In this document: positions 1 to 57,006 of the stretch, piece after piece
Layout: each line of letters opens with the position of its first letter
Numbering within the stretch: position 1 is the stretch's first letter
DNA from: an uncultured Saprospiraceae bacterium
Lineage (GTDB): Bacteria; Bacteroidota; Bacteroidia; Chitinophagales; Saprospiraceae
Direction of reading: 5' to 3'
Length of the DNA: 57,006 nt
NCBI GenBank assembly: GCA_937969415.1
Contig: CALBWK010000110.1
Span: forward strand, 1 to 57,006
Position numbers and translations under genes: made by a program
Notes under the pieces: model-generated
What the model saw: the letters and a program-made list of their open reading frames with translations, nothing else
Told to the model about the DNA's origin: nothing
Database searches by the model: none

Positions 1-1
1 C

Positions 2-943
2 CAAGTTTTACTTTCTACAGGTCTCATTCTAATAGCTTGCTCTTCCAAACAAGTCTCTTCTAAAGTCATTTCTGGTGATCAAGAATTAGAATTGATAGTT
101 CTGGGCATCGCTCAAGATGCTGGCTACCCCCAAGCCAATTGTAAAAAAGACTGTTGTACCACTCTTTGGTCTGACAAGTCGCAAAGAAAAATGGTTTCCT
201 CTCTCGGTATCCGAGATGCTAAAACCAAAAAGTCCTGGCTGTTTGATGCAACGCCTGACTTCAAAGATCAACTGCAATTGTTGACTAGATCTAGTGACAT
301 AAATTATGATCTCGAGGGGATCTTCTTGACTCATGCACATATGGGACACTATACAGGTTTGATGCACCTCGGTAGAGAAGCGATGGGTGCCAGTGCAGTT
401 CAGGTGTATACGATGCCTCGAATGAAAGACTATCTACAAACAAATGGACCCTGGAGTCAGTTGGTTGGTCTAGGCAATATAGTTTTACAAGAATTGACTG
501 ATGCACGGACGATTAGTTTGGCGGAGGGTAGACTCAAGGTCCAACCTTTTCTAGTGCCCCATCGTGACGAATTTTCTGAAACGGTAGGGTATCGCATAGA
601 GACTGCTAATCAGAAGATGCTCTTCATCCCCGATATAGATAAATGGTCTAAGTGGGATACAGATATTGCTCAGTTGATAGCTGAAGTAGATGTAGCTTTC
701 CTTGATGGCACCTTCTATCGCAATGGAGAAATCTGGGGTAGAGATATGAGTCAGATACCGCATCCCTTCATCGAGGAGAGCTTGAGTGTGTTAAAGAACC
801 TATCCCCTGAGGACAAAGCCAAGGTGCACTTTATTCACCTTAACCACACCAACCCGCTGCTCAATGCTGAGAGTGAGGAGTATAGAGACTTCGGATCCAC
901 TGGGTTTGAGTTGGCAGTGGAAGGTTCTATTTTCTCCTTATAG
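2..943 (+). CDS. MBL-fold metallo-hydrolase (PqqB-like), probable lipoprotein, 5' truncated by window
   Basis: The frame stays open upstream of the listed start at 92 and encodes ...LLSTGLILIACSSK (lipobox); contains LTHAHMGHYTGL and downstream MBL-like segments. Confidence 0.75.
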   Translation, partial: QVLLSTGLILIACSSKQVSSKVISGDQELELIVLGIAQDAGYPQANCKKDCCTTLWSDKSQRKMVSSLGIRDAKTKKSWLFDATPDFKDQLQLLTRSSDINYDLEGIFLTHAHMGHYTGLMHLGREAMGASAVQVYTMPRMKDYLQTNGPWSQLVGLGNIVLQELTDARTISLAEGRLKVQPFLVPHRDEFSETVGYRIETANQKMLFIPDIDKWSKWDTDIAQLIAEVDVAFLDGTFYRNGEIWGRDMSQIPHPFIEESLSVLKNLSPEDKAKVHFIHLNHTNPLLNAESEEYRDFGSTGFELAVEGSIFSL

Positions 944-998
944 ACACTAGTTTTTAGCCATATAGTGATATGTTAGAGGCGTTGAATGACAATGCTAT

Positions 999-2384
999 AT
1001 GAGCAGAAAGGTGATATTTTATCTTGTGGATGGCGCTAGGCCAGATGTCTTGTATAGACTAGCCAAGGAGGGGCAATTGCCCAATATCCAGAAATATCTG
1101 ATTGATGAAGGCTCTAGTACGGTAGGAACAACTTGTTTCCCTTCAACAACAGGGCCTGCTTATCTACCTTTTCTCTGTGGCACCTTTCCAGGAGATCATG
1201 GAATTACAGGGATAAGATGGTTTGATAAGGCGGAGTTCTTCCGAGGTCGGTGGGGCCGTAACTCTATGAGGAGCTACTGTGGCTATGAAGCCAAGTACTT
1301 TGATGACGATATGGATTCCAAGTATCCATCTCTATTTGAGACTTACGATAGAGGGTTCAATATTTATAATATGATCGTCAAAGGTGTCAAGCCAGAAAAC
1401 GACTTAACCAAGGAAGGTAAGTCTGGCTTATATCTCAGAGCACATTACCAGCACAAGCATCACGCGGTAGATGAGAAAGGGCATGAAAAGCTGATGGAGG
1501 CGCTTGACAAAAATCCACAGTTTGTCTATGCGGTATTTCCGAGTGTAGATTGGGATTCTCATTGCTATCACTACGAAGATGATAGGACTATAGAAGCTTA
1601 TAAGATTGTGGATAGAAGCGTGGGCGAAGTTGTCAATAAGCTGAAAGAGCAAGGCGAGTATGAGGATACGCTTATAGTAATGGCCTCTGATCATGGTTTG
1701 ACATCGACGCATACGCATTTTGACCTAGGGAAGTTTTGGAAGAAGGCAGGGTACCGTGTATTGGAGTATCCCAACATAATGAAAATCCGACCACAAGTCG
1801 CCGTCTTTATTTCTGGTAACTCTTTTGGTACAGTTTCTTTTTTAGATCAAAAAGAGATGTATGTCAAAAATCTTCTAGAAGAGCGACACGGTAAAGCTTT
1901 GGAGAAATTTGTGCAGGAGCCAGGTGTAGATTTTATCGTCTATAGAAAGTCGGATACTGAATTCATTGTCAGAAACGAAAGCGGGAAAGCAGAGATTTCT
2001 GTGAGTGGTCAGACTGTAAGTTATACTGCAACTACAGGTAACCCATTTGGGATAGCAGATACTGACGGATATGTAGATGAAAAGGTCGCCTTCACGCATT
2101 GTTTTGATAGTGATTATCCAGATGGTTTGTGGCAAGTCAAGCAGTTGATGGAAAGTCCACGGTCTGGTGATGTCGTTGTGTCTGCTGCTGTAGGCTACGA
2201 CCTGAGAGATTTCTGGGAATATCCTGAGCACAAAGGTTCTCACGGTTCGCTACATAGAGACCACATCCATATACCTGTTCTAGTCAATCAGCCTGACCTC
2301 CTACCTGAGCCCATACGCAGTACACGAGTGTATGGAATAATCAGAAATTGGTTGGATAAAAATGATACTTATCATTATGTCTGA
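999..2384 (+). CDS. Alkaline phosphatase superfamily / nucleotide pyrophosphatase-phosphodiesterase family protein
   Basis: VDGARPDVL, FPSTTGPAYLPFLCG nucleophile region, ASDHGL and HGSLHRDH metal-binding motifs. Confidence 0.8.
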   Translation: MSRKVIFYLVDGARPDVLYRLAKEGQLPNIQKYLIDEGSSTVGTTCFPSTTGPAYLPFLCGTFPGDHGITGIRWFDKAEFFRGRWGRNSMRSYCGYEAKYFDDDMDSKYPSLFETYDRGFNIYNMIVKGVKPENDLTKEGKSGLYLRAHYQHKHHAVDEKGHEKLMEALDKNPQFVYAVFPSVDWDSHCYHYEDDRTIEAYKIVDRSVGEVVNKLKEQGEYEDTLIVMASDHGLTSTHTHFDLGKFWKKAGYRVLEYPNIMKIRPQVAVFISGNSFGTVSFLDQKEMYVKNLLEERHGKALEKFVQEPGVDFIVYRKSDTEFIVRNESGKAEISVSGQTVSYTATTGNPFGIADTDGYVDEKVAFTHCFDSDYPDGLWQVKQLMESPRSGDVVVSAAVGYDLRDFWEYPEHKGSHGSLHRDHIHIPVLVNQPDLLPEPIRSTRVYGIIRNWLDKNDTYHYV

Positions 2385-3459
2385 GTTAGAGAATAAGGAA
2401 CGCATAGAAAAACTAGATAAAATTCTGAATGCCAAATATTTGCGTAGAGGGATTTTTGCATTTGTTTTTATTTCGTTAGCTACTTTAACCGGGATTTTCA
2501 TTTACAACAAGTCGGGAGATGTTTTTGGAGTATTAAAGAGCATTGATGTTAGATATATATTATTAGGATTCGTCTTTATGGCACTTGATCTTTTTTTAGG
2601 AGGATTAAGAAATCATATCTTTTCCAATTCTTTTGCGAAGGGGTTGACCTTGATGGTTGCTGTCAAAGCCAATATGGCCAATATGTTTCTAGGTGCCGTC
2701 ACCCCTTCACAGACTGGAGGAGGATTAGCGCATTGGTATATCTTTTGGAAACGTGGTCTAAAAACCCCTGACTTTATTACGTTGAGTTTTATCAACTTTA
2801 TTTCTACAACTATATTTTTTCCTTTATCTGGATTAATGGCAATGTATATTCTTAGGGATAGGATGCCAGATGGATTTATCAATTATTTAGTGACTTTCGG
2901 TTTTTTCATCTTTTCGACTTTAGGAACTGTGATTGTAGTAGCTTTAATCTTTCCACAAGTTATTGGTAAGATTGTATCAGTGTTATCTGTTCTAGTAGTT
3001 AAGGTACGACCCTCGTTAGAGAGTAGGTTATCCGGTTTCGGTGCCAACGCGACTAAGAGTATGGTGGATTATCGTAAGAGTATAGCCCTGTTTTTCACAA
3101 TTAGACCTTGGTTATTGCTATTTAGTTTACTTATAACAATAGTGCTGTATTTCAATAAGTATATAACTGCCTACTTTCTCTTGTTCGCCTTTAATGTTGA
3201 GGCAGATTTTTGGACTATTGTTGCCATACAGGCGGTGGTATATCTTATATTATATTTTGCCCCAACACCTGGTGGCAGTGGGATAGCTGAATTAAGTATT
3301 TCCGGACTGATGGCAGGAATTCTTACTAAAGATACGAGTGCTTTGTTTATACTATTGTACAGAAGTTTTCTTGTTTATATTCCTGCAGTCTTAGGTGCAT
3401 TTGTGATGCTCAGTGAATTGCCTAGGGAAAAGAGAAAACCAGAAGAAGTCTATACTTAA
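2362..3459 (+). CDS. Lysylphosphatidylglycerol synthase TM-region / UPF0104 (YbhN-like) flippase family membrane protein; real start probably 2377
   Basis: Multi-TM protein with TPSQTGGGLAHW and PTPGGSGIAE motifs typical of the family; overlaps the upstream CDS. Confidence 0.8.
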   Translation: MILIIMSELENKERIEKLDKILNAKYLRRGIFAFVFISLATLTGIFIYNKSGDVFGVLKSIDVRYILLGFVFMALDLFLGGLRNHIFSNSFAKGLTLMVAVKANMANMFLGAVTPSQTGGGLAHWYIFWKRGLKTPDFITLSFINFISTTIFFPLSGLMAMYILRDRMPDGFINYLVTFGFFIFSTLGTVIVVALIFPQVIGKIVSVLSVLVVKVRPSLESRLSGFGANATKSMVDYRKSIALFFTIRPWLLLFSLLITIVLYFNKYITAYFLLFAFNVEADFWTIVAIQAVVYLILYFAPTPGGSGIAELSISGLMAGILTKDTSALFILLYRSFLVYIPAVLGAFVMLSELPREKRKPEEVYT

Positions 3460-4707
3460 TTACTTTCTACGCATACTCTTCCTAATCGCCAGCCCTATAG
3501 CTTTCGCCATTAAAGGTGGTACAGCATTCCCAATTTGAACCATCTGTTTGCCCTTGCTCCCTTCAAATATAAAGTCATCGGGAAAGGACTGCAGTCGCGC
3601 CATTTCTCTAACAGTAATCACTCTTGGTTCTATAGGGTGGATATTGACACCGCCGTGGTTTTCTTTGATCGTGCAACTCGCTTCATCCCAAGGACACTTT
3701 TTCCACGAGTCGGAGTAATTTTCATAGAGACTCTTGCCTTCAGGTACAGCCGCCAGACGTTCTTTCATTTCCCCAGAGTGTCGTGCTCTAACGTGGTTAA
3801 TGGCTTTGTTATCCGGTAGCTTGATGAGGTCTTTAATGGCCATACGTGTTGTCACATATTGGTCTGGGGTCAATAGAGGAGAGGGGTGGTAATTTGTTTT
3901 GCCTATTCTATTAGCGATGAAGATGACACGTTGTCTCTTCTGTGGTACTTCATAGTCTGCTGCATTAAGTGTAGTGACATTAACTTCATAGCCCAAGGCT
4001 TTTATATCGTTAACTATCTTCTCTTCCACTTTGCCTTTGAGCATAGATCTCAATCCTTTGACATTCTCTGCGACGATCCATTCTGGTTGTAATCTGCTGA
4101 TGATGTCTAGCATATCCTTATATAGAGAGTTGCGTGGGTCCTCTATAATACGGCTTCCTGACATAGAAAAGCCTTGACAAGGGAAGCCACCTGATAGGAC
4201 AGTAAGTGGTGCTCCTTTTAGTTGCTGTTCCACAGTCTCGACGAAATTTCTTTTGACTTTTTCTTGTGTGATATCCCCTAAGATATGTGGATGCTTGAAG
4301 TTCCGTTTGTAAGTATCTCCAGCCTCCTTGAAGTAGTCTAACCCACATAAGGGTTTGAAGCCTGCTAGTTGAAATCCATAGGTCATCCCGCCTGCACCAC
4401 AAAAGAGATCAGCAGACGTATATTTTGATTTACCTGGCTTAGACCATTTGCTCTCAATATCTATCCAGTTGACTTCATCCTTCTTTTGGACTTTAGCTTT
4501 ACGCTGAGGAGAGATTGACTCATATCTAGAGGATTGCTTTTGAGAAGAAAGAAAGTCATTTAGAGCATCTGCAGATATATGATGTACCCCTCCAATCTTA
4601 ACGGATACTAGCTCACCAGCTAGGATATGCCGCCTTACAGCCTTAAGTGAGAGATTAAGTTGCTCTGCTATTTCTTTGATTCTATATAATGTTTCATCTT
4701 TGGACAT
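3460..4707 (-). CDS. DNA (cytosine-5-)-methyltransferase with N-terminal excisionase-like HTH
   Basis: C5 MTase motifs: DLFCGAGGM, GGFPCQGFS, ENVKG, PQKRQRVIFI, QIGNAVPPLMAKAIG; N-term YRIKEIAEQLNLSLKAVRRHILAGELVSVKIGG HTH. Confidence 0.92.
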   Translation of the reverse strand: MSKDETLYRIKEIAEQLNLSLKAVRRHILAGELVSVKIGGVHHISADALNDFLSSQKQSSRYESISPQRKAKVQKKDEVNWIDIESKWSKPGKSKYTSADLFCGAGGMTYGFQLAGFKPLCGLDYFKEAGDTYKRNFKHPHILGDITQEKVKRNFVETVEQQLKGAPLTVLSGGFPCQGFSMSGSRIIEDPRNSLYKDMLDIISRLQPEWIVAENVKGLRSMLKGKVEEKIVNDIKALGYEVNVTTLNAADYEVPQKRQRVIFIANRIGKTNYHPSPLLTPDQYVTTRMAIKDLIKLPDNKAINHVRARHSGEMKERLAAVPEGKSLYENYSDSWKKCPWDEASCTIKENHGGVNIHPIEPRVITVREMARLQSFPDDFIFEGSKGKQMVQIGNAVPPLMAKAIGLAIRKSMRRK

Positions 4708-4759
4708 AGCCTCTCGACAAATATAAGCACTCTAGCAAATTACCAGTGAGGTCAGCAAA

Positions 4760-6895
4760 ATGGACAACATAGAAAGACAAATCGCCAAAGAGTATATCCT
4801 CAATACGGATAAGAGCCTCTTCTTGACTGGGAAAGCCGGTACAGGGAAGACAACCTTGCTTAAGGAGGTACTGAGTGAGACGGATAAGAACTATATCGTT
4901 GCGGCTCCCACGGGTGTTGCTGCTATCAATGCAGGTGGTGTAACCCTACATTCTTTATTTCTCTTTCCACTACGTGCTTTTATACCTCAGCCTAATTCGA
5001 GCCTTTCTATGGACTTGTTCTGTGATTATTCGGGCTTAGTGAAGCATCAGAAATTTGATCGGGCAAAGTTGGATCTTTTTATAGAGTTAGAGATGCTTGT
5101 CATAGACGAGATTAGTATGGTCAGAGCTGATCTATTGGATGCTATTGATTTTACGTTGAGACGTGTGAGAAAGAACCAGCTACCATTCGGTGGAGTCCAA
5201 TTACTCGCTATCGGTGATCTGTATCAGCTATCTCCAGTAGTGAGACACAATATCAAGTTGGGCTTAGCCGAGTATTATGCTGGCCCTTATTTTTTTGATG
5301 CCCTATCTTGGCAGCGCTTGGATGGATTGACTATAGAGCTCAATAAAGTCTACAGACAAGAGGATCAAGATTTTGTTGATATGCTGAATGTTATCCGAGC
5401 AGGCGTCAGAGATGAAAAGGTCATTCAGAAAATCAATGAACGCTTTCAGACGGATATAGATCTCGATGGTGTCATTACGCTGACCACACATAATAATCAA
5501 GCCAACGAAATTAACGACAAGCAGCTCGCCGCTCTGGAGACAGAATCCAAAGAGTTGTCCGCAAATGTTACAGGGACTTTTCCAGAGTCTGCATTCCCAA
5601 CTCCAGAGTCCATAGAGTTGAAAGAAGGTGCCCAAGTAATGTTCGTGAGGAATCACAGCGAAGGCCTCTATTATAACGGAAAGATAGGTGTGGTGACTAA
5701 GATTGCTGATAATCATATTAAGATTAAGGGTGCCGATGACGAGAAGACGATCCTCGTCGAACCCGTCGAATGGACCAACAGTCGATATGAAGTTGATGAG
5801 GCCACTGATAAAATTATCAAGAATGATGTGGGTAGCTTTACACAGTATCCATTGCGTTTGGCCTGGGCTGTTACGGTACATAAAAGCCAAGGCTTGACTT
5901 TTGATCAGGTCATTTTGGACTTAGAGAAAACTTTTGCTTCAGGACAATTATATGTGGCGCTGAGTAGATGTCGGTCGCTAGAGGGAATGTTTCTTCTAAG
6001 TAAGATCAAACCTGATAATATATTGACGGATCGACGTATAATCAAGTATTATGAGCAAGCCCAAGAAATCGAACAAGCTATACACCAATTGCCAGATGCA
6101 AAGGCCAGTTATGAACGTAAGCGTATCCTAAAAGCCTTTCGGATAGAGATACTCGCTTCCTATATTGATGGGTGGCAAGAGACACTGTTAGAGAAGAATG
6201 TCCCAGGGAAGGCCAATTGCCTAAATCTGATAAAGGATTTGGATTCTGAGCTCAGTAGTATCGAGTTGGTGTCTAGAAATTTCAATTCTAAAATGACTGC
6301 TTACTTTAGAAATGAGCAGGTTGATAAAGAATTTGTCAGAGAGCGCATCAGTAAAGCGGTAGGTTACTTTTCTGAGAACTTACACGAGAAAGTGCTGATC
6401 CCATTGGTTAAGCATCAAGCAGAATATAGTGTCAAGAAAAACACGAAGACTTATCTGTATAGTGTGCAGGCCTTTGAGCAAGCATTGACCAAGTTTCTGA
6501 CCAAGCTCTACGATATCAAATATCTTGGGACAGCAGTGTATGAAGGTGAGAAGAAAAAGCTCGGAGAAATCAAACCCCTCAAGAAGAAAAAAGATAAGGG
6601 GAGTACCTACGAGATCACTTATGCCATGCACAAAGAGGGCAAATCTATCAATGCGATCGCTAAAGATAGGGGGATGGCCGCGGGTACGATAGAGACCCAT
6701 CTAGCTCGACTCATTAGAGATCAACGCGTCTCCATCTATGACCTAATGAAAGATAGCAAAGTCGAAAAAGCACTAGCTGTTGTGGATGCGTATCCTGACT
6801 TGGGACTTACAGACCTGATAAAGAAGATGCCATTCAAGATGACTTTCGGAGAGTTACGATGGGTGAAGAATTACAGTGAAATCTTATCGGAGTAA
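4760..6895 (+). CDS. Pif1-like SF1 helicase with C-terminal HTH (RecQ-type HTH_40-like) domain
   Basis: Walker A LTGKAGTGKTTLL, PTGVAAINAGGVTLHSLF, VIDEISMVRADLLD, WAVTVHKSQGLTFDQV, C-term HKEGKSINAIAKDRGMAAGTIETHLARLI. Confidence 0.88.
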   Translation: MDNIERQIAKEYILNTDKSLFLTGKAGTGKTTLLKEVLSETDKNYIVAAPTGVAAINAGGVTLHSLFLFPLRAFIPQPNSSLSMDLFCDYSGLVKHQKFDRAKLDLFIELEMLVIDEISMVRADLLDAIDFTLRRVRKNQLPFGGVQLLAIGDLYQLSPVVRHNIKLGLAEYYAGPYFFDALSWQRLDGLTIELNKVYRQEDQDFVDMLNVIRAGVRDEKVIQKINERFQTDIDLDGVITLTTHNNQANEINDKQLAALETESKELSANVTGTFPESAFPTPESIELKEGAQVMFVRNHSEGLYYNGKIGVVTKIADNHIKIKGADDEKTILVEPVEWTNSRYEVDEATDKIIKNDVGSFTQYPLRLAWAVTVHKSQGLTFDQVILDLEKTFASGQLYVALSRCRSLEGMFLLSKIKPDNILTDRRIIKYYEQAQEIEQAIHQLPDAKASYERKRILKAFRIEILASYIDGWQETLLEKNVPGKANCLNLIKDLDSELSSIELVSRNFNSKMTAYFRNEQVDKEFVRERISKAVGYFSENLHEKVLIPLVKHQAEYSVKKNTKTYLYSVQAFEQALTKFLTKLYDIKYLGTAVYEGEKKKLGEIKPLKKKKDKGSTYEITYAMHKEGKSINAIAKDRGMAAGTIETHLARLIRDQRVSIYDLMKDSKVEKALAVVDAYPDLGLTDLIKKMPFKMTFGELRWVKNYSEILSE

Positions 6896-6897
6896 AG

Positions 6898-7449
6898 ATG
6901 TCGAAAAGGAAAACCATAGTATTTATTGCTAGGAGTCTAGATGGTTACATTGCTGGACCAGGTGGAGAAATTGATTGGCTCGATATGGTCGCTAACCCTA
7001 AGAGAGATGATATGGGATACTTGGCATTGATGGATGAGGTTGATGCCATCATTATGGGCCGCAATACTTTTGACTTTGTTGCTAACTATGAAGGTCCGTG
7101 GCCATATCCGAAGAAGGTCTTTGTGCTAAGTAACAGCCTTCAGAGTGTACCAGAACATCTTGTAGACAAAGCAGAAATCATCAAAGGCACACCGCAAGCT
7201 GTACTTAATAGTTTAGGGGAGCGGGGGCTTCATACTTTATACATAGATGGCGGGGTGACCATCCAAAGCTTCCTTAGAGAGGATCTTATAGATGAAATGA
7301 GGGTGACGACTTTACCACTATTACTAGGTGCTGGTTATTCACTCTTTGGGGATATGGATAAGCGATTGACTTTTGAGCATCAATCTACTACAGTCTATTT
7401 AGGTCAGCTCGTACAGTCACGATATGTACGCAAAGACATAGAGTTTTAG
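6898..7449 (+). CDS. Dihydrofolate reductase family protein (RibD C-terminal-like)
   Basis: FIARSLDGYIAGPGGEIDWL, IIMGRNTFDFV, LYIDGGVTIQSFL. Confidence 0.88.
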   Translation: MSKRKTIVFIARSLDGYIAGPGGEIDWLDMVANPKRDDMGYLALMDEVDAIIMGRNTFDFVANYEGPWPYPKKVFVLSNSLQSVPEHLVDKAEIIKGTPQAVLNSLGERGLHTLYIDGGVTIQSFLREDLIDEMRVTTLPLLLGAGYSLFGDMDKRLTFEHQSTTVYLGQLVQSRYVRKDIEF

Positions 7450-7533
7450 GTACAGTCTCAAGCTTAGAAGAGACATAGTTAGCACCCTCATATAGTTAAG
7501 ATTCGGGATTTGAGCTGATAAGAGACTCTATCG

Positions 7534-8982
7534 GTGCAATTATTGCTATATCCTAAGGTGATGGCACAAGAGAAGAAGCCCCTTAAGGAACAGACCCCAG
7601 CAGAGCTCTGGGAAAGCACCAAGGATTTTTTCCACGACCTCGTTGATCTTAAGGAAGGAATGGATCAAAAGGGTACGTTGCAAAACATCCACAACAACAA
7701 GAAGATGCGTGGCTCTAATGCGTGGCTCTTGATGTGTTCTATTATGGTGGCTTCATTAGGATTGGATCTTAATTCTCCAGCAGTTATCATCGGCGCCATG
7801 CTAATCTCTCCTCTGATGTCTCCAATATTGGGGATAGGCTTGGGTATAGGTGTCAACGATAAGAAGACCCTTATCATATCTCTTAAGCACTTTGGTTTAG
7901 CGATTGCGATTGCACTGATAACCAGTTTTATTTATTTCAGACTGACCCCGTTCGGTAACATTACAGATGAGATTTTGTCTAGAACATCTCCGACGTTATT
8001 GGATGGTTTAGTGGCCATCTTCGGCGGGTTGGCAGGGGTTATCTCTATTACTAGAATGGATAAGTCCAATGCGATACCGGGTGTCGCCATTGCTACGGCG
8101 TTGATGCCACCACTTTGTGTAGCGGGGTATGGATTGGCTATGGGGGAGTGGTTATTTTTCCTTAATGCCTTCTATCTTTTCTTTTTGAACTCCTTTTTTA
8201 TAGCGATTACGACTTATTTTATTATTCGTCTCTTGGGCTTCCCATATAAGCTCTTTATGACATCCAAGGAACGAAATAGAAACCGGTTATACATCTCGAT
8301 ATTTTCATTTATCATTTTGATTCCGGCCGTTACCATCTTATACAATACGGTCAAGAAGGTGAAAGAAGAAAAAGCTGTCGAATTTTATTTGCAGGAAATG
8401 ATTGCGTCTAAAGAATCTATCGTCTCTGATTGGACTCTCGTTGATAATAACTTAGATCAGCAAAAGGATTCTATACAGTTGGTCCTTAAGATAATTGGAG
8501 AGCCCCTGAGCCAAGAATTTATTACAGATAGTGATAGAGATCTAGAGAGCCTTCTAGATAAGTCGGTTGATATTATTACTTATCAGAGTGAAGAGTTGCC
8601 CATTGAGGACATACAGAAACTACAAAATCAGATCAGCGGATTTGAAGGAGAATTTCAGAAGAAGTTGAAAACCTTAGAGGAAAGGCAAATAGAAAAGACC
8701 GCTCAGATTGCTGCACTCAATGCACAATTGGATAGTCTAGAATCAAGGAGTGTCGAGTCTATATATGAGGAGATCAATACTTTGTTTCCAAGTGTTACTC
8801 AAATTGCTATTGCCAAGGAAGCGAGCAAATCGAATTTTGATACGATACAACCTTCTTCCTTAGTGGTTGTGGAATGGGATAGTAAACTTTCTAATAGCTC
8901 TAAGAAAAAAGAAAAAGCCAAGTTGGAGGACTTTCTTAAACTCAGAATGAAACTAGAGGATATGGAATTGTACTCTAGATAG
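7534..8982 (+). CDS. DUF389 (TIGR00341-like) membrane protein; start may be ATG 7561
   Basis: GLDLNSPAVIIGAMLISPLMSPILGIGLG, GVAIATALMPPLCVAGYG hallmark segments. Confidence 0.88.
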   Translation: MQLLLYPKVMAQEKKPLKEQTPAELWESTKDFFHDLVDLKEGMDQKGTLQNIHNNKKMRGSNAWLLMCSIMVASLGLDLNSPAVIIGAMLISPLMSPILGIGLGIGVNDKKTLIISLKHFGLAIAIALITSFIYFRLTPFGNITDEILSRTSPTLLDGLVAIFGGLAGVISITRMDKSNAIPGVAIATALMPPLCVAGYGLAMGEWLFFLNAFYLFFLNSFFIAITTYFIIRLLGFPYKLFMTSKERNRNRLYISIFSFIILIPAVTILYNTVKKVKEEKAVEFYLQEMIASKESIVSDWTLVDNNLDQQKDSIQLVLKIIGEPLSQEFITDSDRDLESLLDKSVDIITYQSEELPIEDIQKLQNQISGFEGEFQKKLKTLEERQIEKTAQIAALNAQLDSLESRSVESIYEEINTLFPSVTQIAIAKEASKSNFDTIQPSSLVVVEWDSKLSNSSKKKEKAKLEDFLKLRMKLEDMELYSR

Positions 8983-9057
8983 ATAATAGTGGCTATAATG
9001 AAGTTGGGGCAGCCTCACTAATGATGCCACCCCTTCCTCTGTCAATTGATCTTCTGA

Positions 9058-12000
9058 CTATATTTTTATAAACCTATGCGTCTCTCCACTTTTAGTTCTT
9101 AAGAAGTATATTCCTTCTACAAGCTGACTGACATCTACTGCGCGCTGGGTTTGGTTGCGTAGGAGCACAGTGCCAGTCACATCTATAATATTGTAAGCCT
9201 CTCCTTCATTTAGATGGCTAAGATTTAGAGTGCCTGAGGTTGGATTAGGATAGAGTTTTAGTTCTTGCTCAACCTTACGCGTCTCCAACTGTAGTCCGTC
9301 TAGTGTATGCTCTTCTCTAGACGCTTCTTCATCGTTGATCAAGGTATGGTCTAGCGTATAATCAAATAATCTCTGACCTGCAGGTGTTTGAGTTAGATTT
9401 ACTACTTGCGTATCTTCTTCTAGTACTTGACCTATCCCATCACACTTACTTATTCTGATGTTATCAAGAAATATAACATCTGAGTTAGTGCTTGCATCAC
9501 ATCTAAATCTAAATTTGGTCCTGTTAGTAAACATCGTATTAATGGTGACATTTACTGTGTAGAATTTATGATTGATAAAGTCTTCACCCGAAGTCCATCT
9601 ATTGATGATGACCCATGTGTTTCCTCCATTAGGCGAATATTCTAAATAGAAGCCTTCTCCAGACTCCATACTTAAAGCGATAAATTCAAAGTCTACCTTG
9701 ACACTAGTATATCCTTCAAAAGGGAGATTGTAAGTGTAGATACTCGATTCTATTAAGCTATTGTCTCTCAATCTTACACAGTAGTTAGAAGCACCTGCAC
9801 CTTGGCCTGGCTCATAATTTCTGTCTGCATCTTCTCCGCCATCTTTCCATATGCCCCAACCATTTTCGAAGTCTTCATAGTTGTATGCTATTAGGCAATC
9901 TCCTTCGCAAGCATCACCTACACCATTGCTATCTTGGTCAGCTTGGTCTGGGTTAGGTGTCTGTGGACAATTATCTACGTCATCTGGAACGCCATCACCA
10001 TCTGTATCTATGACTACAGCTACTCCAGTACAATTACAGTTAACATCAAATATGTCCCCGGTCGTATTAGGATTGCCATCATCACAAGGGCCACCAATAT
10101 TACACGTTGGAGCAAAGTCATCGCAAGCATCTCCTATCCCGTCTCCATCTGAGTCTTCTTGACCAGGGTTAGGTGTCTGTGGGCAATTATCTATGTAGTC
10201 AAATACTCCATCATCATCTACGTCAAAGCCAATGAAATCACCTGCACAATTACAATCATCATCCCACTTATCAGCTACAGTCAATGGATCTCCATCATCA
10301 CAAGCCGACCACGGAATACAATCGACTGTATCACAAGCATCTCCGGTGCCATCTCCGTCGCTATCTTCTTGACCTGGGTTGAATGTTGCTGGACAATTGT
10401 CAGCATTATCTGGAATACCATCGTTGTCTGAATCAGAAACAATCGGTGTTCCGGTACAATTACAATTGACATCTATTATATCATTTGTGGTGTTTGGATT
10501 ACCATCATTACATGGCATTCCGACATTACAACCGTCACACATATCTCCAACTCCATCACCATCTACATCTGACTGATTAGGGTTAAAGGTAGTAGGACAA
10601 TTATCAGCGTTATCTGGAATACCATCATTGTCTGAATCTATTGCTATAGTAGTGCCAGTGCAATTACAATTGACATCTATTATATCATTTGTAGTGTTTG
10701 GATTGCCATCATCACACGGCATACCAACATTACAGCCATCGCACATATCTCCGACACCATCACCGTCTACGTCTGACTGAGTGGGGTTAAAAGTGGTGAC
10801 ACAGTTGTCTATATAATCAAAGACACCATCGTTATCGAAATCAAAACCGATAAAGTCTCCGGCGCAATTGCAATCATCATCCCATTTGTCAGAGACAGTC
10901 AGAGGATCTCCGTCATCGCAAGCAGACCAAGGAATACAAGTTGTGTTTTCACAAGCATCTCCTATGCCATTGCTATTGCTATCAGCTTGCCCTGGATTAA
11001 AAGTAGCAGGGCAGTTATCATTCGCATCTATAACGCCGTCATTATCTTGATCATTATCGACCACTACAGGTGTACCTACGCATTGACAATTGGCATCAAT
11101 TCTATCATTGATAGTCATAGGGTTGCCATCATCGCAGAATGCACCGAAAGTGCAATCATCGCAGACATCACCAATTCCATTATTATCTGAATCCTCTTGA
11201 CCTGGATTAAAAATGCTCGCACAGTTATCTTCAAAATCTAATATTCCGTCACCGTCAAAATCGAATCCTACAAAATCTCCTGCGCAATTACAGTCATCAT
11301 CCCACTTGTCAGCAACGGTAAGCGGATCACCATCATCACAGGCTGACCAAGGGGTACAAGTAACTGAATCACAAGCATCACCGATTCCATTATTATTAGC
11401 ATCTTCTTGACCAGGATTAAAATTGAAGGGACAATTGTCATCACTATCTGCAATGCCATCCGCATCGCTGTCTACTATAACAAGTGTGCCGCTACAATCG
11501 CAGTTATCATCAAATACATCATTTATTGTATTTGGATTAAGATCATCACAAGGAAAACCTGGAGAACATCCATCAAATGGGTCACAGACATCTCCGATGC
11601 CATCACCATCATTATCTTCTTGTCCTGGGTTAAAAGTATCAGGACAGTTGTCACTGAAATTGCAAACCATATCCCCGTCGTCATCTTGTTCTCCTACATT
11701 TTTAATAATGAAATAATTAACAACTGTCTGTGGTGTGCAACCACAAGCCCCTGGTGTGCCGACAACCTCTGTTGCTATTCTACTGTAGAAATAGATGTTT
11801 GTCTCAGATGGGGATATGATAGCCCCATTTAGCCCTGGTAATAAATTTACCATACTGGTATTTGGGCTGATGTCCGTCCCTGTAACAAGATTACATACTG
11901 GTGGTACACAGGGTGTTCCAGTAGAAGGAGGTCCAGCTACAAATGAGGTCGGAAAGTTTATTTCTAGATCTTGATTTGCTGAGAAAAAGAACTGGTTGGC

Positions 12001-12282
12001 ATTATTGCAACTCCATACAGTCAATGGATCAGATATATTTAAAGTAGCAAGACAAGCGTTTCCACTGCAAGTTTGGTTACCATTTCTATCAAATACTGTT
12101 ACTTCATCAGTAAAGGTTATCACAAAGGTGGGGTAGATCGCTACTGCTTCTCGATTACACGCATTGGGATTAATTATGGATGTTAGCCAGGGACTACCTG
12201 TGAAAACATCGTCGCATTGTGCTGATAGTGAGCTACTTAGGATCAAAAGTGCCGCACTTAATAGAAAGTATAATCTTATCAT
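9058..12282 (-). CDS. Secreted thrombospondin type 3 / Cys-rich repeat protein with T9SS type A sorting domain
   Basis: Signal peptide; nine DxDxDGxxDxxDNCPxxxNPxQxDxDxDGxGDxCD repeats; C-term LYPNPTSGTLNLSHLNEGEAYNIIDVTGTVLL...GIYFLRTKSGETHRFIKI. Confidence 0.92.
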   Translation of the reverse strand: MIRLYFLLSAALLILSSSLSAQCDDVFTGSPWLTSIINPNACNREAVAIYPTFVITFTDEVTVFDRNGNQTCSGNACLATLNISDPLTVWSCNNANQFFFSANQDLEINFPTSFVAGPPSTGTPCVPPVCNLVTGTDISPNTSMVNLLPGLNGAIISPSETNIYFYSRIATEVVGTPGACGCTPQTVVNYFIIKNVGEQDDDGDMVCNFSDNCPDTFNPGQEDNDGDGIGDVCDPFDGCSPGFPCDDLNPNTINDVFDDNCDCSGTLVIVDSDADGIADSDDNCPFNFNPGQEDANNNGIGDACDSVTCTPWSACDDGDPLTVADKWDDDCNCAGDFVGFDFDGDGILDFEDNCASIFNPGQEDSDNNGIGDVCDDCTFGAFCDDGNPMTINDRIDANCQCVGTPVVVDNDQDNDGVIDANDNCPATFNPGQADSNSNGIGDACENTTCIPWSACDDGDPLTVSDKWDDDCNCAGDFIGFDFDNDGVFDYIDNCVTTFNPTQSDVDGDGVGDMCDGCNVGMPCDDGNPNTTNDIIDVNCNCTGTTIAIDSDNDGIPDNADNCPTTFNPNQSDVDGDGVGDMCDGCNVGMPCNDGNPNTTNDIIDVNCNCTGTPIVSDSDNDGIPDNADNCPATFNPGQEDSDGDGTGDACDTVDCIPWSACDDGDPLTVADKWDDDCNCAGDFIGFDVDDDGVFDYIDNCPQTPNPGQEDSDGDGIGDACDDFAPTCNIGGPCDDGNPNTTGDIFDVNCNCTGVAVVIDTDGDGVPDDVDNCPQTPNPDQADQDSNGVGDACEGDCLIAYNYEDFENGWGIWKDGGEDADRNYEPGQGAGASNYCVRLRDNSLIESSIYTYNLPFEGYTSVKVDFEFIALSMESGEGFYLEYSPNGGNTWVIINRWTSGEDFINHKFYTVNVTINTMFTNRTKFRFRCDASTNSDVIFLDNIRISKCDGIGQVLEEDTQVVNLTQTPAGQRLFDYTLDHTLINDEEASREEHTLDGLQLETRKVEQELKLYPNPTSGTLNLSHLNEGEAYNIIDVTGTVLLRNQTQRAVDVSQLVEGIYFLRTKSGETHRFIKI
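9890..11690 (-). repeat. Internal protein-coding tandem repeat array (TSP3 units alternating with CDDGxPxTxxDxxDxxCxCxG modules)
   Basis: Nine TSP3-like units separated by eight Cys-rich linkers readable in the translation; approximate limits. Confidence 0.85.
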
Positions 12283-12478
12283 TAATTATAAGATGAAATG
12301 GTTCACAAATTGAATTGATCGAGCTCGCCTGCCCATTAATGTGCCTTCCGGGTAATAGGTTACCACTTCATCGTAAAATCATAGAAGAACTTACTAAATA
12401 GAGAGTATTATTAAGGGCTTCATCAAAGTTCACAACTTTTAGTCAAATAGCCCCCTTTTATTACAGGATTATTGACGT

Positions 12479-13375
12479 CTAACTTACACTTAGAAAGATG
12501 CTAGAGGAAGCCTGCATTGAATGGTTAAACTTCTCTAAGTCTATATTTGTTGGAATTCCTTCTGTATTAAAATAACTGACCATATGTTCCATAGGCATAT
12601 TGCCAGTTAGTTTGTCCTTGGCCATAGGACATCCACCGTAGCCTTTTATAGCTCCGTCAAACGATCTGCATCCTGCCTTATAGGCAGCTGCTACCTTTTC
12701 TTCCCACTTATTTGGTGTAGTATGCAGATGCGCATTGAAAAGGACTTCTGGAAAATATGAGATAAGGTTCTTAAATAAGTAGTCTATACTTTCTGGTGAA
12801 GAAACGCCTATGGTATCAGAGAGTGAAAATTTGTTGATACCCATACTTATGAGTTTTTTGACAAAGTTATAGGCGATTTCCACATTCCAAGGATCTCCAT
12901 AAGGATTACCAAAAGCCATCGATATATAAATCAATAAGTCTTTTTTGTTTTTAAGCGCAATGGCTTGGATGTCTGCAACACGTTGCAGTGATTCTTCTAT
13001 AGAGCTATTGGTATTTCTCTTTTGAAATGTCTCGGAAATAGAGAAAGGGTAGCCAAGGATATCGACTTCATCATATTCAACTGCATCGTGTGCTCCTCTT
13101 CTGTTGGCTACTATAACAGAAAGTTTAGAATTTGTTTCTTCTAGATTAAGTGATCTGATGACTTCACCAGAGTCTCTCATTTGGGGAATGGCCTTTGGCG
13201 AGACAAAAGATCCTACATCTATACGTTGAAAACCAACTTTAAGTAGGCTATTGATGTACTTAATCTTATCCTCAGTAGCAATAAAATCTTTGATGCCTTG
13301 CATAGCGTCTCTAGGACACTCTATAAGATCTACCTTGTTGTCGAGCTTGTCTTGAATATGCATTGTAGTAATCAA
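12479..13375 (-). CDS. mvaB: Hydroxymethylglutaryl-CoA lyase
   Basis: LIECPRDAMQG, FQRIDVGSFVSPKAIPQM, HLHTTPNKWEEKVAAAYKAGCRSFDGAIKGYGGCPMAKDKLTGNMP. Confidence 0.88.
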   Translation of the reverse strand: MITTMHIQDKLDNKVDLIECPRDAMQGIKDFIATEDKIKYINSLLKVGFQRIDVGSFVSPKAIPQMRDSGEVIRSLNLEETNSKLSVIVANRRGAHDAVEYDEVDILGYPFSISETFQKRNTNSSIEESLQRVADIQAIALKNKKDLLIYISMAFGNPYGDPWNVEIAYNFVKKLISMGINKFSLSDTIGVSSPESIDYLFKNLISYFPEVLFNAHLHTTPNKWEEKVAAAYKAGCRSFDGAIKGYGGCPMAKDKLTGNMPMEHMVSYFNTEGIPTNIDLEKFNHSMQASSSIFLSVS

Positions 13376-13389
13376 AAGTTGATTCTGTT

Positions 13390-15027
13390 TTAGGTTTGTA
13401 TTACCCCTACATTAAATTTTTCTACAGGTGCATTATTAGATGCCTCTATACATCTAGAGATGATGTTTCTCGTTTCTTTCGGGTCTATAATCGCATCTGT
13501 CCACAACCTAGAGGCAGCGTAGTATGGTGAGGTTTCAGATTCATACTTTGCATAGATCTTGTCAAAGAGCTCTTGCTGTTCTTTTTCTGTTGGTTCTTGA
13601 CCTCTAGCCTTCATAGAACCTACTTGAATCTGCATCAAGGTCTTTGCTGCCTGCTTACCACCCATCACGGCTATACGTCCACTCGGCCAAGAAAAGATAA
13701 ATCGAGGGTCATAAGCCTTGCCACACATCGCATAGTTACCTGCGCCATATGAGTTGCCCATTACAATACTGATTTTAGGGACAGTACTATTGGAGACAGC
13801 ACTGACCATCTTAGCACCGTCCTTAATAATGCCACCGTGCTCCGATCGGCTACCCACCATAAAGCCAGATACGTCGTGCAGAAAGACTAAGGGAATTTTC
13901 TTTTGGTTACAGTTCATGATGAATCTAGCAGCCTTATCAGCACTATCAGAATATATAACGCCACCAAATTGCATTTCTTTCTTTGCGGTTTTGACGACTT
14001 GTCTATTATTGACAACTAGACCGACTGCCCATCCATCTATACGCGTATAGGCACAGATGATGGTTTGCCCATATTCTTTTTTGTATTCGGTCCATTCTCC
14101 TTCGTCCACTATGGTGTTAAGAATCTCTCTTGTATCATAGGGCTTGGCTCTATCAGCTGGAAAGAGCTCATAGATTTTTTCATTAGGTAGTTGAGGTTGC
14201 TTTGCCTCAATTCTATCAAAACCTGCTTTCTCTCTTGTTCCTATTTTGGACACAAGATCTCTTATGGTATCAAGACACTCAGCATCATCCTTGCACTTAT
14301 AATCTACATCACCAGAAATGGCGGTCTGGGTATGGGCACCTCCTAGGGTTTCTTTGTCCACGTCTTCTCCTATGGCCGCTTTGACGAGATAAGGACCCGC
14401 TAGAAAGATGCTCCCTGTCCCTTCGACGATGAGAGCCTCGTCTGACATTATAGGGAGGTAAGCACCACCTGCTACGCAACTACCCATAATTGCAGCTATC
14501 TGTGGGATGCCTTTTGAGGACATTACTGCATTGTTTCTAAAGGTCCGACCAAAGTGTTCTTTGTCTGCAAATACCTCATTCTGCATAGGCAAAAAGACCC
14601 CTGCACTATCAACAAGATAGATGATGGGGAGATGGTTTTCCATTGCTATTTCCTGCGCTCTAAGGTTTTTCTTTGCCGTCATCGGAAACCAAGCGCCTGC
14701 CTTGACAGAAGCATCATTTGCAATAATCACACAGAGTCTACCTGCTATATGCGCTAGACCAGCAACGACGCCAGCCGCTGCAGCACCTCCAACTTCTGTA
14801 TACATTTCATAGGCAGCAAATGCACCGAGCTCTAGAAACTCAGAATCATTATCTTTAAGGTATTCGACCCGTTCTCTTGCTGTCATCTTACCCTTAGCAC
14901 GCTGCTTTTCTAGTTTTTTTTCTCCACCTCCGAGGTATATTTTTTCGAGCTTTCTGCGCATTGCGGAGAGAGATAACTTCATCTCGTCTTCGTTTTTACT
15001 ATGCTCTAAGTTTATTTTTTTTGCCAT
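13390..15027 (-). CDS. Acyl-CoA carboxylase beta (carboxyltransferase) subunit, methylcrotonoyl-CoA carboxylase-like
   Basis: Carboxyltransferase fold motifs: GAFAAYEMY, PIIYLVDSAGVFLPMQ, GSCVAGGAYLPIMSDEALIVEGTGSIFLAGPYLVKAAIGE. Confidence 0.9.
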   Translation of the reverse strand: MAKKINLEHSKNEDEMKLSLSAMRRKLEKIYLGGGEKKLEKQRAKGKMTARERVEYLKDNDSEFLELGAFAAYEMYTEVGGAAAAGVVAGLAHIAGRLCVIIANDASVKAGAWFPMTAKKNLRAQEIAMENHLPIIYLVDSAGVFLPMQNEVFADKEHFGRTFRNNAVMSSKGIPQIAAIMGSCVAGGAYLPIMSDEALIVEGTGSIFLAGPYLVKAAIGEDVDKETLGGAHTQTAISGDVDYKCKDDAECLDTIRDLVSKIGTREKAGFDRIEAKQPQLPNEKIYELFPADRAKPYDTREILNTIVDEGEWTEYKKEYGQTIICAYTRIDGWAVGLVVNNRQVVKTAKKEMQFGGVIYSDSADKAARFIMNCNQKKIPLVFLHDVSGFMVGSRSEHGGIIKDGAKMVSAVSNSTVPKISIVMGNSYGAGNYAMCGKAYDPRFIFSWPSGRIAVMGGKQAAKTLMQIQVGSMKARGQEPTEKEQQELFDKIYAKYESETSPYYAASRLWTDAIIDPKETRNIISRCIEASNNAPVEKFNVGVIQT

Positions 15028-15079
15028 TAAGTTTGCTCTCGTTCCTGTTTACTTTTTATTTAGATGCTTATGTAATTCC

Positions 15080-16243
15080 TTAAGCACTTTTCTTATAAGT
15101 CTTTCCGTCCAGAATCATTTTCGCAATGACATCTTTAAGAATCTCAGATGTGCCGCCGCCGATAGGGCCAAGTCTACTGTCTCTTGACATTCTAGCTAAT
15201 GGGTATTCTTCCATATATCCATATCCACCTAAATGTTGAAGACAGCTATATATAACTTCATCAGCTACTTTAGTTGCTTGTAGTTTGGACATGCAAGCTT
15301 CTTTTACGACGTATACACCTTTATCTAGATTGGAAGCTACCTGATAATTAAATGCTTTTACAATTTCTACTTCCGTATACATTTCACTCATTCGATGTCT
15401 GAGCGCTTGGAATTTATCTATAGTTTTTCCAAAAGCAGTCCTTTCGGACATATATTGCTTTGTGTATTCTAAGGCGTACTCTGCTCTTGCGTGGGCATTG
15501 ACACCCATGATAAGCCTCTCTAGAGCAAAGTGTTGCATAACATAGTAGAATCCTTTGCCTGGTTCGCCCATCAGATTGGATGCAGGTATACGTACGTTAT
15601 CAAAAGCAATCTCACCAGTATCTGATGCTCTCCAACCTAGCTTGTCTAGCTTAGAGGCAGAGAGACCTTTTGTATCCCTATCGACAAGGAAGACACCCAT
15701 AGACTTAGGATTATCTGGATCCATCTTGGCAATTACGACCAAATAGTCGGAGTATACACCATTGGTGATAAAAGTCTTAGAACCGTTGATAACATATTCG
15801 TCACCTTCTTTATAGGCTGTCGTTCTCATAGATCCTACATCTGATCCCCCAAAGGGTTCCGAGATACACAGACAGCCGATCATCTCTCCTGCGATGCTAG
15901 CGGTCAGATATTTTTGTTTTATTTCTTCTGAGCCTTCCTTAAGGAGATGGGTCATCGCCAAATAATTGTGTGCCCACATTGCTGCTGCAAATCCACCAGA
16001 ATTAATACGTTGCATTTCTTCTAACCAGATAACCAGATAGAATATATTTAAATCTAAGCCACCATATTTTTCAGGATATCGGATGCCGAAGTAACCCATC
16101 TCACCAAATTTTGGCCAGATGTCTCTAGGGATGGTTCCTGTCTTTTCCCACTCATCAAGATGCGGGACAACTTCTGTCTTAAGAAAGGTTCTGAATCCTT
16201 CTCTAAATAAATTGTGTTCTTCTGTAAAATATGCTGAATACAT
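15080..16243 (-). CDS. Acyl-CoA dehydrogenase (isovaleryl-CoA dehydrogenase-like by catalytic Glu placement)
   Basis: CLCISEPFGGSDVGSMRTTA, INGSKTFITNG, FALERLIMGVNAHARAEYALEYTKQYMSERTAFGKTI, GGGTSEI. Confidence 0.9.
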   Translation of the reverse strand: MYSAYFTEEHNLFREGFRTFLKTEVVPHLDEWEKTGTIPRDIWPKFGEMGYFGIRYPEKYGGLDLNIFYLVIWLEEMQRINSGGFAAAMWAHNYLAMTHLLKEGSEEIKQKYLTASIAGEMIGCLCISEPFGGSDVGSMRTTAYKEGDEYVINGSKTFITNGVYSDYLVVIAKMDPDNPKSMGVFLVDRDTKGLSASKLDKLGWRASDTGEIAFDNVRIPASNLMGEPGKGFYYVMQHFALERLIMGVNAHARAEYALEYTKQYMSERTAFGKTIDKFQALRHRMSEMYTEVEIVKAFNYQVASNLDKGVYVVKEACMSKLQATKVADEVIYSCLQHLGGYGYMEEYPLARMSRDSRLGPIGGGTSEILKDVIAKMILDGKTYKKSA

Positions 16244-16262
16244 TTATGTTGATTTTTAATTT

Positions 16263-16955
16263 TTATATGAGGTGTTGCATATCCTTATACTGCTGTATGG
16301 AAATGCCTGAACTGGCCAAAAAGTCTTGACCATAATGACTATAAAAAGCGTCTTGTCCTTTTTTTGTAAAGTGCGGAAATATTGTCGACCAGACCATTGT
16401 CTCCGCATCTTCTTTGCCGATCTCGCGGACAGACTCCTGTGCCACCCAGTAATAGGTCAGCAGCCAGGCATTGAGCGAAAGATTGTAGTATAGACCCGAA
16501 AAGGGTTCTGGCTTGACATTGCCGATCTCTATACCATAGAGGAAAGCATTGAGATTCCTCTTGATGACCTCCTTAGACCAATGTGACATCACGTCTTTAA
16601 TAGAGGAGTGCTCCAATACGGACATATCTCTAAAGACAAATGGGAAGGCTCTTTGGAGAGATCTGCAGGTCCGTATATCTAAACTCAGATTAAAAAAGGC
16701 AGGAAAGTCCATCCTTTTCAGCTGATAGCGCTTTATGGTCTTTTGCATCTTGACTGATATATCATCAAGAATGTCTTCCTTGTATTTATAGTGGTAGGCC
16801 AGATTACCTCTGCTCATCCCACAATATTCTGCAAGATCAGAGAGCGAATTAGCGTGATAACCCTTATGATTAAAGGCTTCTACTGCTTTGGTCAGTATTT
16901 TGTCCCGCTTCTTGGGACCCGTTGATTTAGAGGATATTTTGACTTCTTTGACCAA
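16263..16955 (-). CDS. TetR/AcrR family transcriptional regulator
   Basis: KRDKILTKAVEAFNHKGYHANSLSDLAEYCGMSRGNLAYHYKYKEDIL N-terminal HTH. Confidence 0.88.
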   Translation of the reverse strand: MVKEVKISSKSTGPKKRDKILTKAVEAFNHKGYHANSLSDLAEYCGMSRGNLAYHYKYKEDILDDISVKMQKTIKRYQLKRMDFPAFFNLSLDIRTCRSLQRAFPFVFRDMSVLEHSSIKDVMSHWSKEVIKRNLNAFLYGIEIGNVKPEPFSGLYYNLSLNAWLLTYYWVAQESVREIGKEDAETMVWSTIFPHFTKKGQDAFYSHYGQDFLASSGISIQQYKDMQHLI

Positions 16956-17010
16956 TATATTGGTAGGATTTGACCAAAGATAGTCATTCTTTCTAGTCGA
17001 ATAAGACTAA
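16947..17010 (-). promoter_or_regulatory. Candidate operator/promoter of the TetR-led operon
   Basis: ACCAATATATTGGT palindrome (16951-16964), direct repeats TTTGACCAA (16947-16955, 16969-16977; 22 bp apart), minus-strand TATCTTTG (-7-like, 16975-16982), TAGTC-N6-GACTA (16994-17009). Confidence 0.55.
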
Positions 17011-17080
17011 TTACGAGATTAAAGTACACTTAGCCAAGGTAAACGCAAGAACCTCAATTGATTAAGGTCCAAATCATCCA

Positions 17081-18238
17081 TTAAGCATGCAAGCTCTCAT
17101 TCAGCTCTATCACCTTGGTATTAGGTCTAGCGATCAGCCGCCCACTTTCCGTGTCTTGATAGATGAGCAGATATTCTTTTCCGCTCAAGTCAGCACCTTT
17201 GACAATATTCCCTCCCTCTGAGACGACATTACCTGAGAGATCGATAGGCTGCTTTTCCTTGTTGTATAAAAAGACTTTGGCTGCAGCTGTTATATATGTA
17301 CCTGCAGCCACTGTGCAGCCATCTCCCAGTGAGATACCTGTACCTGCATTGGCACCTAAGAGGCATTGCTCACCTATAGAGATGATATGCTTGTTGCCTC
17401 CAGAAAGCGTACCCATAATAGAGGCGCCTCCGCCTATATCCGTCTTATCCCCGATGACTACACCAGCAGAGATTCTACCTTCGACCATAGCCTTACCTAA
17501 GGTCCCTGCATTGAAGTTGACAAACCCAGCCGGCATAACCGTTGTACCAGGGGATAGGTGAGCGCCTAGTCTTACTTTAGAGCCCATTACTATACGGACG
17601 CCATCGGGGACATGGAAGTTGACCATATAAGGAAACTTGTCTACGTGGCTGACGACCAGCTCTTCTCCTTGGAAGTTCCATTTCAATCTTTCTGTAGCGA
17701 GATCTTGAGGTAGGATAGGGCCTTTGTTGGTCCAGGCTATATTATGCATCTTTCCGAAGATACCAGAGCAATTCATTTCATGCGGCCTTACGTGGAGTTG
17801 GCTGAGACACTGGGTTTTGAAATAGCCTTCCTCAGGAGTCTGTACATCTTGTGATGGGTCGTGCATAAAGTAGCACACTATATCTAAGTTATGATAGGTT
17901 GTGCTCGGCGAGGAGGCCGTGGATACCGCTTTGAGTAGATCTATATTAGGATGGCGTTTTCCATCGTTTTCAAAAGCAGCAAACTGATTAAGTGCCTCAG
18001 AGAGTTGTGCAGAAGACAGGGTAACTATCCCGTTTTTGCAAGAAGTACGTCCAGATACTTTATGGATTATTGCAGCGGTACCAAAGGAAGTCTTGAAGTT
18101 GATATGTGGATAATATACTTCCATAGTTGTACTACCCTTAGACTTCCGTACACCTAAGCCAAATGCTATCGGTTGCTTATAACCTTCAGTCTGTTCTATG
18201 GTAGATACGAGATCTTTGAATTCTGCTACTGTTTTCAT
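17081..18238 (-). CDS. dapD: Tetrahydrodipicolinate N-succinyltransferase, long form
   Basis: WTNKGPI, VDKFPYMVNFHVPDGVRI, VMPAGFVNFNAGTLGKAMVEGRISAGVVIGDKTDIGGGASIMGTLSGG hexapeptide-repeat region. Confidence 0.9.
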   Translation of the reverse strand: MKTVAEFKDLVSTIEQTEGYKQPIAFGLGVRKSKGSTTMEVYYPHINFKTSFGTAAIIHKVSGRTSCKNGIVTLSSAQLSEALNQFAAFENDGKRHPNIDLLKAVSTASSPSTTYHNLDIVCYFMHDPSQDVQTPEEGYFKTQCLSQLHVRPHEMNCSGIFGKMHNIAWTNKGPILPQDLATERLKWNFQGEELVVSHVDKFPYMVNFHVPDGVRIVMGSKVRLGAHLSPGTTVMPAGFVNFNAGTLGKAMVEGRISAGVVIGDKTDIGGGASIMGTLSGGNKHIISIGEQCLLGANAGTGISLGDGCTVAAGTYITAAAKVFLYNKEKQPIDLSGNVVSEGGNIVKGADLSGKEYLLIYQDTESGRLIARPNTKVIELNESLHA

Positions 18239-18340
18239 CTATTCTAATTTGATGAGCGAAGGTAATATCTAAGACTAATTGTCTTGAAAATTGAGTAGAA
18301 ATTGTTGATGATATTTTACCTTGAGTCTCTAGTTGTATAG

Positions 18341-18865
18341 ATGCCTATGAAATTTACGAATGCAACCTTAAAGGATGCTAACTCAATAGCGAGACTACAT
18401 GCAGAATCTTGGAAGCAACACTATCGAGGCATATGTCCTGATAACTACTTAGACAATGAAGTTGACGATGATCGGCAAGCAGTATGGTCACAAAGATTAA
18501 GCAACCATAATGACAAACAAATAGTCTTATTGGCCAGTGGGGCTTCAGATTCGCTTTGTGGCTTTGCTTGTGTGTATTTAGCTCACCACAAGGAGTGGGG
18601 CGCTTATCTTGACAACTTACATGTGTCTACGATGCATCATAGGAAAGGCATCGGACAGGCACTTATGCGGGAGGCTGCTAAGAGGGTTTATAATTATGAT
18701 GCACAATCCAAGCTCTATTTACATGTATTAAAAGAGAACAAATCAGCTATTAAATTTTATCAGAAGATAGGTGGACGGCACATTGCAACTTACGAAGAAG
18801 TATTGCCTTGGGGGAGTCGCGGGGAAGTCTGGGATTTTATGTGGACGTTAGATCAACTATATTAG
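18341..18865 (+). CDS. GNAT family N-acetyltransferase
   Basis: DNLHVSTMHHRKGIGQALMREAAKR acetyl-CoA binding motif. Confidence 0.88.
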   Translation: MPMKFTNATLKDANSIARLHAESWKQHYRGICPDNYLDNEVDDDRQAVWSQRLSNHNDKQIVLLASGASDSLCGFACVYLAHHKEWGAYLDNLHVSTMHHRKGIGQALMREAAKRVYNYDAQSKLYLHVLKENKSAIKFYQKIGGRHIATYEEVLPWGSRGEVWDFMWTLDQLY

Positions 18866-18869
18866 GTGG

Positions 18870-19337
18870 TTAGGCTGGAGATATGATCTTTTTCTGGAAG
18901 CATCGGCTGTTCTCAATGCCAGCGTACTGCCCATAATTGCTGATTAGATTGTAGCCTGCTTTATAATACAAGGCAATGGCAGCTTCTTGTCTCAAGCCTG
19001 TTTCTAGAATGGTAAAGGTATAGCCTAATTCTGCTGCCCAGCTTTCTAGTTGTGTCAAGAGTTGGATAGCTACTCCTTTATTTCTATGCTCTTCTATGGT
19101 GTACATTCTTTTAACTTCCATCGTGCTGTCGCTAAAGGACTTGATGGCACCACAAGCGATGGGGGTCTTCTTGTAATAAGCGACTAAGATATGCTTGATG
19201 TCTTCTAGGCCATTGTATTGGTTATAGAAATCATGGTCATCACCATCGAGTATAGCGAGTTCAGCATTGAGTCTTTGGACTAAGGCGACAAAGTCTGCGT
19301 CTGTATTGGTTGTTCTGACTAGCCGTATTGCATCCAT
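18870..19337 (-). CDS. GNAT family N-acetyltransferase
   Basis: VKRMYTIEEHRNKGVAIQLLTQLESWAAELGY. Confidence 0.85.
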   Translation of the reverse strand: MDAIRLVRTTNTDADFVALVQRLNAELAILDGDDHDFYNQYNGLEDIKHILVAYYKKTPIACGAIKSFSDSTMEVKRMYTIEEHRNKGVAIQLLTQLESWAAELGYTFTILETGLRQEAAIALYYKAGYNLISNYGQYAGIENSRCFQKKIISPA

Positions 19338-19361
19338 AGATTTACAAAAGAGTTCTGGCTA

Positions 19362-20015
19362 TCAAATTTTCATTTCCGGGATATCTCCTTCTACGACGAG
19401 CCTGCCTTCTGTTGCCGCTTGAATGTCCTCGACACTTACACCAGGCGCTCTCTCTAATAATCTGAAGCCTTGGTCAGTTACATCAAGTACAGCAAGATTG
19501 GTAACAATTTTCTTGACACATTTGACGCCAGTAAGCGGGAGAGAGCATTGCTTGAGTAGTTTGGAATGCCCTTTTCTATTGGTATGCATCATCGCAACGA
19601 TTATGTTGTCAGAAGAAGCAACTAAGTCCATTGCACCACCCATACCCTTTACCATCTTGCCGGGAATCTTCCAGTTGGCAATGTCACCAGAGTCTGAAAC
19701 CTCCATAGCCCCTAAGACAGTAAGTTGAATATGCTTGCCACGTATCATCGCAAAGCTCACTGCGGAATCAAATATTGCCGCTCCAGGCAGAGCTGTGATT
19801 GTTTGCTTGCCAGCATTTATGAGGTCAGCATCTTCCTCACCCTCAATAGGGAAGGCTCCCATTCCGAGAATGCCATTTTCTGATTGGAAGACTACATTAA
19901 GACCATCGGGTACATAATTGGCAATAAGAGTGGGAATGCCTATGCCGAGATTGACATACCAACCATCTTGGAGCTCTTGGGCTATTCTCTTTGCTATTCC
20001 AGTTTTATCTAACAT
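19362..20015 (-). CDS. scoB: 3-oxoacid CoA-transferase subunit B
   Basis: VNLGIGIPTLIANY, catalytic-Glu motif QSENGILGMG, GGAMDLV. Confidence 0.93.
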   Translation of the reverse strand: MLDKTGIAKRIAQELQDGWYVNLGIGIPTLIANYVPDGLNVVFQSENGILGMGAFPIEGEEDADLINAGKQTITALPGAAIFDSAVSFAMIRGKHIQLTVLGAMEVSDSGDIANWKIPGKMVKGMGGAMDLVASSDNIIVAMMHTNRKGHSKLLKQCSLPLTGVKCVKKIVTNLAVLDVTDQGFRLLERAPGVSVEDIQAATEGRLVVEGDIPEMKI

Positions 20016-20110
20016 TATTTCTTGCAGTTTTATTTATAGAAGCAATTAATCTCAGATGATAATTGCTGCTTTATTTATTGGACTGTACTTTCTTTTACAA
20101 TTATTATGAG

Positions 20111-20821
20111 CTATACCTTTTCTCTTACCGTTCTTTGTTCTATTCTCTTTTCATAATTTACCCCTTGGAAAATGCGCTGAACAAAGACTCCTGGCAAGTG
20201 AATAAAATTAGGATCTAATTCGCCCGGCTCTACCATCTCCTCCACTTCGGCGATAGTAATCTTTCCAGCCATAGCCATTACAGGATTAAAGTTCCTTGCA
20301 GTGCCTTTGAAGATGAGATTCCCAAACCGATCCCCTTTCCAAGCTTTGACAATAGCAAAGTCAGCCGTCAAGGCACTCTCAAGTATATGTGGCTTGCCAT
20401 CAAAATATCGGACTTCCTTGCCCACGGCTACTTCAGTACCATAACCTGCTGGTGTAAAGAAGGCTGGTACGCCTGCTCCACCTGCCTGACATCTTGCTGC
20501 TAGTGATCCCTGAGGGATGAGATCAACTTCCAACTCACCACTGAGCATTTGTCTTTCGAACTCATCATTTTCTCCTACATAAGAAGAAATCATCTTCTTG
20601 ATTTGGCGCTTTTGCAAGAGCAATCCTAGTCCAAAATCATCGACGCCGGCATTATTAGATATACAGGTTAACCCCGTCACTCCTTTGTTGACAAGTGCGG
20701 CAATGCTATTTTCTGGAATGCCACACAAACCAAATCCTCCTAGCATAAGCGTCATATCGTCTTTAATCCCTGCGATCGCCTCATCAGCATTATTGAATAT
20801 CTTGTTCATATGTATTTGCAA
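20111..20821 (-). CDS. scoA: 3-oxoacid CoA-transferase subunit A (start may be Met 5, 20809)
   Basis: [49 protein letters not shown]. Confidence 0.93.
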
Positions 20822-20835
20822 GTTTGAGCATCAAA

Positions 20836-20853
20836 TTAGTCATTTCTGACTAA
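20836..20853 (-). promoter_or_regulatory. Candidate operator upstream of scoA
   Basis: Perfect inverted repeat TTAGTCA-TTTC-TGACTAA, 14 nt upstream of the listed scoA start. Confidence 0.5.
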
Positions 20854-21000
20854 ACGATTGTATATCTAAACACTAGAGTCTCTAAGGTGTGACAATTATG
20901 GACTTTTGCGATTCAGAGTCTAGCTCTTCAATACAGAAAACGGCCTGACTTACGTATATTACTCTCGAGCCAATACAATACCTCAAGGTGTAATCAATAA

Positions 21001-22185
21001 ATGAGAGTTAGTCAATTTGTAATCTTAGTGTGTCTTTTGATCCTCAGTTTTATTGAGGTTGCGCTGACACAAGAGTTTGTAGCTGGAGAAATCTATGAAT
21101 CTACTTTTGTAGAGTATAGAGCGGGAAATCTGCCCATCGTGATTTCTGTCCCCCACGGAGGCTTGCTGGAGCCAGACTCTATCCCAGATCGCGATTGTAT
21201 TGGTTGCGTGACTGTGATGGATGCATTTACCAAGGTTATAGGTGAGAGTTGGTATGATGCCATTATAACTGAAACGGGGTGCTATCCACACGTGATTATC
21301 AATACGCTTCATAGAAAGAAATTTGATGCCAACAGGGACATCGAGGATGCTGCAGATGGCCAACCCCTGATAGAAGAAGCTTGGCGGACGTATCATCAAT
21401 TTATTGATTCTGCTAAAGCAAGGGTCGTACTAGAGTTTGGTAAAGGCTTATTCCTTGATTTGCACGGGCACGGTCATACAATACAAAGGACTGAGTTGGG
21501 CTATCTGCTCAGTAAGTCAGAATTACAAATGGACGATGCCGCACTCAATGCAAGCAATTTGATCGAAGAAAGTAGTTTGAAGACACTCGTTGAGACCAAT
21601 AAAAATATGTTGTCGCACGCTGAATTGATCAGAGGCTCTACTAGTCTTGGTAGTCTACTTGAAGAGGAAGGCTTTCCTTGTGTGCCGAGTAGTAATGATC
21701 TATTTCCTCTGAATGCTGAAAGTTATTTCTCTGGTGGATATAATACTGTACGACACGGCTCTCGTGATGATAATGGTGTTATAGATGCTATCCAAATAGA
21801 ATTGAATCAAGATGCAAGATTCACGGAGGATGCAAGGGAAGCTCTTGTTGCTGCACTAACAAAGTCGGTGCTTAGTTATCTAGAGTCACATTACTTTAGG
21901 GGATTTAGTGAGGGGTATTGTGATTTTGTATCTCATAATGATCCAGCTGCATATCAGACAGTAGAGAATCCTTTCTATCCTAATCCAACGTATGGACCCA
22001 TATGGATCGAGGCGTCAGCACAAATTTCACGATTGGAAATATATAATGTGACAGGTAAGTTGGTGCAACTCCACTCAGGAAACATACCTTACCTTGATCT
22101 CAGTTCTTTGTCTGATGGGACCTATATTATTAAGTATTTTTCGAATGAGCAGCCCGTTTACATTGGTCGGATTGTGAAAATGTAA
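21001..22185 (+). CDS. Secreted N-formylglutamate amidohydrolase-like protein with T9SS sorting domain
   Basis: Signal peptide; ISVPHGGLLEPDSIPDR, DLHGHGH, HGSRDDNGVIDAIQIELNQDAR; C-term NPTYGPIWIEASAQISRLEIYNVTGKLVQL...DGTYIIKYF. Confidence 0.78.
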   Translation: MRVSQFVILVCLLILSFIEVALTQEFVAGEIYESTFVEYRAGNLPIVISVPHGGLLEPDSIPDRDCIGCVTVMDAFTKVIGESWYDAIITETGCYPHVIINTLHRKKFDANRDIEDAADGQPLIEEAWRTYHQFIDSAKARVVLEFGKGLFLDLHGHGHTIQRTELGYLLSKSELQMDDAALNASNLIEESSLKTLVETNKNMLSHAELIRGSTSLGSLLEEEGFPCVPSSNDLFPLNAESYFSGGYNTVRHGSRDDNGVIDAIQIELNQDARFTEDAREALVAALTKSVLSYLESHYFRGFSEGYCDFVSHNDPAAYQTVENPFYPNPTYGPIWIEASAQISRLEIYNVTGKLVQLHSGNIPYLDLSSLSDGTYIIKYFSNEQPVYIGRIVKM

Positions 22186-22197
22186 AGTGCTCTATTT

Positions 22198-23340
22198 TCA
22201 TTTTCTTGATAGTCGTTCGATAGCCTTGTCGAGTACTTCTTCGCTTTTGGCAAAGCACAATCTGACAACTTTGTCTTGAGGATCTTCACCATAAAAGGGA
22301 GATAGCGGGATGCTGGCGACTCCCATTTCTTTTGTCATATACTCGGCAAATTCTAGATCACCTAGGTCACTTACCTCAGAGTAATCATAGAGTTGGAAAT
22401 AGGTGCCATTGCAATTGAGAGGTCTGAAATCTGTATGCGACATACCTGCAGTTAAGTAATCTCTTTTCTTCTGAAAAAACTCTGGAAGCTGTTGATACGT
22501 AGTTGGTTCTTGTAAGTAATCAGCTATGCCGCGTTGGACAAATGAGTTGGCACTAAAGATGACCCACTGATGATGATTTTTATACGCCTCCATCAAGTGC
22601 GGCGGTCCGACTATATAACCTAGCTTCCATCCAGTGGCGTGCAAGGTTTTTCCAAATGAAAAAGTGGCGAGACTCTGTTGATATAGTTTGGGGAATCTAA
22701 AGACACTTTGGTGATGGGCTTGGTCGTAGATGAGATGCTCATAGACCTCATCACTGAGGAGAATGATGTCTTTGTTGGCGATAAGTGTTTGTAGGGCTAA
22801 GAGGTCGGTTTCTTTGAGTGTTGTGCCAGTGGGATTGTGTGGCGTGTTGATGATAATCATAGCAGTGCGCTCACTGATTAACTCACCGAACTGGTCCCAA
22901 TCAATTGTATAGTCAGGCGCGGTGATGCGATAAGCGATGACACGTCCACCTGCCATTTCTATCGAAGGTCTATAGCTATCATAAGCTGGCTCGATGATGA
23001 TGACTTCATCGTCTGGTTGTACAAATGTTTGTATCGCTGTATTGAGTGCTTGGGTGGCGCCTGCGGTAATACAAATTTCTTTTTCTGGGTCAATTGTCTT
23101 GTCATAGCAGACTTTTATTTTGTTAGCAATAGTTGTTCTGAGTTCTATAGTGCCGGCCATAGGGCAGTATTGATTGTGGCCTTCGTCTAGATATTTTTTG
23201 ATGAGATTTTTAAGTCGAGAATCACAATCGAAATCAGGAAACCCTTGCCCTAGATTGATGGCATTATGTTCTTTTGCCAGTGCAGACATCTTTGAGAAAA
23301 TGGAGGGTGGGGAGGGTGGTAGTTTAGATTTCATGTTCAT
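22198..23340 (-). CDS. PLP-dependent class I/II aminotransferase (methionine/kynurenine aminotransferase-like)
   Basis: NLGQGFPDFDCD, AGATQALNTAI, NTPHNPTGTTL, SFGKTLHATGWKLGY. Confidence 0.9.
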   Translation of the reverse strand: MNMKSKLPPSPPSIFSKMSALAKEHNAINLGQGFPDFDCDSRLKNLIKKYLDEGHNQYCPMAGTIELRTTIANKIKVCYDKTIDPEKEICITAGATQALNTAIQTFVQPDDEVIIIEPAYDSYRPSIEMAGGRVIAYRITAPDYTIDWDQFGELISERTAMIIINTPHNPTGTTLKETDLLALQTLIANKDIILLSDEVYEHLIYDQAHHQSVFRFPKLYQQSLATFSFGKTLHATGWKLGYIVGPPHLMEAYKNHHQWVIFSANSFVQRGIADYLQEPTTYQQLPEFFQKKRDYLTAGMSHTDFRPLNCNGTYFQLYDYSEVSDLGDLEFAEYMTKEMGVASIPLSPFYGEDPQDKVVRLCFAKSEEVLDKAIERLSRK

Positions 23341-23372
23341 ATGAATTATGTTTTTTCTTAAGCATTGGATTC

Positions 23373-24143
23373 TTAATTTATACCAACAAAAAGCATTAAC
23401 GGAATAGCCACAACTACAACTGCCAATATCAAAAAAATTAGATAAGAACCCACAAAAGGAAATATTAGGGTGGCCCTATTTCGTCCTGAGTATAATTGCC
23501 AATAGACTATAAAGGCATAGGATATGGGTATCAATAGAGATAAAATATCCTTAAGGTAATGACCACTAAGGGGCACCCCAAGGATAGTAATTAAAGTATA
23601 AAGTAGGGCTTGATGGCCAGTAATGAAAGCTGTCAATACTAGATGTTCTAGGTAATTGTAGCCAGTGCCTTTGAAAGCAACATAGGAACCCAAAGCATAG
23701 ACAGGAATTAGCACCAGCATAAGGATGGCGTAGTTGTTTTTTATCACATCTAACTTATCTTGAAATTCTGGCGACAAGGTGCTTTCGGCAGCATCTGTGG
23801 CTCCTAGAATAATACCTTCTATACCGTCATTAAGTATGGTGTTACTGTCAAAAAACCTAGAAATTAAAAAATACAAAGTAGATAAAGCAAAAGCGTAGGC
23901 TATAGGCTTAAAATGCGCTATTCTTTTGCCATTTATATACTCTCTGACGCTATGGCCAGGTCTAAGCGTCATTTCTTTTAAGGTAAAGAGCAGACCCTTG
24001 TTCATTTGGAAAACGCTTTCCGTTAGGTCGGCTAGAATAGTTGAAAAATTGAGTCTATTTACCTTAGTGTCTTGACCACATTGAGGGCAGAAATTTTGAC
24101 TTATCGGCTGACTGCAATTTTTGCAATTCATTTTATTAAGCAC
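23373..24143 (-). CDS. DUF3667-type membrane protein with N-terminal zinc ribbon
   Basis: CKNCSQPISQNFCPQCGQ then LTLRPGH-type region and four or more TM segments. Confidence 0.75.
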   Translation of the reverse strand: MLNKMNCKNCSQPISQNFCPQCGQDTKVNRLNFSTILADLTESVFQMNKGLLFTLKEMTLRPGHSVREYINGKRIAHFKPIAYAFALSTLYFLISRFFDSNTILNDGIEGIILGATDAAESTLSPEFQDKLDVIKNNYAILMLVLIPVYALGSYVAFKGTGYNYLEHLVLTAFITGHQALLYTLITILGVPLSGHYLKDILSLLIPISYAFIVYWQLYSGRNRATLIFPFVGSYLIFLILAVVVVAIPLMLFVGIN

Positions 24144-24147
24144 ATGA

Positions 24148-26220
24148 TTACCAGTTGAGGAGTACTTCTATTTTGGCTTGTACTTTTTCTGCTGATGGTA
24201 TCATCGTCTGTTCGAGTACACTATTAAGCGGAATTGCCGGCATATCTTCTGACCCAATGACTATCACTGGAGCATCTAGATGCTTGAAGCAATTCTCCTG
24301 TATCAATCCTGCGAGACTTCTTCCAAAAGTATTATTGGCTGGCTCCTCAGTAACTATAAGACAACGATTGGTTTTCTGTACTGAATTGAAAATAGTTTCT
24401 GTGTCCAAAGGATTCAAGGTTCTTAAGTCAACAATCTCAATCCTACCCGCGTAGGCTTTGCTCGCATTAAGCGACCAGTGTACTCCCATCCCATAAGTGA
24501 CAATAGTAAGGCTCTCGTCACTTGTAGCCGATTGCACCACATTCGCTTTTCCAAATGGCAAAATGTAATCCTCTGCTGGTTCTATAGTTCTGGCTTTTTC
24601 TGTGCCTGGAACCTTAGACCAATAGAGGCCTTTGTGCTCTAGGATAACGACTGGGTTGGGGTCGTGATAGGCCGCCTTCATGAGCCCTTTCATATCAGCG
24701 CCGTTACTAGGGTAGGCGATTTTGATCCCGCGTATATTGGTTAAGACTGATTCTACACTACTTGAATGGTAAGGCCCTCCACTGCCGTATGCACCTATGG
24801 GTACCCGTAGAATCATACTGACAGGCCACTTACCTTCAGAGAGGTAGCAAGATCTAGATACTTCTGTAAACAACTGATTAAGACCTGGCCAAATGTAGTC
24901 AGCAAACTGAACCTCTACAATAGGCTTGAGACCTACCGCTGACATACCTACCGTAGAGCCGACTATAAAGGCTTCTTGTATAGGTGTATTGAATACTCGT
25001 TCGTCTCCAAATTTTTGCGCTAGAGTAGCCGCTTCTCTAAAAACACCTCCCAGTCGCTTGCCCACGTCCTGCCCATAGAGCAGACAGCTTGTATCTCCGC
25101 GCATTAGTTCTTCTACAGCCTTTAAGGCACAATCTACCATCACGACTTCCTCTCCATCTTGTGGTGATCTAGTACCTACTTCTTCAGTAATCGGTGTAGG
25201 CGCATAGTCGTGTGTAAAAAGATCACTAGGCAAGGGATCTTCTGCAGTTTTGGCCAGCTCAAAGTCTGACTCTACAGTCAGTACGGCTTGCTGTTCTATT
25301 TCTTTTATTTCTTTGGCCGAGATACCTGCGTCTGCAAGCTGAGCTTTGAGAATGGGATAGGGATCTCTTGTCCTTGCTTCGTCTAGGTCGTCTCGATACC
25401 ACTCCATACGTACCCCAGAGGTATGATGATTAAGGAGCGGAACTGTAGCGTGCAAGAGATAGGGTTTCCTTTCTTTACGTATGTACTTGATGGCTTTGGT
25501 GACCGCCTTATAAGATTCAGAAAAATCTGAGCCATTGATAGTGGCCGCTTTGACTCCTTTGAATCCTTTTATGTATTCGTAAGCATTCTGTGCTCGGGTT
25601 TCTTCTGCATTGGCGGAGATATCCCAGCCATTATCTTGGATCAGATACAGGATAGGCATTTGCCTGAGTGCTGCCATCTGAAAGGCTTCTGCAACTTCTC
25701 CTTCTGTAACAGAGGCATCCCCCAACGAGCAAACCACTAAAGGCTGGTCACCCTCATCAAGACCTAATAATTCTTTGTACTGTAGACCCATTGCAACCCC
25801 AGTTGCTGGAATTGCTTGCATACCAGTTGCCGAAGAATTATGTGGTATTTTGGGTTTGTCATCATCTCTAAGACTCGGATGAGAGTAGTAAGATCTACCA
25901 CCTGAGAAGGGGTCATCTTTTTTGGCCATCAGCTGTAGCATCAGATCATAAGGTCGCATCCCTATACCCAATAAGATAGAGTCGTCTCTATAATAGGGGA
26001 AGGCATAATCTTGTGGCTTAAGTTGCAGGGCTGTAGCCAGTTGGATGGCTTCGTGTCCTCGGGAAGTCGCGTGCACATATTTCGAAACCAACTTCATATT
26101 GGCCTCGTAATGTTCTGTCATTGTCTTGGCTTGGCACAAGAGCGAAAAGGCCTTCTTGAGGATTGCTTTAGGGAGGCTGGTCCTAGATTTAGACTTGGAT
26201 TTGGGTTCTTTTGTTTTCAC
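24148..26220 (-). CDS. 2-oxo acid (branched-chain-type) dehydrogenase E1, fused alpha and beta subunits
   Basis: SLGDASVTEGEVAEAFQMAALRQMPILYLIQDN (TPP motif), beta region GKRLGGVFREAATLAQKFGDERVFNTPIQEAFIVGSTVGMSAVGLKPIVEVQFADY. Confidence 0.9.
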   Translation of the reverse strand: MKTKEPKSKSKSRTSLPKAILKKAFSLLCQAKTMTEHYEANMKLVSKYVHATSRGHEAIQLATALQLKPQDYAFPYYRDDSILLGIGMRPYDLMLQLMAKKDDPFSGGRSYYSHPSLRDDDKPKIPHNSSATGMQAIPATGVAMGLQYKELLGLDEGDQPLVVCSLGDASVTEGEVAEAFQMAALRQMPILYLIQDNGWDISANAEETRAQNAYEYIKGFKGVKAATINGSDFSESYKAVTKAIKYIRKERKPYLLHATVPLLNHHTSGVRMEWYRDDLDEARTRDPYPILKAQLADAGISAKEIKEIEQQAVLTVESDFELAKTAEDPLPSDLFTHDYAPTPITEEVGTRSPQDGEEVVMVDCALKAVEELMRGDTSCLLYGQDVGKRLGGVFREAATLAQKFGDERVFNTPIQEAFIVGSTVGMSAVGLKPIVEVQFADYIWPGLNQLFTEVSRSCYLSEGKWPVSMILRVPIGAYGSGGPYHSSSVESVLTNIRGIKIAYPSNGADMKGLMKAAYHDPNPVVILEHKGLYWSKVPGTEKARTIEPAEDYILPFGKANVVQSATSDESLTIVTYGMGVHWSLNASKAYAGRIEIVDLRTLNPLDTETIFNSVQKTNRCLIVTEEPANNTFGRSLAGLIQENCFKHLDAPVIVIGSEDMPAIPLNSVLEQTMIPSAEKVQAKIEVLLNW

Positions 26221-26319
26221 AGATTAAATATAGTAACTGAATGGTCAAGAGTGGCTTATTTGAAGGTGTATATTTGTTAGGCGTCTTTGTCTACATATGA
26301 ATCATAACTGTTAGTAACT

Positions 26320-26733
26320 ATGGAATCTCTACCACAAAAAGTATTTGATAAAATGATGGATAAGGACTACTGTAGTCAGTGGATGGGTGTAGAACCTCTG
26401 TTGATAGAGGAGGGACATTGCAAAATCAAAATGATCGTCAAGAAAGACATGCTTAATGGCTTCGGTATCTTACATGGAGGTATAACGTATGCCTTTGCTG
26501 ATAGTGCTTTTGCTTTTGCATCCAACTCTTATGGTCGTGTTGCAGTTTCGATAACTGGGTCTATGAGTTATAGTAAGTCCGCAACCCTAGGGCAGGTACT
26601 TATTGCAGAGGCCAAAGTGTTGAGTCTTTCCTACAAGACTGCAGAGTTTGATGTAGATGTCTATGAGGAAAAAAGTAATGAGATCTATGCCAGATTCCGA
26701 GGTGTCGTTTATCGCAAGTCAGCAGAGCACTGA
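26320..26733 (+). CDS. PaaI-like hotdog thioesterase
   Basis: NGFGILHGGITYAFADSAFAFASNSYG. Confidence 0.85.
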   Translation: MESLPQKVFDKMMDKDYCSQWMGVEPLLIEEGHCKIKMIVKKDMLNGFGILHGGITYAFADSAFAFASNSYGRVAVSITGSMSYSKSATLGQVLIAEAKVLSLSYKTAEFDVDVYEEKSNEIYARFRGVVYRKSAEH

Positions 26734-26741
26734 TTTGATAA

Positions 26742-27347
26742 TTATTGATTCAGATTAACGCCTACTGTCACTTGGACGTTTCTGCTTTCGTGGACAAGTG
26801 TAGGACTATCATCCAACATATTGATCAATCCTAGGTTTATCATCATCCTCAGCCAGATATCCTGATAACTGATCTTTCCGCCTACGAGATATCCCAAATC
26901 GTATTTCCTATGGTCAGGGAGGTTGAGTTCTTCTAAGGTTATATCATTGAAAGTTTCAAATAGTTTTAGTCCTGCATTGACGCCTGCCAAGACAGAAACG
27001 TATCGTCCTGTGCTCAATTCTATGTGTGGGGTGAAGTCAAGATAGTGCACTCTATAATTCGAATTGGCATTAGGCACAAATATGGTGCCTTCTCTGATGT
27101 AAGCACCTTTAGTCTTGAAGCCTTTTACAGAATATTGGATCTCTGTATTGAAATGGATATTCTCCGTCAGGTTGAATATTTTTCCTAACCCCAATGCCGG
27201 ATTGGTTTGATACCTCGGTTCTAAGTCAAGTGTGGATTTGGCAACTGAGCTATAGTTACCTCCCAGGGCAATGTATACTTGACTCGATGCTGTGGAAAGT
27301 CCAACAAAAAGTGCAAGAGAAAATAAGTTGAAGATCGTTTTCATCAT
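26742..27347 (-). CDS. Outer-membrane beta-barrel-like protein
   Basis: Signal peptide, NTEIQYSVKGFKTKGAYI and alternating beta pattern with C-terminal aromatic strand. Confidence 0.55.
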   Translation of the reverse strand: MMKTIFNLFSLALFVGLSTASSQVYIALGGNYSSVAKSTLDLEPRYQTNPALGLGKIFNLTENIHFNTEIQYSVKGFKTKGAYIREGTIFVPNANSNYRVHYLDFTPHIELSTGRYVSVLAGVNAGLKLFETFNDITLEELNLPDHRKYDLGYLVGGKISYQDIWLRMMINLGLINMLDDSPTLVHESRNVQVTVGVNLNQ

Positions 27348-27446
27348 ATGTCATTAATAACTGATTAACGAACTTCTTATTATCCTCTGACTCTTATAAA
27401 TTCAAATAAAGAATCTAATCGGCAAAACCTTGTCCTTTCGTAGCCT

Positions 27447-28166
27447 CTACTGGAAGGCCTTGCTGATATTCTCTGCGAGCACATCAATGTTGGTTCTGAC
27501 GGCTTCATTCAGCGCAGTATGGATCGTAGGCATAGCTTCTAAGTCATAATTACTTAAGACTTTTTCTATATCTAATTCGATGGCTATCGTATTATCGTTG
27601 ATTGATTTATTGAGTAACACATTTCTGTAAGCGCTCTCTGTTCCGAGGTGAAGAACAATATTTTCACCACTTTCAAAGAGGCCATTCCCGTCAAAATCGG
27701 CATTGCCTTCTATTTTAAAGTAGATGTAGCTTCCCCAATTTGTCCAGTACTCAGAGGCTCTAGAGAGATCACTGCTAGAGTTGTAGTCAGCAGGTAAGGT
27801 TTCGTTGAGATCATTCGGAATGCCGATATTAAAATTAACCTGATCTATATTCTGGAGCTCAGTGTCTATTGTCCAGTTGTAACCTTCGGCAGCCTCATCT
27901 GCATCTGAGTGTGCATCTCCTAATTCTAGAAACTTAACCTCAGAAATCACCTCAGAATCATCACCGGCAACTAGAGTAAAATCAGAGGTGAATCCTTTGA
28001 CGTCGGTTATCCTAATCATCATCCCTTCATCGTTATCAAAGTTGTTAAACATTACGAGGTCTTCAGTACCATACTTAAGCTTGAAGTTCACGGTAGTCTC
28101 ATTTTCACCATCTGGTCCACAAGCAATTATCAATATAGAAAGTAGTAATATAGGTAGGTATCTCAT
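27447..28166 (-). CDS. MbnP-like lipoprotein
   Basis: Lipobox SILIIAC; W-rich segment YWTNWGSYIYFKIEGNAD and HLGTESAYRNVLL. Confidence 0.6.
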   Translation of the reverse strand: MRYLPILLLSILIIACGPDGENETTVNFKLKYGTEDLVMFNNFDNDEGMMIRITDVKGFTSDFTLVAGDDSEVISEVKFLELGDAHSDADEAAEGYNWTIDTELQNIDQVNFNIGIPNDLNETLPADYNSSSDLSRASEYWTNWGSYIYFKIEGNADFDGNGLFESGENIVLHLGTESAYRNVLLNKSINDNTIAIELDIEKVLSNYDLEAMPTIHTALNEAVRTNIDVLAENISKAFQ

Positions 28167-28262
28167 GTGTATGTATTATCTGATGACAAAAGTAATTGAA
28201 TTGGCACTTAGGCTAGGTGTCTATAAACGGTGTGAGAAGACAATTTGTTTGAATGCTACTGC

Positions 28263-28727
28263 TTAAATAGATACAACTGTAGTGGATTTTCTCTCAGACA
28301 AAGAAAACCTAGATTCTACCCGCCCTATATGCGGAATCACGGAGAGTTTGTCTAAGATAAACTGATTGTAAGCCTCAATATCCGCTAAGACCATCTTGAT
28401 GAGAAAGTCGGCATTGCCTGTGATATGGTGGCACTCCTGCACTTCTGGAAACTGGGTTATGGAAGCTACAAATTCATTGATGGCCGTCTTGTCGTGTTCC
28501 TTAATTGAGATATTGATAAACACTGTAAGGTTCTTGCCTACCTTCTTAGGATCTACAAGAGCGACATATTTGCTGATGACGCCTGCTTTTTCGAGTTTCT
28601 TTATCCTGTCAAACACTGGTGTAGTAGACAAATTAAGCTGGCCGGCTATTTCCTTAAGGGTCAATCTAGAATTGCCTTGGAGTCTCTCTAAAATAGCCTT
28701 GTCGGTAGTATCAAGTGGATAAGACAT
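28263..28727 (-). CDS. Lrp/AsnC family transcriptional regulator
   Basis: LDTTDKAILERLQGNSRLTLKEIAGQLNLSTTPVFDRIKKLEKAGVI; VQECHHITGNADFLIKM RAM domain. Confidence 0.95.
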   Translation of the reverse strand: MSYPLDTTDKAILERLQGNSRLTLKEIAGQLNLSTTPVFDRIKKLEKAGVISKYVALVDPKKVGKNLTVFINISIKEHDKTAINEFVASITQFPEVQECHHITGNADFLIKMVLADIEAYNQFILDKLSVIPHIGRVESRFSLSERKSTTVVSI

Positions 28728-28766
28728 AGGATAAGGATTGTTTTATTTGATTAAAATCGAATAATA

Positions 28767-28820
28767 ATATTCCGATGTGATGGATTATGTAGAGAAGATT
28801 AATAATTATTTACGGAATAT
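28767..28820. promoter_or_regulatory. Candidate regulatory inverted repeat in lrp-phhA divergent promoter
   Basis: ATATTCCG (28767-28774) and CGGAATAT (28813-28820), perfect 8-bp inverted copies in an AT-rich region. Confidence 0.4.
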
Positions 28821-28925
28821 AAAATGATAAAAGTAATGATTTTCCTGATTTGGCCTATTTAGTAGAAAATTTATGCTTCAATAACTCTTTAGTCCTACTT
28901 TTATACCACTTCAAATTGACGAATT

Positions 28926-29720
28926 ATGAGCAGAATAACAGATCTCAACATAGACGATATCAAGGATTCGGACCTTCTTAAAGGCTTTGACTTTGATAAT
29001 TATAATGATGGAGATAGAGAAAGATGGAAAGGCCTTCTGGGTGGGGTATTAGAATCACAAGATGGCGTTGCTTGTAACAGCTATGCTAAAGGAATGGAAA
29101 TTTTAGGCGATCAGTTTTCTGATTTGCCCAATCTCTCAGAACTCAATGGAATGCTAGAAAAGAATACTGGCTGGAGAGTTATGGCGGTTAATGGACTTTT
29201 GCCTTGTGAGGACTTCTACAAGTTATTATCTCGTAAAATATTTCCCTCTGCCACCTTTGTTAGGGACTGGCATTCTCAAGCGTTTACTGGCTATCCTGAC
29301 ATATTCCACGATGTAGTCGGGCACTTACCGCTTTTCTTTGATAAGAAGTTTTCGGACTTCGTATCTAAATCGAGTGCCGTCATCTATCAGATTCTTATGA
29401 AGACACCTAATGGCACAGCGCTGAAGGAGCAGCTGATCCAAAACTTTAGTAGATACGGGTGGTTCACTTGGGAAGCCGGGCTTATTAAGGAGGATGGCGT
29501 GGCAAAGGCTTATGGCGGCGCTATACTCTCATCATCAGGAGAAACCAATAATCTCAAAGTGAGGGGTTATGACAAGTTTGATCTTCTAGATGTATTTAAC
29601 CAGCCATATACCGACAAGGAATTTAGTGCTAGATACTTTATCATAGATAGTTACGATGATCTTTTTGCTAGCTTAGAGGCGATAAAGACGCAGTATGGCG
29701 TCACCGATTCTATCAATTGA
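28926..29720 (+). CDS. phhA: Phenylalanine 4-monooxygenase
   Basis: WRVMAVNGLLP, GYPDIFHDVVGHLPLF (Fe ligands), YGWFTWEAGLI, AYGGAILSSSGE. Confidence 0.93.
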   Translation: MSRITDLNIDDIKDSDLLKGFDFDNYNDGDRERWKGLLGGVLESQDGVACNSYAKGMEILGDQFSDLPNLSELNGMLEKNTGWRVMAVNGLLPCEDFYKLLSRKIFPSATFVRDWHSQAFTGYPDIFHDVVGHLPLFFDKKFSDFVSKSSAVIYQILMKTPNGTALKEQLIQNFSRYGWFTWEAGLIKEDGVAKAYGGAILSSSGETNNLKVRGYDKFDLLDVFNQPYTDKEFSARYFIIDSYDDLFASLEAIKTQYGVTDSIN

Positions 29721-29738
29721 TAAGTTTTTAGCAAAAGG

Positions 29739-29975
29739 ATGTGGGAAGAAAAAGATAATGCTTTACATGCGACTTTCGAATTCAAAGACTTCATTGAAGC
29801 TTTTGGATTTATGACGGCTGTCGCAATGCTCGCAGAAAAGCAAAATCACCACCCGGAGTGGAATAATGTCTATAACACAGTCAATATTAAGTTGACGACC
29901 CACGATGCCGGAAATACTGTTACTGAGAAGGATCGGCAGTTGGCAGCATCGATAACAGCACTAATATCCAGTTAA
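29739..29975 (+). CDS. phhB: 4a-hydroxytetrahydrobiopterin dehydratase (PCD/DCoH)
   Basis: [44 protein letters not shown]. Confidence 0.93.
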
Positions 29976-29976
29976 G

Positions 29977-30381
29977 ATGGGAATCTACATAGATGATATG
30001 GACCTGGTGTACATCGCCATTGGTATATTTTGGACACTCCTATTTCTGCAATCGGGACTAGATAAAGTCTTTGATTGGAAAGGAAATTTGGGTTGGCTCC
30101 AAGGACATTTTTCCAAGTCATTTATTGGCGGAATGGTAGGCCCAATGTTAGCAGCCCTCGCAGGTGTAGAAATTATAACGGGGTTGGTTTGTGGAGCAGG
30201 TATTTTTCAAGTGGTTTTGTCTGGCAAAACATACTGGTTAGCGATCGGAATGGTCCTGTCATTGGTTTCTTTATTGATGCTATTTTTTGGTCAACGTATA
30301 GCCAAAGACTATGAAGGTGCTAAAACAATTGCCATCTATTTTGGTGTTGCATTGATGAGCATATTAATGATAACAAAATGA
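29977..30381 (+). CDS. DoxX-like membrane protein
   Basis: Four-TM small protein, LFLQSGLDKVFDW. Confidence 0.7.
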   Translation: MGIYIDDMDLVYIAIGIFWTLLFLQSGLDKVFDWKGNLGWLQGHFSKSFIGGMVGPMLAALAGVEIITGLVCGAGIFQVVLSGKTYWLAIGMVLSLVSLLMLFFGQRIAKDYEGAKTIAIYFGVALMSILMITK

Positions 30382-31493
30382 GCAAAGCAAGTATATCTAT
30401 ATTCAAGCCAACCTACCTTCCCAAAGCAGGTGGATATAAAGGAGGCAAATCTCTATCTGAAGTAAAAGCCAAAATTGGAAAGAAGAAATTATACAAACTC
30501 TCCTCCAATGAAAACTACCTCGGTGCCAGCCCTAAAGCTAAAAAAGCCATAAGGGCTGCTATCAACGACTTAGGGCTGTACCCAGAAAGAACAGATGTGC
30601 ATTTTAGAAAAGCACTTTCTGATTTTTATGGCTGCATAATGTCGCCAGATCAATTTGTTACCGACAATAGCGGCGTAGCTTTATTAGAGATGATAGAACG
30701 GGCTTTTCTTAATCCCGGCGACGAAGTCATTATCTGCAACCCAGCCTTCAAGCCCTACTATATGTTTGCTGGGAAGCTCGGCGCTAAGGCCATCGATGTG
30801 TCTATGATAGGTAAGAATTATGACCTAGATATCAAAGGTATACTGAAAGCCATCACAAAGAAGACAAGGTTGTTGTTTTTATGTAGTCCCAATAATCCAA
30901 CAGGAACACATATTCCTCAGAGTCAGCTTGATGAATTGCTGCCTCAAATACCAGCGCACGTCGTCACCATTTATGATGAAGTATACTATCAATATGCCGA
31001 TGCAGAAGATTTTACAATAGGCTTACCCTATGTCAAAGCAGGACTTAATGTTATCGCAGTCAACAGTTTTTCAAAAGCTTATGGCTTGGCAGGGTTGCGA
31101 GTAGGTTATGGTTATACTACAGAAGAGATCGGTCGATATCTGGCTCAGGTGAGAAGACCTTTTCATATCAATACCTTATCAATGGATGCAGCACAAGCCG
31201 CACTCAAGGATAAGTCATTTATAAAGAAAACCGTCTCCCTAGTCCAAGAAGAAAAACAGTATCTCTATAAAGCATTAGATAAGCTAGGTGTCAAATATTG
31301 GAAGACCCAAGCCAATTTTATTACCATCAAACCAAAGATGAACGATAAGAAGCTAGAAGAAGCGATGCTGATGCAAGGTGTGATGGTAAGGCCAGTCGCG
31401 AATTTTGGAGCTAAGGGTTGCATACGTGTGACCATAGGTGACCACGAAGCCAACAAAGCCTATATCAAAGCACTCAGGAAAGTGCTGAAATAA
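30378..31493 (+). CDS. Histidinol-phosphate aminotransferase-like class I/II aminotransferase
   Basis: KLSSNENYLGASPKA, SPNNPTGTHIP, VNSFSKAYGLAGLRVGYG. Confidence 0.88.
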   Translation: MSKASISIFKPTYLPKAGGYKGGKSLSEVKAKIGKKKLYKLSSNENYLGASPKAKKAIRAAINDLGLYPERTDVHFRKALSDFYGCIMSPDQFVTDNSGVALLEMIERAFLNPGDEVIICNPAFKPYYMFAGKLGAKAIDVSMIGKNYDLDIKGILKAITKKTRLLFLCSPNNPTGTHIPQSQLDELLPQIPAHVVTIYDEVYYQYADAEDFTIGLPYVKAGLNVIAVNSFSKAYGLAGLRVGYGYTTEEIGRYLAQVRRPFHINTLSMDAAQAALKDKSFIKKTVSLVQEEKQYLYKALDKLGVKYWKTQANFITIKPKMNDKKLEEAMLMQGVMVRPVANFGAKGCIRVTIGDHEANKAYIKALRKVLK

Positions 31494-31516
31494 ATTACAA
31501 GAAAATAACTTACAAG

Positions 31517-33142
31517 TTGAAGGAACTGACAGGAGGACAGGCTGCCGTGCGGTCATTGATTAAGGCAGGCGTGAAGCAGATTTATGGCTTACCAGGTGTG
31601 CAAAATGACTGGCTCTACAATGCCCTTTATGATTACCGAGATGAGATAAGAGTCCTTCACACGCGTCACGAGCAAGGTGCTGGCTATATGGCGTTAGGAC
31701 ATTACTTAGCGACAGGTGAGCAGGCAGTATACAATATTGTCCCTGGTCCTGGTTTTCTCAACAGTTGTGGAGCATTATCTACTATATGGGGCCTCAATGC
31801 AAAAGTACTTTGTCTTGTAGGCCAGATACCCAAAAAAGTCCAAGGCAAGAATCTAGGCGTATTACACGAGATTCCAGATCAGATGGGTATAATGCAACGC
31901 TTGACCAAGTGGGCCGCGAAAGTAGACTCACCCAATGCGGCACCGATGGTTATCGCAGAGGCTTTTGAGCAGATGCATTCTGATCGACCTAGGCCTGTAG
32001 GTGTGGAGATTCCGATGGATGTATTGTCTGGGACTGAAGAAGTAAGTTTCGAAAAATTTGATATCATTCCCGAAATTCCTTCCGTTACTGACGAAGAGAT
32101 TTCCACGGCAATTGAATTGATTACGCAAGCAAAAAATCCTCTTGTTTTTGTTGCTGGCGGAGCGATGCACGCTGCTGCTGAGGTAACTCAATTTGTAGAA
32201 TTTCTGCAAGCACCTGTCTTCTCCTATAGAACAGGAAAAGGTATCGTCGCGAGCTCTCATTACCTCAGTTATCCGGTGCCAGCGGCACATAGTCTGTGGG
32301 CAGATTGTGACTTGTGTATTGCTATAGGTTCTCACGCCAGGATGCCGTTGATGAAGTGGGGACAGGACGAAAAATTAAAATTCCTTTCTATCAATATTGA
32401 TGAGGAAGCGCACCATAGAATGCGCAGAGCAGATGTCGCTCTAACGGGTGATTCAAAGCAAGTCGTAGCACAACTCAATGCCGCCCTGACTGCAAAGACA
32501 AAACCAAGTCTAAGTCGACGAGCAGAGATGGAAAATTTTGCAGAAAGGTGGGATAAAGAGACGGCTTATCTTGAGCCACAAAAATCCTATCTTAAGTTAA
32601 TCAGAGAAGAATTACCCGAGGATGGTATTTTGGTAGATGAGTTGACACAAGTGGGATTTGCAAGCAGGATAGTTTGGGATACGGATCTCCCAAGAACTTA
32701 TCTCTGCACGGGACATATGGGTACCCTTGGGTGGGGTTTTCAGACAGCACTTGGTGCTAAAGCAGCAAGACCTGAGGCGATGGTGATTTCTTTGGCAGGT
32801 GATGGAGGTTTTATGTTTGGTGTACAAGAATTAGCGACGGCAGTCCAACATAAGCTAGGCGTTATTGTACTCCTTTTTAACAATAATCTTTTTGGTAATG
32901 TACGATCTATGCAGGAGCAACTGTATGATAATCGTGTGATTGCTACAGACTTGCATAATCCAGATTTTGTGAAGATGGCCCAGTCATTTGGTGCTCACGG
33001 CGTACAAGCCAACAGTATGGAAGATTTGCGAAAAGAGATCAGAGCAGCCAAAGGCCGAGAGTTGCCGACAGTGATAGAAATTCCAGTAGGCAACGATTGG
33101 CCAAGTACGAATAAGTTTAAGGCATTGCCGAAAGTGCGATAG
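31517..33142 (+). CDS. Thiamine pyrophosphate-dependent enzyme (acetolactate synthase/2-oxo acid decarboxylase-like); TTG start
   Basis: IYGLPGVQNDWLYNAL, HEQGAGYMALGHYLATG, SLAGDGGFMFGVQELATAVQHKLGVIVLLFNNNLFGNV. Confidence 0.88.
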   Translation: MKELTGGQAAVRSLIKAGVKQIYGLPGVQNDWLYNALYDYRDEIRVLHTRHEQGAGYMALGHYLATGEQAVYNIVPGPGFLNSCGALSTIWGLNAKVLCLVGQIPKKVQGKNLGVLHEIPDQMGIMQRLTKWAAKVDSPNAAPMVIAEAFEQMHSDRPRPVGVEIPMDVLSGTEEVSFEKFDIIPEIPSVTDEEISTAIELITQAKNPLVFVAGGAMHAAAEVTQFVEFLQAPVFSYRTGKGIVASSHYLSYPVPAAHSLWADCDLCIAIGSHARMPLMKWGQDEKLKFLSINIDEEAHHRMRRADVALTGDSKQVVAQLNAALTAKTKPSLSRRAEMENFAERWDKETAYLEPQKSYLKLIREELPEDGILVDELTQVGFASRIVWDTDLPRTYLCTGHMGTLGWGFQTALGAKAARPEAMVISLAGDGGFMFGVQELATAVQHKLGVIVLLFNNNLFGNVRSMQEQLYDNRVIATDLHNPDFVKMAQSFGAHGVQANSMEDLRKEIRAAKGRELPTVIEIPVGNDWPSTNKFKALPKVR

Positions 33143-33152
33143 TTTTATTGCA

Positions 33153-33500
33153 TAGTTTGTTTTAGATAATAGAGAACAGATAAGAGATAATAAATCGGGT
33201 TGCGGTTCTTCCTTCAGGGAGTTAGAGGGTGGCGAGGGGAAAGAGTGTGTAGTTTTTTAGTGCATAGTTCATAGTTTTTTTAGATAATAGAGAACAGATA
33301 AGAGATAATAGAGGAGGAGGAATTGTGATGAAAGGACAGAGTGGGTTTGCGGTTCTCCCTTCAGGGAGTTAGAGGGTAGCGAGGGGAAAGAGTGTATAGT
33401 TTTTTAGTTCATAGTGCATAGTTTTTTTAGATAATAGAGAACAGATAAGAGATAATAGAGCGGTTTGCGGTTCTCCCTTCAGGGAGTTAGAGGGTAGAAG
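33153..33500. repeat. Three-copy imperfect intergenic tandem repeat
   Basis: Units begin near 33153, 33272, 33419 with TAGTTT(G/T)TTTTAGATAATAGAGAACAGATAAGAGATAATA ... TTGCGGTTCTCCCTTCAGGGAGTTAGAGGGT; short TAGTGCATAGTTCATAGTT sub-repeats. Confidence 0.9.
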
Positions 33501-33571
33501 GGCATAAGACGCATATAGCTAGAAGGTAACAAGAGAATTTATACACAATTTTTAAAACCTATTTTTCTTAA

Positions 33572-34168
33572 ATGAAAATAGCCATCATATCAGACATACA
33601 CGAGAACTTTCATAACCTGATAAGGTCATTGGAAGAAATAGAAAAGCGTGGCGTAGAGCACATACTTTGTCTTGGGGATTTAATGAATGCTGGAATAGCA
33701 AAAATTTTGGTTCATTACCATATTCCTACCTATATGATCTGGGGAAATAATGATGGAGAGAAAGTAGATATTGTCAAGGCCTCTTATAGAAAAGGAAGCC
33801 AACTAACAGTTAGTCTCAATACCTATGATTTTTTAGAATTTGGAGGGAGAAGAATCTTTATTTCGCATTATGATGATCTAGCTCTGCCGATGGCAGAGTC
33901 GGGTAGATACGACGCCGTTTTCTTTGGACACAATCATAAGGTAAGTGAAGAAAAAGTGGGCGAATGTATAGTCGTTAATCCAGGAGAGTTATGTGCTCAG
34001 AAAACAGGTGTAGCGACAATGGCCATATATGATACAAAGGACAATTCAGCAGAGTTAGTAGAGCTTGATAATATCATCAGTTTGAAGTCAGTTTATGTTG
34101 ATAAATATTTTAGAGATAATATGGAGCGCTTGGGATTTAGATCCAAAGATTCATTTAATCACTTATAG
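33572..34168 (+). CDS. YfcE-like metallophosphoesterase
   Basis: IISDIHENFHNL, CLGDLMN, WGNND, FGHNHK, VNPGE. Confidence 0.9.
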   Translation: MKIAIISDIHENFHNLIRSLEEIEKRGVEHILCLGDLMNAGIAKILVHYHIPTYMIWGNNDGEKVDIVKASYRKGSQLTVSLNTYDFLEFGGRRIFISHYDDLALPMAESGRYDAVFFGHNHKVSEEKVGECIVVNPGELCAQKTGVATMAIYDTKDNSAELVELDNIISLKSVYVDKYFRDNMERLGFRSKDSFNHL

Positions 34169-34170
34169 TT

Positions 34171-35031
34171 ATGGAGTTACTGCATAATATCATACCGACA
34201 AGTAGTCCAGTGTTTAAGCAATTGGATGAACTGGCTGCGCAAAAACAGATAGTTGTCTTCTCTGGCTTGCCCGGTGTTGGCAAGAGTCTTTATGTCAGAG
34301 AGTTTCAGTTGATCGCTAAGAGCTATGGCAGGACCGTGGACTTGATACAGTGGGACGTAGCAAGAAAATCTTTTGAGACAGACTTTATTAACAAGCATTT
34401 TCCTATACAAGATGGTACAGTCCATAATGGATTCAAGCTCATTGCAGGTAAGTGGTTGATGGATGAAGTATCGCTTTGGATCGAACAACATTGGGATAGT
34501 GACAGACTATTATTGATCGAGGCACCTTTAGTAGGACATCGATTTATAGAGCTTGTAAAGCCTACAGATGATAAAGACTTAGAGATGCATTTGGCTTCAG
34601 AAGCAGTGGCGGTTGTGATGCCTATTCCCTCTAGTGAAGTGCGGGCTAAAATAGAAGCAGAACGTATGCGTCAAGTCAAAGAAGATGCAAAGGTCTGGTC
34701 CGGCGCTAAACCTTCAGTGATGTTGATGTTATGGAAAATGACTTGTGGAATTGCCAACGAATTCGGTAAGGATATAGATCTTTCTGTACAACCTCCTTAT
34801 GATAGTGCTATCTATGAATTTGTATTCAAGAAAATTCTTCAACATAGAAATTTTGTCCCTCTTATAATTGACGAAGTTTTCGAAGTGCCCCAAGAAAGCG
34901 AAGATGCCCTTCACGATCAAGAATCTATGAAAGCGGATGCTGAGACAGCTGACCACTATGGCCAGATGATACAAGAAAGCTATACGGAAGATGCCATCAA
35001 TGAAGTCGTTAGTAACTGGTACAAGAACTAA
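34171..35031 (+). CDS. Uncharacterised P-loop NTPase (kinase-like)
   Basis: Walker A VVFSGLPGVGKSLYVREF; RLLLIEAPL Walker B-like; 2-nt gap to the upstream phosphoesterase. Confidence 0.7.
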   Translation: MELLHNIIPTSSPVFKQLDELAAQKQIVVFSGLPGVGKSLYVREFQLIAKSYGRTVDLIQWDVARKSFETDFINKHFPIQDGTVHNGFKLIAGKWLMDEVSLWIEQHWDSDRLLLIEAPLVGHRFIELVKPTDDKDLEMHLASEAVAVVMPIPSSEVRAKIEAERMRQVKEDAKVWSGAKPSVMLMLWKMTCGIANEFGKDIDLSVQPPYDSAIYEFVFKKILQHRNFVPLIIDEVFEVPQESEDALHDQESMKADAETADHYGQMIQESYTEDAINEVVSNWYKN

Positions 35032-35059
35032 TTTTTTAATTTAAGTAAGTCTATCCACA

Positions 35060-36517
35060 ATGCAACTCAATTATCCGAAGTTATTCCAAACGCAAGCCTA
35101 CATCAACGGTGCCTTTGTAGATGGTGATAGTGGGACGTTTAAAGTGACCAATCCTTTCGATGGTGCTGTAATTGCAGATGTTGCTGATTGCACGCCTGCG
35201 CAGGCTGAACAAGCCATACAAGCTGCTGCGGAAGGTTTTAAAGTATGGAGCAAATATACAGCCGGCAAGCGTTCACGCATCCTCAGAAAATGGTACGAAC
35301 TGCAGTTAAAGCACGCTGAGGATCTTGCTCGACTTTTGACAACAGAACAAGGTAAGCCAGTCGCAGAAGCCAAAGGCGAAATTCGATACGGTGCTTCGTT
35401 TGTAGAATGGTTTGCTGAGGAAGCCAAACGCATCTATGGAGATACTATACCTGGCCACGCTTCAGATAAAAGAATCGTCACCATCAAACAACCCATAGGC
35501 GTCGTTGCAGCGATTACGCCTTGGAATTTTCCAAGTGCGATGATAACCCGTAAAGTTGCCCCTGCTCTGGCAGCGGGATGCTCTGTTGTTATTAAGCCAG
35601 CAGAGTTGACACCTTTATCAGCACTTGCATTAGCGCAGTTAGCAGAGGAGGCAGGCTTCCCGCCAGGCGTACTCAATATTGTAACGAGTAATAGCGCAGC
35701 AGAGATAGGCCAAGTGATGACGGAAAGTAAAACTGTTAGAAAACTTTCTTTTACGGGGTCCACAAAAGTAGGAAAGCTGCTTATGCGTCAGTGCGCAGAT
35801 ACGGTGAAGCGCTTGTCCTTAGAGTTGGGTGGTAATGCACCATTTATTGTCTTTGATGATGCCGATCTAGATGAGGCCGTTGCGGGGGCAGTAGCCGCTA
35901 AGTATCGCAATGCAGGGCAGACTTGTATTTGTGCCAATAGAATCTTTGTACAGTCTGGAATTTATGATGCGTTTACAGAAAAATTTGCAGCGGCTGTACA
36001 AAAACAAAAAATAGGGAGTGGCTTAGAAGAGGGTGTTGTGGTAGGCCCGATGGTGGAAGAGAAAGCGGTTCAGTTTGTAGAAGGTGTAGTTGCAGATGCA
36101 AAAAATAAGGGAGGCAAAGTCCTTACAGGTGGACAGAGATATGGAACATCGAATGGACTTATATATGAACCCACAGTAATTATTGATGCGACTAAGCAGA
36201 TGTCAGTATTCCGAGAAGAGATCTTTGGTCCTATAGCACCTGTATTCAAATTTGAAACTGAAGAAGAGGTGATCGCTCTGGCCAATGATACCAACTATGG
36301 ATTGGCCTCCTACTTTTATGGTAGAGATTATGCCCGTATCTGGAGAGTTGCCGAAGCATTGGAATATGGAATGGTAGGGATCAATACTGGAATGATTTCT
36401 ACAGCTGTAGCTCCCTTTGGTGGAATCAAAGAGAGTGGTTTTGGAAGAGAAGGGTCCAAGTATGGCATCGATGATTATGTCGAGATTAAGTACCTATGTT
36501 GGGGTGGTGTCAGCTAG
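35060..36517 (+). CDS. gabD: NAD(P)-dependent succinate-semialdehyde dehydrogenase-like aldehyde dehydrogenase
   Basis: ITPWNFPSAMITRKVAPALAAGCSVVIKPAE, LSLELGGNAPFIVFDDADLD, NAGQTCICANRIFVQ. Confidence 0.88.
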   Translation: MQLNYPKLFQTQAYINGAFVDGDSGTFKVTNPFDGAVIADVADCTPAQAEQAIQAAAEGFKVWSKYTAGKRSRILRKWYELQLKHAEDLARLLTTEQGKPVAEAKGEIRYGASFVEWFAEEAKRIYGDTIPGHASDKRIVTIKQPIGVVAAITPWNFPSAMITRKVAPALAAGCSVVIKPAELTPLSALALAQLAEEAGFPPGVLNIVTSNSAAEIGQVMTESKTVRKLSFTGSTKVGKLLMRQCADTVKRLSLELGGNAPFIVFDDADLDEAVAGAVAAKYRNAGQTCICANRIFVQSGIYDAFTEKFAAAVQKQKIGSGLEEGVVVGPMVEEKAVQFVEGVVADAKNKGGKVLTGGQRYGTSNGLIYEPTVIIDATKQMSVFREEIFGPIAPVFKFETEEEVIALANDTNYGLASYFYGRDYARIWRVAEALEYGMVGINTGMISTAVAPFGGIKESGFGREGSKYGIDDYVEIKYLCWGGVS

Positions 36518-36602
36518 TTGATCAATAGAGTCATTGACCTGCGATGATTATCTATTTTTTCTATAATTGATTACAAACATTTACTTCGAGTTAAGTTTTT
36601 GT

Positions 36603-36614
36603 TTGATTAATCAA
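36603..36614. promoter_or_regulatory. Palindrome TTGATTAATCAA upstream of the 36718 gene
   Basis: Perfect 12-bp palindrome in intergenic DNA. Confidence 0.3.
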
Positions 36615-36663
36615 CCAAATTGAGCCGCAGTAGACATTCAATGCATTTATCAGAAAAGCTGAC

Positions 36664-36693
36664 TTTGGGCTGTGGCCTATTTTGATATATTTG
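36664..36693 (+). promoter_or_regulatory. Bacteroidota-type promoter TTTG-N18-TATATTTG
   Basis: TTTG at 36664-36667 and TATATTTG (TAnnTTTG) at 36686-36693, just upstream of ATG 36718. Confidence 0.5.
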
Positions 36694-36717
36694 CCGCCAC
36701 AAAATCAACTCCTATCT

Positions 36718-37479
36718 ATGACTAACGACGCTATTGCCCAGCTACTAGATGAGGCTGCCCATACGGCAAATCCAATTGAGCAAGTTTCACTTTCTAATAC
36801 CTACGACTTAGAAGCAGCTTACGACATTCAAAAACTTTCCATTCAAAAAAGAATCGACAGAGGCGAATCTCTGATAGGTTACAAAATGGGCTTTACCAGT
36901 AAGGCAAAGATGGAGCAAATGGGAGTACACGATCTCATCTGGGGTCGACTTACAGACGCAATGTTTTATGAATCCCACAAAGAGCTGCCGCTAGATAAGT
37001 TTATACATCCGAGGGCAGAACCAGAAATTGCTTTCAAAGTATCTAAAGAAATCAACTCAGAACTCACACTTAATAATGCTAAAGATTATGTCTCTCACGT
37101 CGCAGTGGCTATAGAGATAATCGATTCTAGATATCAAAATTTCAAATTCTCATTAGAGGATGTTGTTGCTGATAATTGCTCCTCTGCCGCTTTTTCTATT
37201 GGAGAATGGATGCCCATAACACAAAATGTTGAAGGCATCTTAATGTCGATGGTGTTTGATGATATTATTATGGGTTCAGGAAATTCTAATGCTATCTTAG
37301 ATAACCCTTGGGCATCATTTGTTGCTTCTACACGATTAGCTCTGCAAAACGGTGTAGTGATGAAAGCTGGCGATCTTGTACTTGCAGGCGCGGCTACCTC
37401 TGCTGCTCATATAAAAAAGGGCCAATCTATTTCTGCACACGCTGATGGATTGGGTTCTGTATTTTTAGAGGTAGTTTAG
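36718..37479 (+). CDS. 2-keto-4-pentenoate hydratase / 4-oxalocrotonate decarboxylase family protein
   Basis: YDIQKLSIQKRIDRGESLIGYKMGFTSKAKMEQMGV; start shifted from listed 36682 to ATG 36718. Confidence 0.82.
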   Translation: MTNDAIAQLLDEAAHTANPIEQVSLSNTYDLEAAYDIQKLSIQKRIDRGESLIGYKMGFTSKAKMEQMGVHDLIWGRLTDAMFYESHKELPLDKFIHPRAEPEIAFKVSKEINSELTLNNAKDYVSHVAVAIEIIDSRYQNFKFSLEDVVADNCSSAAFSIGEWMPITQNVEGILMSMVFDDIIMGSGNSNAILDNPWASFVASTRLALQNGVVMKAGDLVLAGAATSAAHIKKGQSISAHADGLGSVFLEVV

Positions 37480-37501
37480 TAGTTCATTCAATTATAAATT
37501 T

Positions 37502-38167
37502 ATGGACATATTTAGAATTTTATCAGCCTGCTTTTTATTTCTGGGCCTCTTTATAGTTGGATGTCAGAATGATGAAAGTTGTTCTCAAGGCTCTGGAATT
37601 GAAATCACTAATCAGATAGAAGCAGAATCTATCAGAGCTATATCCAATGCCTCTCTAGTCGATATCAATTTAAGAGAAGGCAGTCAACCGACTGTCAGTC
37701 TTACAGCCGAAGACAATATTATTGATGATATCGACATCGTCTTTGTAGATGGGGCGATGACTGTAGACAGTGATCTAGATTGTATATCTACAGATCAATC
37801 AGCTTCGGCAGAGGTTACAACTGCAGGTTTGATTAATCTTCGCAATTCTGGAAATGGTGATATAACTGGACGCGTTGTACTTACAGATGCTGAGATAGTG
37901 AATCTGGGGAATGGAGATATCAATATTCAAGGGGACGATATCACCTCTCTTACAGTGACCAACACAAGTAACGGTGATGTGACCATTGCCCATGTGATTT
38001 CTCAACGAGCCCTTATTGGTAATTCTGGTAATGGTGATATCAACATAGTTGTAGAAGGAGAATTGGAAGTAGCTATTTCAGGAAATGGTGATGTTTTTTA
38101 CACAGGCAGTCCAAGTAGTATAAGCGCAACGATAACAGGTAATGGAGAGTTAATTGACAACAATTAA
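37502..38167 (+). CDS. DUF2807-like (GIN domain) lipoprotein
   Basis: Lipobox LFIVGC; repeated (S/L)GNGDI beta-helix motif. Confidence 0.75.
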   Translation: MDIFRILSACFLFLGLFIVGCQNDESCSQGSGIEITNQIEAESIRAISNASLVDINLREGSQPTVSLTAEDNIIDDIDIVFVDGAMTVDSDLDCISTDQSASAEVTTAGLINLRNSGNGDITGRVVLTDAEIVNLGNGDINIQGDDITSLTVTNTSNGDVTIAHVISQRALIGNSGNGDINIVVEGELEVAISGNGDVFYTGSPSSISATITGNGELIDNN

Positions 38168-38413
38168 CAAATAGTTCATCCTCTAGTTATTGTATATCGT
38201 TGAGGTCGAGCTATTTAAGTCAGTCTAATAAAGGGCATTTTTTGAACTAGATAGTTAAAAACGTCCTTCCAGAACTTAAAATAACATCTAAATCATTGCT
38301 TTGGAGCAGCTTACACATATAGTTTCACGCTAATATTATGATTTAACTATTTTAAAATTGGGTATTTTCCTATTTTAGCAGCATTTAAGGTAAAAACTAA
38401 AGTTTAGATAAAC

Positions 38414-40054
38414 ATGAAAAAGCAATTGTTCTCATTTATGATGCTGATGCTTGCATTTAGTTTCACTATGACTTCGCAGACTGCGGACAGCAAGTTTGGC
38501 ATTATGATTAGTGGGGGTAAAATGGAGTACAGCGGTGATATAGGATCTAACCTCCTATTTGGTACACCTTTCCAGGGTCACGTAGGTGGTAGATTAGGGT
38601 ATTATCTTTCTCCATCTTTCGATGTATTTCTTGCAGGTTCTTCAGGAAGACACGGTATAGATGAGACTGTAGACAATACACAATTTCACGAGTTTCTATC
38701 TGATGTATTTCAGGCCAACTTAGGCTTGCATTGGAAGTTTCTTAAAGGTGAGAAGTTTAATCCATTCCTTTCTGGAGCAGTCGGTTTCATCAATTATAGC
38801 AATGTCTTAGGTGACGGATCACAACCTGGTACTAATGATGCAAGAGGTGAAGATGCTTCTGGCTTACATATTCCTTTAGGTATCGGTTTAAGATATAACT
38901 TCACTGATAACTTCGGTCTATTCTGGCATTCTCAGTATGGTATCGGATTCGATGACCAATATGACGGTATCTATGAAGATGCTCCTAATGTTACAAGTGG
39001 TAACTTCCCTTCTAATGAAGTCACTAGTGGTAACGATAATTACCTTTTACACGAGCTAGGTTTAGCCTTTTCTCTAGGAAAGCAAGATGCTGATGGTGAT
39101 GGAGTAGCGGACAAAAAAGATGCTTGTCCAGATACACCAGGTCTTAAAGAATATGCTGGATGTCCAGATTCTGATGGCGATACGATTATCGATAAAGATG
39201 ATGCTTGTCCTCAAGTTGCAGGTACAGCAGAGTTTAACGGTTGTCCAGATTCTGATGGTGACAAGATTATAGATAAAGAAGATTCTTGTCCTGAAGTAGC
39301 AGGAGAAGCAAGATATAATGGATGTCCAGATTCTGACGGTGACGGTATTGGTGATAACGTTGATAAGTGCCCTCAAGAGTCAGGTGTTAGTAAGTACGAT
39401 GGATGTCCTATACCAGATTCTGATGGTGACGGATTTGACGATGATAACGATCCTTGCCCTAATACTCCAGGTGATGTAGGTGGTTGTCCAGATGCAGATG
39501 GTGATGGAGTTGTCGATAAAGATGATGCTTGTCCAGATGTAGCCGGTACGGTTATGGGTTGTCCAGATCAAGACGGAGATGGTATCGCTGATAAAGATGA
39601 TAAGTGTCCTACAGAAGCAGGTGTACCAGAAAAAGATGGTTGCCCAGCTGTAAGAAAACCTACTAGATCAGAAACAATCAATAGATACTGCGCTGCACCA
39701 ATCAGCTTTGGTTCAGGTTCTTCTAAGTCTGAGTCTTACGATCAATCTATCTCTGATATAGCAGCATTTGCTAGGCAGTATCCTGAGGCATTCTTTAATG
39801 TATCTGGTTATACAGATAGCCAAGGAGCAGAAGCAGCAAATCTTAGATTGTCTAAGAAAAGAGCTAAAAGAGTAGCGGATAGCTTAGTTGCAGCGGGAGT
39901 CAGCGCTGATAGAATTACACATGAAGGATATGGTGAAACTAATCCTGTCGCTGACAACTTAACTAAAGAGGGTAGAGAACTGAACAGAAGAGTTCAAGTA
40001 TGTGCAAGCACAACTAAGAGAGTTATTGTTAGTGATACTTCTACTAAGAGATAA
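38414..40054 (+). CDS. OmpA family outer-membrane protein with TSP3 repeats
   Basis: N-term beta-barrel, Ca-binding DSDGDGxxDxxDxCP repeats, C-term VSGYTDSQGAEAANLRLSKKRAKRVADSLVAAGVSADRITHEGYGETNP. Confidence 0.93.
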   Translation: MKKQLFSFMMLMLAFSFTMTSQTADSKFGIMISGGKMEYSGDIGSNLLFGTPFQGHVGGRLGYYLSPSFDVFLAGSSGRHGIDETVDNTQFHEFLSDVFQANLGLHWKFLKGEKFNPFLSGAVGFINYSNVLGDGSQPGTNDARGEDASGLHIPLGIGLRYNFTDNFGLFWHSQYGIGFDDQYDGIYEDAPNVTSGNFPSNEVTSGNDNYLLHELGLAFSLGKQDADGDGVADKKDACPDTPGLKEYAGCPDSDGDTIIDKDDACPQVAGTAEFNGCPDSDGDKIIDKEDSCPEVAGEARYNGCPDSDGDGIGDNVDKCPQESGVSKYDGCPIPDSDGDGFDDDNDPCPNTPGDVGGCPDADGDGVVDKDDACPDVAGTVMGCPDQDGDGIADKDDKCPTEAGVPEKDGCPAVRKPTRSETINRYCAAPISFGSGSSKSESYDQSISDIAAFARQYPEAFFNVSGYTDSQGAEAANLRLSKKRAKRVADSLVAAGVSADRITHEGYGETNPVADNLTKEGRELNRRVQVCASTTKRVIVSDTSTKR

Positions 40055-40108
40055 GAAATATAAATCTATAACCTACCAGTAGGTTTAATAGTTTTTTCAT
40101 AACTGATT

Positions 40109-40142
40109 GATCCCAGTAGCTTGTCTGCTGGGATCTTTTTTT
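40109..40142 (+). terminator. Rho-independent terminator of ompA-like gene
   Basis: GATCCCAGTAG-CTTGT-CTGCTGGGATC hairpin (one G:U) followed by T7. Confidence 0.85.
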
Positions 40143-40154
40143 GTTTATTGAAAT

Positions 40155-40658
40155 ATGGAAGTTGTCAAAGTATCTAGAAGTCGAATCAAAACCTTGTTAC
40201 TAATAATCGCTGCAATTGGCTTTGTTGCTACAGGGGTATGGATGATTGCAGCTAAAGACAGCGATATCTTCCTTAAAGTCATTGGGGCAGTCAGCGTTTT
40301 ATTCTTTGGTTCGGCTATTCCACTAGGTCTAAAGAAGCTGATCAATAATGATGACGGATTGCATCTGACGTCTAATGCACTGATAATAGAACCAGATTCT
40401 ACCCAGAAACTTGTTATACCCTGGACAGAAATTATCGGATTTAGGGTAGTAAAAATTCAGAGTACCAAGATCATCGTAGTCGATGTAGATAACCCTGAGG
40501 ATTGGTTAAGTAGGGAGTCAAATCCGATCAAAAGAAAACTTATGCAGTTCAATCAGAGTACGTATGGAACTCCTTTTAATATCTCTGCATCTGGATTGAA
40601 CCTATCGCATAATAAGGTCCTAGCAGAATTAGAACTATTCCATAACCAGTATAGTTAG
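40155..40658 (+). CDS. STM3941-like membrane protein
   Basis: Two TM segments then PWTEIIGFRVVKIQSTKIIVVDVDNPEDWL. Confidence 0.6.
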   Translation: MEVVKVSRSRIKTLLLIIAAIGFVATGVWMIAAKDSDIFLKVIGAVSVLFFGSAIPLGLKKLINNDDGLHLTSNALIIEPDSTQKLVIPWTEIIGFRVVKIQSTKIIVVDVDNPEDWLSRESNPIKRKLMQFNQSTYGTPFNISASGLNLSHNKVLAELELFHNQYS

Positions 40659-40725
40659 CGTCATCACGGTAAGTAACTCAGCTATTACAGAAACACTATA
40701 TTTTGCTAATAAAGGAGATGGTCCA

Positions 40726-41151
40726 CTAAGCGTTAACCGCGCAGTGCGCATTCATCGCTTCAATAAGATTGTCAGCAATCATTTGAGCTGAACGACCTTC
40801 TATATGATGTCTCTCTATCATATGGACTAATTGTCCTTCTTTAAACAGAGCTATCGCAGGAGAAGATGGAGGGTAGGGTAACAAGTATTCTCTTGCCTTT
40901 TCTACAGCCTCTTTATGTACACCAGCAAATACTGTTACGGCCTTAGTGGGCTTAGCTGCATTCTGAAGAGCAAACTTTGCTGCTGGTCTTGCATTGCCCG
41001 CTGCACAGCCACACACAGAGTTGACAACCATCAACACTGTACCTTCCTTTGATCCTAAGGCATTATCCACTTCTTGAGCAGTTGATAATCCGTCAAATCC
41101 AAAGTCAGTCAAATCTTTGGCCATTGGTATAACTAGTTCTATTGGGTACAT
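40726..41151 (-). CDS. BrxA/BrxB family bacilliredoxin
   Basis: MVVNSVCGCAAGNARPA CGC active site; MIERHHIEGRSAQMIADNL. Confidence 0.92.
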   Translation of the reverse strand: MYPIELVIPMAKDLTDFGFDGLSTAQEVDNALGSKEGTVLMVVNSVCGCAAGNARPAAKFALQNAAKPTKAVTVFAGVHKEAVEKAREYLLPYPPSSPAIALFKEGQLVHMIERHHIEGRSAQMIADNLIEAMNAHCAVNA

Positions 41152-41461
41152 ATTATTTTTTTAATGTGTGGTCAAAATTAAGCAATCTACTGATCACAAT
41201 GGTCCTAACAAGGATTGTGTAATTAGGATTCAATATATACCTAGTTTTTTCGCTTATAGCTTAGTTTTAAAGACAAAAGCCTTCATTATCAAGCCTTTGT
41301 ATACCTCTTTTGTATTATCCATTGAATTGGTTATTTTCATAATACGTCAAAAAGAGGTAAACTTGTGATTCGAAAAGCTGGCTCTTTTCTGGCTTAAATG
41401 ACCCCAGGAATAATGCGGTTTTCTTTGACAACTTGCTTTGGTGAGTTTAATCTGGACGATT

Positions 41462-41842
41462 ATGAAAAAGATATTGTTTTTTAGCTTAGTCCTCATCCTT
41501 GTTCTCATAGCCTGTACTCGAGATACATTTATTCCGACCGCGGTAGATTGTGACGAGAATGCTCCACCGACTTATGATGGATTGATGCAAGAGATCATAG
41601 ATATGAATTGTGCTTATTCTGGCTGCCACGATGGTACAACGCCAGGCGTGCCTGGAGATTACACTTCTTTTGCTGGTATGCAAATACATTTTGGAGGCAG
41701 TATTATGGATAGAGTTATCAATCGTACAGAAGACCCAGTTCTAGGAATGCCCCCCAATAATGCTACAGGACCGATGGACCTCTCAGATGAGCATATGACC
41801 TTGTTTGCCTGTTGGATCGAGGCAGAATTTCCAGAAAATTAG
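41462..41842 (+). CDS. Small secreted lipoprotein with cytochrome c-like CX4CH motif
   Basis: MKKILFFSLVLILVLIAC lipobox; IIDMNCAYSGCHDG; start refined from 41438. Confidence 0.7.
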   Translation: MKKILFFSLVLILVLIACTRDTFIPTAVDCDENAPPTYDGLMQEIIDMNCAYSGCHDGTTPGVPGDYTSFAGMQIHFGGSIMDRVINRTEDPVLGMPPNNATGPMDLSDEHMTLFACWIEAEFPEN

Positions 41843-41863
41843 ACTTAAGTATACACTATAATT

Positions 41864-42766
41864 ATGCAAATTAGTTTCTCTTTATATAGATACATATTCT
41901 TGATCATTTTGATGTCGCTCTCTCTGGCGACTATAGCTCAAGAGAAAAGTGCACACCAGACATTCAAGGATACGAGAGTCATTAATTCTCAATCTGTAGA
42001 GACCTTGCAGAAAGGAATTTTAGATTTTAGAATAGGTCACCGTTTTGGAGACATCAATGGTGGATGGCAGACCTTGTGGGGACTCGAAAATGCCGCTGAT
42101 GTAATCTTCGAATTTGATTACGGGCTTACTGATAATATTATGGTCGGCTTGATGAGAACCAAAGGAAGTGGTTTGCTCAAGCAAAATGTGAGTGGCTTGT
42201 TCAAGTATAGAGTCTTACGTCAAGGGGAGCGAAGCCCATTTAGTGTCGCTTTCTCAGGATTAATGACGATCTCTACTATGCCAAAAGGTACAGACCCTGG
42301 GCGAATTAATTTCTTTCCAATATTTGCGCACAGAATAAGTTACAACGTACAAGCTATATTTGGTTCCAAAGTTTCTGAACGTTTTGCTTTTCAGATTTCT
42401 CCTCAGTGGACATACAGAAATATAGTACCCACAGATGACGGTCTGACGTTTCCTGACACCAATAGTCTACCTAGTGTAAGTGGCGCTTTTAAGTTCCAGC
42501 TTAATAAATCACTTGCTTTTATTTTCGATATGACAATTCCATTTTCTGAACACAGGAGTGAAGAAGATGCTGATGGTAATAGACAGTTTCATTATCCCCT
42601 CGGCCTTGGCATCGAGTGGGAAACTGGTGGAGGCCACGTTTTTCAGATGAATTTAACAAATTCAACTGGCATAGTGGAGACAGATTATATACCTTATACT
42701 CAATCTGACTGGCTGGATGGCGAATACCGATTTGGATTTACCATAGCTCGAAAGTTTAAGTTATGA
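41864..42766 (+). CDS. DUF5777-like beta-barrel protein
   Basis: Signal peptide; LDFRIGHRFGDINGGW, alternating beta-strand pattern, terminal FGFTIARKFKL. Confidence 0.75.
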   Translation: MQISFSLYRYIFLIILMSLSLATIAQEKSAHQTFKDTRVINSQSVETLQKGILDFRIGHRFGDINGGWQTLWGLENAADVIFEFDYGLTDNIMVGLMRTKGSGLLKQNVSGLFKYRVLRQGERSPFSVAFSGLMTISTMPKGTDPGRINFFPIFAHRISYNVQAIFGSKVSERFAFQISPQWTYRNIVPTDDGLTFPDTNSLPSVSGAFKFQLNKSLAFIFDMTIPFSEHRSEEDADGNRQFHYPLGLGIEWETGGGHVFQMNLTNSTGIVETDYIPYTQSDWLDGEYRFGFTIARKFKL

Positions 42767-43812
42767 TAAAAAATAGACTTGGAATTCTAGGGGTAGGCAT
42801 TTTAGCATTGGCTTTTATTATAGGAGCTTCGCTGATTAGCCCTGACAAGGCAACTAAGGATGATCTAGAATTGAGTGAAGACTTGAGAGTGTCTAAGGTC
42901 TTAACGATTCTGGGCGATTCAGAAAAAGAAAATTATCCTGATACTCGGGAGTTTGGGGTGTCTGCCAATAGGGGTGAGGCTCTTATAAAAGAAGGTTTCT
43001 CTACAAAGCCCGGTGGAGGTAAGACTAAGATACAGAGCAAGCATTTTGTCTGTACCTCTTGTCATAACTTAGAAAAAGAAGACCCGGATCTCACTAAGAG
43101 TGATCCAGAAGCACGACTTAATTATACTGCAAAAAATGGCTTGCCTTTTTTACAAGGCACGACACTATACGGAGCAGTCAATAGGGAGACTTATTATAAT
43201 GATGATTACTACCTCAAGTATGGTGAGCTAGTGGACGCAGCTAGAAATGATATCAGAGGCGCTATACAGTTATGTGCAGTAGAATGTGCGCAAGGAAGAA
43301 AATTGGTGGATTGGGAGTTAGAATCAATCTTAGCATATCTGTGGACTATCGATCTTAAGTTGTCGGATCTCAACTTATCTGCAGAAGAGTTGGATGTAAT
43401 CTATAAAGCCATCGACTCTGGAGATGAACAAGATGCCGCTATTGAGCTAATAAAATCGAAATACTTACTCGGGTCTCCAGCGCACTTCGGCTCGGCATCT
43501 GAGTCCAAGGGACAAGTCCCAAATCTTACTGGTAATCCTGATAATGGAAAAAAAGTATATGATAACTCTTGCCTTCATTGCCATCAGGACAGACGTTTTT
43601 CTTATCTGCAACTCGATAATGAGAAGTTGACTTTTAAGCACCTAAGTAAGAAGGCAAATGGTTTTGGTCCACACTCCATATTCCAAGTGTCTCGATATGG
43701 AGTCTATTCTAGATCAGGAAAGCGTTCTTATATGCCTCAATATCCAATAGAAAAAATGAGTGATCAACAACTCGCTGACCTAAAAGCTTACATTGATATG
43801 AGAGCAGAGTAG
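42763..43812 (+). CDS. Diheme c-type cytochrome (SoxA/TsdA-like segments)
   Basis: CTSCH and CLHCH heme motifs; VECAQGRKLVDWELESILAYLW. Confidence 0.82.
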   Translation: MIKNRLGILGVGILALAFIIGASLISPDKATKDDLELSEDLRVSKVLTILGDSEKENYPDTREFGVSANRGEALIKEGFSTKPGGGKTKIQSKHFVCTSCHNLEKEDPDLTKSDPEARLNYTAKNGLPFLQGTTLYGAVNRETYYNDDYYLKYGELVDAARNDIRGAIQLCAVECAQGRKLVDWELESILAYLWTIDLKLSDLNLSAEELDVIYKAIDSGDEQDAAIELIKSKYLLGSPAHFGSASESKGQVPNLTGNPDNGKKVYDNSCLHCHQDRRFSYLQLDNEKLTFKHLSKKANGFGPHSIFQVSRYGVYSRSGKRSYMPQYPIEKMSDQQLADLKAYIDMRAE

Positions 43813-43849
43813 GGGATTATGCTTATTAATTATTCTAAGATTCTACTCT

Positions 43850-45352
43850 TTGCCAAAAAAATTCCTTCAGTCCTTTAATAAGAAAGCAGAGCAGCAGCCC
43901 TTTTTAGGCTTGGTAGTCTACTCTGTATTGAATTTTTTAAGGCCAGCGATTTATATCATTCTTACTCCGTTTTATCTCTATTATCTGAGTGAGACTGAGT
44001 ATGGTCTACAAGATATTCTCGTCATTATTGGTGCTTTCTTTATGATCTTGTCTACACTGAGACTGAGCAGTGCTATGCTGACGGTGTACTATGATTATCT
44101 CGATGATAAGGATAAGCTAAAGCTGTACCTTAGAAATATATTTAGTTTTAGTATTCTTATAGCTGGTGTGATTGGCACCCTATTCTTACTTTTTGGAGAG
44201 TGGCTTTTTCAGTCACTTTTTAATTCAGATCTCGTTCAGTTTTATCCTTACGGCTTGATCGTACTGGCTAGTGCCCTGCTCTTTGAGATTAATATGGTCT
44301 ACTTTGTATACCTGCGCAACGAAAAGGATTTACTTGGGTATGTCACTGTCGTCGGAGCCCAGATTTTGCTGACGATTATTTTCCAGTTTAGTCTGGTCAT
44401 ATTTTTAGACCTATCAGTTTTGGGTTTGGTTATAGGAAATTTGTTGGGCAATTCATTTGTCACATTGATAATTTTATATCGAGAACCCAATCTAATAACT
44501 TGGAATTTTGATAAAGAGATGGTGTCTAAGTCTCTTCGCTTTTCTCTAGCCTTAGTTCCTTATTTGCTTATCTATTGGGTTTTGACACGTGGCGGAAAGT
44601 TTGTTTTGGAAAAGTATGCAGACCTTTCTATTGTTGCTGTCTTTGCACTCTTATTGACGTTAGCTAATATCATTATTGTCCTAGTAGAAGCTGTTGTTAA
44701 TGCTATACGTCCCTTTCTTTTTGAAATATTTGCCGATGAGACTCAGCAGAGCCTAGAGCAAGGAAAGGTCTCTTTACTGACCAAGATGATAGTCAATGTG
44801 CCTCTGCTGATTATTCCGCTCATCGTTCTTGTAGGTAGCAATATTTGGCTCATTACGTCTAAGCCAACTTATCATATTATCCAAGACTATATTACTGTCA
44901 TTGCCTTGGCGACTTTTATGCTGGTCTATGGAAAATTATTCTATCAACAACTTGTATTTGCTAAGCGATCCGGGATCGTTACCAGTCTGTCATTTATTGT
45001 TATGATAGTATTGGTAGGCTGCTTCTATACGCTTGTGCCGACTTTGCAAATATGGGGAGTAATCTATGCTACACTTGTAGCCAATATTTTGATGGCTATC
45101 TTATTCTATTTTGCTGCCCAGCATTACCAACCTGTTAAGTACAGTTTCAAAAACATCATTCTAATTCCTTTAGTCTTTTTCTTGTTTCTTTTTGGTATCG
45201 AGCTAGTCTGCGTGGAGTCCTTGCAACTGTCGCGATCCACTTTCGGTGTTGTTCAGTTTATAATAATGACAGTTATCGTACTCTTGCTTAATTATAGTTC
45301 CATAGGAGAATATAAGCAGGTCTTCTTGTCTCGGCCGAGGTCAGATAAGTAA
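43850..45352 (+). CDS. Polysaccharide flippase (MOP superfamily); TTG start
   Basis: 12-14 TM protein with N-terminal YYLSETEYGLQDIL typical of Wzx-like flippases. Confidence 0.8.
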   Translation: MPKKFLQSFNKKAEQQPFLGLVVYSVLNFLRPAIYIILTPFYLYYLSETEYGLQDILVIIGAFFMILSTLRLSSAMLTVYYDYLDDKDKLKLYLRNIFSFSILIAGVIGTLFLLFGEWLFQSLFNSDLVQFYPYGLIVLASALLFEINMVYFVYLRNEKDLLGYVTVVGAQILLTIIFQFSLVIFLDLSVLGLVIGNLLGNSFVTLIILYREPNLITWNFDKEMVSKSLRFSLALVPYLLIYWVLTRGGKFVLEKYADLSIVAVFALLLTLANIIIVLVEAVVNAIRPFLFEIFADETQQSLEQGKVSLLTKMIVNVPLLIIPLIVLVGSNIWLITSKPTYHIIQDYITVIALATFMLVYGKLFYQQLVFAKRSGIVTSLSFIVMIVLVGCFYTLVPTLQIWGVIYATLVANILMAILFYFAAQHYQPVKYSFKNIILIPLVFFLFLFGIELVCVESLQLSRSTFGVVQFIIMTVIVLLLNYSSIGEYKQVFLSRPRSDK

Positions 45353-45389
45353 CTTTGATTACTTTGTGCTCAATAGATGATAGGTGACT

Positions 45390-46238
45390 ATGATAAAAAA
45401 AATATACCGATTTCTTAATCCCAAGTTTCAGTCTCTGTTTCTAGATTATAAGGTGGATATGAAGCCACGCTATGGTCATGGACAACCTGCCCATCCTCAG
45501 CTTAATGCTATTATCGAAAAACAAAGAGAGGAGTACAAAACCCTTCTGAGTAAAGCTCTAGAATACAAGGAAGTCTTTCATTCCATTAAGGAGGCTAGTG
45601 CGGAGACAGACTCTAAGTTACCTGTCTATAATAATGGTTTTTTACCAGGGCTAGATATCATAGCCATCTATACGATACTGCGACATTATCAGCCGCGTAA
45701 GTATGTAGAAGTAGGTTCAGGCAATTCTACTAAGGTTGCCTATAAGGCAAAGAAAGACGGTAAGTTAGAAATGGAAATTACCTCAATTGATCCTTACCCA
45801 AGAGCGGAAATTGATCAACTTGTCGATAACGTTATCCGTGAACCATTTGAAAATGTGGACTTAGACCTCATTTTGAATTTGGAAGAAAATGATGTTCTCT
45901 TTATAGATAATTCCCACCGTATATTACCTAACTCTGATTCTATGGTATTTTATATGGAAGTCTTGCCGTTGCTTAAGCCTGGTGTGATTGTCCATATTCA
46001 CGACATCTACCTGCCTTATGATTATCCGCAGTTTATGTGTGATAGAGCTTACTCGGAGCAGTATGGTTTGGCGATGTACCTTCTTGCTAATCCAGAGAAG
46101 TATGTGACACTATTCCCAAACTACTACGTCTCTCAGGACAAAGTTCTGGCAAATATAATCGATGATATATGGGCACATCCTCAGCTTAAGAATGTAGAAA
46201 GACATGGCGGATCTTACTGGTTGCGTATAGCTCAGTAA
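45390..46238 (+). CDS. Class I SAM-dependent methyltransferase
   Basis: KYVEVGSGNSTKVA motif I; ITSIDPYPRAEI; LFIDNSHR; HIHDIYLPYDYP. Confidence 0.82.
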   Translation: MIKKIYRFLNPKFQSLFLDYKVDMKPRYGHGQPAHPQLNAIIEKQREEYKTLLSKALEYKEVFHSIKEASAETDSKLPVYNNGFLPGLDIIAIYTILRHYQPRKYVEVGSGNSTKVAYKAKKDGKLEMEITSIDPYPRAEIDQLVDNVIREPFENVDLDLILNLEENDVLFIDNSHRILPNSDSMVFYMEVLPLLKPGVIVHIHDIYLPYDYPQFMCDRAYSEQYGLAMYLLANPEKYVTLFPNYYVSQDKVLANIIDDIWAHPQLKNVERHGGSYWLRIAQ

Positions 46239-46693
46239 GGAAAGCAAAAGAAACAGAAGCGATTCCCGAGCGCTCAGGACCCACTTCTATTAAGATAGGA
46301 AGTTATCAGATTATTTTGGTTGGCGTATGTCCCATCTGATTTAGATTCCTTGATTGGCTAGTAAGATGTTGAAGTTGTTCTAGTTACTGAGTGCCAATTC
46401 AAATTGGGAATCTTAAGTTTAAGAGATAAAAGTAGTTTAGAGTAGTTCAAAAAAAGCGTAAGGTAGTTTGTCATAAGCTCCGTGTTAGTTGTGAAGTAAA
46501 TGATTGTACTTCTAACATAGAACAATAAAACAAAGAGCACACAGTCCTTAACGTGGACTTAACCCATATGTGGAAACCTTTAATGTCTTCTTAGGAACTC
46601 CATTCGCTAATTAAGAAATTGATAAGGTATTTTGTCTGTGAGTTGTAACCTCATTTTAGAACACTTCAGCCGGTACAATGTTAGTAGTTCAAG

Positions 46694-46975
46694 ATGTACG
46701 ATAACCTTACAGATAGGGATTTAGACAGAATTATAGGTATGGCATGGGAAGATAGAACGCCGTTCGAAGCTATTAAGCTACAATTTGGGTTGACAGAAAG
46801 TCAAGTCATTAAACTTATGAGGCACACACTTAAGTCTTCTAGCTTTAAGTTATGGCGAAAACGGGTGCACAGCGGGGTAAGTCAAAAGCATCTCAAAAAG
46901 CGTAATCCTGAGATAGATAGATTTCGATGTTCCCGTCAGAAGCATATATCTATGAATAAAATCTCTAAGCGATAG
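46694..46975 (+). CDS. TIGR03643-like (DUF2805) protein
   Basis: DRDLDRIIGMAWEDRTPFEAIKLQFGLTESQVIKLMR...FKLWRKRV. Confidence 0.85.
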   Translation: MYDNLTDRDLDRIIGMAWEDRTPFEAIKLQFGLTESQVIKLMRHTLKSSSFKLWRKRVHSGVSQKHLKKRNPEIDRFRCSRQKHISMNKISKR

Positions 46976-46993
46976 GTAATTGATTCCTCAGAA

Positions 46994-47179
46994 TTGAGTC
47001 TCATGAAAGGCCACAAACAACAGCTCCCCTTCAAAATATGCGTTTCTTGTCAACGGCCCTTTTCATGGAGAAGAAAGTGGAAAAAAGACTGGGAATCTGT
47101 TAAATACTGTAGTAAGTCCTGTGGGAATTCTAGAAATAACCCAAAAAAGGCATTTGATGATGAACCAAAAGGGAGATAA
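46994..47179 (+). CDS. DUF2256 zinc-ribbon protein
   Basis: PFKICVSCQRPFSWRRKWKKDWESVKYCSKSC. Confidence 0.88.
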   Translation: MSLMKGHKQQLPFKICVSCQRPFSWRRKWKKDWESVKYCSKSCGNSRNNPKKAFDDEPKGR

Positions 47180-47197
47180 AATCCTTTAATAGACGCT

Positions 47198-47797
47198 ATG
47201 AAGAAAAGTCAATTAGTCAAAGAAGCCGAAGCAAGAATACCAACAGACTGGGGTGAGTTCAGGATGTTAGCTTTCAAATCAGATGCATCTAATTATGCAC
47301 CGCATATCGTAATGGTTCATCCAGAAATGGACCCTTCAGATGTCGTTACAATGCGTATTCACTCAGAGTGTTTGACGGGAGATTTGTTCCATTCTCAGAG
47401 ATGTGATTGCGGTGAACAACTCAACCAAGGAATGAAAACTATTGCCAAAGAGAAAGGTCTCCTAGTCTATATGAGACAGGAAGGCAGAGGCATAGGTATT
47501 ATCAATAAACTGAAGGCGTACAACAAGCAAGATGAAGGCCTCAACACTATAGAGGCTAATGAAGCTTTAGGTCTAGAGGTTGACGGTAGAAGATATGATG
47601 AAGTGATAAGAATCCTAGAATCTCTAGGTGTTACCAAAGTGAATCTTCTGACTAATAATCCACTAAAACTGCAAGCAGTAAGGCTCAGCAATATAGAATT
47701 AGTAGAAAGAAGACCTATAGAGATAGAGCCGCATAGCAAGAACTCGGGCTATCTGACGACTAAGAAAGAAGAGATGGGCCACCTGCTCACATTCTAA
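47198..47797 (+). CDS. ribA: GTP cyclohydrolase II
   Basis: RIHSECLTGDLFHSQRCDCGEQL Zn site; MRQEGRGIGIINKLKAYNKQD; LLTNNPLK. Confidence 0.95.
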   Translation: MKKSQLVKEAEARIPTDWGEFRMLAFKSDASNYAPHIVMVHPEMDPSDVVTMRIHSECLTGDLFHSQRCDCGEQLNQGMKTIAKEKGLLVYMRQEGRGIGIINKLKAYNKQDEGLNTIEANEALGLEVDGRRYDEVIRILESLGVTKVNLLTNNPLKLQAVRLSNIELVERRPIEIEPHSKNSGYLTTKKEEMGHLLTF

Positions 47798-47827
47798 GTA
47801 AAGTCAATAAAGAAATAAGATTGATAA

Positions 47828-47861
47828 AAAAGCTAAGGTGAGGTAACTTACCTTAGCTTTT
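47828..47861 (+). terminator. Hairpin between ribA and glycosyltransferase gene
   Basis: AAAAGCTAAGGT / ACCTTAGCTTTT perfect 12-bp stem, 10-nt loop. Confidence 0.7.
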
Positions 47862-48731
47862 ATGTTTTCAGTGCTCATACCCTGTTATAATCAAGATGTT
47901 ACTGGCCTTCTAAGGGATCTCTCTGATGAAGCTGTAGCACTAGATGTAGAATGTGAAATCAGATGTTATGACGATGGCTCTATAGAGCAATGGAAGGAGA
48001 TTAATGGCGCTATTGCTGACTTGCCCTGTGTTACTTATCTCGAACTTACCCACAACTTAGGGCGATCCGCTATCCGTCAGAAACTAGCATCTGAGGCGAG
48101 CTATGACAAATTGATATTTTTAGATGGCGACTCAGGGCTTACTGAGCGAGGTCTAATTCCTCAGTATCTACAGTATGCTGATATACCGCTTGTATCTGGA
48201 GGCCGCATTTACCTCAAAGAGGAGCTGCCTGTACCATATCTACTACATTGGACTTATGGTAGAGAGAGAGAATCTGTTTCCTTGACTCAGCGACAAAGGG
48301 CTTCTGCTGCTTATTTTCATTCCAATAATTTTATGATAGATAAGCAGTTGTTTTTAGAAGTTGAATTTGATCAAGGTATACAAGGCTATGGCTATGAGGA
48401 TCTACTTTTCGCAAAAAGGCTATTAGACCAAGGTGTCTCTGTAGTACATATTGATAATCCCGTTATCCATCTTCAGCTAGACGAGGCTGATAGCTTTCTG
48501 TCTAAGACGAAAATTGCTGTGGCCAATCTCAAGAAACTCAATGATGAAGGTATAACCTTAGATACTAGACTTGAGAAGACAGTACATAGATTGAAAGCAA
48601 CCGGATTGTCTGGACTAGCAGCTAAGTTATTGGGCTGGCGTGAACCTACACTTTTACGCAATCTTCGCTCAGAACAACCACGAATGCGATTGATGGATTA
48701 TTATAAGCTTTTGCATTACCTCAAGAGCTGA
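47862..48731 (+). CDS. Family 2-like glycosyltransferase
   Basis: FSVLIPCYNQD, FLDGDSGL, FHSNNFMIDKQLFLEVEFDQGIQGYGYEDLLFAKRL. Confidence 0.85.
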   Translation: MFSVLIPCYNQDVTGLLRDLSDEAVALDVECEIRCYDDGSIEQWKEINGAIADLPCVTYLELTHNLGRSAIRQKLASEASYDKLIFLDGDSGLTERGLIPQYLQYADIPLVSGGRIYLKEELPVPYLLHWTYGRERESVSLTQRQRASAAYFHSNNFMIDKQLFLEVEFDQGIQGYGYEDLLFAKRLLDQGVSVVHIDNPVIHLQLDEADSFLSKTKIAVANLKKLNDEGITLDTRLEKTVHRLKATGLSGLAAKLLGWREPTLLRNLRSEQPRMRLMDYYKLLHYLKS

Positions 48732-48767
48732 AACACATCCTGCCACATCATTAATTCAAATAAAAAA

Positions 48768-48794
48768 GCCCTGAAACCAATAAGATTTCAGGGC
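48768..48794. terminator. Bidirectional terminator between convergent genes
   Basis: GCCCTGAAA-N9-TTTCAGGGC with A-run upstream and T-rich downstream. Confidence 0.8.
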
Positions 48795-48819
48795 CTTGTT
48801 CTTTTGTATAAGTGAAGCC

Positions 48820-49884
48820 TTAGCTGACTCTTACAGTCCAGTTGTAGCTGTCTTCAAGTCTACCGCTTCGCATACCATTAATCGTATCCTTAAGTAAAGG
48901 AGCAACCTTGTATGCATCAAGATTGAGCTTGGCCATTGCACCTTTGTACCCTATACCTTCTACATAGGCTATAACAGCAGCTGTACCACTTCCGAATATC
49001 TCTGTTAATTCACCACTCTCGGCACCTGCCATCACTTCTTTGATAGAGATAGGTCTCTCTTCTACATTGTAGCCTTTATCCTTTAGAATATGTACCAAGC
49101 TGTTTCTTGTTATGCCTTTGAGTATGGCACCATCTGTACTTGGTGTCACAACTGTATTGCCAAATACAAAAAAGATATTCATCGTACCTACCTCTTGTAT
49201 GTATTGGCGCTCATTGGCATCCAACCACATAATCTGGTCAAAGCCTTCCTCCTTAGCTAGCTTGGTCGGTAATAGTGAGCCAGCATAGTTTCCAGCAGCT
49301 TTGGCCTCTCCAGTGCCGCCTACTGCTGCTCTTATATAGTGATCATCTGCTTTCAACTTGAGCGGCTTACTGTAGTAAGGCCCTACTGGACAACAGAAGA
49401 TGATAAACTTATAAGTCTGCGAAATTTGGACACCGATAAACTCGTCCATTGCAATCATATATGGTCTGATATAGAGAGCACTTCCTTCTTCTTTTGGAAT
49501 CCAATCTTTTTCTAATCTAACCAACTCTGTGACCGCTTCCATAAATGAATCTTTTGGAAAATGCGGCATAGCTAATCTCTCAGCAGATTTGTTGATACGA
49601 TCGCTGTGCATTTCTGGTCGGAACAACATTGGAGTGCCATCCATATGCCTAGTGGCTTTCATTCCTTCAAAGATGGCCTGGCCGTAATGCCAAGCAATAT
49701 TAGCTGGATGTACTTGAAAATGCTTAAAGGGTTCTATTCTATGACTTTGCCATTTTCCATCTTTGTAGTCAGCTACATAGATGTGATCAGTAAAAGTCTT
49801 TCCAAAAGCAAGATTGTTGAAATCAACTGTATCTAGGGCTGATTTTTCAACGGTAGTGATTTTCAATGCAGATGTTTCTACCAT
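48820..49884 (-). CDS. ilvE: Branched-chain amino acid aminotransferase
   Basis: WHYGQAIFEGMKA, GTGEAKAAGNYAGSLLPTKLAKEEGFDQIMWLDANERQYIQEVGTMNIFFV. Confidence 0.95.
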   Translation of the reverse strand: MVETSALKITTVEKSALDTVDFNNLAFGKTFTDHIYVADYKDGKWQSHRIEPFKHFQVHPANIAWHYGQAIFEGMKATRHMDGTPMLFRPEMHSDRINKSAERLAMPHFPKDSFMEAVTELVRLEKDWIPKEEGSALYIRPYMIAMDEFIGVQISQTYKFIIFCCPVGPYYSKPLKLKADDHYIRAAVGGTGEAKAAGNYAGSLLPTKLAKEEGFDQIMWLDANERQYIQEVGTMNIFFVFGNTVVTPSTDGAILKGITRNSLVHILKDKGYNVEERPISIKEVMAGAESGELTEIFGSGTAAVIAYVEGIGYKGAMAKLNLDAYKVAPLLKDTINGMRSGRLEDSYNWTVRVS

Positions 49885-50055
49885 AGGAAGGGGTTTACAG
49901 CGTGATTAATAAAATAGGTACCTCGCACTTATCGATCCTGCACTTCTCAATTATGTAACAAAGTTAATTAATTTTAGATTATTCTTTTTTAGCATTAGTT
50001 TAGCCGTGGTATCGGAATTATATTCTGAATTTGATAATATAACAAGCCAATAATT

Positions 50056-50475
50056 TTGAATCCTGATTTTTTTGACTTTGACGTGTACGACTTACCTGAT
50101 TCGCAGAATGTGTTATCTGATACAAATGAAGTACTAGCAGTCGTCCGAAAAGATGATTTCTTAACTCAAGAGGCTTTGCTCAAAAAAATATTGACAGCTG
50201 TTAAGCTTGATCTGGATACTCAAGTGACTTTTTTGCAACTAGAGGAAGGGGCTGTAATCAATCTAGCTACCTCAGCTCGCCAAGCTCAGAAAGTCTTTAC
50301 TTTTGGATTGAAGCCTACCGAACTTGGGCTTAATGGGGGATTCAGAGGCTACCGATTTTACAAGACAGAAAGCTTTTCAATTTTGTTTTCTCATAGTTTG
50401 AAAGATTTATCCGAAAAACCTGCTAAGAAGAAAGCCTTGTGGGAAGCTATGAAAGCTGAATTTCTTAATTCTTAA
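50056..50475 (+). CDS. Hypothetical protein (TTG start uncertain)
   Basis: Open 139-aa frame upstream of, and close to, rdgB. Confidence 0.5.
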   Translation: MNPDFFDFDVYDLPDSQNVLSDTNEVLAVVRKDDFLTQEALLKKILTAVKLDLDTQVTFLQLEEGAVINLATSARQAQKVFTFGLKPTELGLNGGFRGYRFYKTESFSILFSHSLKDLSEKPAKKKALWEAMKAEFLNS

Positions 50476-50485
50476 GCGCTCTAAG

Positions 50486-51085
50486 ATGAAGCCGATTGAT
50501 TTAATTTTTGCAACAGGCAATGATCACAAGTCTAAGGAAGTCGCTCAGATTCTCGATCAAGACTGGTTGCATATCAAAAGCCTCAAAGCTGTAGGTTGGG
50601 TAGGGGACATAGCCGAAACTGGTACAACCCTAGAAGAAAATGCACTTATTAAAGCAAGAGCTGTCTATAACAAGCTAGGTGGTAACGTGTTTTCTGAAGA
50701 CACTGGCCTAGAGGTTATATCACTGGGTATGGCACCTGGTGTATATACTGCGAGATATGCCGGCCCAGAAAGAGATGCGCAACTTAATATGTCTAAAGTC
50801 CTCTCGGAGTTATCTGCGGGAAAAGCAAGAACAGCAAGGTTTAGGACTATTGTAGCATTGATATGGGAAGGAAAGGAGTTGCTCTTTGAAGGTCTAGTTA
50901 ACGGCCAGATAGCGTCTGGAATGATGGGTAATCAAGGGTTTGGCTATGACCCCATCTTTATTCCATATGGGTATGATAAGACCTTTGCTCAGATTGGAGA
51001 TCAAGAAAAGAATGCCATCAGCCATCGCTATAGAGCTATGATGGGCCTCAAGAAGTTTCTAGCCCCCAAAAGAAAAAAGAGGTAA
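50486..51085 (+). CDS. rdgB: XTP/dITP diphosphatase (RdgB/HAM1)
   Basis: FATGNDHKSKEVAQIL, FSEDTGLEVISLGMAPGVYTARYAG, GNQGFGYDPIFIP. Confidence 0.95.
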   Translation: MKPIDLIFATGNDHKSKEVAQILDQDWLHIKSLKAVGWVGDIAETGTTLEENALIKARAVYNKLGGNVFSEDTGLEVISLGMAPGVYTARYAGPERDAQLNMSKVLSELSAGKARTARFRTIVALIWEGKELLFEGLVNGQIASGMMGNQGFGYDPIFIPYGYDKTFAQIGDQEKNAISHRYRAMMGLKKFLAPKRKKR

Positions 51086-51169
51086 CCAAACTAATGGTAC
51101 ACCCCTTCAGGTCAAATATAGTTTTATGAGAAACTATTTTATCTGAGACATCTTTTTATCAATTAGCGC

Positions 51170-51562
51170 TTAGTGCACTGTAAGATTAGATGTATACATT
51201 CTTCTATCGCCTTCTATATCGAAGATGAACTTGTAATCACCTTTTTCGAAAAGGTTTTTGCCAATTCTAACTCTATCAGAACCAATAGGCAAGAGATACA
51301 CCATAGCATCTATTTGGTTATAGATTCTAATCTGTGTAGTTGATTCTTTTGTGATAAATTTTATTTCTTGCTCTGATTCATCAAATTCTGCTTTGAGAAA
51401 GAATCTGAAGTCGTCATCCGATTCTACTCTTACGGTAAGATCTTTTGTATCGACAATGGTGAGCTCATTTACTTTATTGGTCGTATTTGGAGTTCCTGAG
51501 TATGAGAAGCCTGCTAAGACAATAGTCAAGCCGACTGCACATATACTTATTAATTTTCCCAT
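51170..51562 (-). CDS. Small secreted hypothetical protein
   Basis: Signal peptide and beta-rich 130 aa frame. Confidence 0.5.
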   Translation of the reverse strand: MGKLISICAVGLTIVLAGFSYSGTPNTTNKVNELTIVDTKDLTVRVESDDDFRFFLKAEFDESEQEIKFITKESTTQIRIYNQIDAMVYLLPIGSDRVRIGKNLFEKGDYKFIFDIEGDRRMYTSNLTVH

Positions 51563-51680
51563 TATGCTTAGTTAAATGATGATTTCATATTACGATTAGT
51601 ATTAATGCAAACTCTAAGCCACTTTGTTAGATATGGCAATTTTTAACATTTGTAGGGTATAATATGTACCTAATGGGCAT

Positions 51681-51712
51681 AAAAAAACTGCCTACAATTA
51701 GATTGTAGACAG
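51681..51712 (-). terminator. Terminator of the DUF1573 gene
   Basis: CTGCCTACAAT-TAGA-TTGTAGACAG hairpin with A7 on + strand (T7 on -). Confidence 0.8.
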
Positions 51713-51737
51713 CTTTAATTCTTTGGTAATCAGAGGA

Positions 51738-52289
51738 TTATCCCGCTTGCTTAGCTTTTGCAGCGTCTTTTTCAGCTTGCTGTGCAGCAGTTCTTTCTAC
51801 TTTACCCTTGATGTTTACATAACTGTTCACTGGATCAGTGTTAGCAGTAACTGTAACTCTCTTAGTCTGTAATTGACCACCGACTTTACCTTTGTTTTTA
51901 GTATCAAAGACAACAGTCAACTCTCCGTCAGCACCTGGAGCGATAGGCTCTCTTGGCCAGTTAGGTACTGTACATCCACAAGTCGCTTTTGCGTTGCTGA
52001 TGATTAGTGGCTCTTGACCAGTGTTTTTGAACTTGTAAACGTGTGTAACTTTTTCACCTTCAGTTACAGTTCCGAAGTCATACTCCGTCTCTGTGAACTC
52101 AATAGATGTAACAGGACCTACTGGTACTGCTGCTTCTAGCGGGTTGTTTGCCGGCTTTACTTCATTAGCTTTTGTTGTTGCTTCTACAGCAGGAGCAGAA
52201 GTTGAAAGAGTTGAAGTAGTAGGTGTGTCACTCTTGCAAGATGCCATAAGCAATACGCAAAGAGCCATTAAAAATCCTAAATTTTTCAT
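51738..52289 (-). CDS. DUF1573 domain lipoprotein
   Basis: Lipobox LLMASC; YDFGTVTEGEKVTHVYKFKNTGQEPLIISNAKATCGCTVPNWP. Confidence 0.9.
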   Translation of the reverse strand: MKNLGFLMALCVLLMASCKSDTPTTSTLSTSAPAVEATTKANEVKPANNPLEAAVPVGPVTSIEFTETEYDFGTVTEGEKVTHVYKFKNTGQEPLIISNAKATCGCTVPNWPREPIAPGADGELTVVFDTKNKGKVGGQLQTKRVTVTANTDPVNSYVNIKGKVERTAAQQAEKDAAKAKQAG

Positions 52290-52447
52290 GTGCTTGTATT
52301 TTCTAAATTAAATTAACTGGTGCAAATATATCTCAATAAATAGGATGTTTAAACCCCTGAATACCCGTAATCTAGTCTGTTAACAAGCGATTAACAATAA
52401 ATGATCACTTTATAATCATAATGGAATCATATAACCTCGGTATCAAA

Positions 52448-54097
52448 CTAAGGCCGCTTACTATGCTGCTCTTCTAGCCACTCCTCAAACTCATCTAAGT
52501 CCATAGCATTGAGACAATAGGCAATAGGTAGACCTGCTTTCCTAGCGGCAGCAACGCCATAAGACGTATCATCAAGACCTGAAATACTATGTGCATCGGG
52601 ATTGATAGAGATGAGAACACCCTTAGATATTGCATAGTTAATCCATCTCCAGTCGATATCTAGTCTGTTGGGGTTGGCATTAAGCTCTAGTGCCACATTA
52701 TTAGCGGCACAAGCATCTATAACTTTAGCGGCATCTATTGGATAGCCAGGTCTGCTTAGAAGCAGTCGACCAGTCGGATGCCCCAGTATAGATGTGTAAG
52801 GGTTTTCTACTGCTGTAATCAACCGCTTGGTCGCCTTGGCTTTATCCATCTTGAGACTAGAGTGTACCGAGGCAACTATCAGGTCTAGGTCTGCGAGTAC
52901 GTGGTCAGGATAGTCCAAGTTGCCATTGGCGAGGATATCTGATTCTGTTCCTGAAAACAATTTTATCTCATCCTCTTCTTGGTCTAGTTCTCGGATTTCA
53001 TCAAGCTGGGCATATAAGCGATCTATAGTTAATCCATTGGCATAGAAGGCAGACTTAGAGTGATCGGTGATAACAAAGTACTCATAGGATCTATCTAGTG
53101 CTGCTTCTAGCATTTCGCCTACCGTCTGCAATCCATCACTATACGTCGAGTGGTTATGTATACATCCTCTTAGATCCGATTGATCAATTATATTTTGGGC
53201 GCCGGGATAGTTATCTATGTAATCTAGATTGTCGGACTCTCTATATTCCGGAATGTAATAAGGCAGCTCATTTTCTAAAAAGACAGCTTCTTCATCAGCG
53301 TAAGCTTTGTCTTCTATATTTAAGTTATTCCAAAACTCAGGTGCAGAGGAGAGCTGTACTTTTTCCTTTACAAATCTATCGTCTTGGGTATGGGTAAATT
53401 GGAGTTTGATATTGTGCAGTCGATAACCCTCTTTCTCATCTTCTATAATGTCAGGGTGCGCTTTGCAGAAAGCCTTTATTACCGACGCTTCACTTGTAGT
53501 CAGAATGTCGACCTGTTCTATAGTACTACACTTTCTTGCCACTTCTCCTACTACAGTATGCCGGTTGTCCGGTAGGGCTTCATTAAGATGATCAATCAGT
53601 TGGCCAACAGTGCGCTGTGCCACTGCATATAGCAACTTATCCGCTGAGTCAAGATGGTACTCTAGCTGCTCCTTGAGGGAAGCCTGAGATTTCTCTCCGA
53701 ACCCTTTGACATCTTTGAGTCTGTTCTCATTGATGGCGTAGAGCAATTCACCGACGGATTCTATTTCTAACTCCTTCCATATGACGGCGATTTTTTTGGG
53801 TCCGAAACCTTTGATGCCGAGCATCTCAACAATACCAGAAGGCGTCTGATCCAGATAGCGATTAAGCGTTTGCATCTCTCCTGTCTCTGCCAGTTCTAAG
53901 ATTTTAGCCTTAATGGCCTTGCCGATACCTTTGATATTGGCCAGTTCTTCTTCGGGTAGCTCTATAATTTTATCAGGCCACTTTTTTATAGTCAGATAGG
54001 CATTGGTGTATGACCTTGTTTTAAAGGGGTTTTCGCCGTGCAGCTCTAGTAGTTTACCTAGTAGGTTGAATTTATTGGCTAGTTCTCTATTTTCCAA
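52448..54097 (-). CDS. PolX-family protein: HhH / degenerate polymerase domain + PHP domain
   Basis: HhH repeats GIGKAIKAKIL, KGFGPKKIAVIW; VGEVARKCSTIEQVDIL; PHP motifs HNHSTYSDG, VITDHS, GHPTGRLLL, INPDAHS. Confidence 0.88.
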   Translation of the reverse strand: MENRELANKFNLLGKLLELHGENPFKTRSYTNAYLTIKKWPDKIIELPEEELANIKGIGKAIKAKILELAETGEMQTLNRYLDQTPSGIVEMLGIKGFGPKKIAVIWKELEIESVGELLYAINENRLKDVKGFGEKSQASLKEQLEYHLDSADKLLYAVAQRTVGQLIDHLNEALPDNRHTVVGEVARKCSTIEQVDILTTSEASVIKAFCKAHPDIIEDEKEGYRLHNIKLQFTHTQDDRFVKEKVQLSSAPEFWNNLNIEDKAYADEEAVFLENELPYYIPEYRESDNLDYIDNYPGAQNIIDQSDLRGCIHNHSTYSDGLQTVGEMLEAALDRSYEYFVITDHSKSAFYANGLTIDRLYAQLDEIRELDQEEDEIKLFSGTESDILANGNLDYPDHVLADLDLIVASVHSSLKMDKAKATKRLITAVENPYTSILGHPTGRLLLSRPGYPIDAAKVIDACAANNVALELNANPNRLDIDWRWINYAISKGVLISINPDAHSISGLDDTSYGVAAARKAGLPIAYCLNAMDLDEFEEWLEEQHSKRP

Positions 54098-54164
54098 TTC
54101 GCTTGATATTAACTAGGAATATGTGAGCGAAAATAGCGTAAATCAATTGAGTAAAAGACAAAAA

Positions 54165-54199
54165 AAATCCTGATACCAACATAGAGAGTACCAGGATTT
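54165..54199 (-). terminator. Terminator of the GlsB-like gene
   Basis: AAATCCTG...CAGGATTT stem, T-run on - strand. Confidence 0.7.
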
Positions 54200-54221
54200 G
54201 TTTATTTATTTAGATACCGGA

Positions 54222-54488
54222 TTAGGTTTTACTTTTGACAAAGCCTAAAATGAAAGAAAATATGAGTGCTCCGACAACAGCAGTTGCAACTGTTGTGATA
54301 TTGAAACCAGCATCTGCATCCGCTCCTACACCCAATAATATATTGCCCAGATAACCACCCAGAAAAGAACCTATTATTCCAGATAGTACTGTTCCTATGG
54401 TGCCAAATCCATTGGGCTTGATATAATTTGCTATAAATCCTGCAACTGCTCCAACTACTACCCAGATAATAATACTTGTTAAGTCCAT
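54222..54488 (-). CDS. GlsB/YeaQ/YmgE family membrane protein
   Basis: IIIWVVVGAVAGFIANYI, GIIGSFLGGYLGNILLG. Confidence 0.88.
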   Translation of the reverse strand: MDLTSIIIWVVVGAVAGFIANYIKPNGFGTIGTVLSGIIGSFLGGYLGNILLGVGADADAGFNITTVATAVVGALIFSFILGFVKSKT

Positions 54489-54768
54489 TTTTAATTTTGT
54501 TTTAATTGTGAATTAGGTTATTTGTTTTGAATTTTTACAAGAATACAATTTGTTTAGTGGCAAAAATAGCAATATATAAAATTATTGCAAAAATTTTAAT
54601 CTAAGAATAAGTCGGAAACAGGATAAGATTTGATCGCAGCCATTTTACTTTGGTTATTGTTGATTCCTCGCATGTGATTTGGATTTTCAATTTTGCGTAT
54701 AGATTTTCCTCTAATAATTGAAGTATATATAGCTTTTACCGTATTTTCGTATGTAATAAATTTGTAAT

Positions 54769-55347
54769 ATGAAACACTTACTTTTTTTTGTTGCTCTATT
54801 TGGATTGATATCGTGCAACAGTTCTGGTGGGGGTGGAGCCGCAACAACTCTAGAAGGTTACCAGACAGAAAATGTCGGCGGTGGTGTCACTAAAGCATTC
54901 AAAAAAGACGCCTCAGGCAATTTTACAGAGGTTGGCTTTTTGGTCAATGGTGTCAAGAATGGCGCTTGGATGACTTATTATGATGGAGACGAAGCAGGTA
55001 AGATTAAGACCTATGCCGCGTATACAAATGGTGCACTTAATGGCCCTTATTACGAGTATAATAATCGAGGGCAAATCGAGACAGAAGTCAATTATGTCAA
55101 TAATCAATACGATGGTATAGTATCTAGCTATAAGTTTGGCAGGCCCACTGTTACTAAGACCTATAAAGGTAATGAGCTCAATGGTCCTTCATATGATTAC
55201 TTCGGAGATGGCAAGCTGCAGAAGGAAACCAACTTTAAAGATGGTAAGCAGCACGGTATAATGACCTGGTATAATGAGGAAGGGAAAAAGACAATGGAGT
55301 ATGAGTACAAGAACGGAACAAAAATATCTGGAGGAATCGTCAATTAA
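54769..55347 (+). CDS. MORN-repeat / YwqK-like lipoprotein
   Basis: Lipobox FGLISC; repeats NGVKNGAWMTYYDGD, NGALNGPYYEYNNRG, DGKQHGIMTWYNEEGK. Confidence 0.85.
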   Translation: MKHLLFFVALFGLISCNSSGGGGAATTLEGYQTENVGGGVTKAFKKDASGNFTEVGFLVNGVKNGAWMTYYDGDEAGKIKTYAAYTNGALNGPYYEYNNRGQIETEVNYVNNQYDGIVSSYKFGRPTVTKTYKGNELNGPSYDYFGDGKLQKETNFKDGKQHGIMTWYNEEGKKTMEYEYKNGTKISGGIVN

Positions 55348-55381
55348 GCCAGCTAGTTAGACGATGACCAAAATATAAGAG

Positions 55382-55417
55382 GGTCCTTTTCATCGATAAT
55401 GGAAAGGCCTTTTTTTT
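55382..55417 (+). terminator. Terminator downstream of MORN-repeat gene
   Basis: GGTCCTTTTCAT-CGATA-ATGGAAAGGCC imperfect hairpin followed by T8. Confidence 0.75.
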
Positions 55418-55505
55418 ATGGGTATAAAAGGCAAGACGAAGCGACTAGAACATATTATAATTAATTATTATATGTATCTTTAGTCTCTAAATAAGAATCA
55501 CTACA

Positions 55506-57006
55506 ATGCGCTTATCCTCTCTTGTCTCTAAGGACTTTGTTCTTAATCCCACCACGAATGATTACATCCTTAAATCTCGCAATAGGGAGCACGCATTAAT
55601 GACCAGCTTTTGGTCCACATACGACCGAGTTGCTGAAGGCCAAAAAGTCGTCCTTGTAACAGATAAGGAGGATGATCTCATATATCTCAACTATCTCCTT
55701 TCTCGCTATGGTCTGAGAGAACTTAGTTTGATAATCAGTGATGACGATCAACTCAACCTCAATTATTTTCACGCAAAAAAAATAGAGGAAGAAAAACTGA
55801 AACCTCGATTAAGTGGGGAGCTAGCACACAGTACTCAACTTTCTACGACGGTCACGCAGCTTATCTCTGAGGCCAATAAAGCCTTATCGCATCTACAAGC
55901 GCCTATTCTGGGTAATTATTCTGTTAGCAATATTAATGACCAATTAGAATCAGGGCCGTACAAGCACATAGATGTATCAGAGCAACTGCTCAAGCCTCCT
56001 TTTAATTTTAAGGACTATAAAAAGAGAAGAGATTTCTACGAAGAGATAGAAACCAAGTATGACTTGACCTTTGAGTATGCTAAGCAACAAGATCCATTTA
56101 ATGGAACCCTAGAAGAACTAGGAGACGCCTCTTCGTTGGTGACTGTGTTGCAAGATTTTCTTGATAATGCTGAATCTGTCAAGCAGAGATACGAGCACTT
56201 AGAAAATCGAGTTGCAGAGGAGTTATCAGCAAATTACGCTGATGAAGGTCAACTCAAAGCTGCACTAGAAATAAAGTTAATGCGTATGACCCCTGCGGTA
56301 AAAGGCGGTGATACGACCAAAGCCTTTCTCAAAGAGGTTAATCAATTGACCGAAGAGTTGATTGGACTAAATGTGTTCAAGGAGGTTCCAGAGCGCAAAA
56401 GTCTTTCCATTTTTCATCAGAAACAAAACTTGTTGCATCTCATAAGTTTTGTAGAATATGGCCTTTTCTTTCTAGAAGATAATAAGCAATACATCAAGTG
56501 GAGAGCTTATTCTGCACAGATGACACCACAGGATTATAAACTTATAAATTACCTAACAGGCCAAAATCAGTTCTGGGGCACAGCTTTCAAGAATTTGTAT
56601 CTGCAGTATTATCTGGCACATACTAAGCCTGCACTCAGATCGGCGAGTAGAGCTATAGATAAACTAGATGTACAAGCCAAGCAGCTTTTGGAAAAGTTTG
56701 CAGCGCCACTTCAGAAAAAGTATTTTGCCCATAATATGAAATGGCCCACAGCTCTGACCAAGTGGAGTACATTTCTTGCAGAAGCAGGGCACGACGTAGT
56801 CCAGCGTTTTCCTATCTTGATAATGAGCAAGGCCAACTACGAAAAGAATGTAGAAAAAATGGCCTACATAGACACTTTCGTTTTTGTCAATACTTGTCCC
56901 AAGATCTTGCATACAGAGAGCTGGCTGTCTAACTTGGTGATAGGCTATGATTCCGGATTTGTATTAAATTCTGAGGCATTACAGAATCTTCAACCAGAAG
57001 TCGCAG
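55506..57006 (+). CDS. Large partial ORF, SF1-helicase-like but with degenerate NTPase motifs; truncated by window end
   Basis: Uninterrupted 500 codons from ATG 55506 (MRLSSLVSKDFVLNPTTNDYILKSRNREHALMTSFWSTYDRVAEGQKVVLVTDKEDDL...) to the window end; absent from the supplied ORF track because no stop is reached. Confidence 0.8.
   Translation, partial: MRLSSLVSKDFVLNPTTNDYILKSRNREHALMTSFWSTYDRVAEGQKVVLVTDKEDDLIYLNYLLSRYGLRELSLIISDDDQLNLNYFHAKKIEEEKLKPRLSGELAHSTQLSTTVTQLISEANKALSHLQAPILGNYSVSNINDQLESGPYKHIDVSEQLLKPPFNFKDYKKRRDFYEEIETKYDLTFEYAKQQDPFNGTLEELGDASSLVTVLQDFLDNAESVKQRYEHLENRVAEELSANYADEGQLKAALEIKLMRMTPAVKGGDTTKAFLKEVNQLTEELIGLNVFKEVPERKSLSIFHQKQNLLHLISFVEYGLFFLEDNKQYIKWRAYSAQMTPQDYKLINYLTGQNQFWGTAFKNLYLQYYLAHTKPALRSASRAIDKLDVQAKQLLEKFAAPLQKKYFAHNMKWPTALTKWSTFLAEAGHDVVQRFPILIMSKANYEKNVEKMAYIDTFVFVNTCPKILHTESWLSNLVIGYDSGFVLNSEALQNLQPEVA

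Follow-up and report, generated by a model that had tools for sequence, protein, structure and literature searches.

The 3' end of the analysed window (the whole 57,006-nucleotide stretch of Saprospiraceae DNA, contig C110) raises the question of what a protein with the shape of an SF1 helicase can be doing when both of its Walker motifs are replaced. The ORF in question (55506-57005, + strand) runs without a stop for 500 codons up to the end of the contig (57006). This feature (55506..57006, +) holds the first 500 of the 667 codons of a motorless protein derived from an SF1 helicase. The source genome comprises 3.84 Mb in 255 contigs, one of which, C137, begins with 9 bases shared with the window's end (...AAGTCGCAG). 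Extension of the contig in the 3' direction, which the original prediction had proposed, gave both the end of the gene and the adjoining nuclease-like gene: C137 supplies the final 169 codons (C137:3-512), and the complete gene overlaps a downstream PF13588 HSDR_N nuclease-like gene by 4 bases. A complete homologue of 667 aa in another MAG (L002) is 84% identical and lies in the gene order of the window; there too the next gene, which overlaps it by 4 bases, encodes an HSDR_N_2 protein of 147 aa. Directly upstream of the ORF is a MORN_2/YwqK-like lipoprotein gene (54769..55347, +), which marks the same slot in genomes with long and with short forms of the protein. The divergent neighbour beyond it (52448..54097, - strand; 549 aa), which from our own reading of its sequence we take to be PHP/polymerase-X-like, has the same position in L002 and L015. 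On C137, the HSDR_N gene is followed by genes that we read as encoding a threonine-dehydrogenase-like epimerase and then a TonB-dependent receptor. A chance ORF is ruled out by the homologue in the same order and by dN/dS; open to the contig end, continued on C137 and evolving at low dN/dS, the predicted ORF is real.

Both peptides quoted in the original prediction (GQKVVLVTDKEDDLIYLNYLLSRYGLRELSLII and FPILIMSKANYEKNVEKMAYIDTFVFVNTC) are present, and its two pattern matches were right in detail. In the alignment, the Walker A slot (residues 24-31; 55575..55598, +) reads SRNREHAL where intact relatives have GPPGTGKS, so that the motif is lost, while the RecA1 strand and helix that follow Walker A are kept (residues 45-77, GQKVVLVTDKEDDLIYLNYLLSRYGLRELSLII; 55638..55736, +) and align by hhalign with NGGRCLVVCEKKSALDVLYNNLQKLGLDELAVII of the intact helicase L138. 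The second peptide, FPILIMSKANYEKNVEKMAYIDTFVFVNTC, is located at residues 435-464 and contains the Walker B slot (residues 455-462; 56868..56891, +), which reads IDTFVFVN in place of FDVVIFDE, its acidic residues gone. The patterns [GA]xxxxGK[ST] and hhhhDE are absent from the ORF's 500 residues and from the full-length homologue, where no intact Walker A or B occurs elsewhere, and RecA2 with motifs III-VI is absent between the Walker B slot and a C-terminal REase remnant. The most conserved part of the helical insertion, at residues 329-370 (Y..W....L......I..L......W..F..WYL...L; 56490..56615, +), is shared by long and short forms, and codons 301-400 have the lowest dN in the gene.

Profile comparisons connect the ORF to SF1 helicase-nucleases. 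As a query against 150 Saprospiraceae genomes, it gave matches in seven genomes, some of them inside proteins of 1223-1276 aa, two of which match AAA_11 and the C-terminal MTES_1575 REase-like domain. Full-length relatives with intact motifs (GPPGTGKS, FDEAS), from Saprospiraceae and other Bacteroidia families, match AAA_11, AAA_12 and MTES_1575 and are distant members of NCBIfam ProA and Hhe and of PADLOC PDC-S37. A profile of 32 short forms aligned with the intact SF1 profile at a probability of 99.8% (E 9.5e-30) over canonical columns 294-900, a span that begins shortly before Walker A and ends at Walker B, and the ten short forms of the window's genus and the L002 relative did so by themselves at 98.6% (E 8.8e-16). 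Reversed-sequence controls gave 0.1-5% (own genus reversed, 1.1%), with one exception of 29% for all short forms reversed against the long profile. Over its C-terminal ~100 residues, the short form matches the latter half of the REase domain (91% against intact and 97% against long forms). Missing from the short form are the N-terminal region before Walker A, Walker A, Walker B, all of RecA2 (motifs III-VI) and the first half of the MTES_1575 domain. NCBIfam and PADLOC gave no match to the short form, and Pfam gave nothing relevant; even long forms score under the NCBIfam Hhe and ProA cut-offs. A PDB sequence search with a mixed profile gave no match, and an AlphaFold model from two sequences was unusable (pLDDT 31), so we infer the retained fold from profiles only. 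Judged by these profiles, the ORF is a pseudohelicase, what remains of a DUF4011/Hhe/ProA-type SF1 helicase-nuclease from Saprospiraceae, and keeps the RecA1 frame, a helical insertion of ~500 residues and the last part of a degenerate C-terminal REase domain. The comparison thus bears out the prediction of a helicase-shaped protein whose Walker A and B are replaced. Literature searches returned nothing on this pseudohelicase family.

Loss of the motor has not been accompanied by loss of selection. Between the window and L002, dN/dS over 500 codons is 0.036 (NG86) or 0.069 (YN00), exact ratios that are rough because dS is near saturation but that are still far from 1. Seven neighbouring genes have values of 0.02-0.10, as does every computable 100-codon block of the gene itself, and its 3' part gives 0.055-0.076. 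Given a dN/dS of about 0.04-0.07, the gene is functional. In the main short group, 93-100% of the sequences retain W332, W357 and the REase-derived G627. The motorless protein is therefore under selection, as dN/dS and residue conservation both show, and the proposal of an inactivated helicase stands, the motifs having been lost while selection persists. Long forms without Walker B are also under purifying selection (L033 versus L039, dN/dS 0.055-0.063). A pseudogene is ruled out by dN/dS and by intact frames in at least 56 genomes.

The original prediction further suggested that the ORF may be a helicase paralogue that partners an active helicase, and on the paralogue the genomes disagree. 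The slot after the MORN gene is occupied by the short form in the window, L002, G135, G144 and G043, and by long forms at loci L013 and L014; a 1253-aa helicase directly follows the MORN gene in G030, and in G058 a long helicase is encoded on the same strand, 1.7 kb away from that gene. The pseudohelicase's own genome yielded no further member of its family; the closest other helicase there is a distant relative, a 637-aa IGHMBP2-like protein with an intact GPPGTGKT on contig C184. Because the slot holds a full-length protein in other Saprospiraceae and an intact copy was not found in the genome, the ORF is not a paralogue but holds an orthologous position; that it is a paralogue of some intact gene of its own genome is ruled out, none being found there. 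This setting also bears on whether the motorless forms serve in anti-phage defence, as decoys or inhibitors of phage or mobile-element nucleases rather than as nuclease subunits. Such a role would fit the fast sequence change and the matches of full-length relatives to ProA, Hhe and PDC-S37, but the slot is a fixed chromosomal one among housekeeping genes without defence neighbours, purifying selection is strong and the short form has no PADLOC match, all of which make a defence role unlikely.

Across the family, the motor is found in all stages of decay. By their motif columns, 21 of 65 long forms have both Walker motifs, 29 have A only, 1 has B only and 14 have neither; Walker B is kept in 27 if EE is counted as DE. 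Parsimony among the long forms alone gives 8 changes of Walker A and 12 of Walker B. Neither motif is present in 30/32 short forms. Two full-length helicase-nucleases of 1221-1223 aa, L014 (G058) and L024 (G153), also have neither. A P-loop relic, GNKSSGKS, is found at residues 25-32 of the short form L108 (G077) and a near P-loop, GQKMSGRS, in the short form L100 (G053); these two are extant intermediates in the loss of the motor. A profile built from 22 short forms detected motorless frames of 631-835 aa in at least 56 genomes from 23 Saprospiraceae genera. None was found outside Saprospiraceae among 395 genomes drawn from the class, in which non-family matches covered only the RecA1 part and the insertion, nearly all in much longer proteins. 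In the window's genus the short form is present in 11/14 genomes. Empty sites, at which the MORN gene abuts HSDR_N and the pseudohelicase gene is missing, were seen in G032, of the window's genus (L183, 2146-3308), and in G004, of another genus (L186, 4012-5192).

The decay series, the fast evolution evident from long end branches and the complete loss in G032 and G004 could together be read as a helicase-nuclease relic dying slowly on its way to deletion. We consider this very unlikely, since dN/dS stays at 0.04-0.07 along the gene, 3' part included, intact frames are spread over all those genomes and genera, and the two tryptophans and the REase-derived glycine are held in the main short group.

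Short forms are only 12-31% identical across genera and come mostly from fragmented MAGs; this low identity makes the alignment and tree rough. On its starred branches, a careful tree requires the short form to have arisen four times. L107 groups with the canonical intact L138 (100/99), and the g7 group falls inside the long forms (99/91). In an AU test of 16 short rows, a single clade for the 15 left after L107 was not rejected (p 0.16), so a separate origin is claimed only for L107 and probably for the g7 group. Apart from L107, repeated truncation is therefore likely rather than proven. Forms of probably separate origin are L107/L188 (G056), L092/L093/L096 (g7) and L144 (G125), which are motorless, 711-840 aa long and without an HSDR_N neighbour. 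The same tree, with the main short group as sister to all long forms, might suggest that truncation is ancestral and that long forms gained the motor. This reading is scarcely credible, being already contradicted by the outgroup, in which intact GPPGTGKS helicases from other families are full length and align with the long forms over 1210 columns; the P-loop relics of L108 and L100 and the C-terminal REase remnant of the short form also argue against it.

The active helicase suggested as possibly lying just downstream is not there. No active RecB/AddA-type helicase-nuclease gene lies next to the pseudohelicase; the next gene encodes the 147-aa HSDR_N protein instead. A two-component complex still seems likely, with a nuclease rather than an active helicase as the partner. 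In 20 genera, HSDR_N is the next gene after the short form, at about -50 to +84 bp and often overlapping, and it adjoins 0/65 long forms; more divergent short forms precede it in G042 and G044. It is a plain PF13588 (HSDR_N_2) member (E 2.2e-26) with D-ExK intact, and residues E65, D78, E93-x-K95, Q108 and Y112 (alignment numbering) are the same in all 27 short-form and all 18 other sequences compared, so that the neighbour of the dead motor is apparently a live PD-(D/E)xK nuclease. HSDR_N was present in 40/40 genomes tested and, among control genomes, also in Bacteroides. In long-form Saprospiraceae it has another location, frequently adjoining a gene for a threonine-dehydrogenase-like epimerase. 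The HsdM/HsdS and full HsdR of a type I restriction system were not found beside the HSDR_N gene, the neighbours being the epimerase and the TonB-dependent receptor. Stand-alone HSDR_N proteins of 145-170 aa occur at L153-L182, with a holA-like gene adjoining in L166 and L169. In several short-form genomes, HSDR_N is followed by a protein of 110-126 aa (..LLIYASYADYEFS..; L185 1552-1884, L193 256-603, L194 3847-4185), possibly a third operon member.

These data lead to a proposal that we hold at roughly even odds (about 0.5), from gene coupling and by analogy with RecC, AddB and the XPF helicase-like module: the short form may be an ATPase-dead, ATP-independent nucleic-acid-binding scaffold for the HSDR_N nuclease. 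The ancestor would have had motor and nuclease fused in one helicase-nuclease. After the motor was lost, the RecA1 frame and helical insertion would have been kept as a DNA- or RNA-binding scaffold, which would hold or position the small PD-(D/E)xK nuclease from the translationally coupled next gene. The outcome would be a motorless nuclease of two subunits, in which complex formation, nucleic-acid binding and control of cleavage by the pseudohelicase are all predicted. That the frame stayed under strong selection after motor loss, usually beside an intact nuclease gene, suggests that it has taken on another role.

In the main rival reading, the short form binds or senses nucleic acid without a motor, alone or with another partner, HSDR_N being its neighbour by descent from an old rearrangement; the adjacency could indeed be one inherited arrangement. 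Long-form genomes, as well as G032 and G004, carry an intact HSDR_N without the pseudohelicase, which it thus does not need. Short forms lack an HSDR_N neighbour in g7, G125 and G056, which probably have other origins, and also in G041 and G113, which carry the main kind; full-length motor-dead forms such as L014 lack one too. A mere neighbour by descent is harder to reconcile with a tight, often overlapping junction kept in 20 genera while other neighbours change, and we regard the rival as possible rather than probable. Equally tentative is a wider claim that would build on the HSDR_N scaffold: that the family has repeatedly stripped an anti-phage-type helicase-nuclease down to a motorless scaffold, which one lineage rebuilt, with the universal HSDR_N, as a two-gene ATP-independent nuclease complex.

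Motor-dead helicase folds such as those of RecC, AddB and XPF are important machine parts, and the steps of motor loss are usually lost. Here the protein encoded in one slot ranges, across a family, from intact through half-inactivated and fully inactivated to truncated, so that the question of what stays selected after motor loss becomes testable. The proposed complex would give a candidate function to an HSDR_N protein found in every Saprospiraceae-type genome tested and in the Bacteroides control, and, if true, would be a nuclease machine of a new kind, each step towards which survives in an extant intermediate. The findings also carry a caution that anti-phage helicase homologues without a motor may be mistaken for defence genes. 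The nearest known systems are Hhe (NF042953), ProA (NF058533) and PDC-S37: the short form is homologous to them in the RecA1 frame, the large helical insertion and the C-terminal MTES_1575-type domain, and their full-length members fill the same slot in other Saprospiraceae. The short form differs from them in its length (667 aa, not 1200-1900), its partial REase domain and the separate nuclease gene beside it. That neighbouring gene is itself an ordinary member of the stand-alone HSDR_N_2 (PF13588) proteins of Bacteroidota, which in long-form Saprospiraceae have no pseudohelicase beside them.

The short form is outside the RecC, AddB and XPF families. RecC and AddB are the inactive helicase-like subunits of RecBCD and AddAB (PMC1185551, PMC4824097), and in RecC even an inactivated nuclease-like domain has been redeployed (PMC1185551). 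Like the short form, both are helicase-derived and keep the fold after loss of motor function, RecC together with its inactivated nuclease-like domain. Their partner, however, is an active helicase subunit, whereas the short form has no adjacent active helicase gene, and RecA2 is remodelled in RecC and AddB but deleted in the short form. The helicase-like module of XPF-ERCC1 is an inactive helicase frame that serves a nuclease (PMC7048804); unlike the short form, XPF belongs to SF2, keeps both RecA domains and has its nuclease fused to it in one polypeptide. Utp25 is also helicase-like and has been called a pseudohelicase (PMC9539457), but it is a eukaryotic RNA-processing protein from a family unrelated to the short form.
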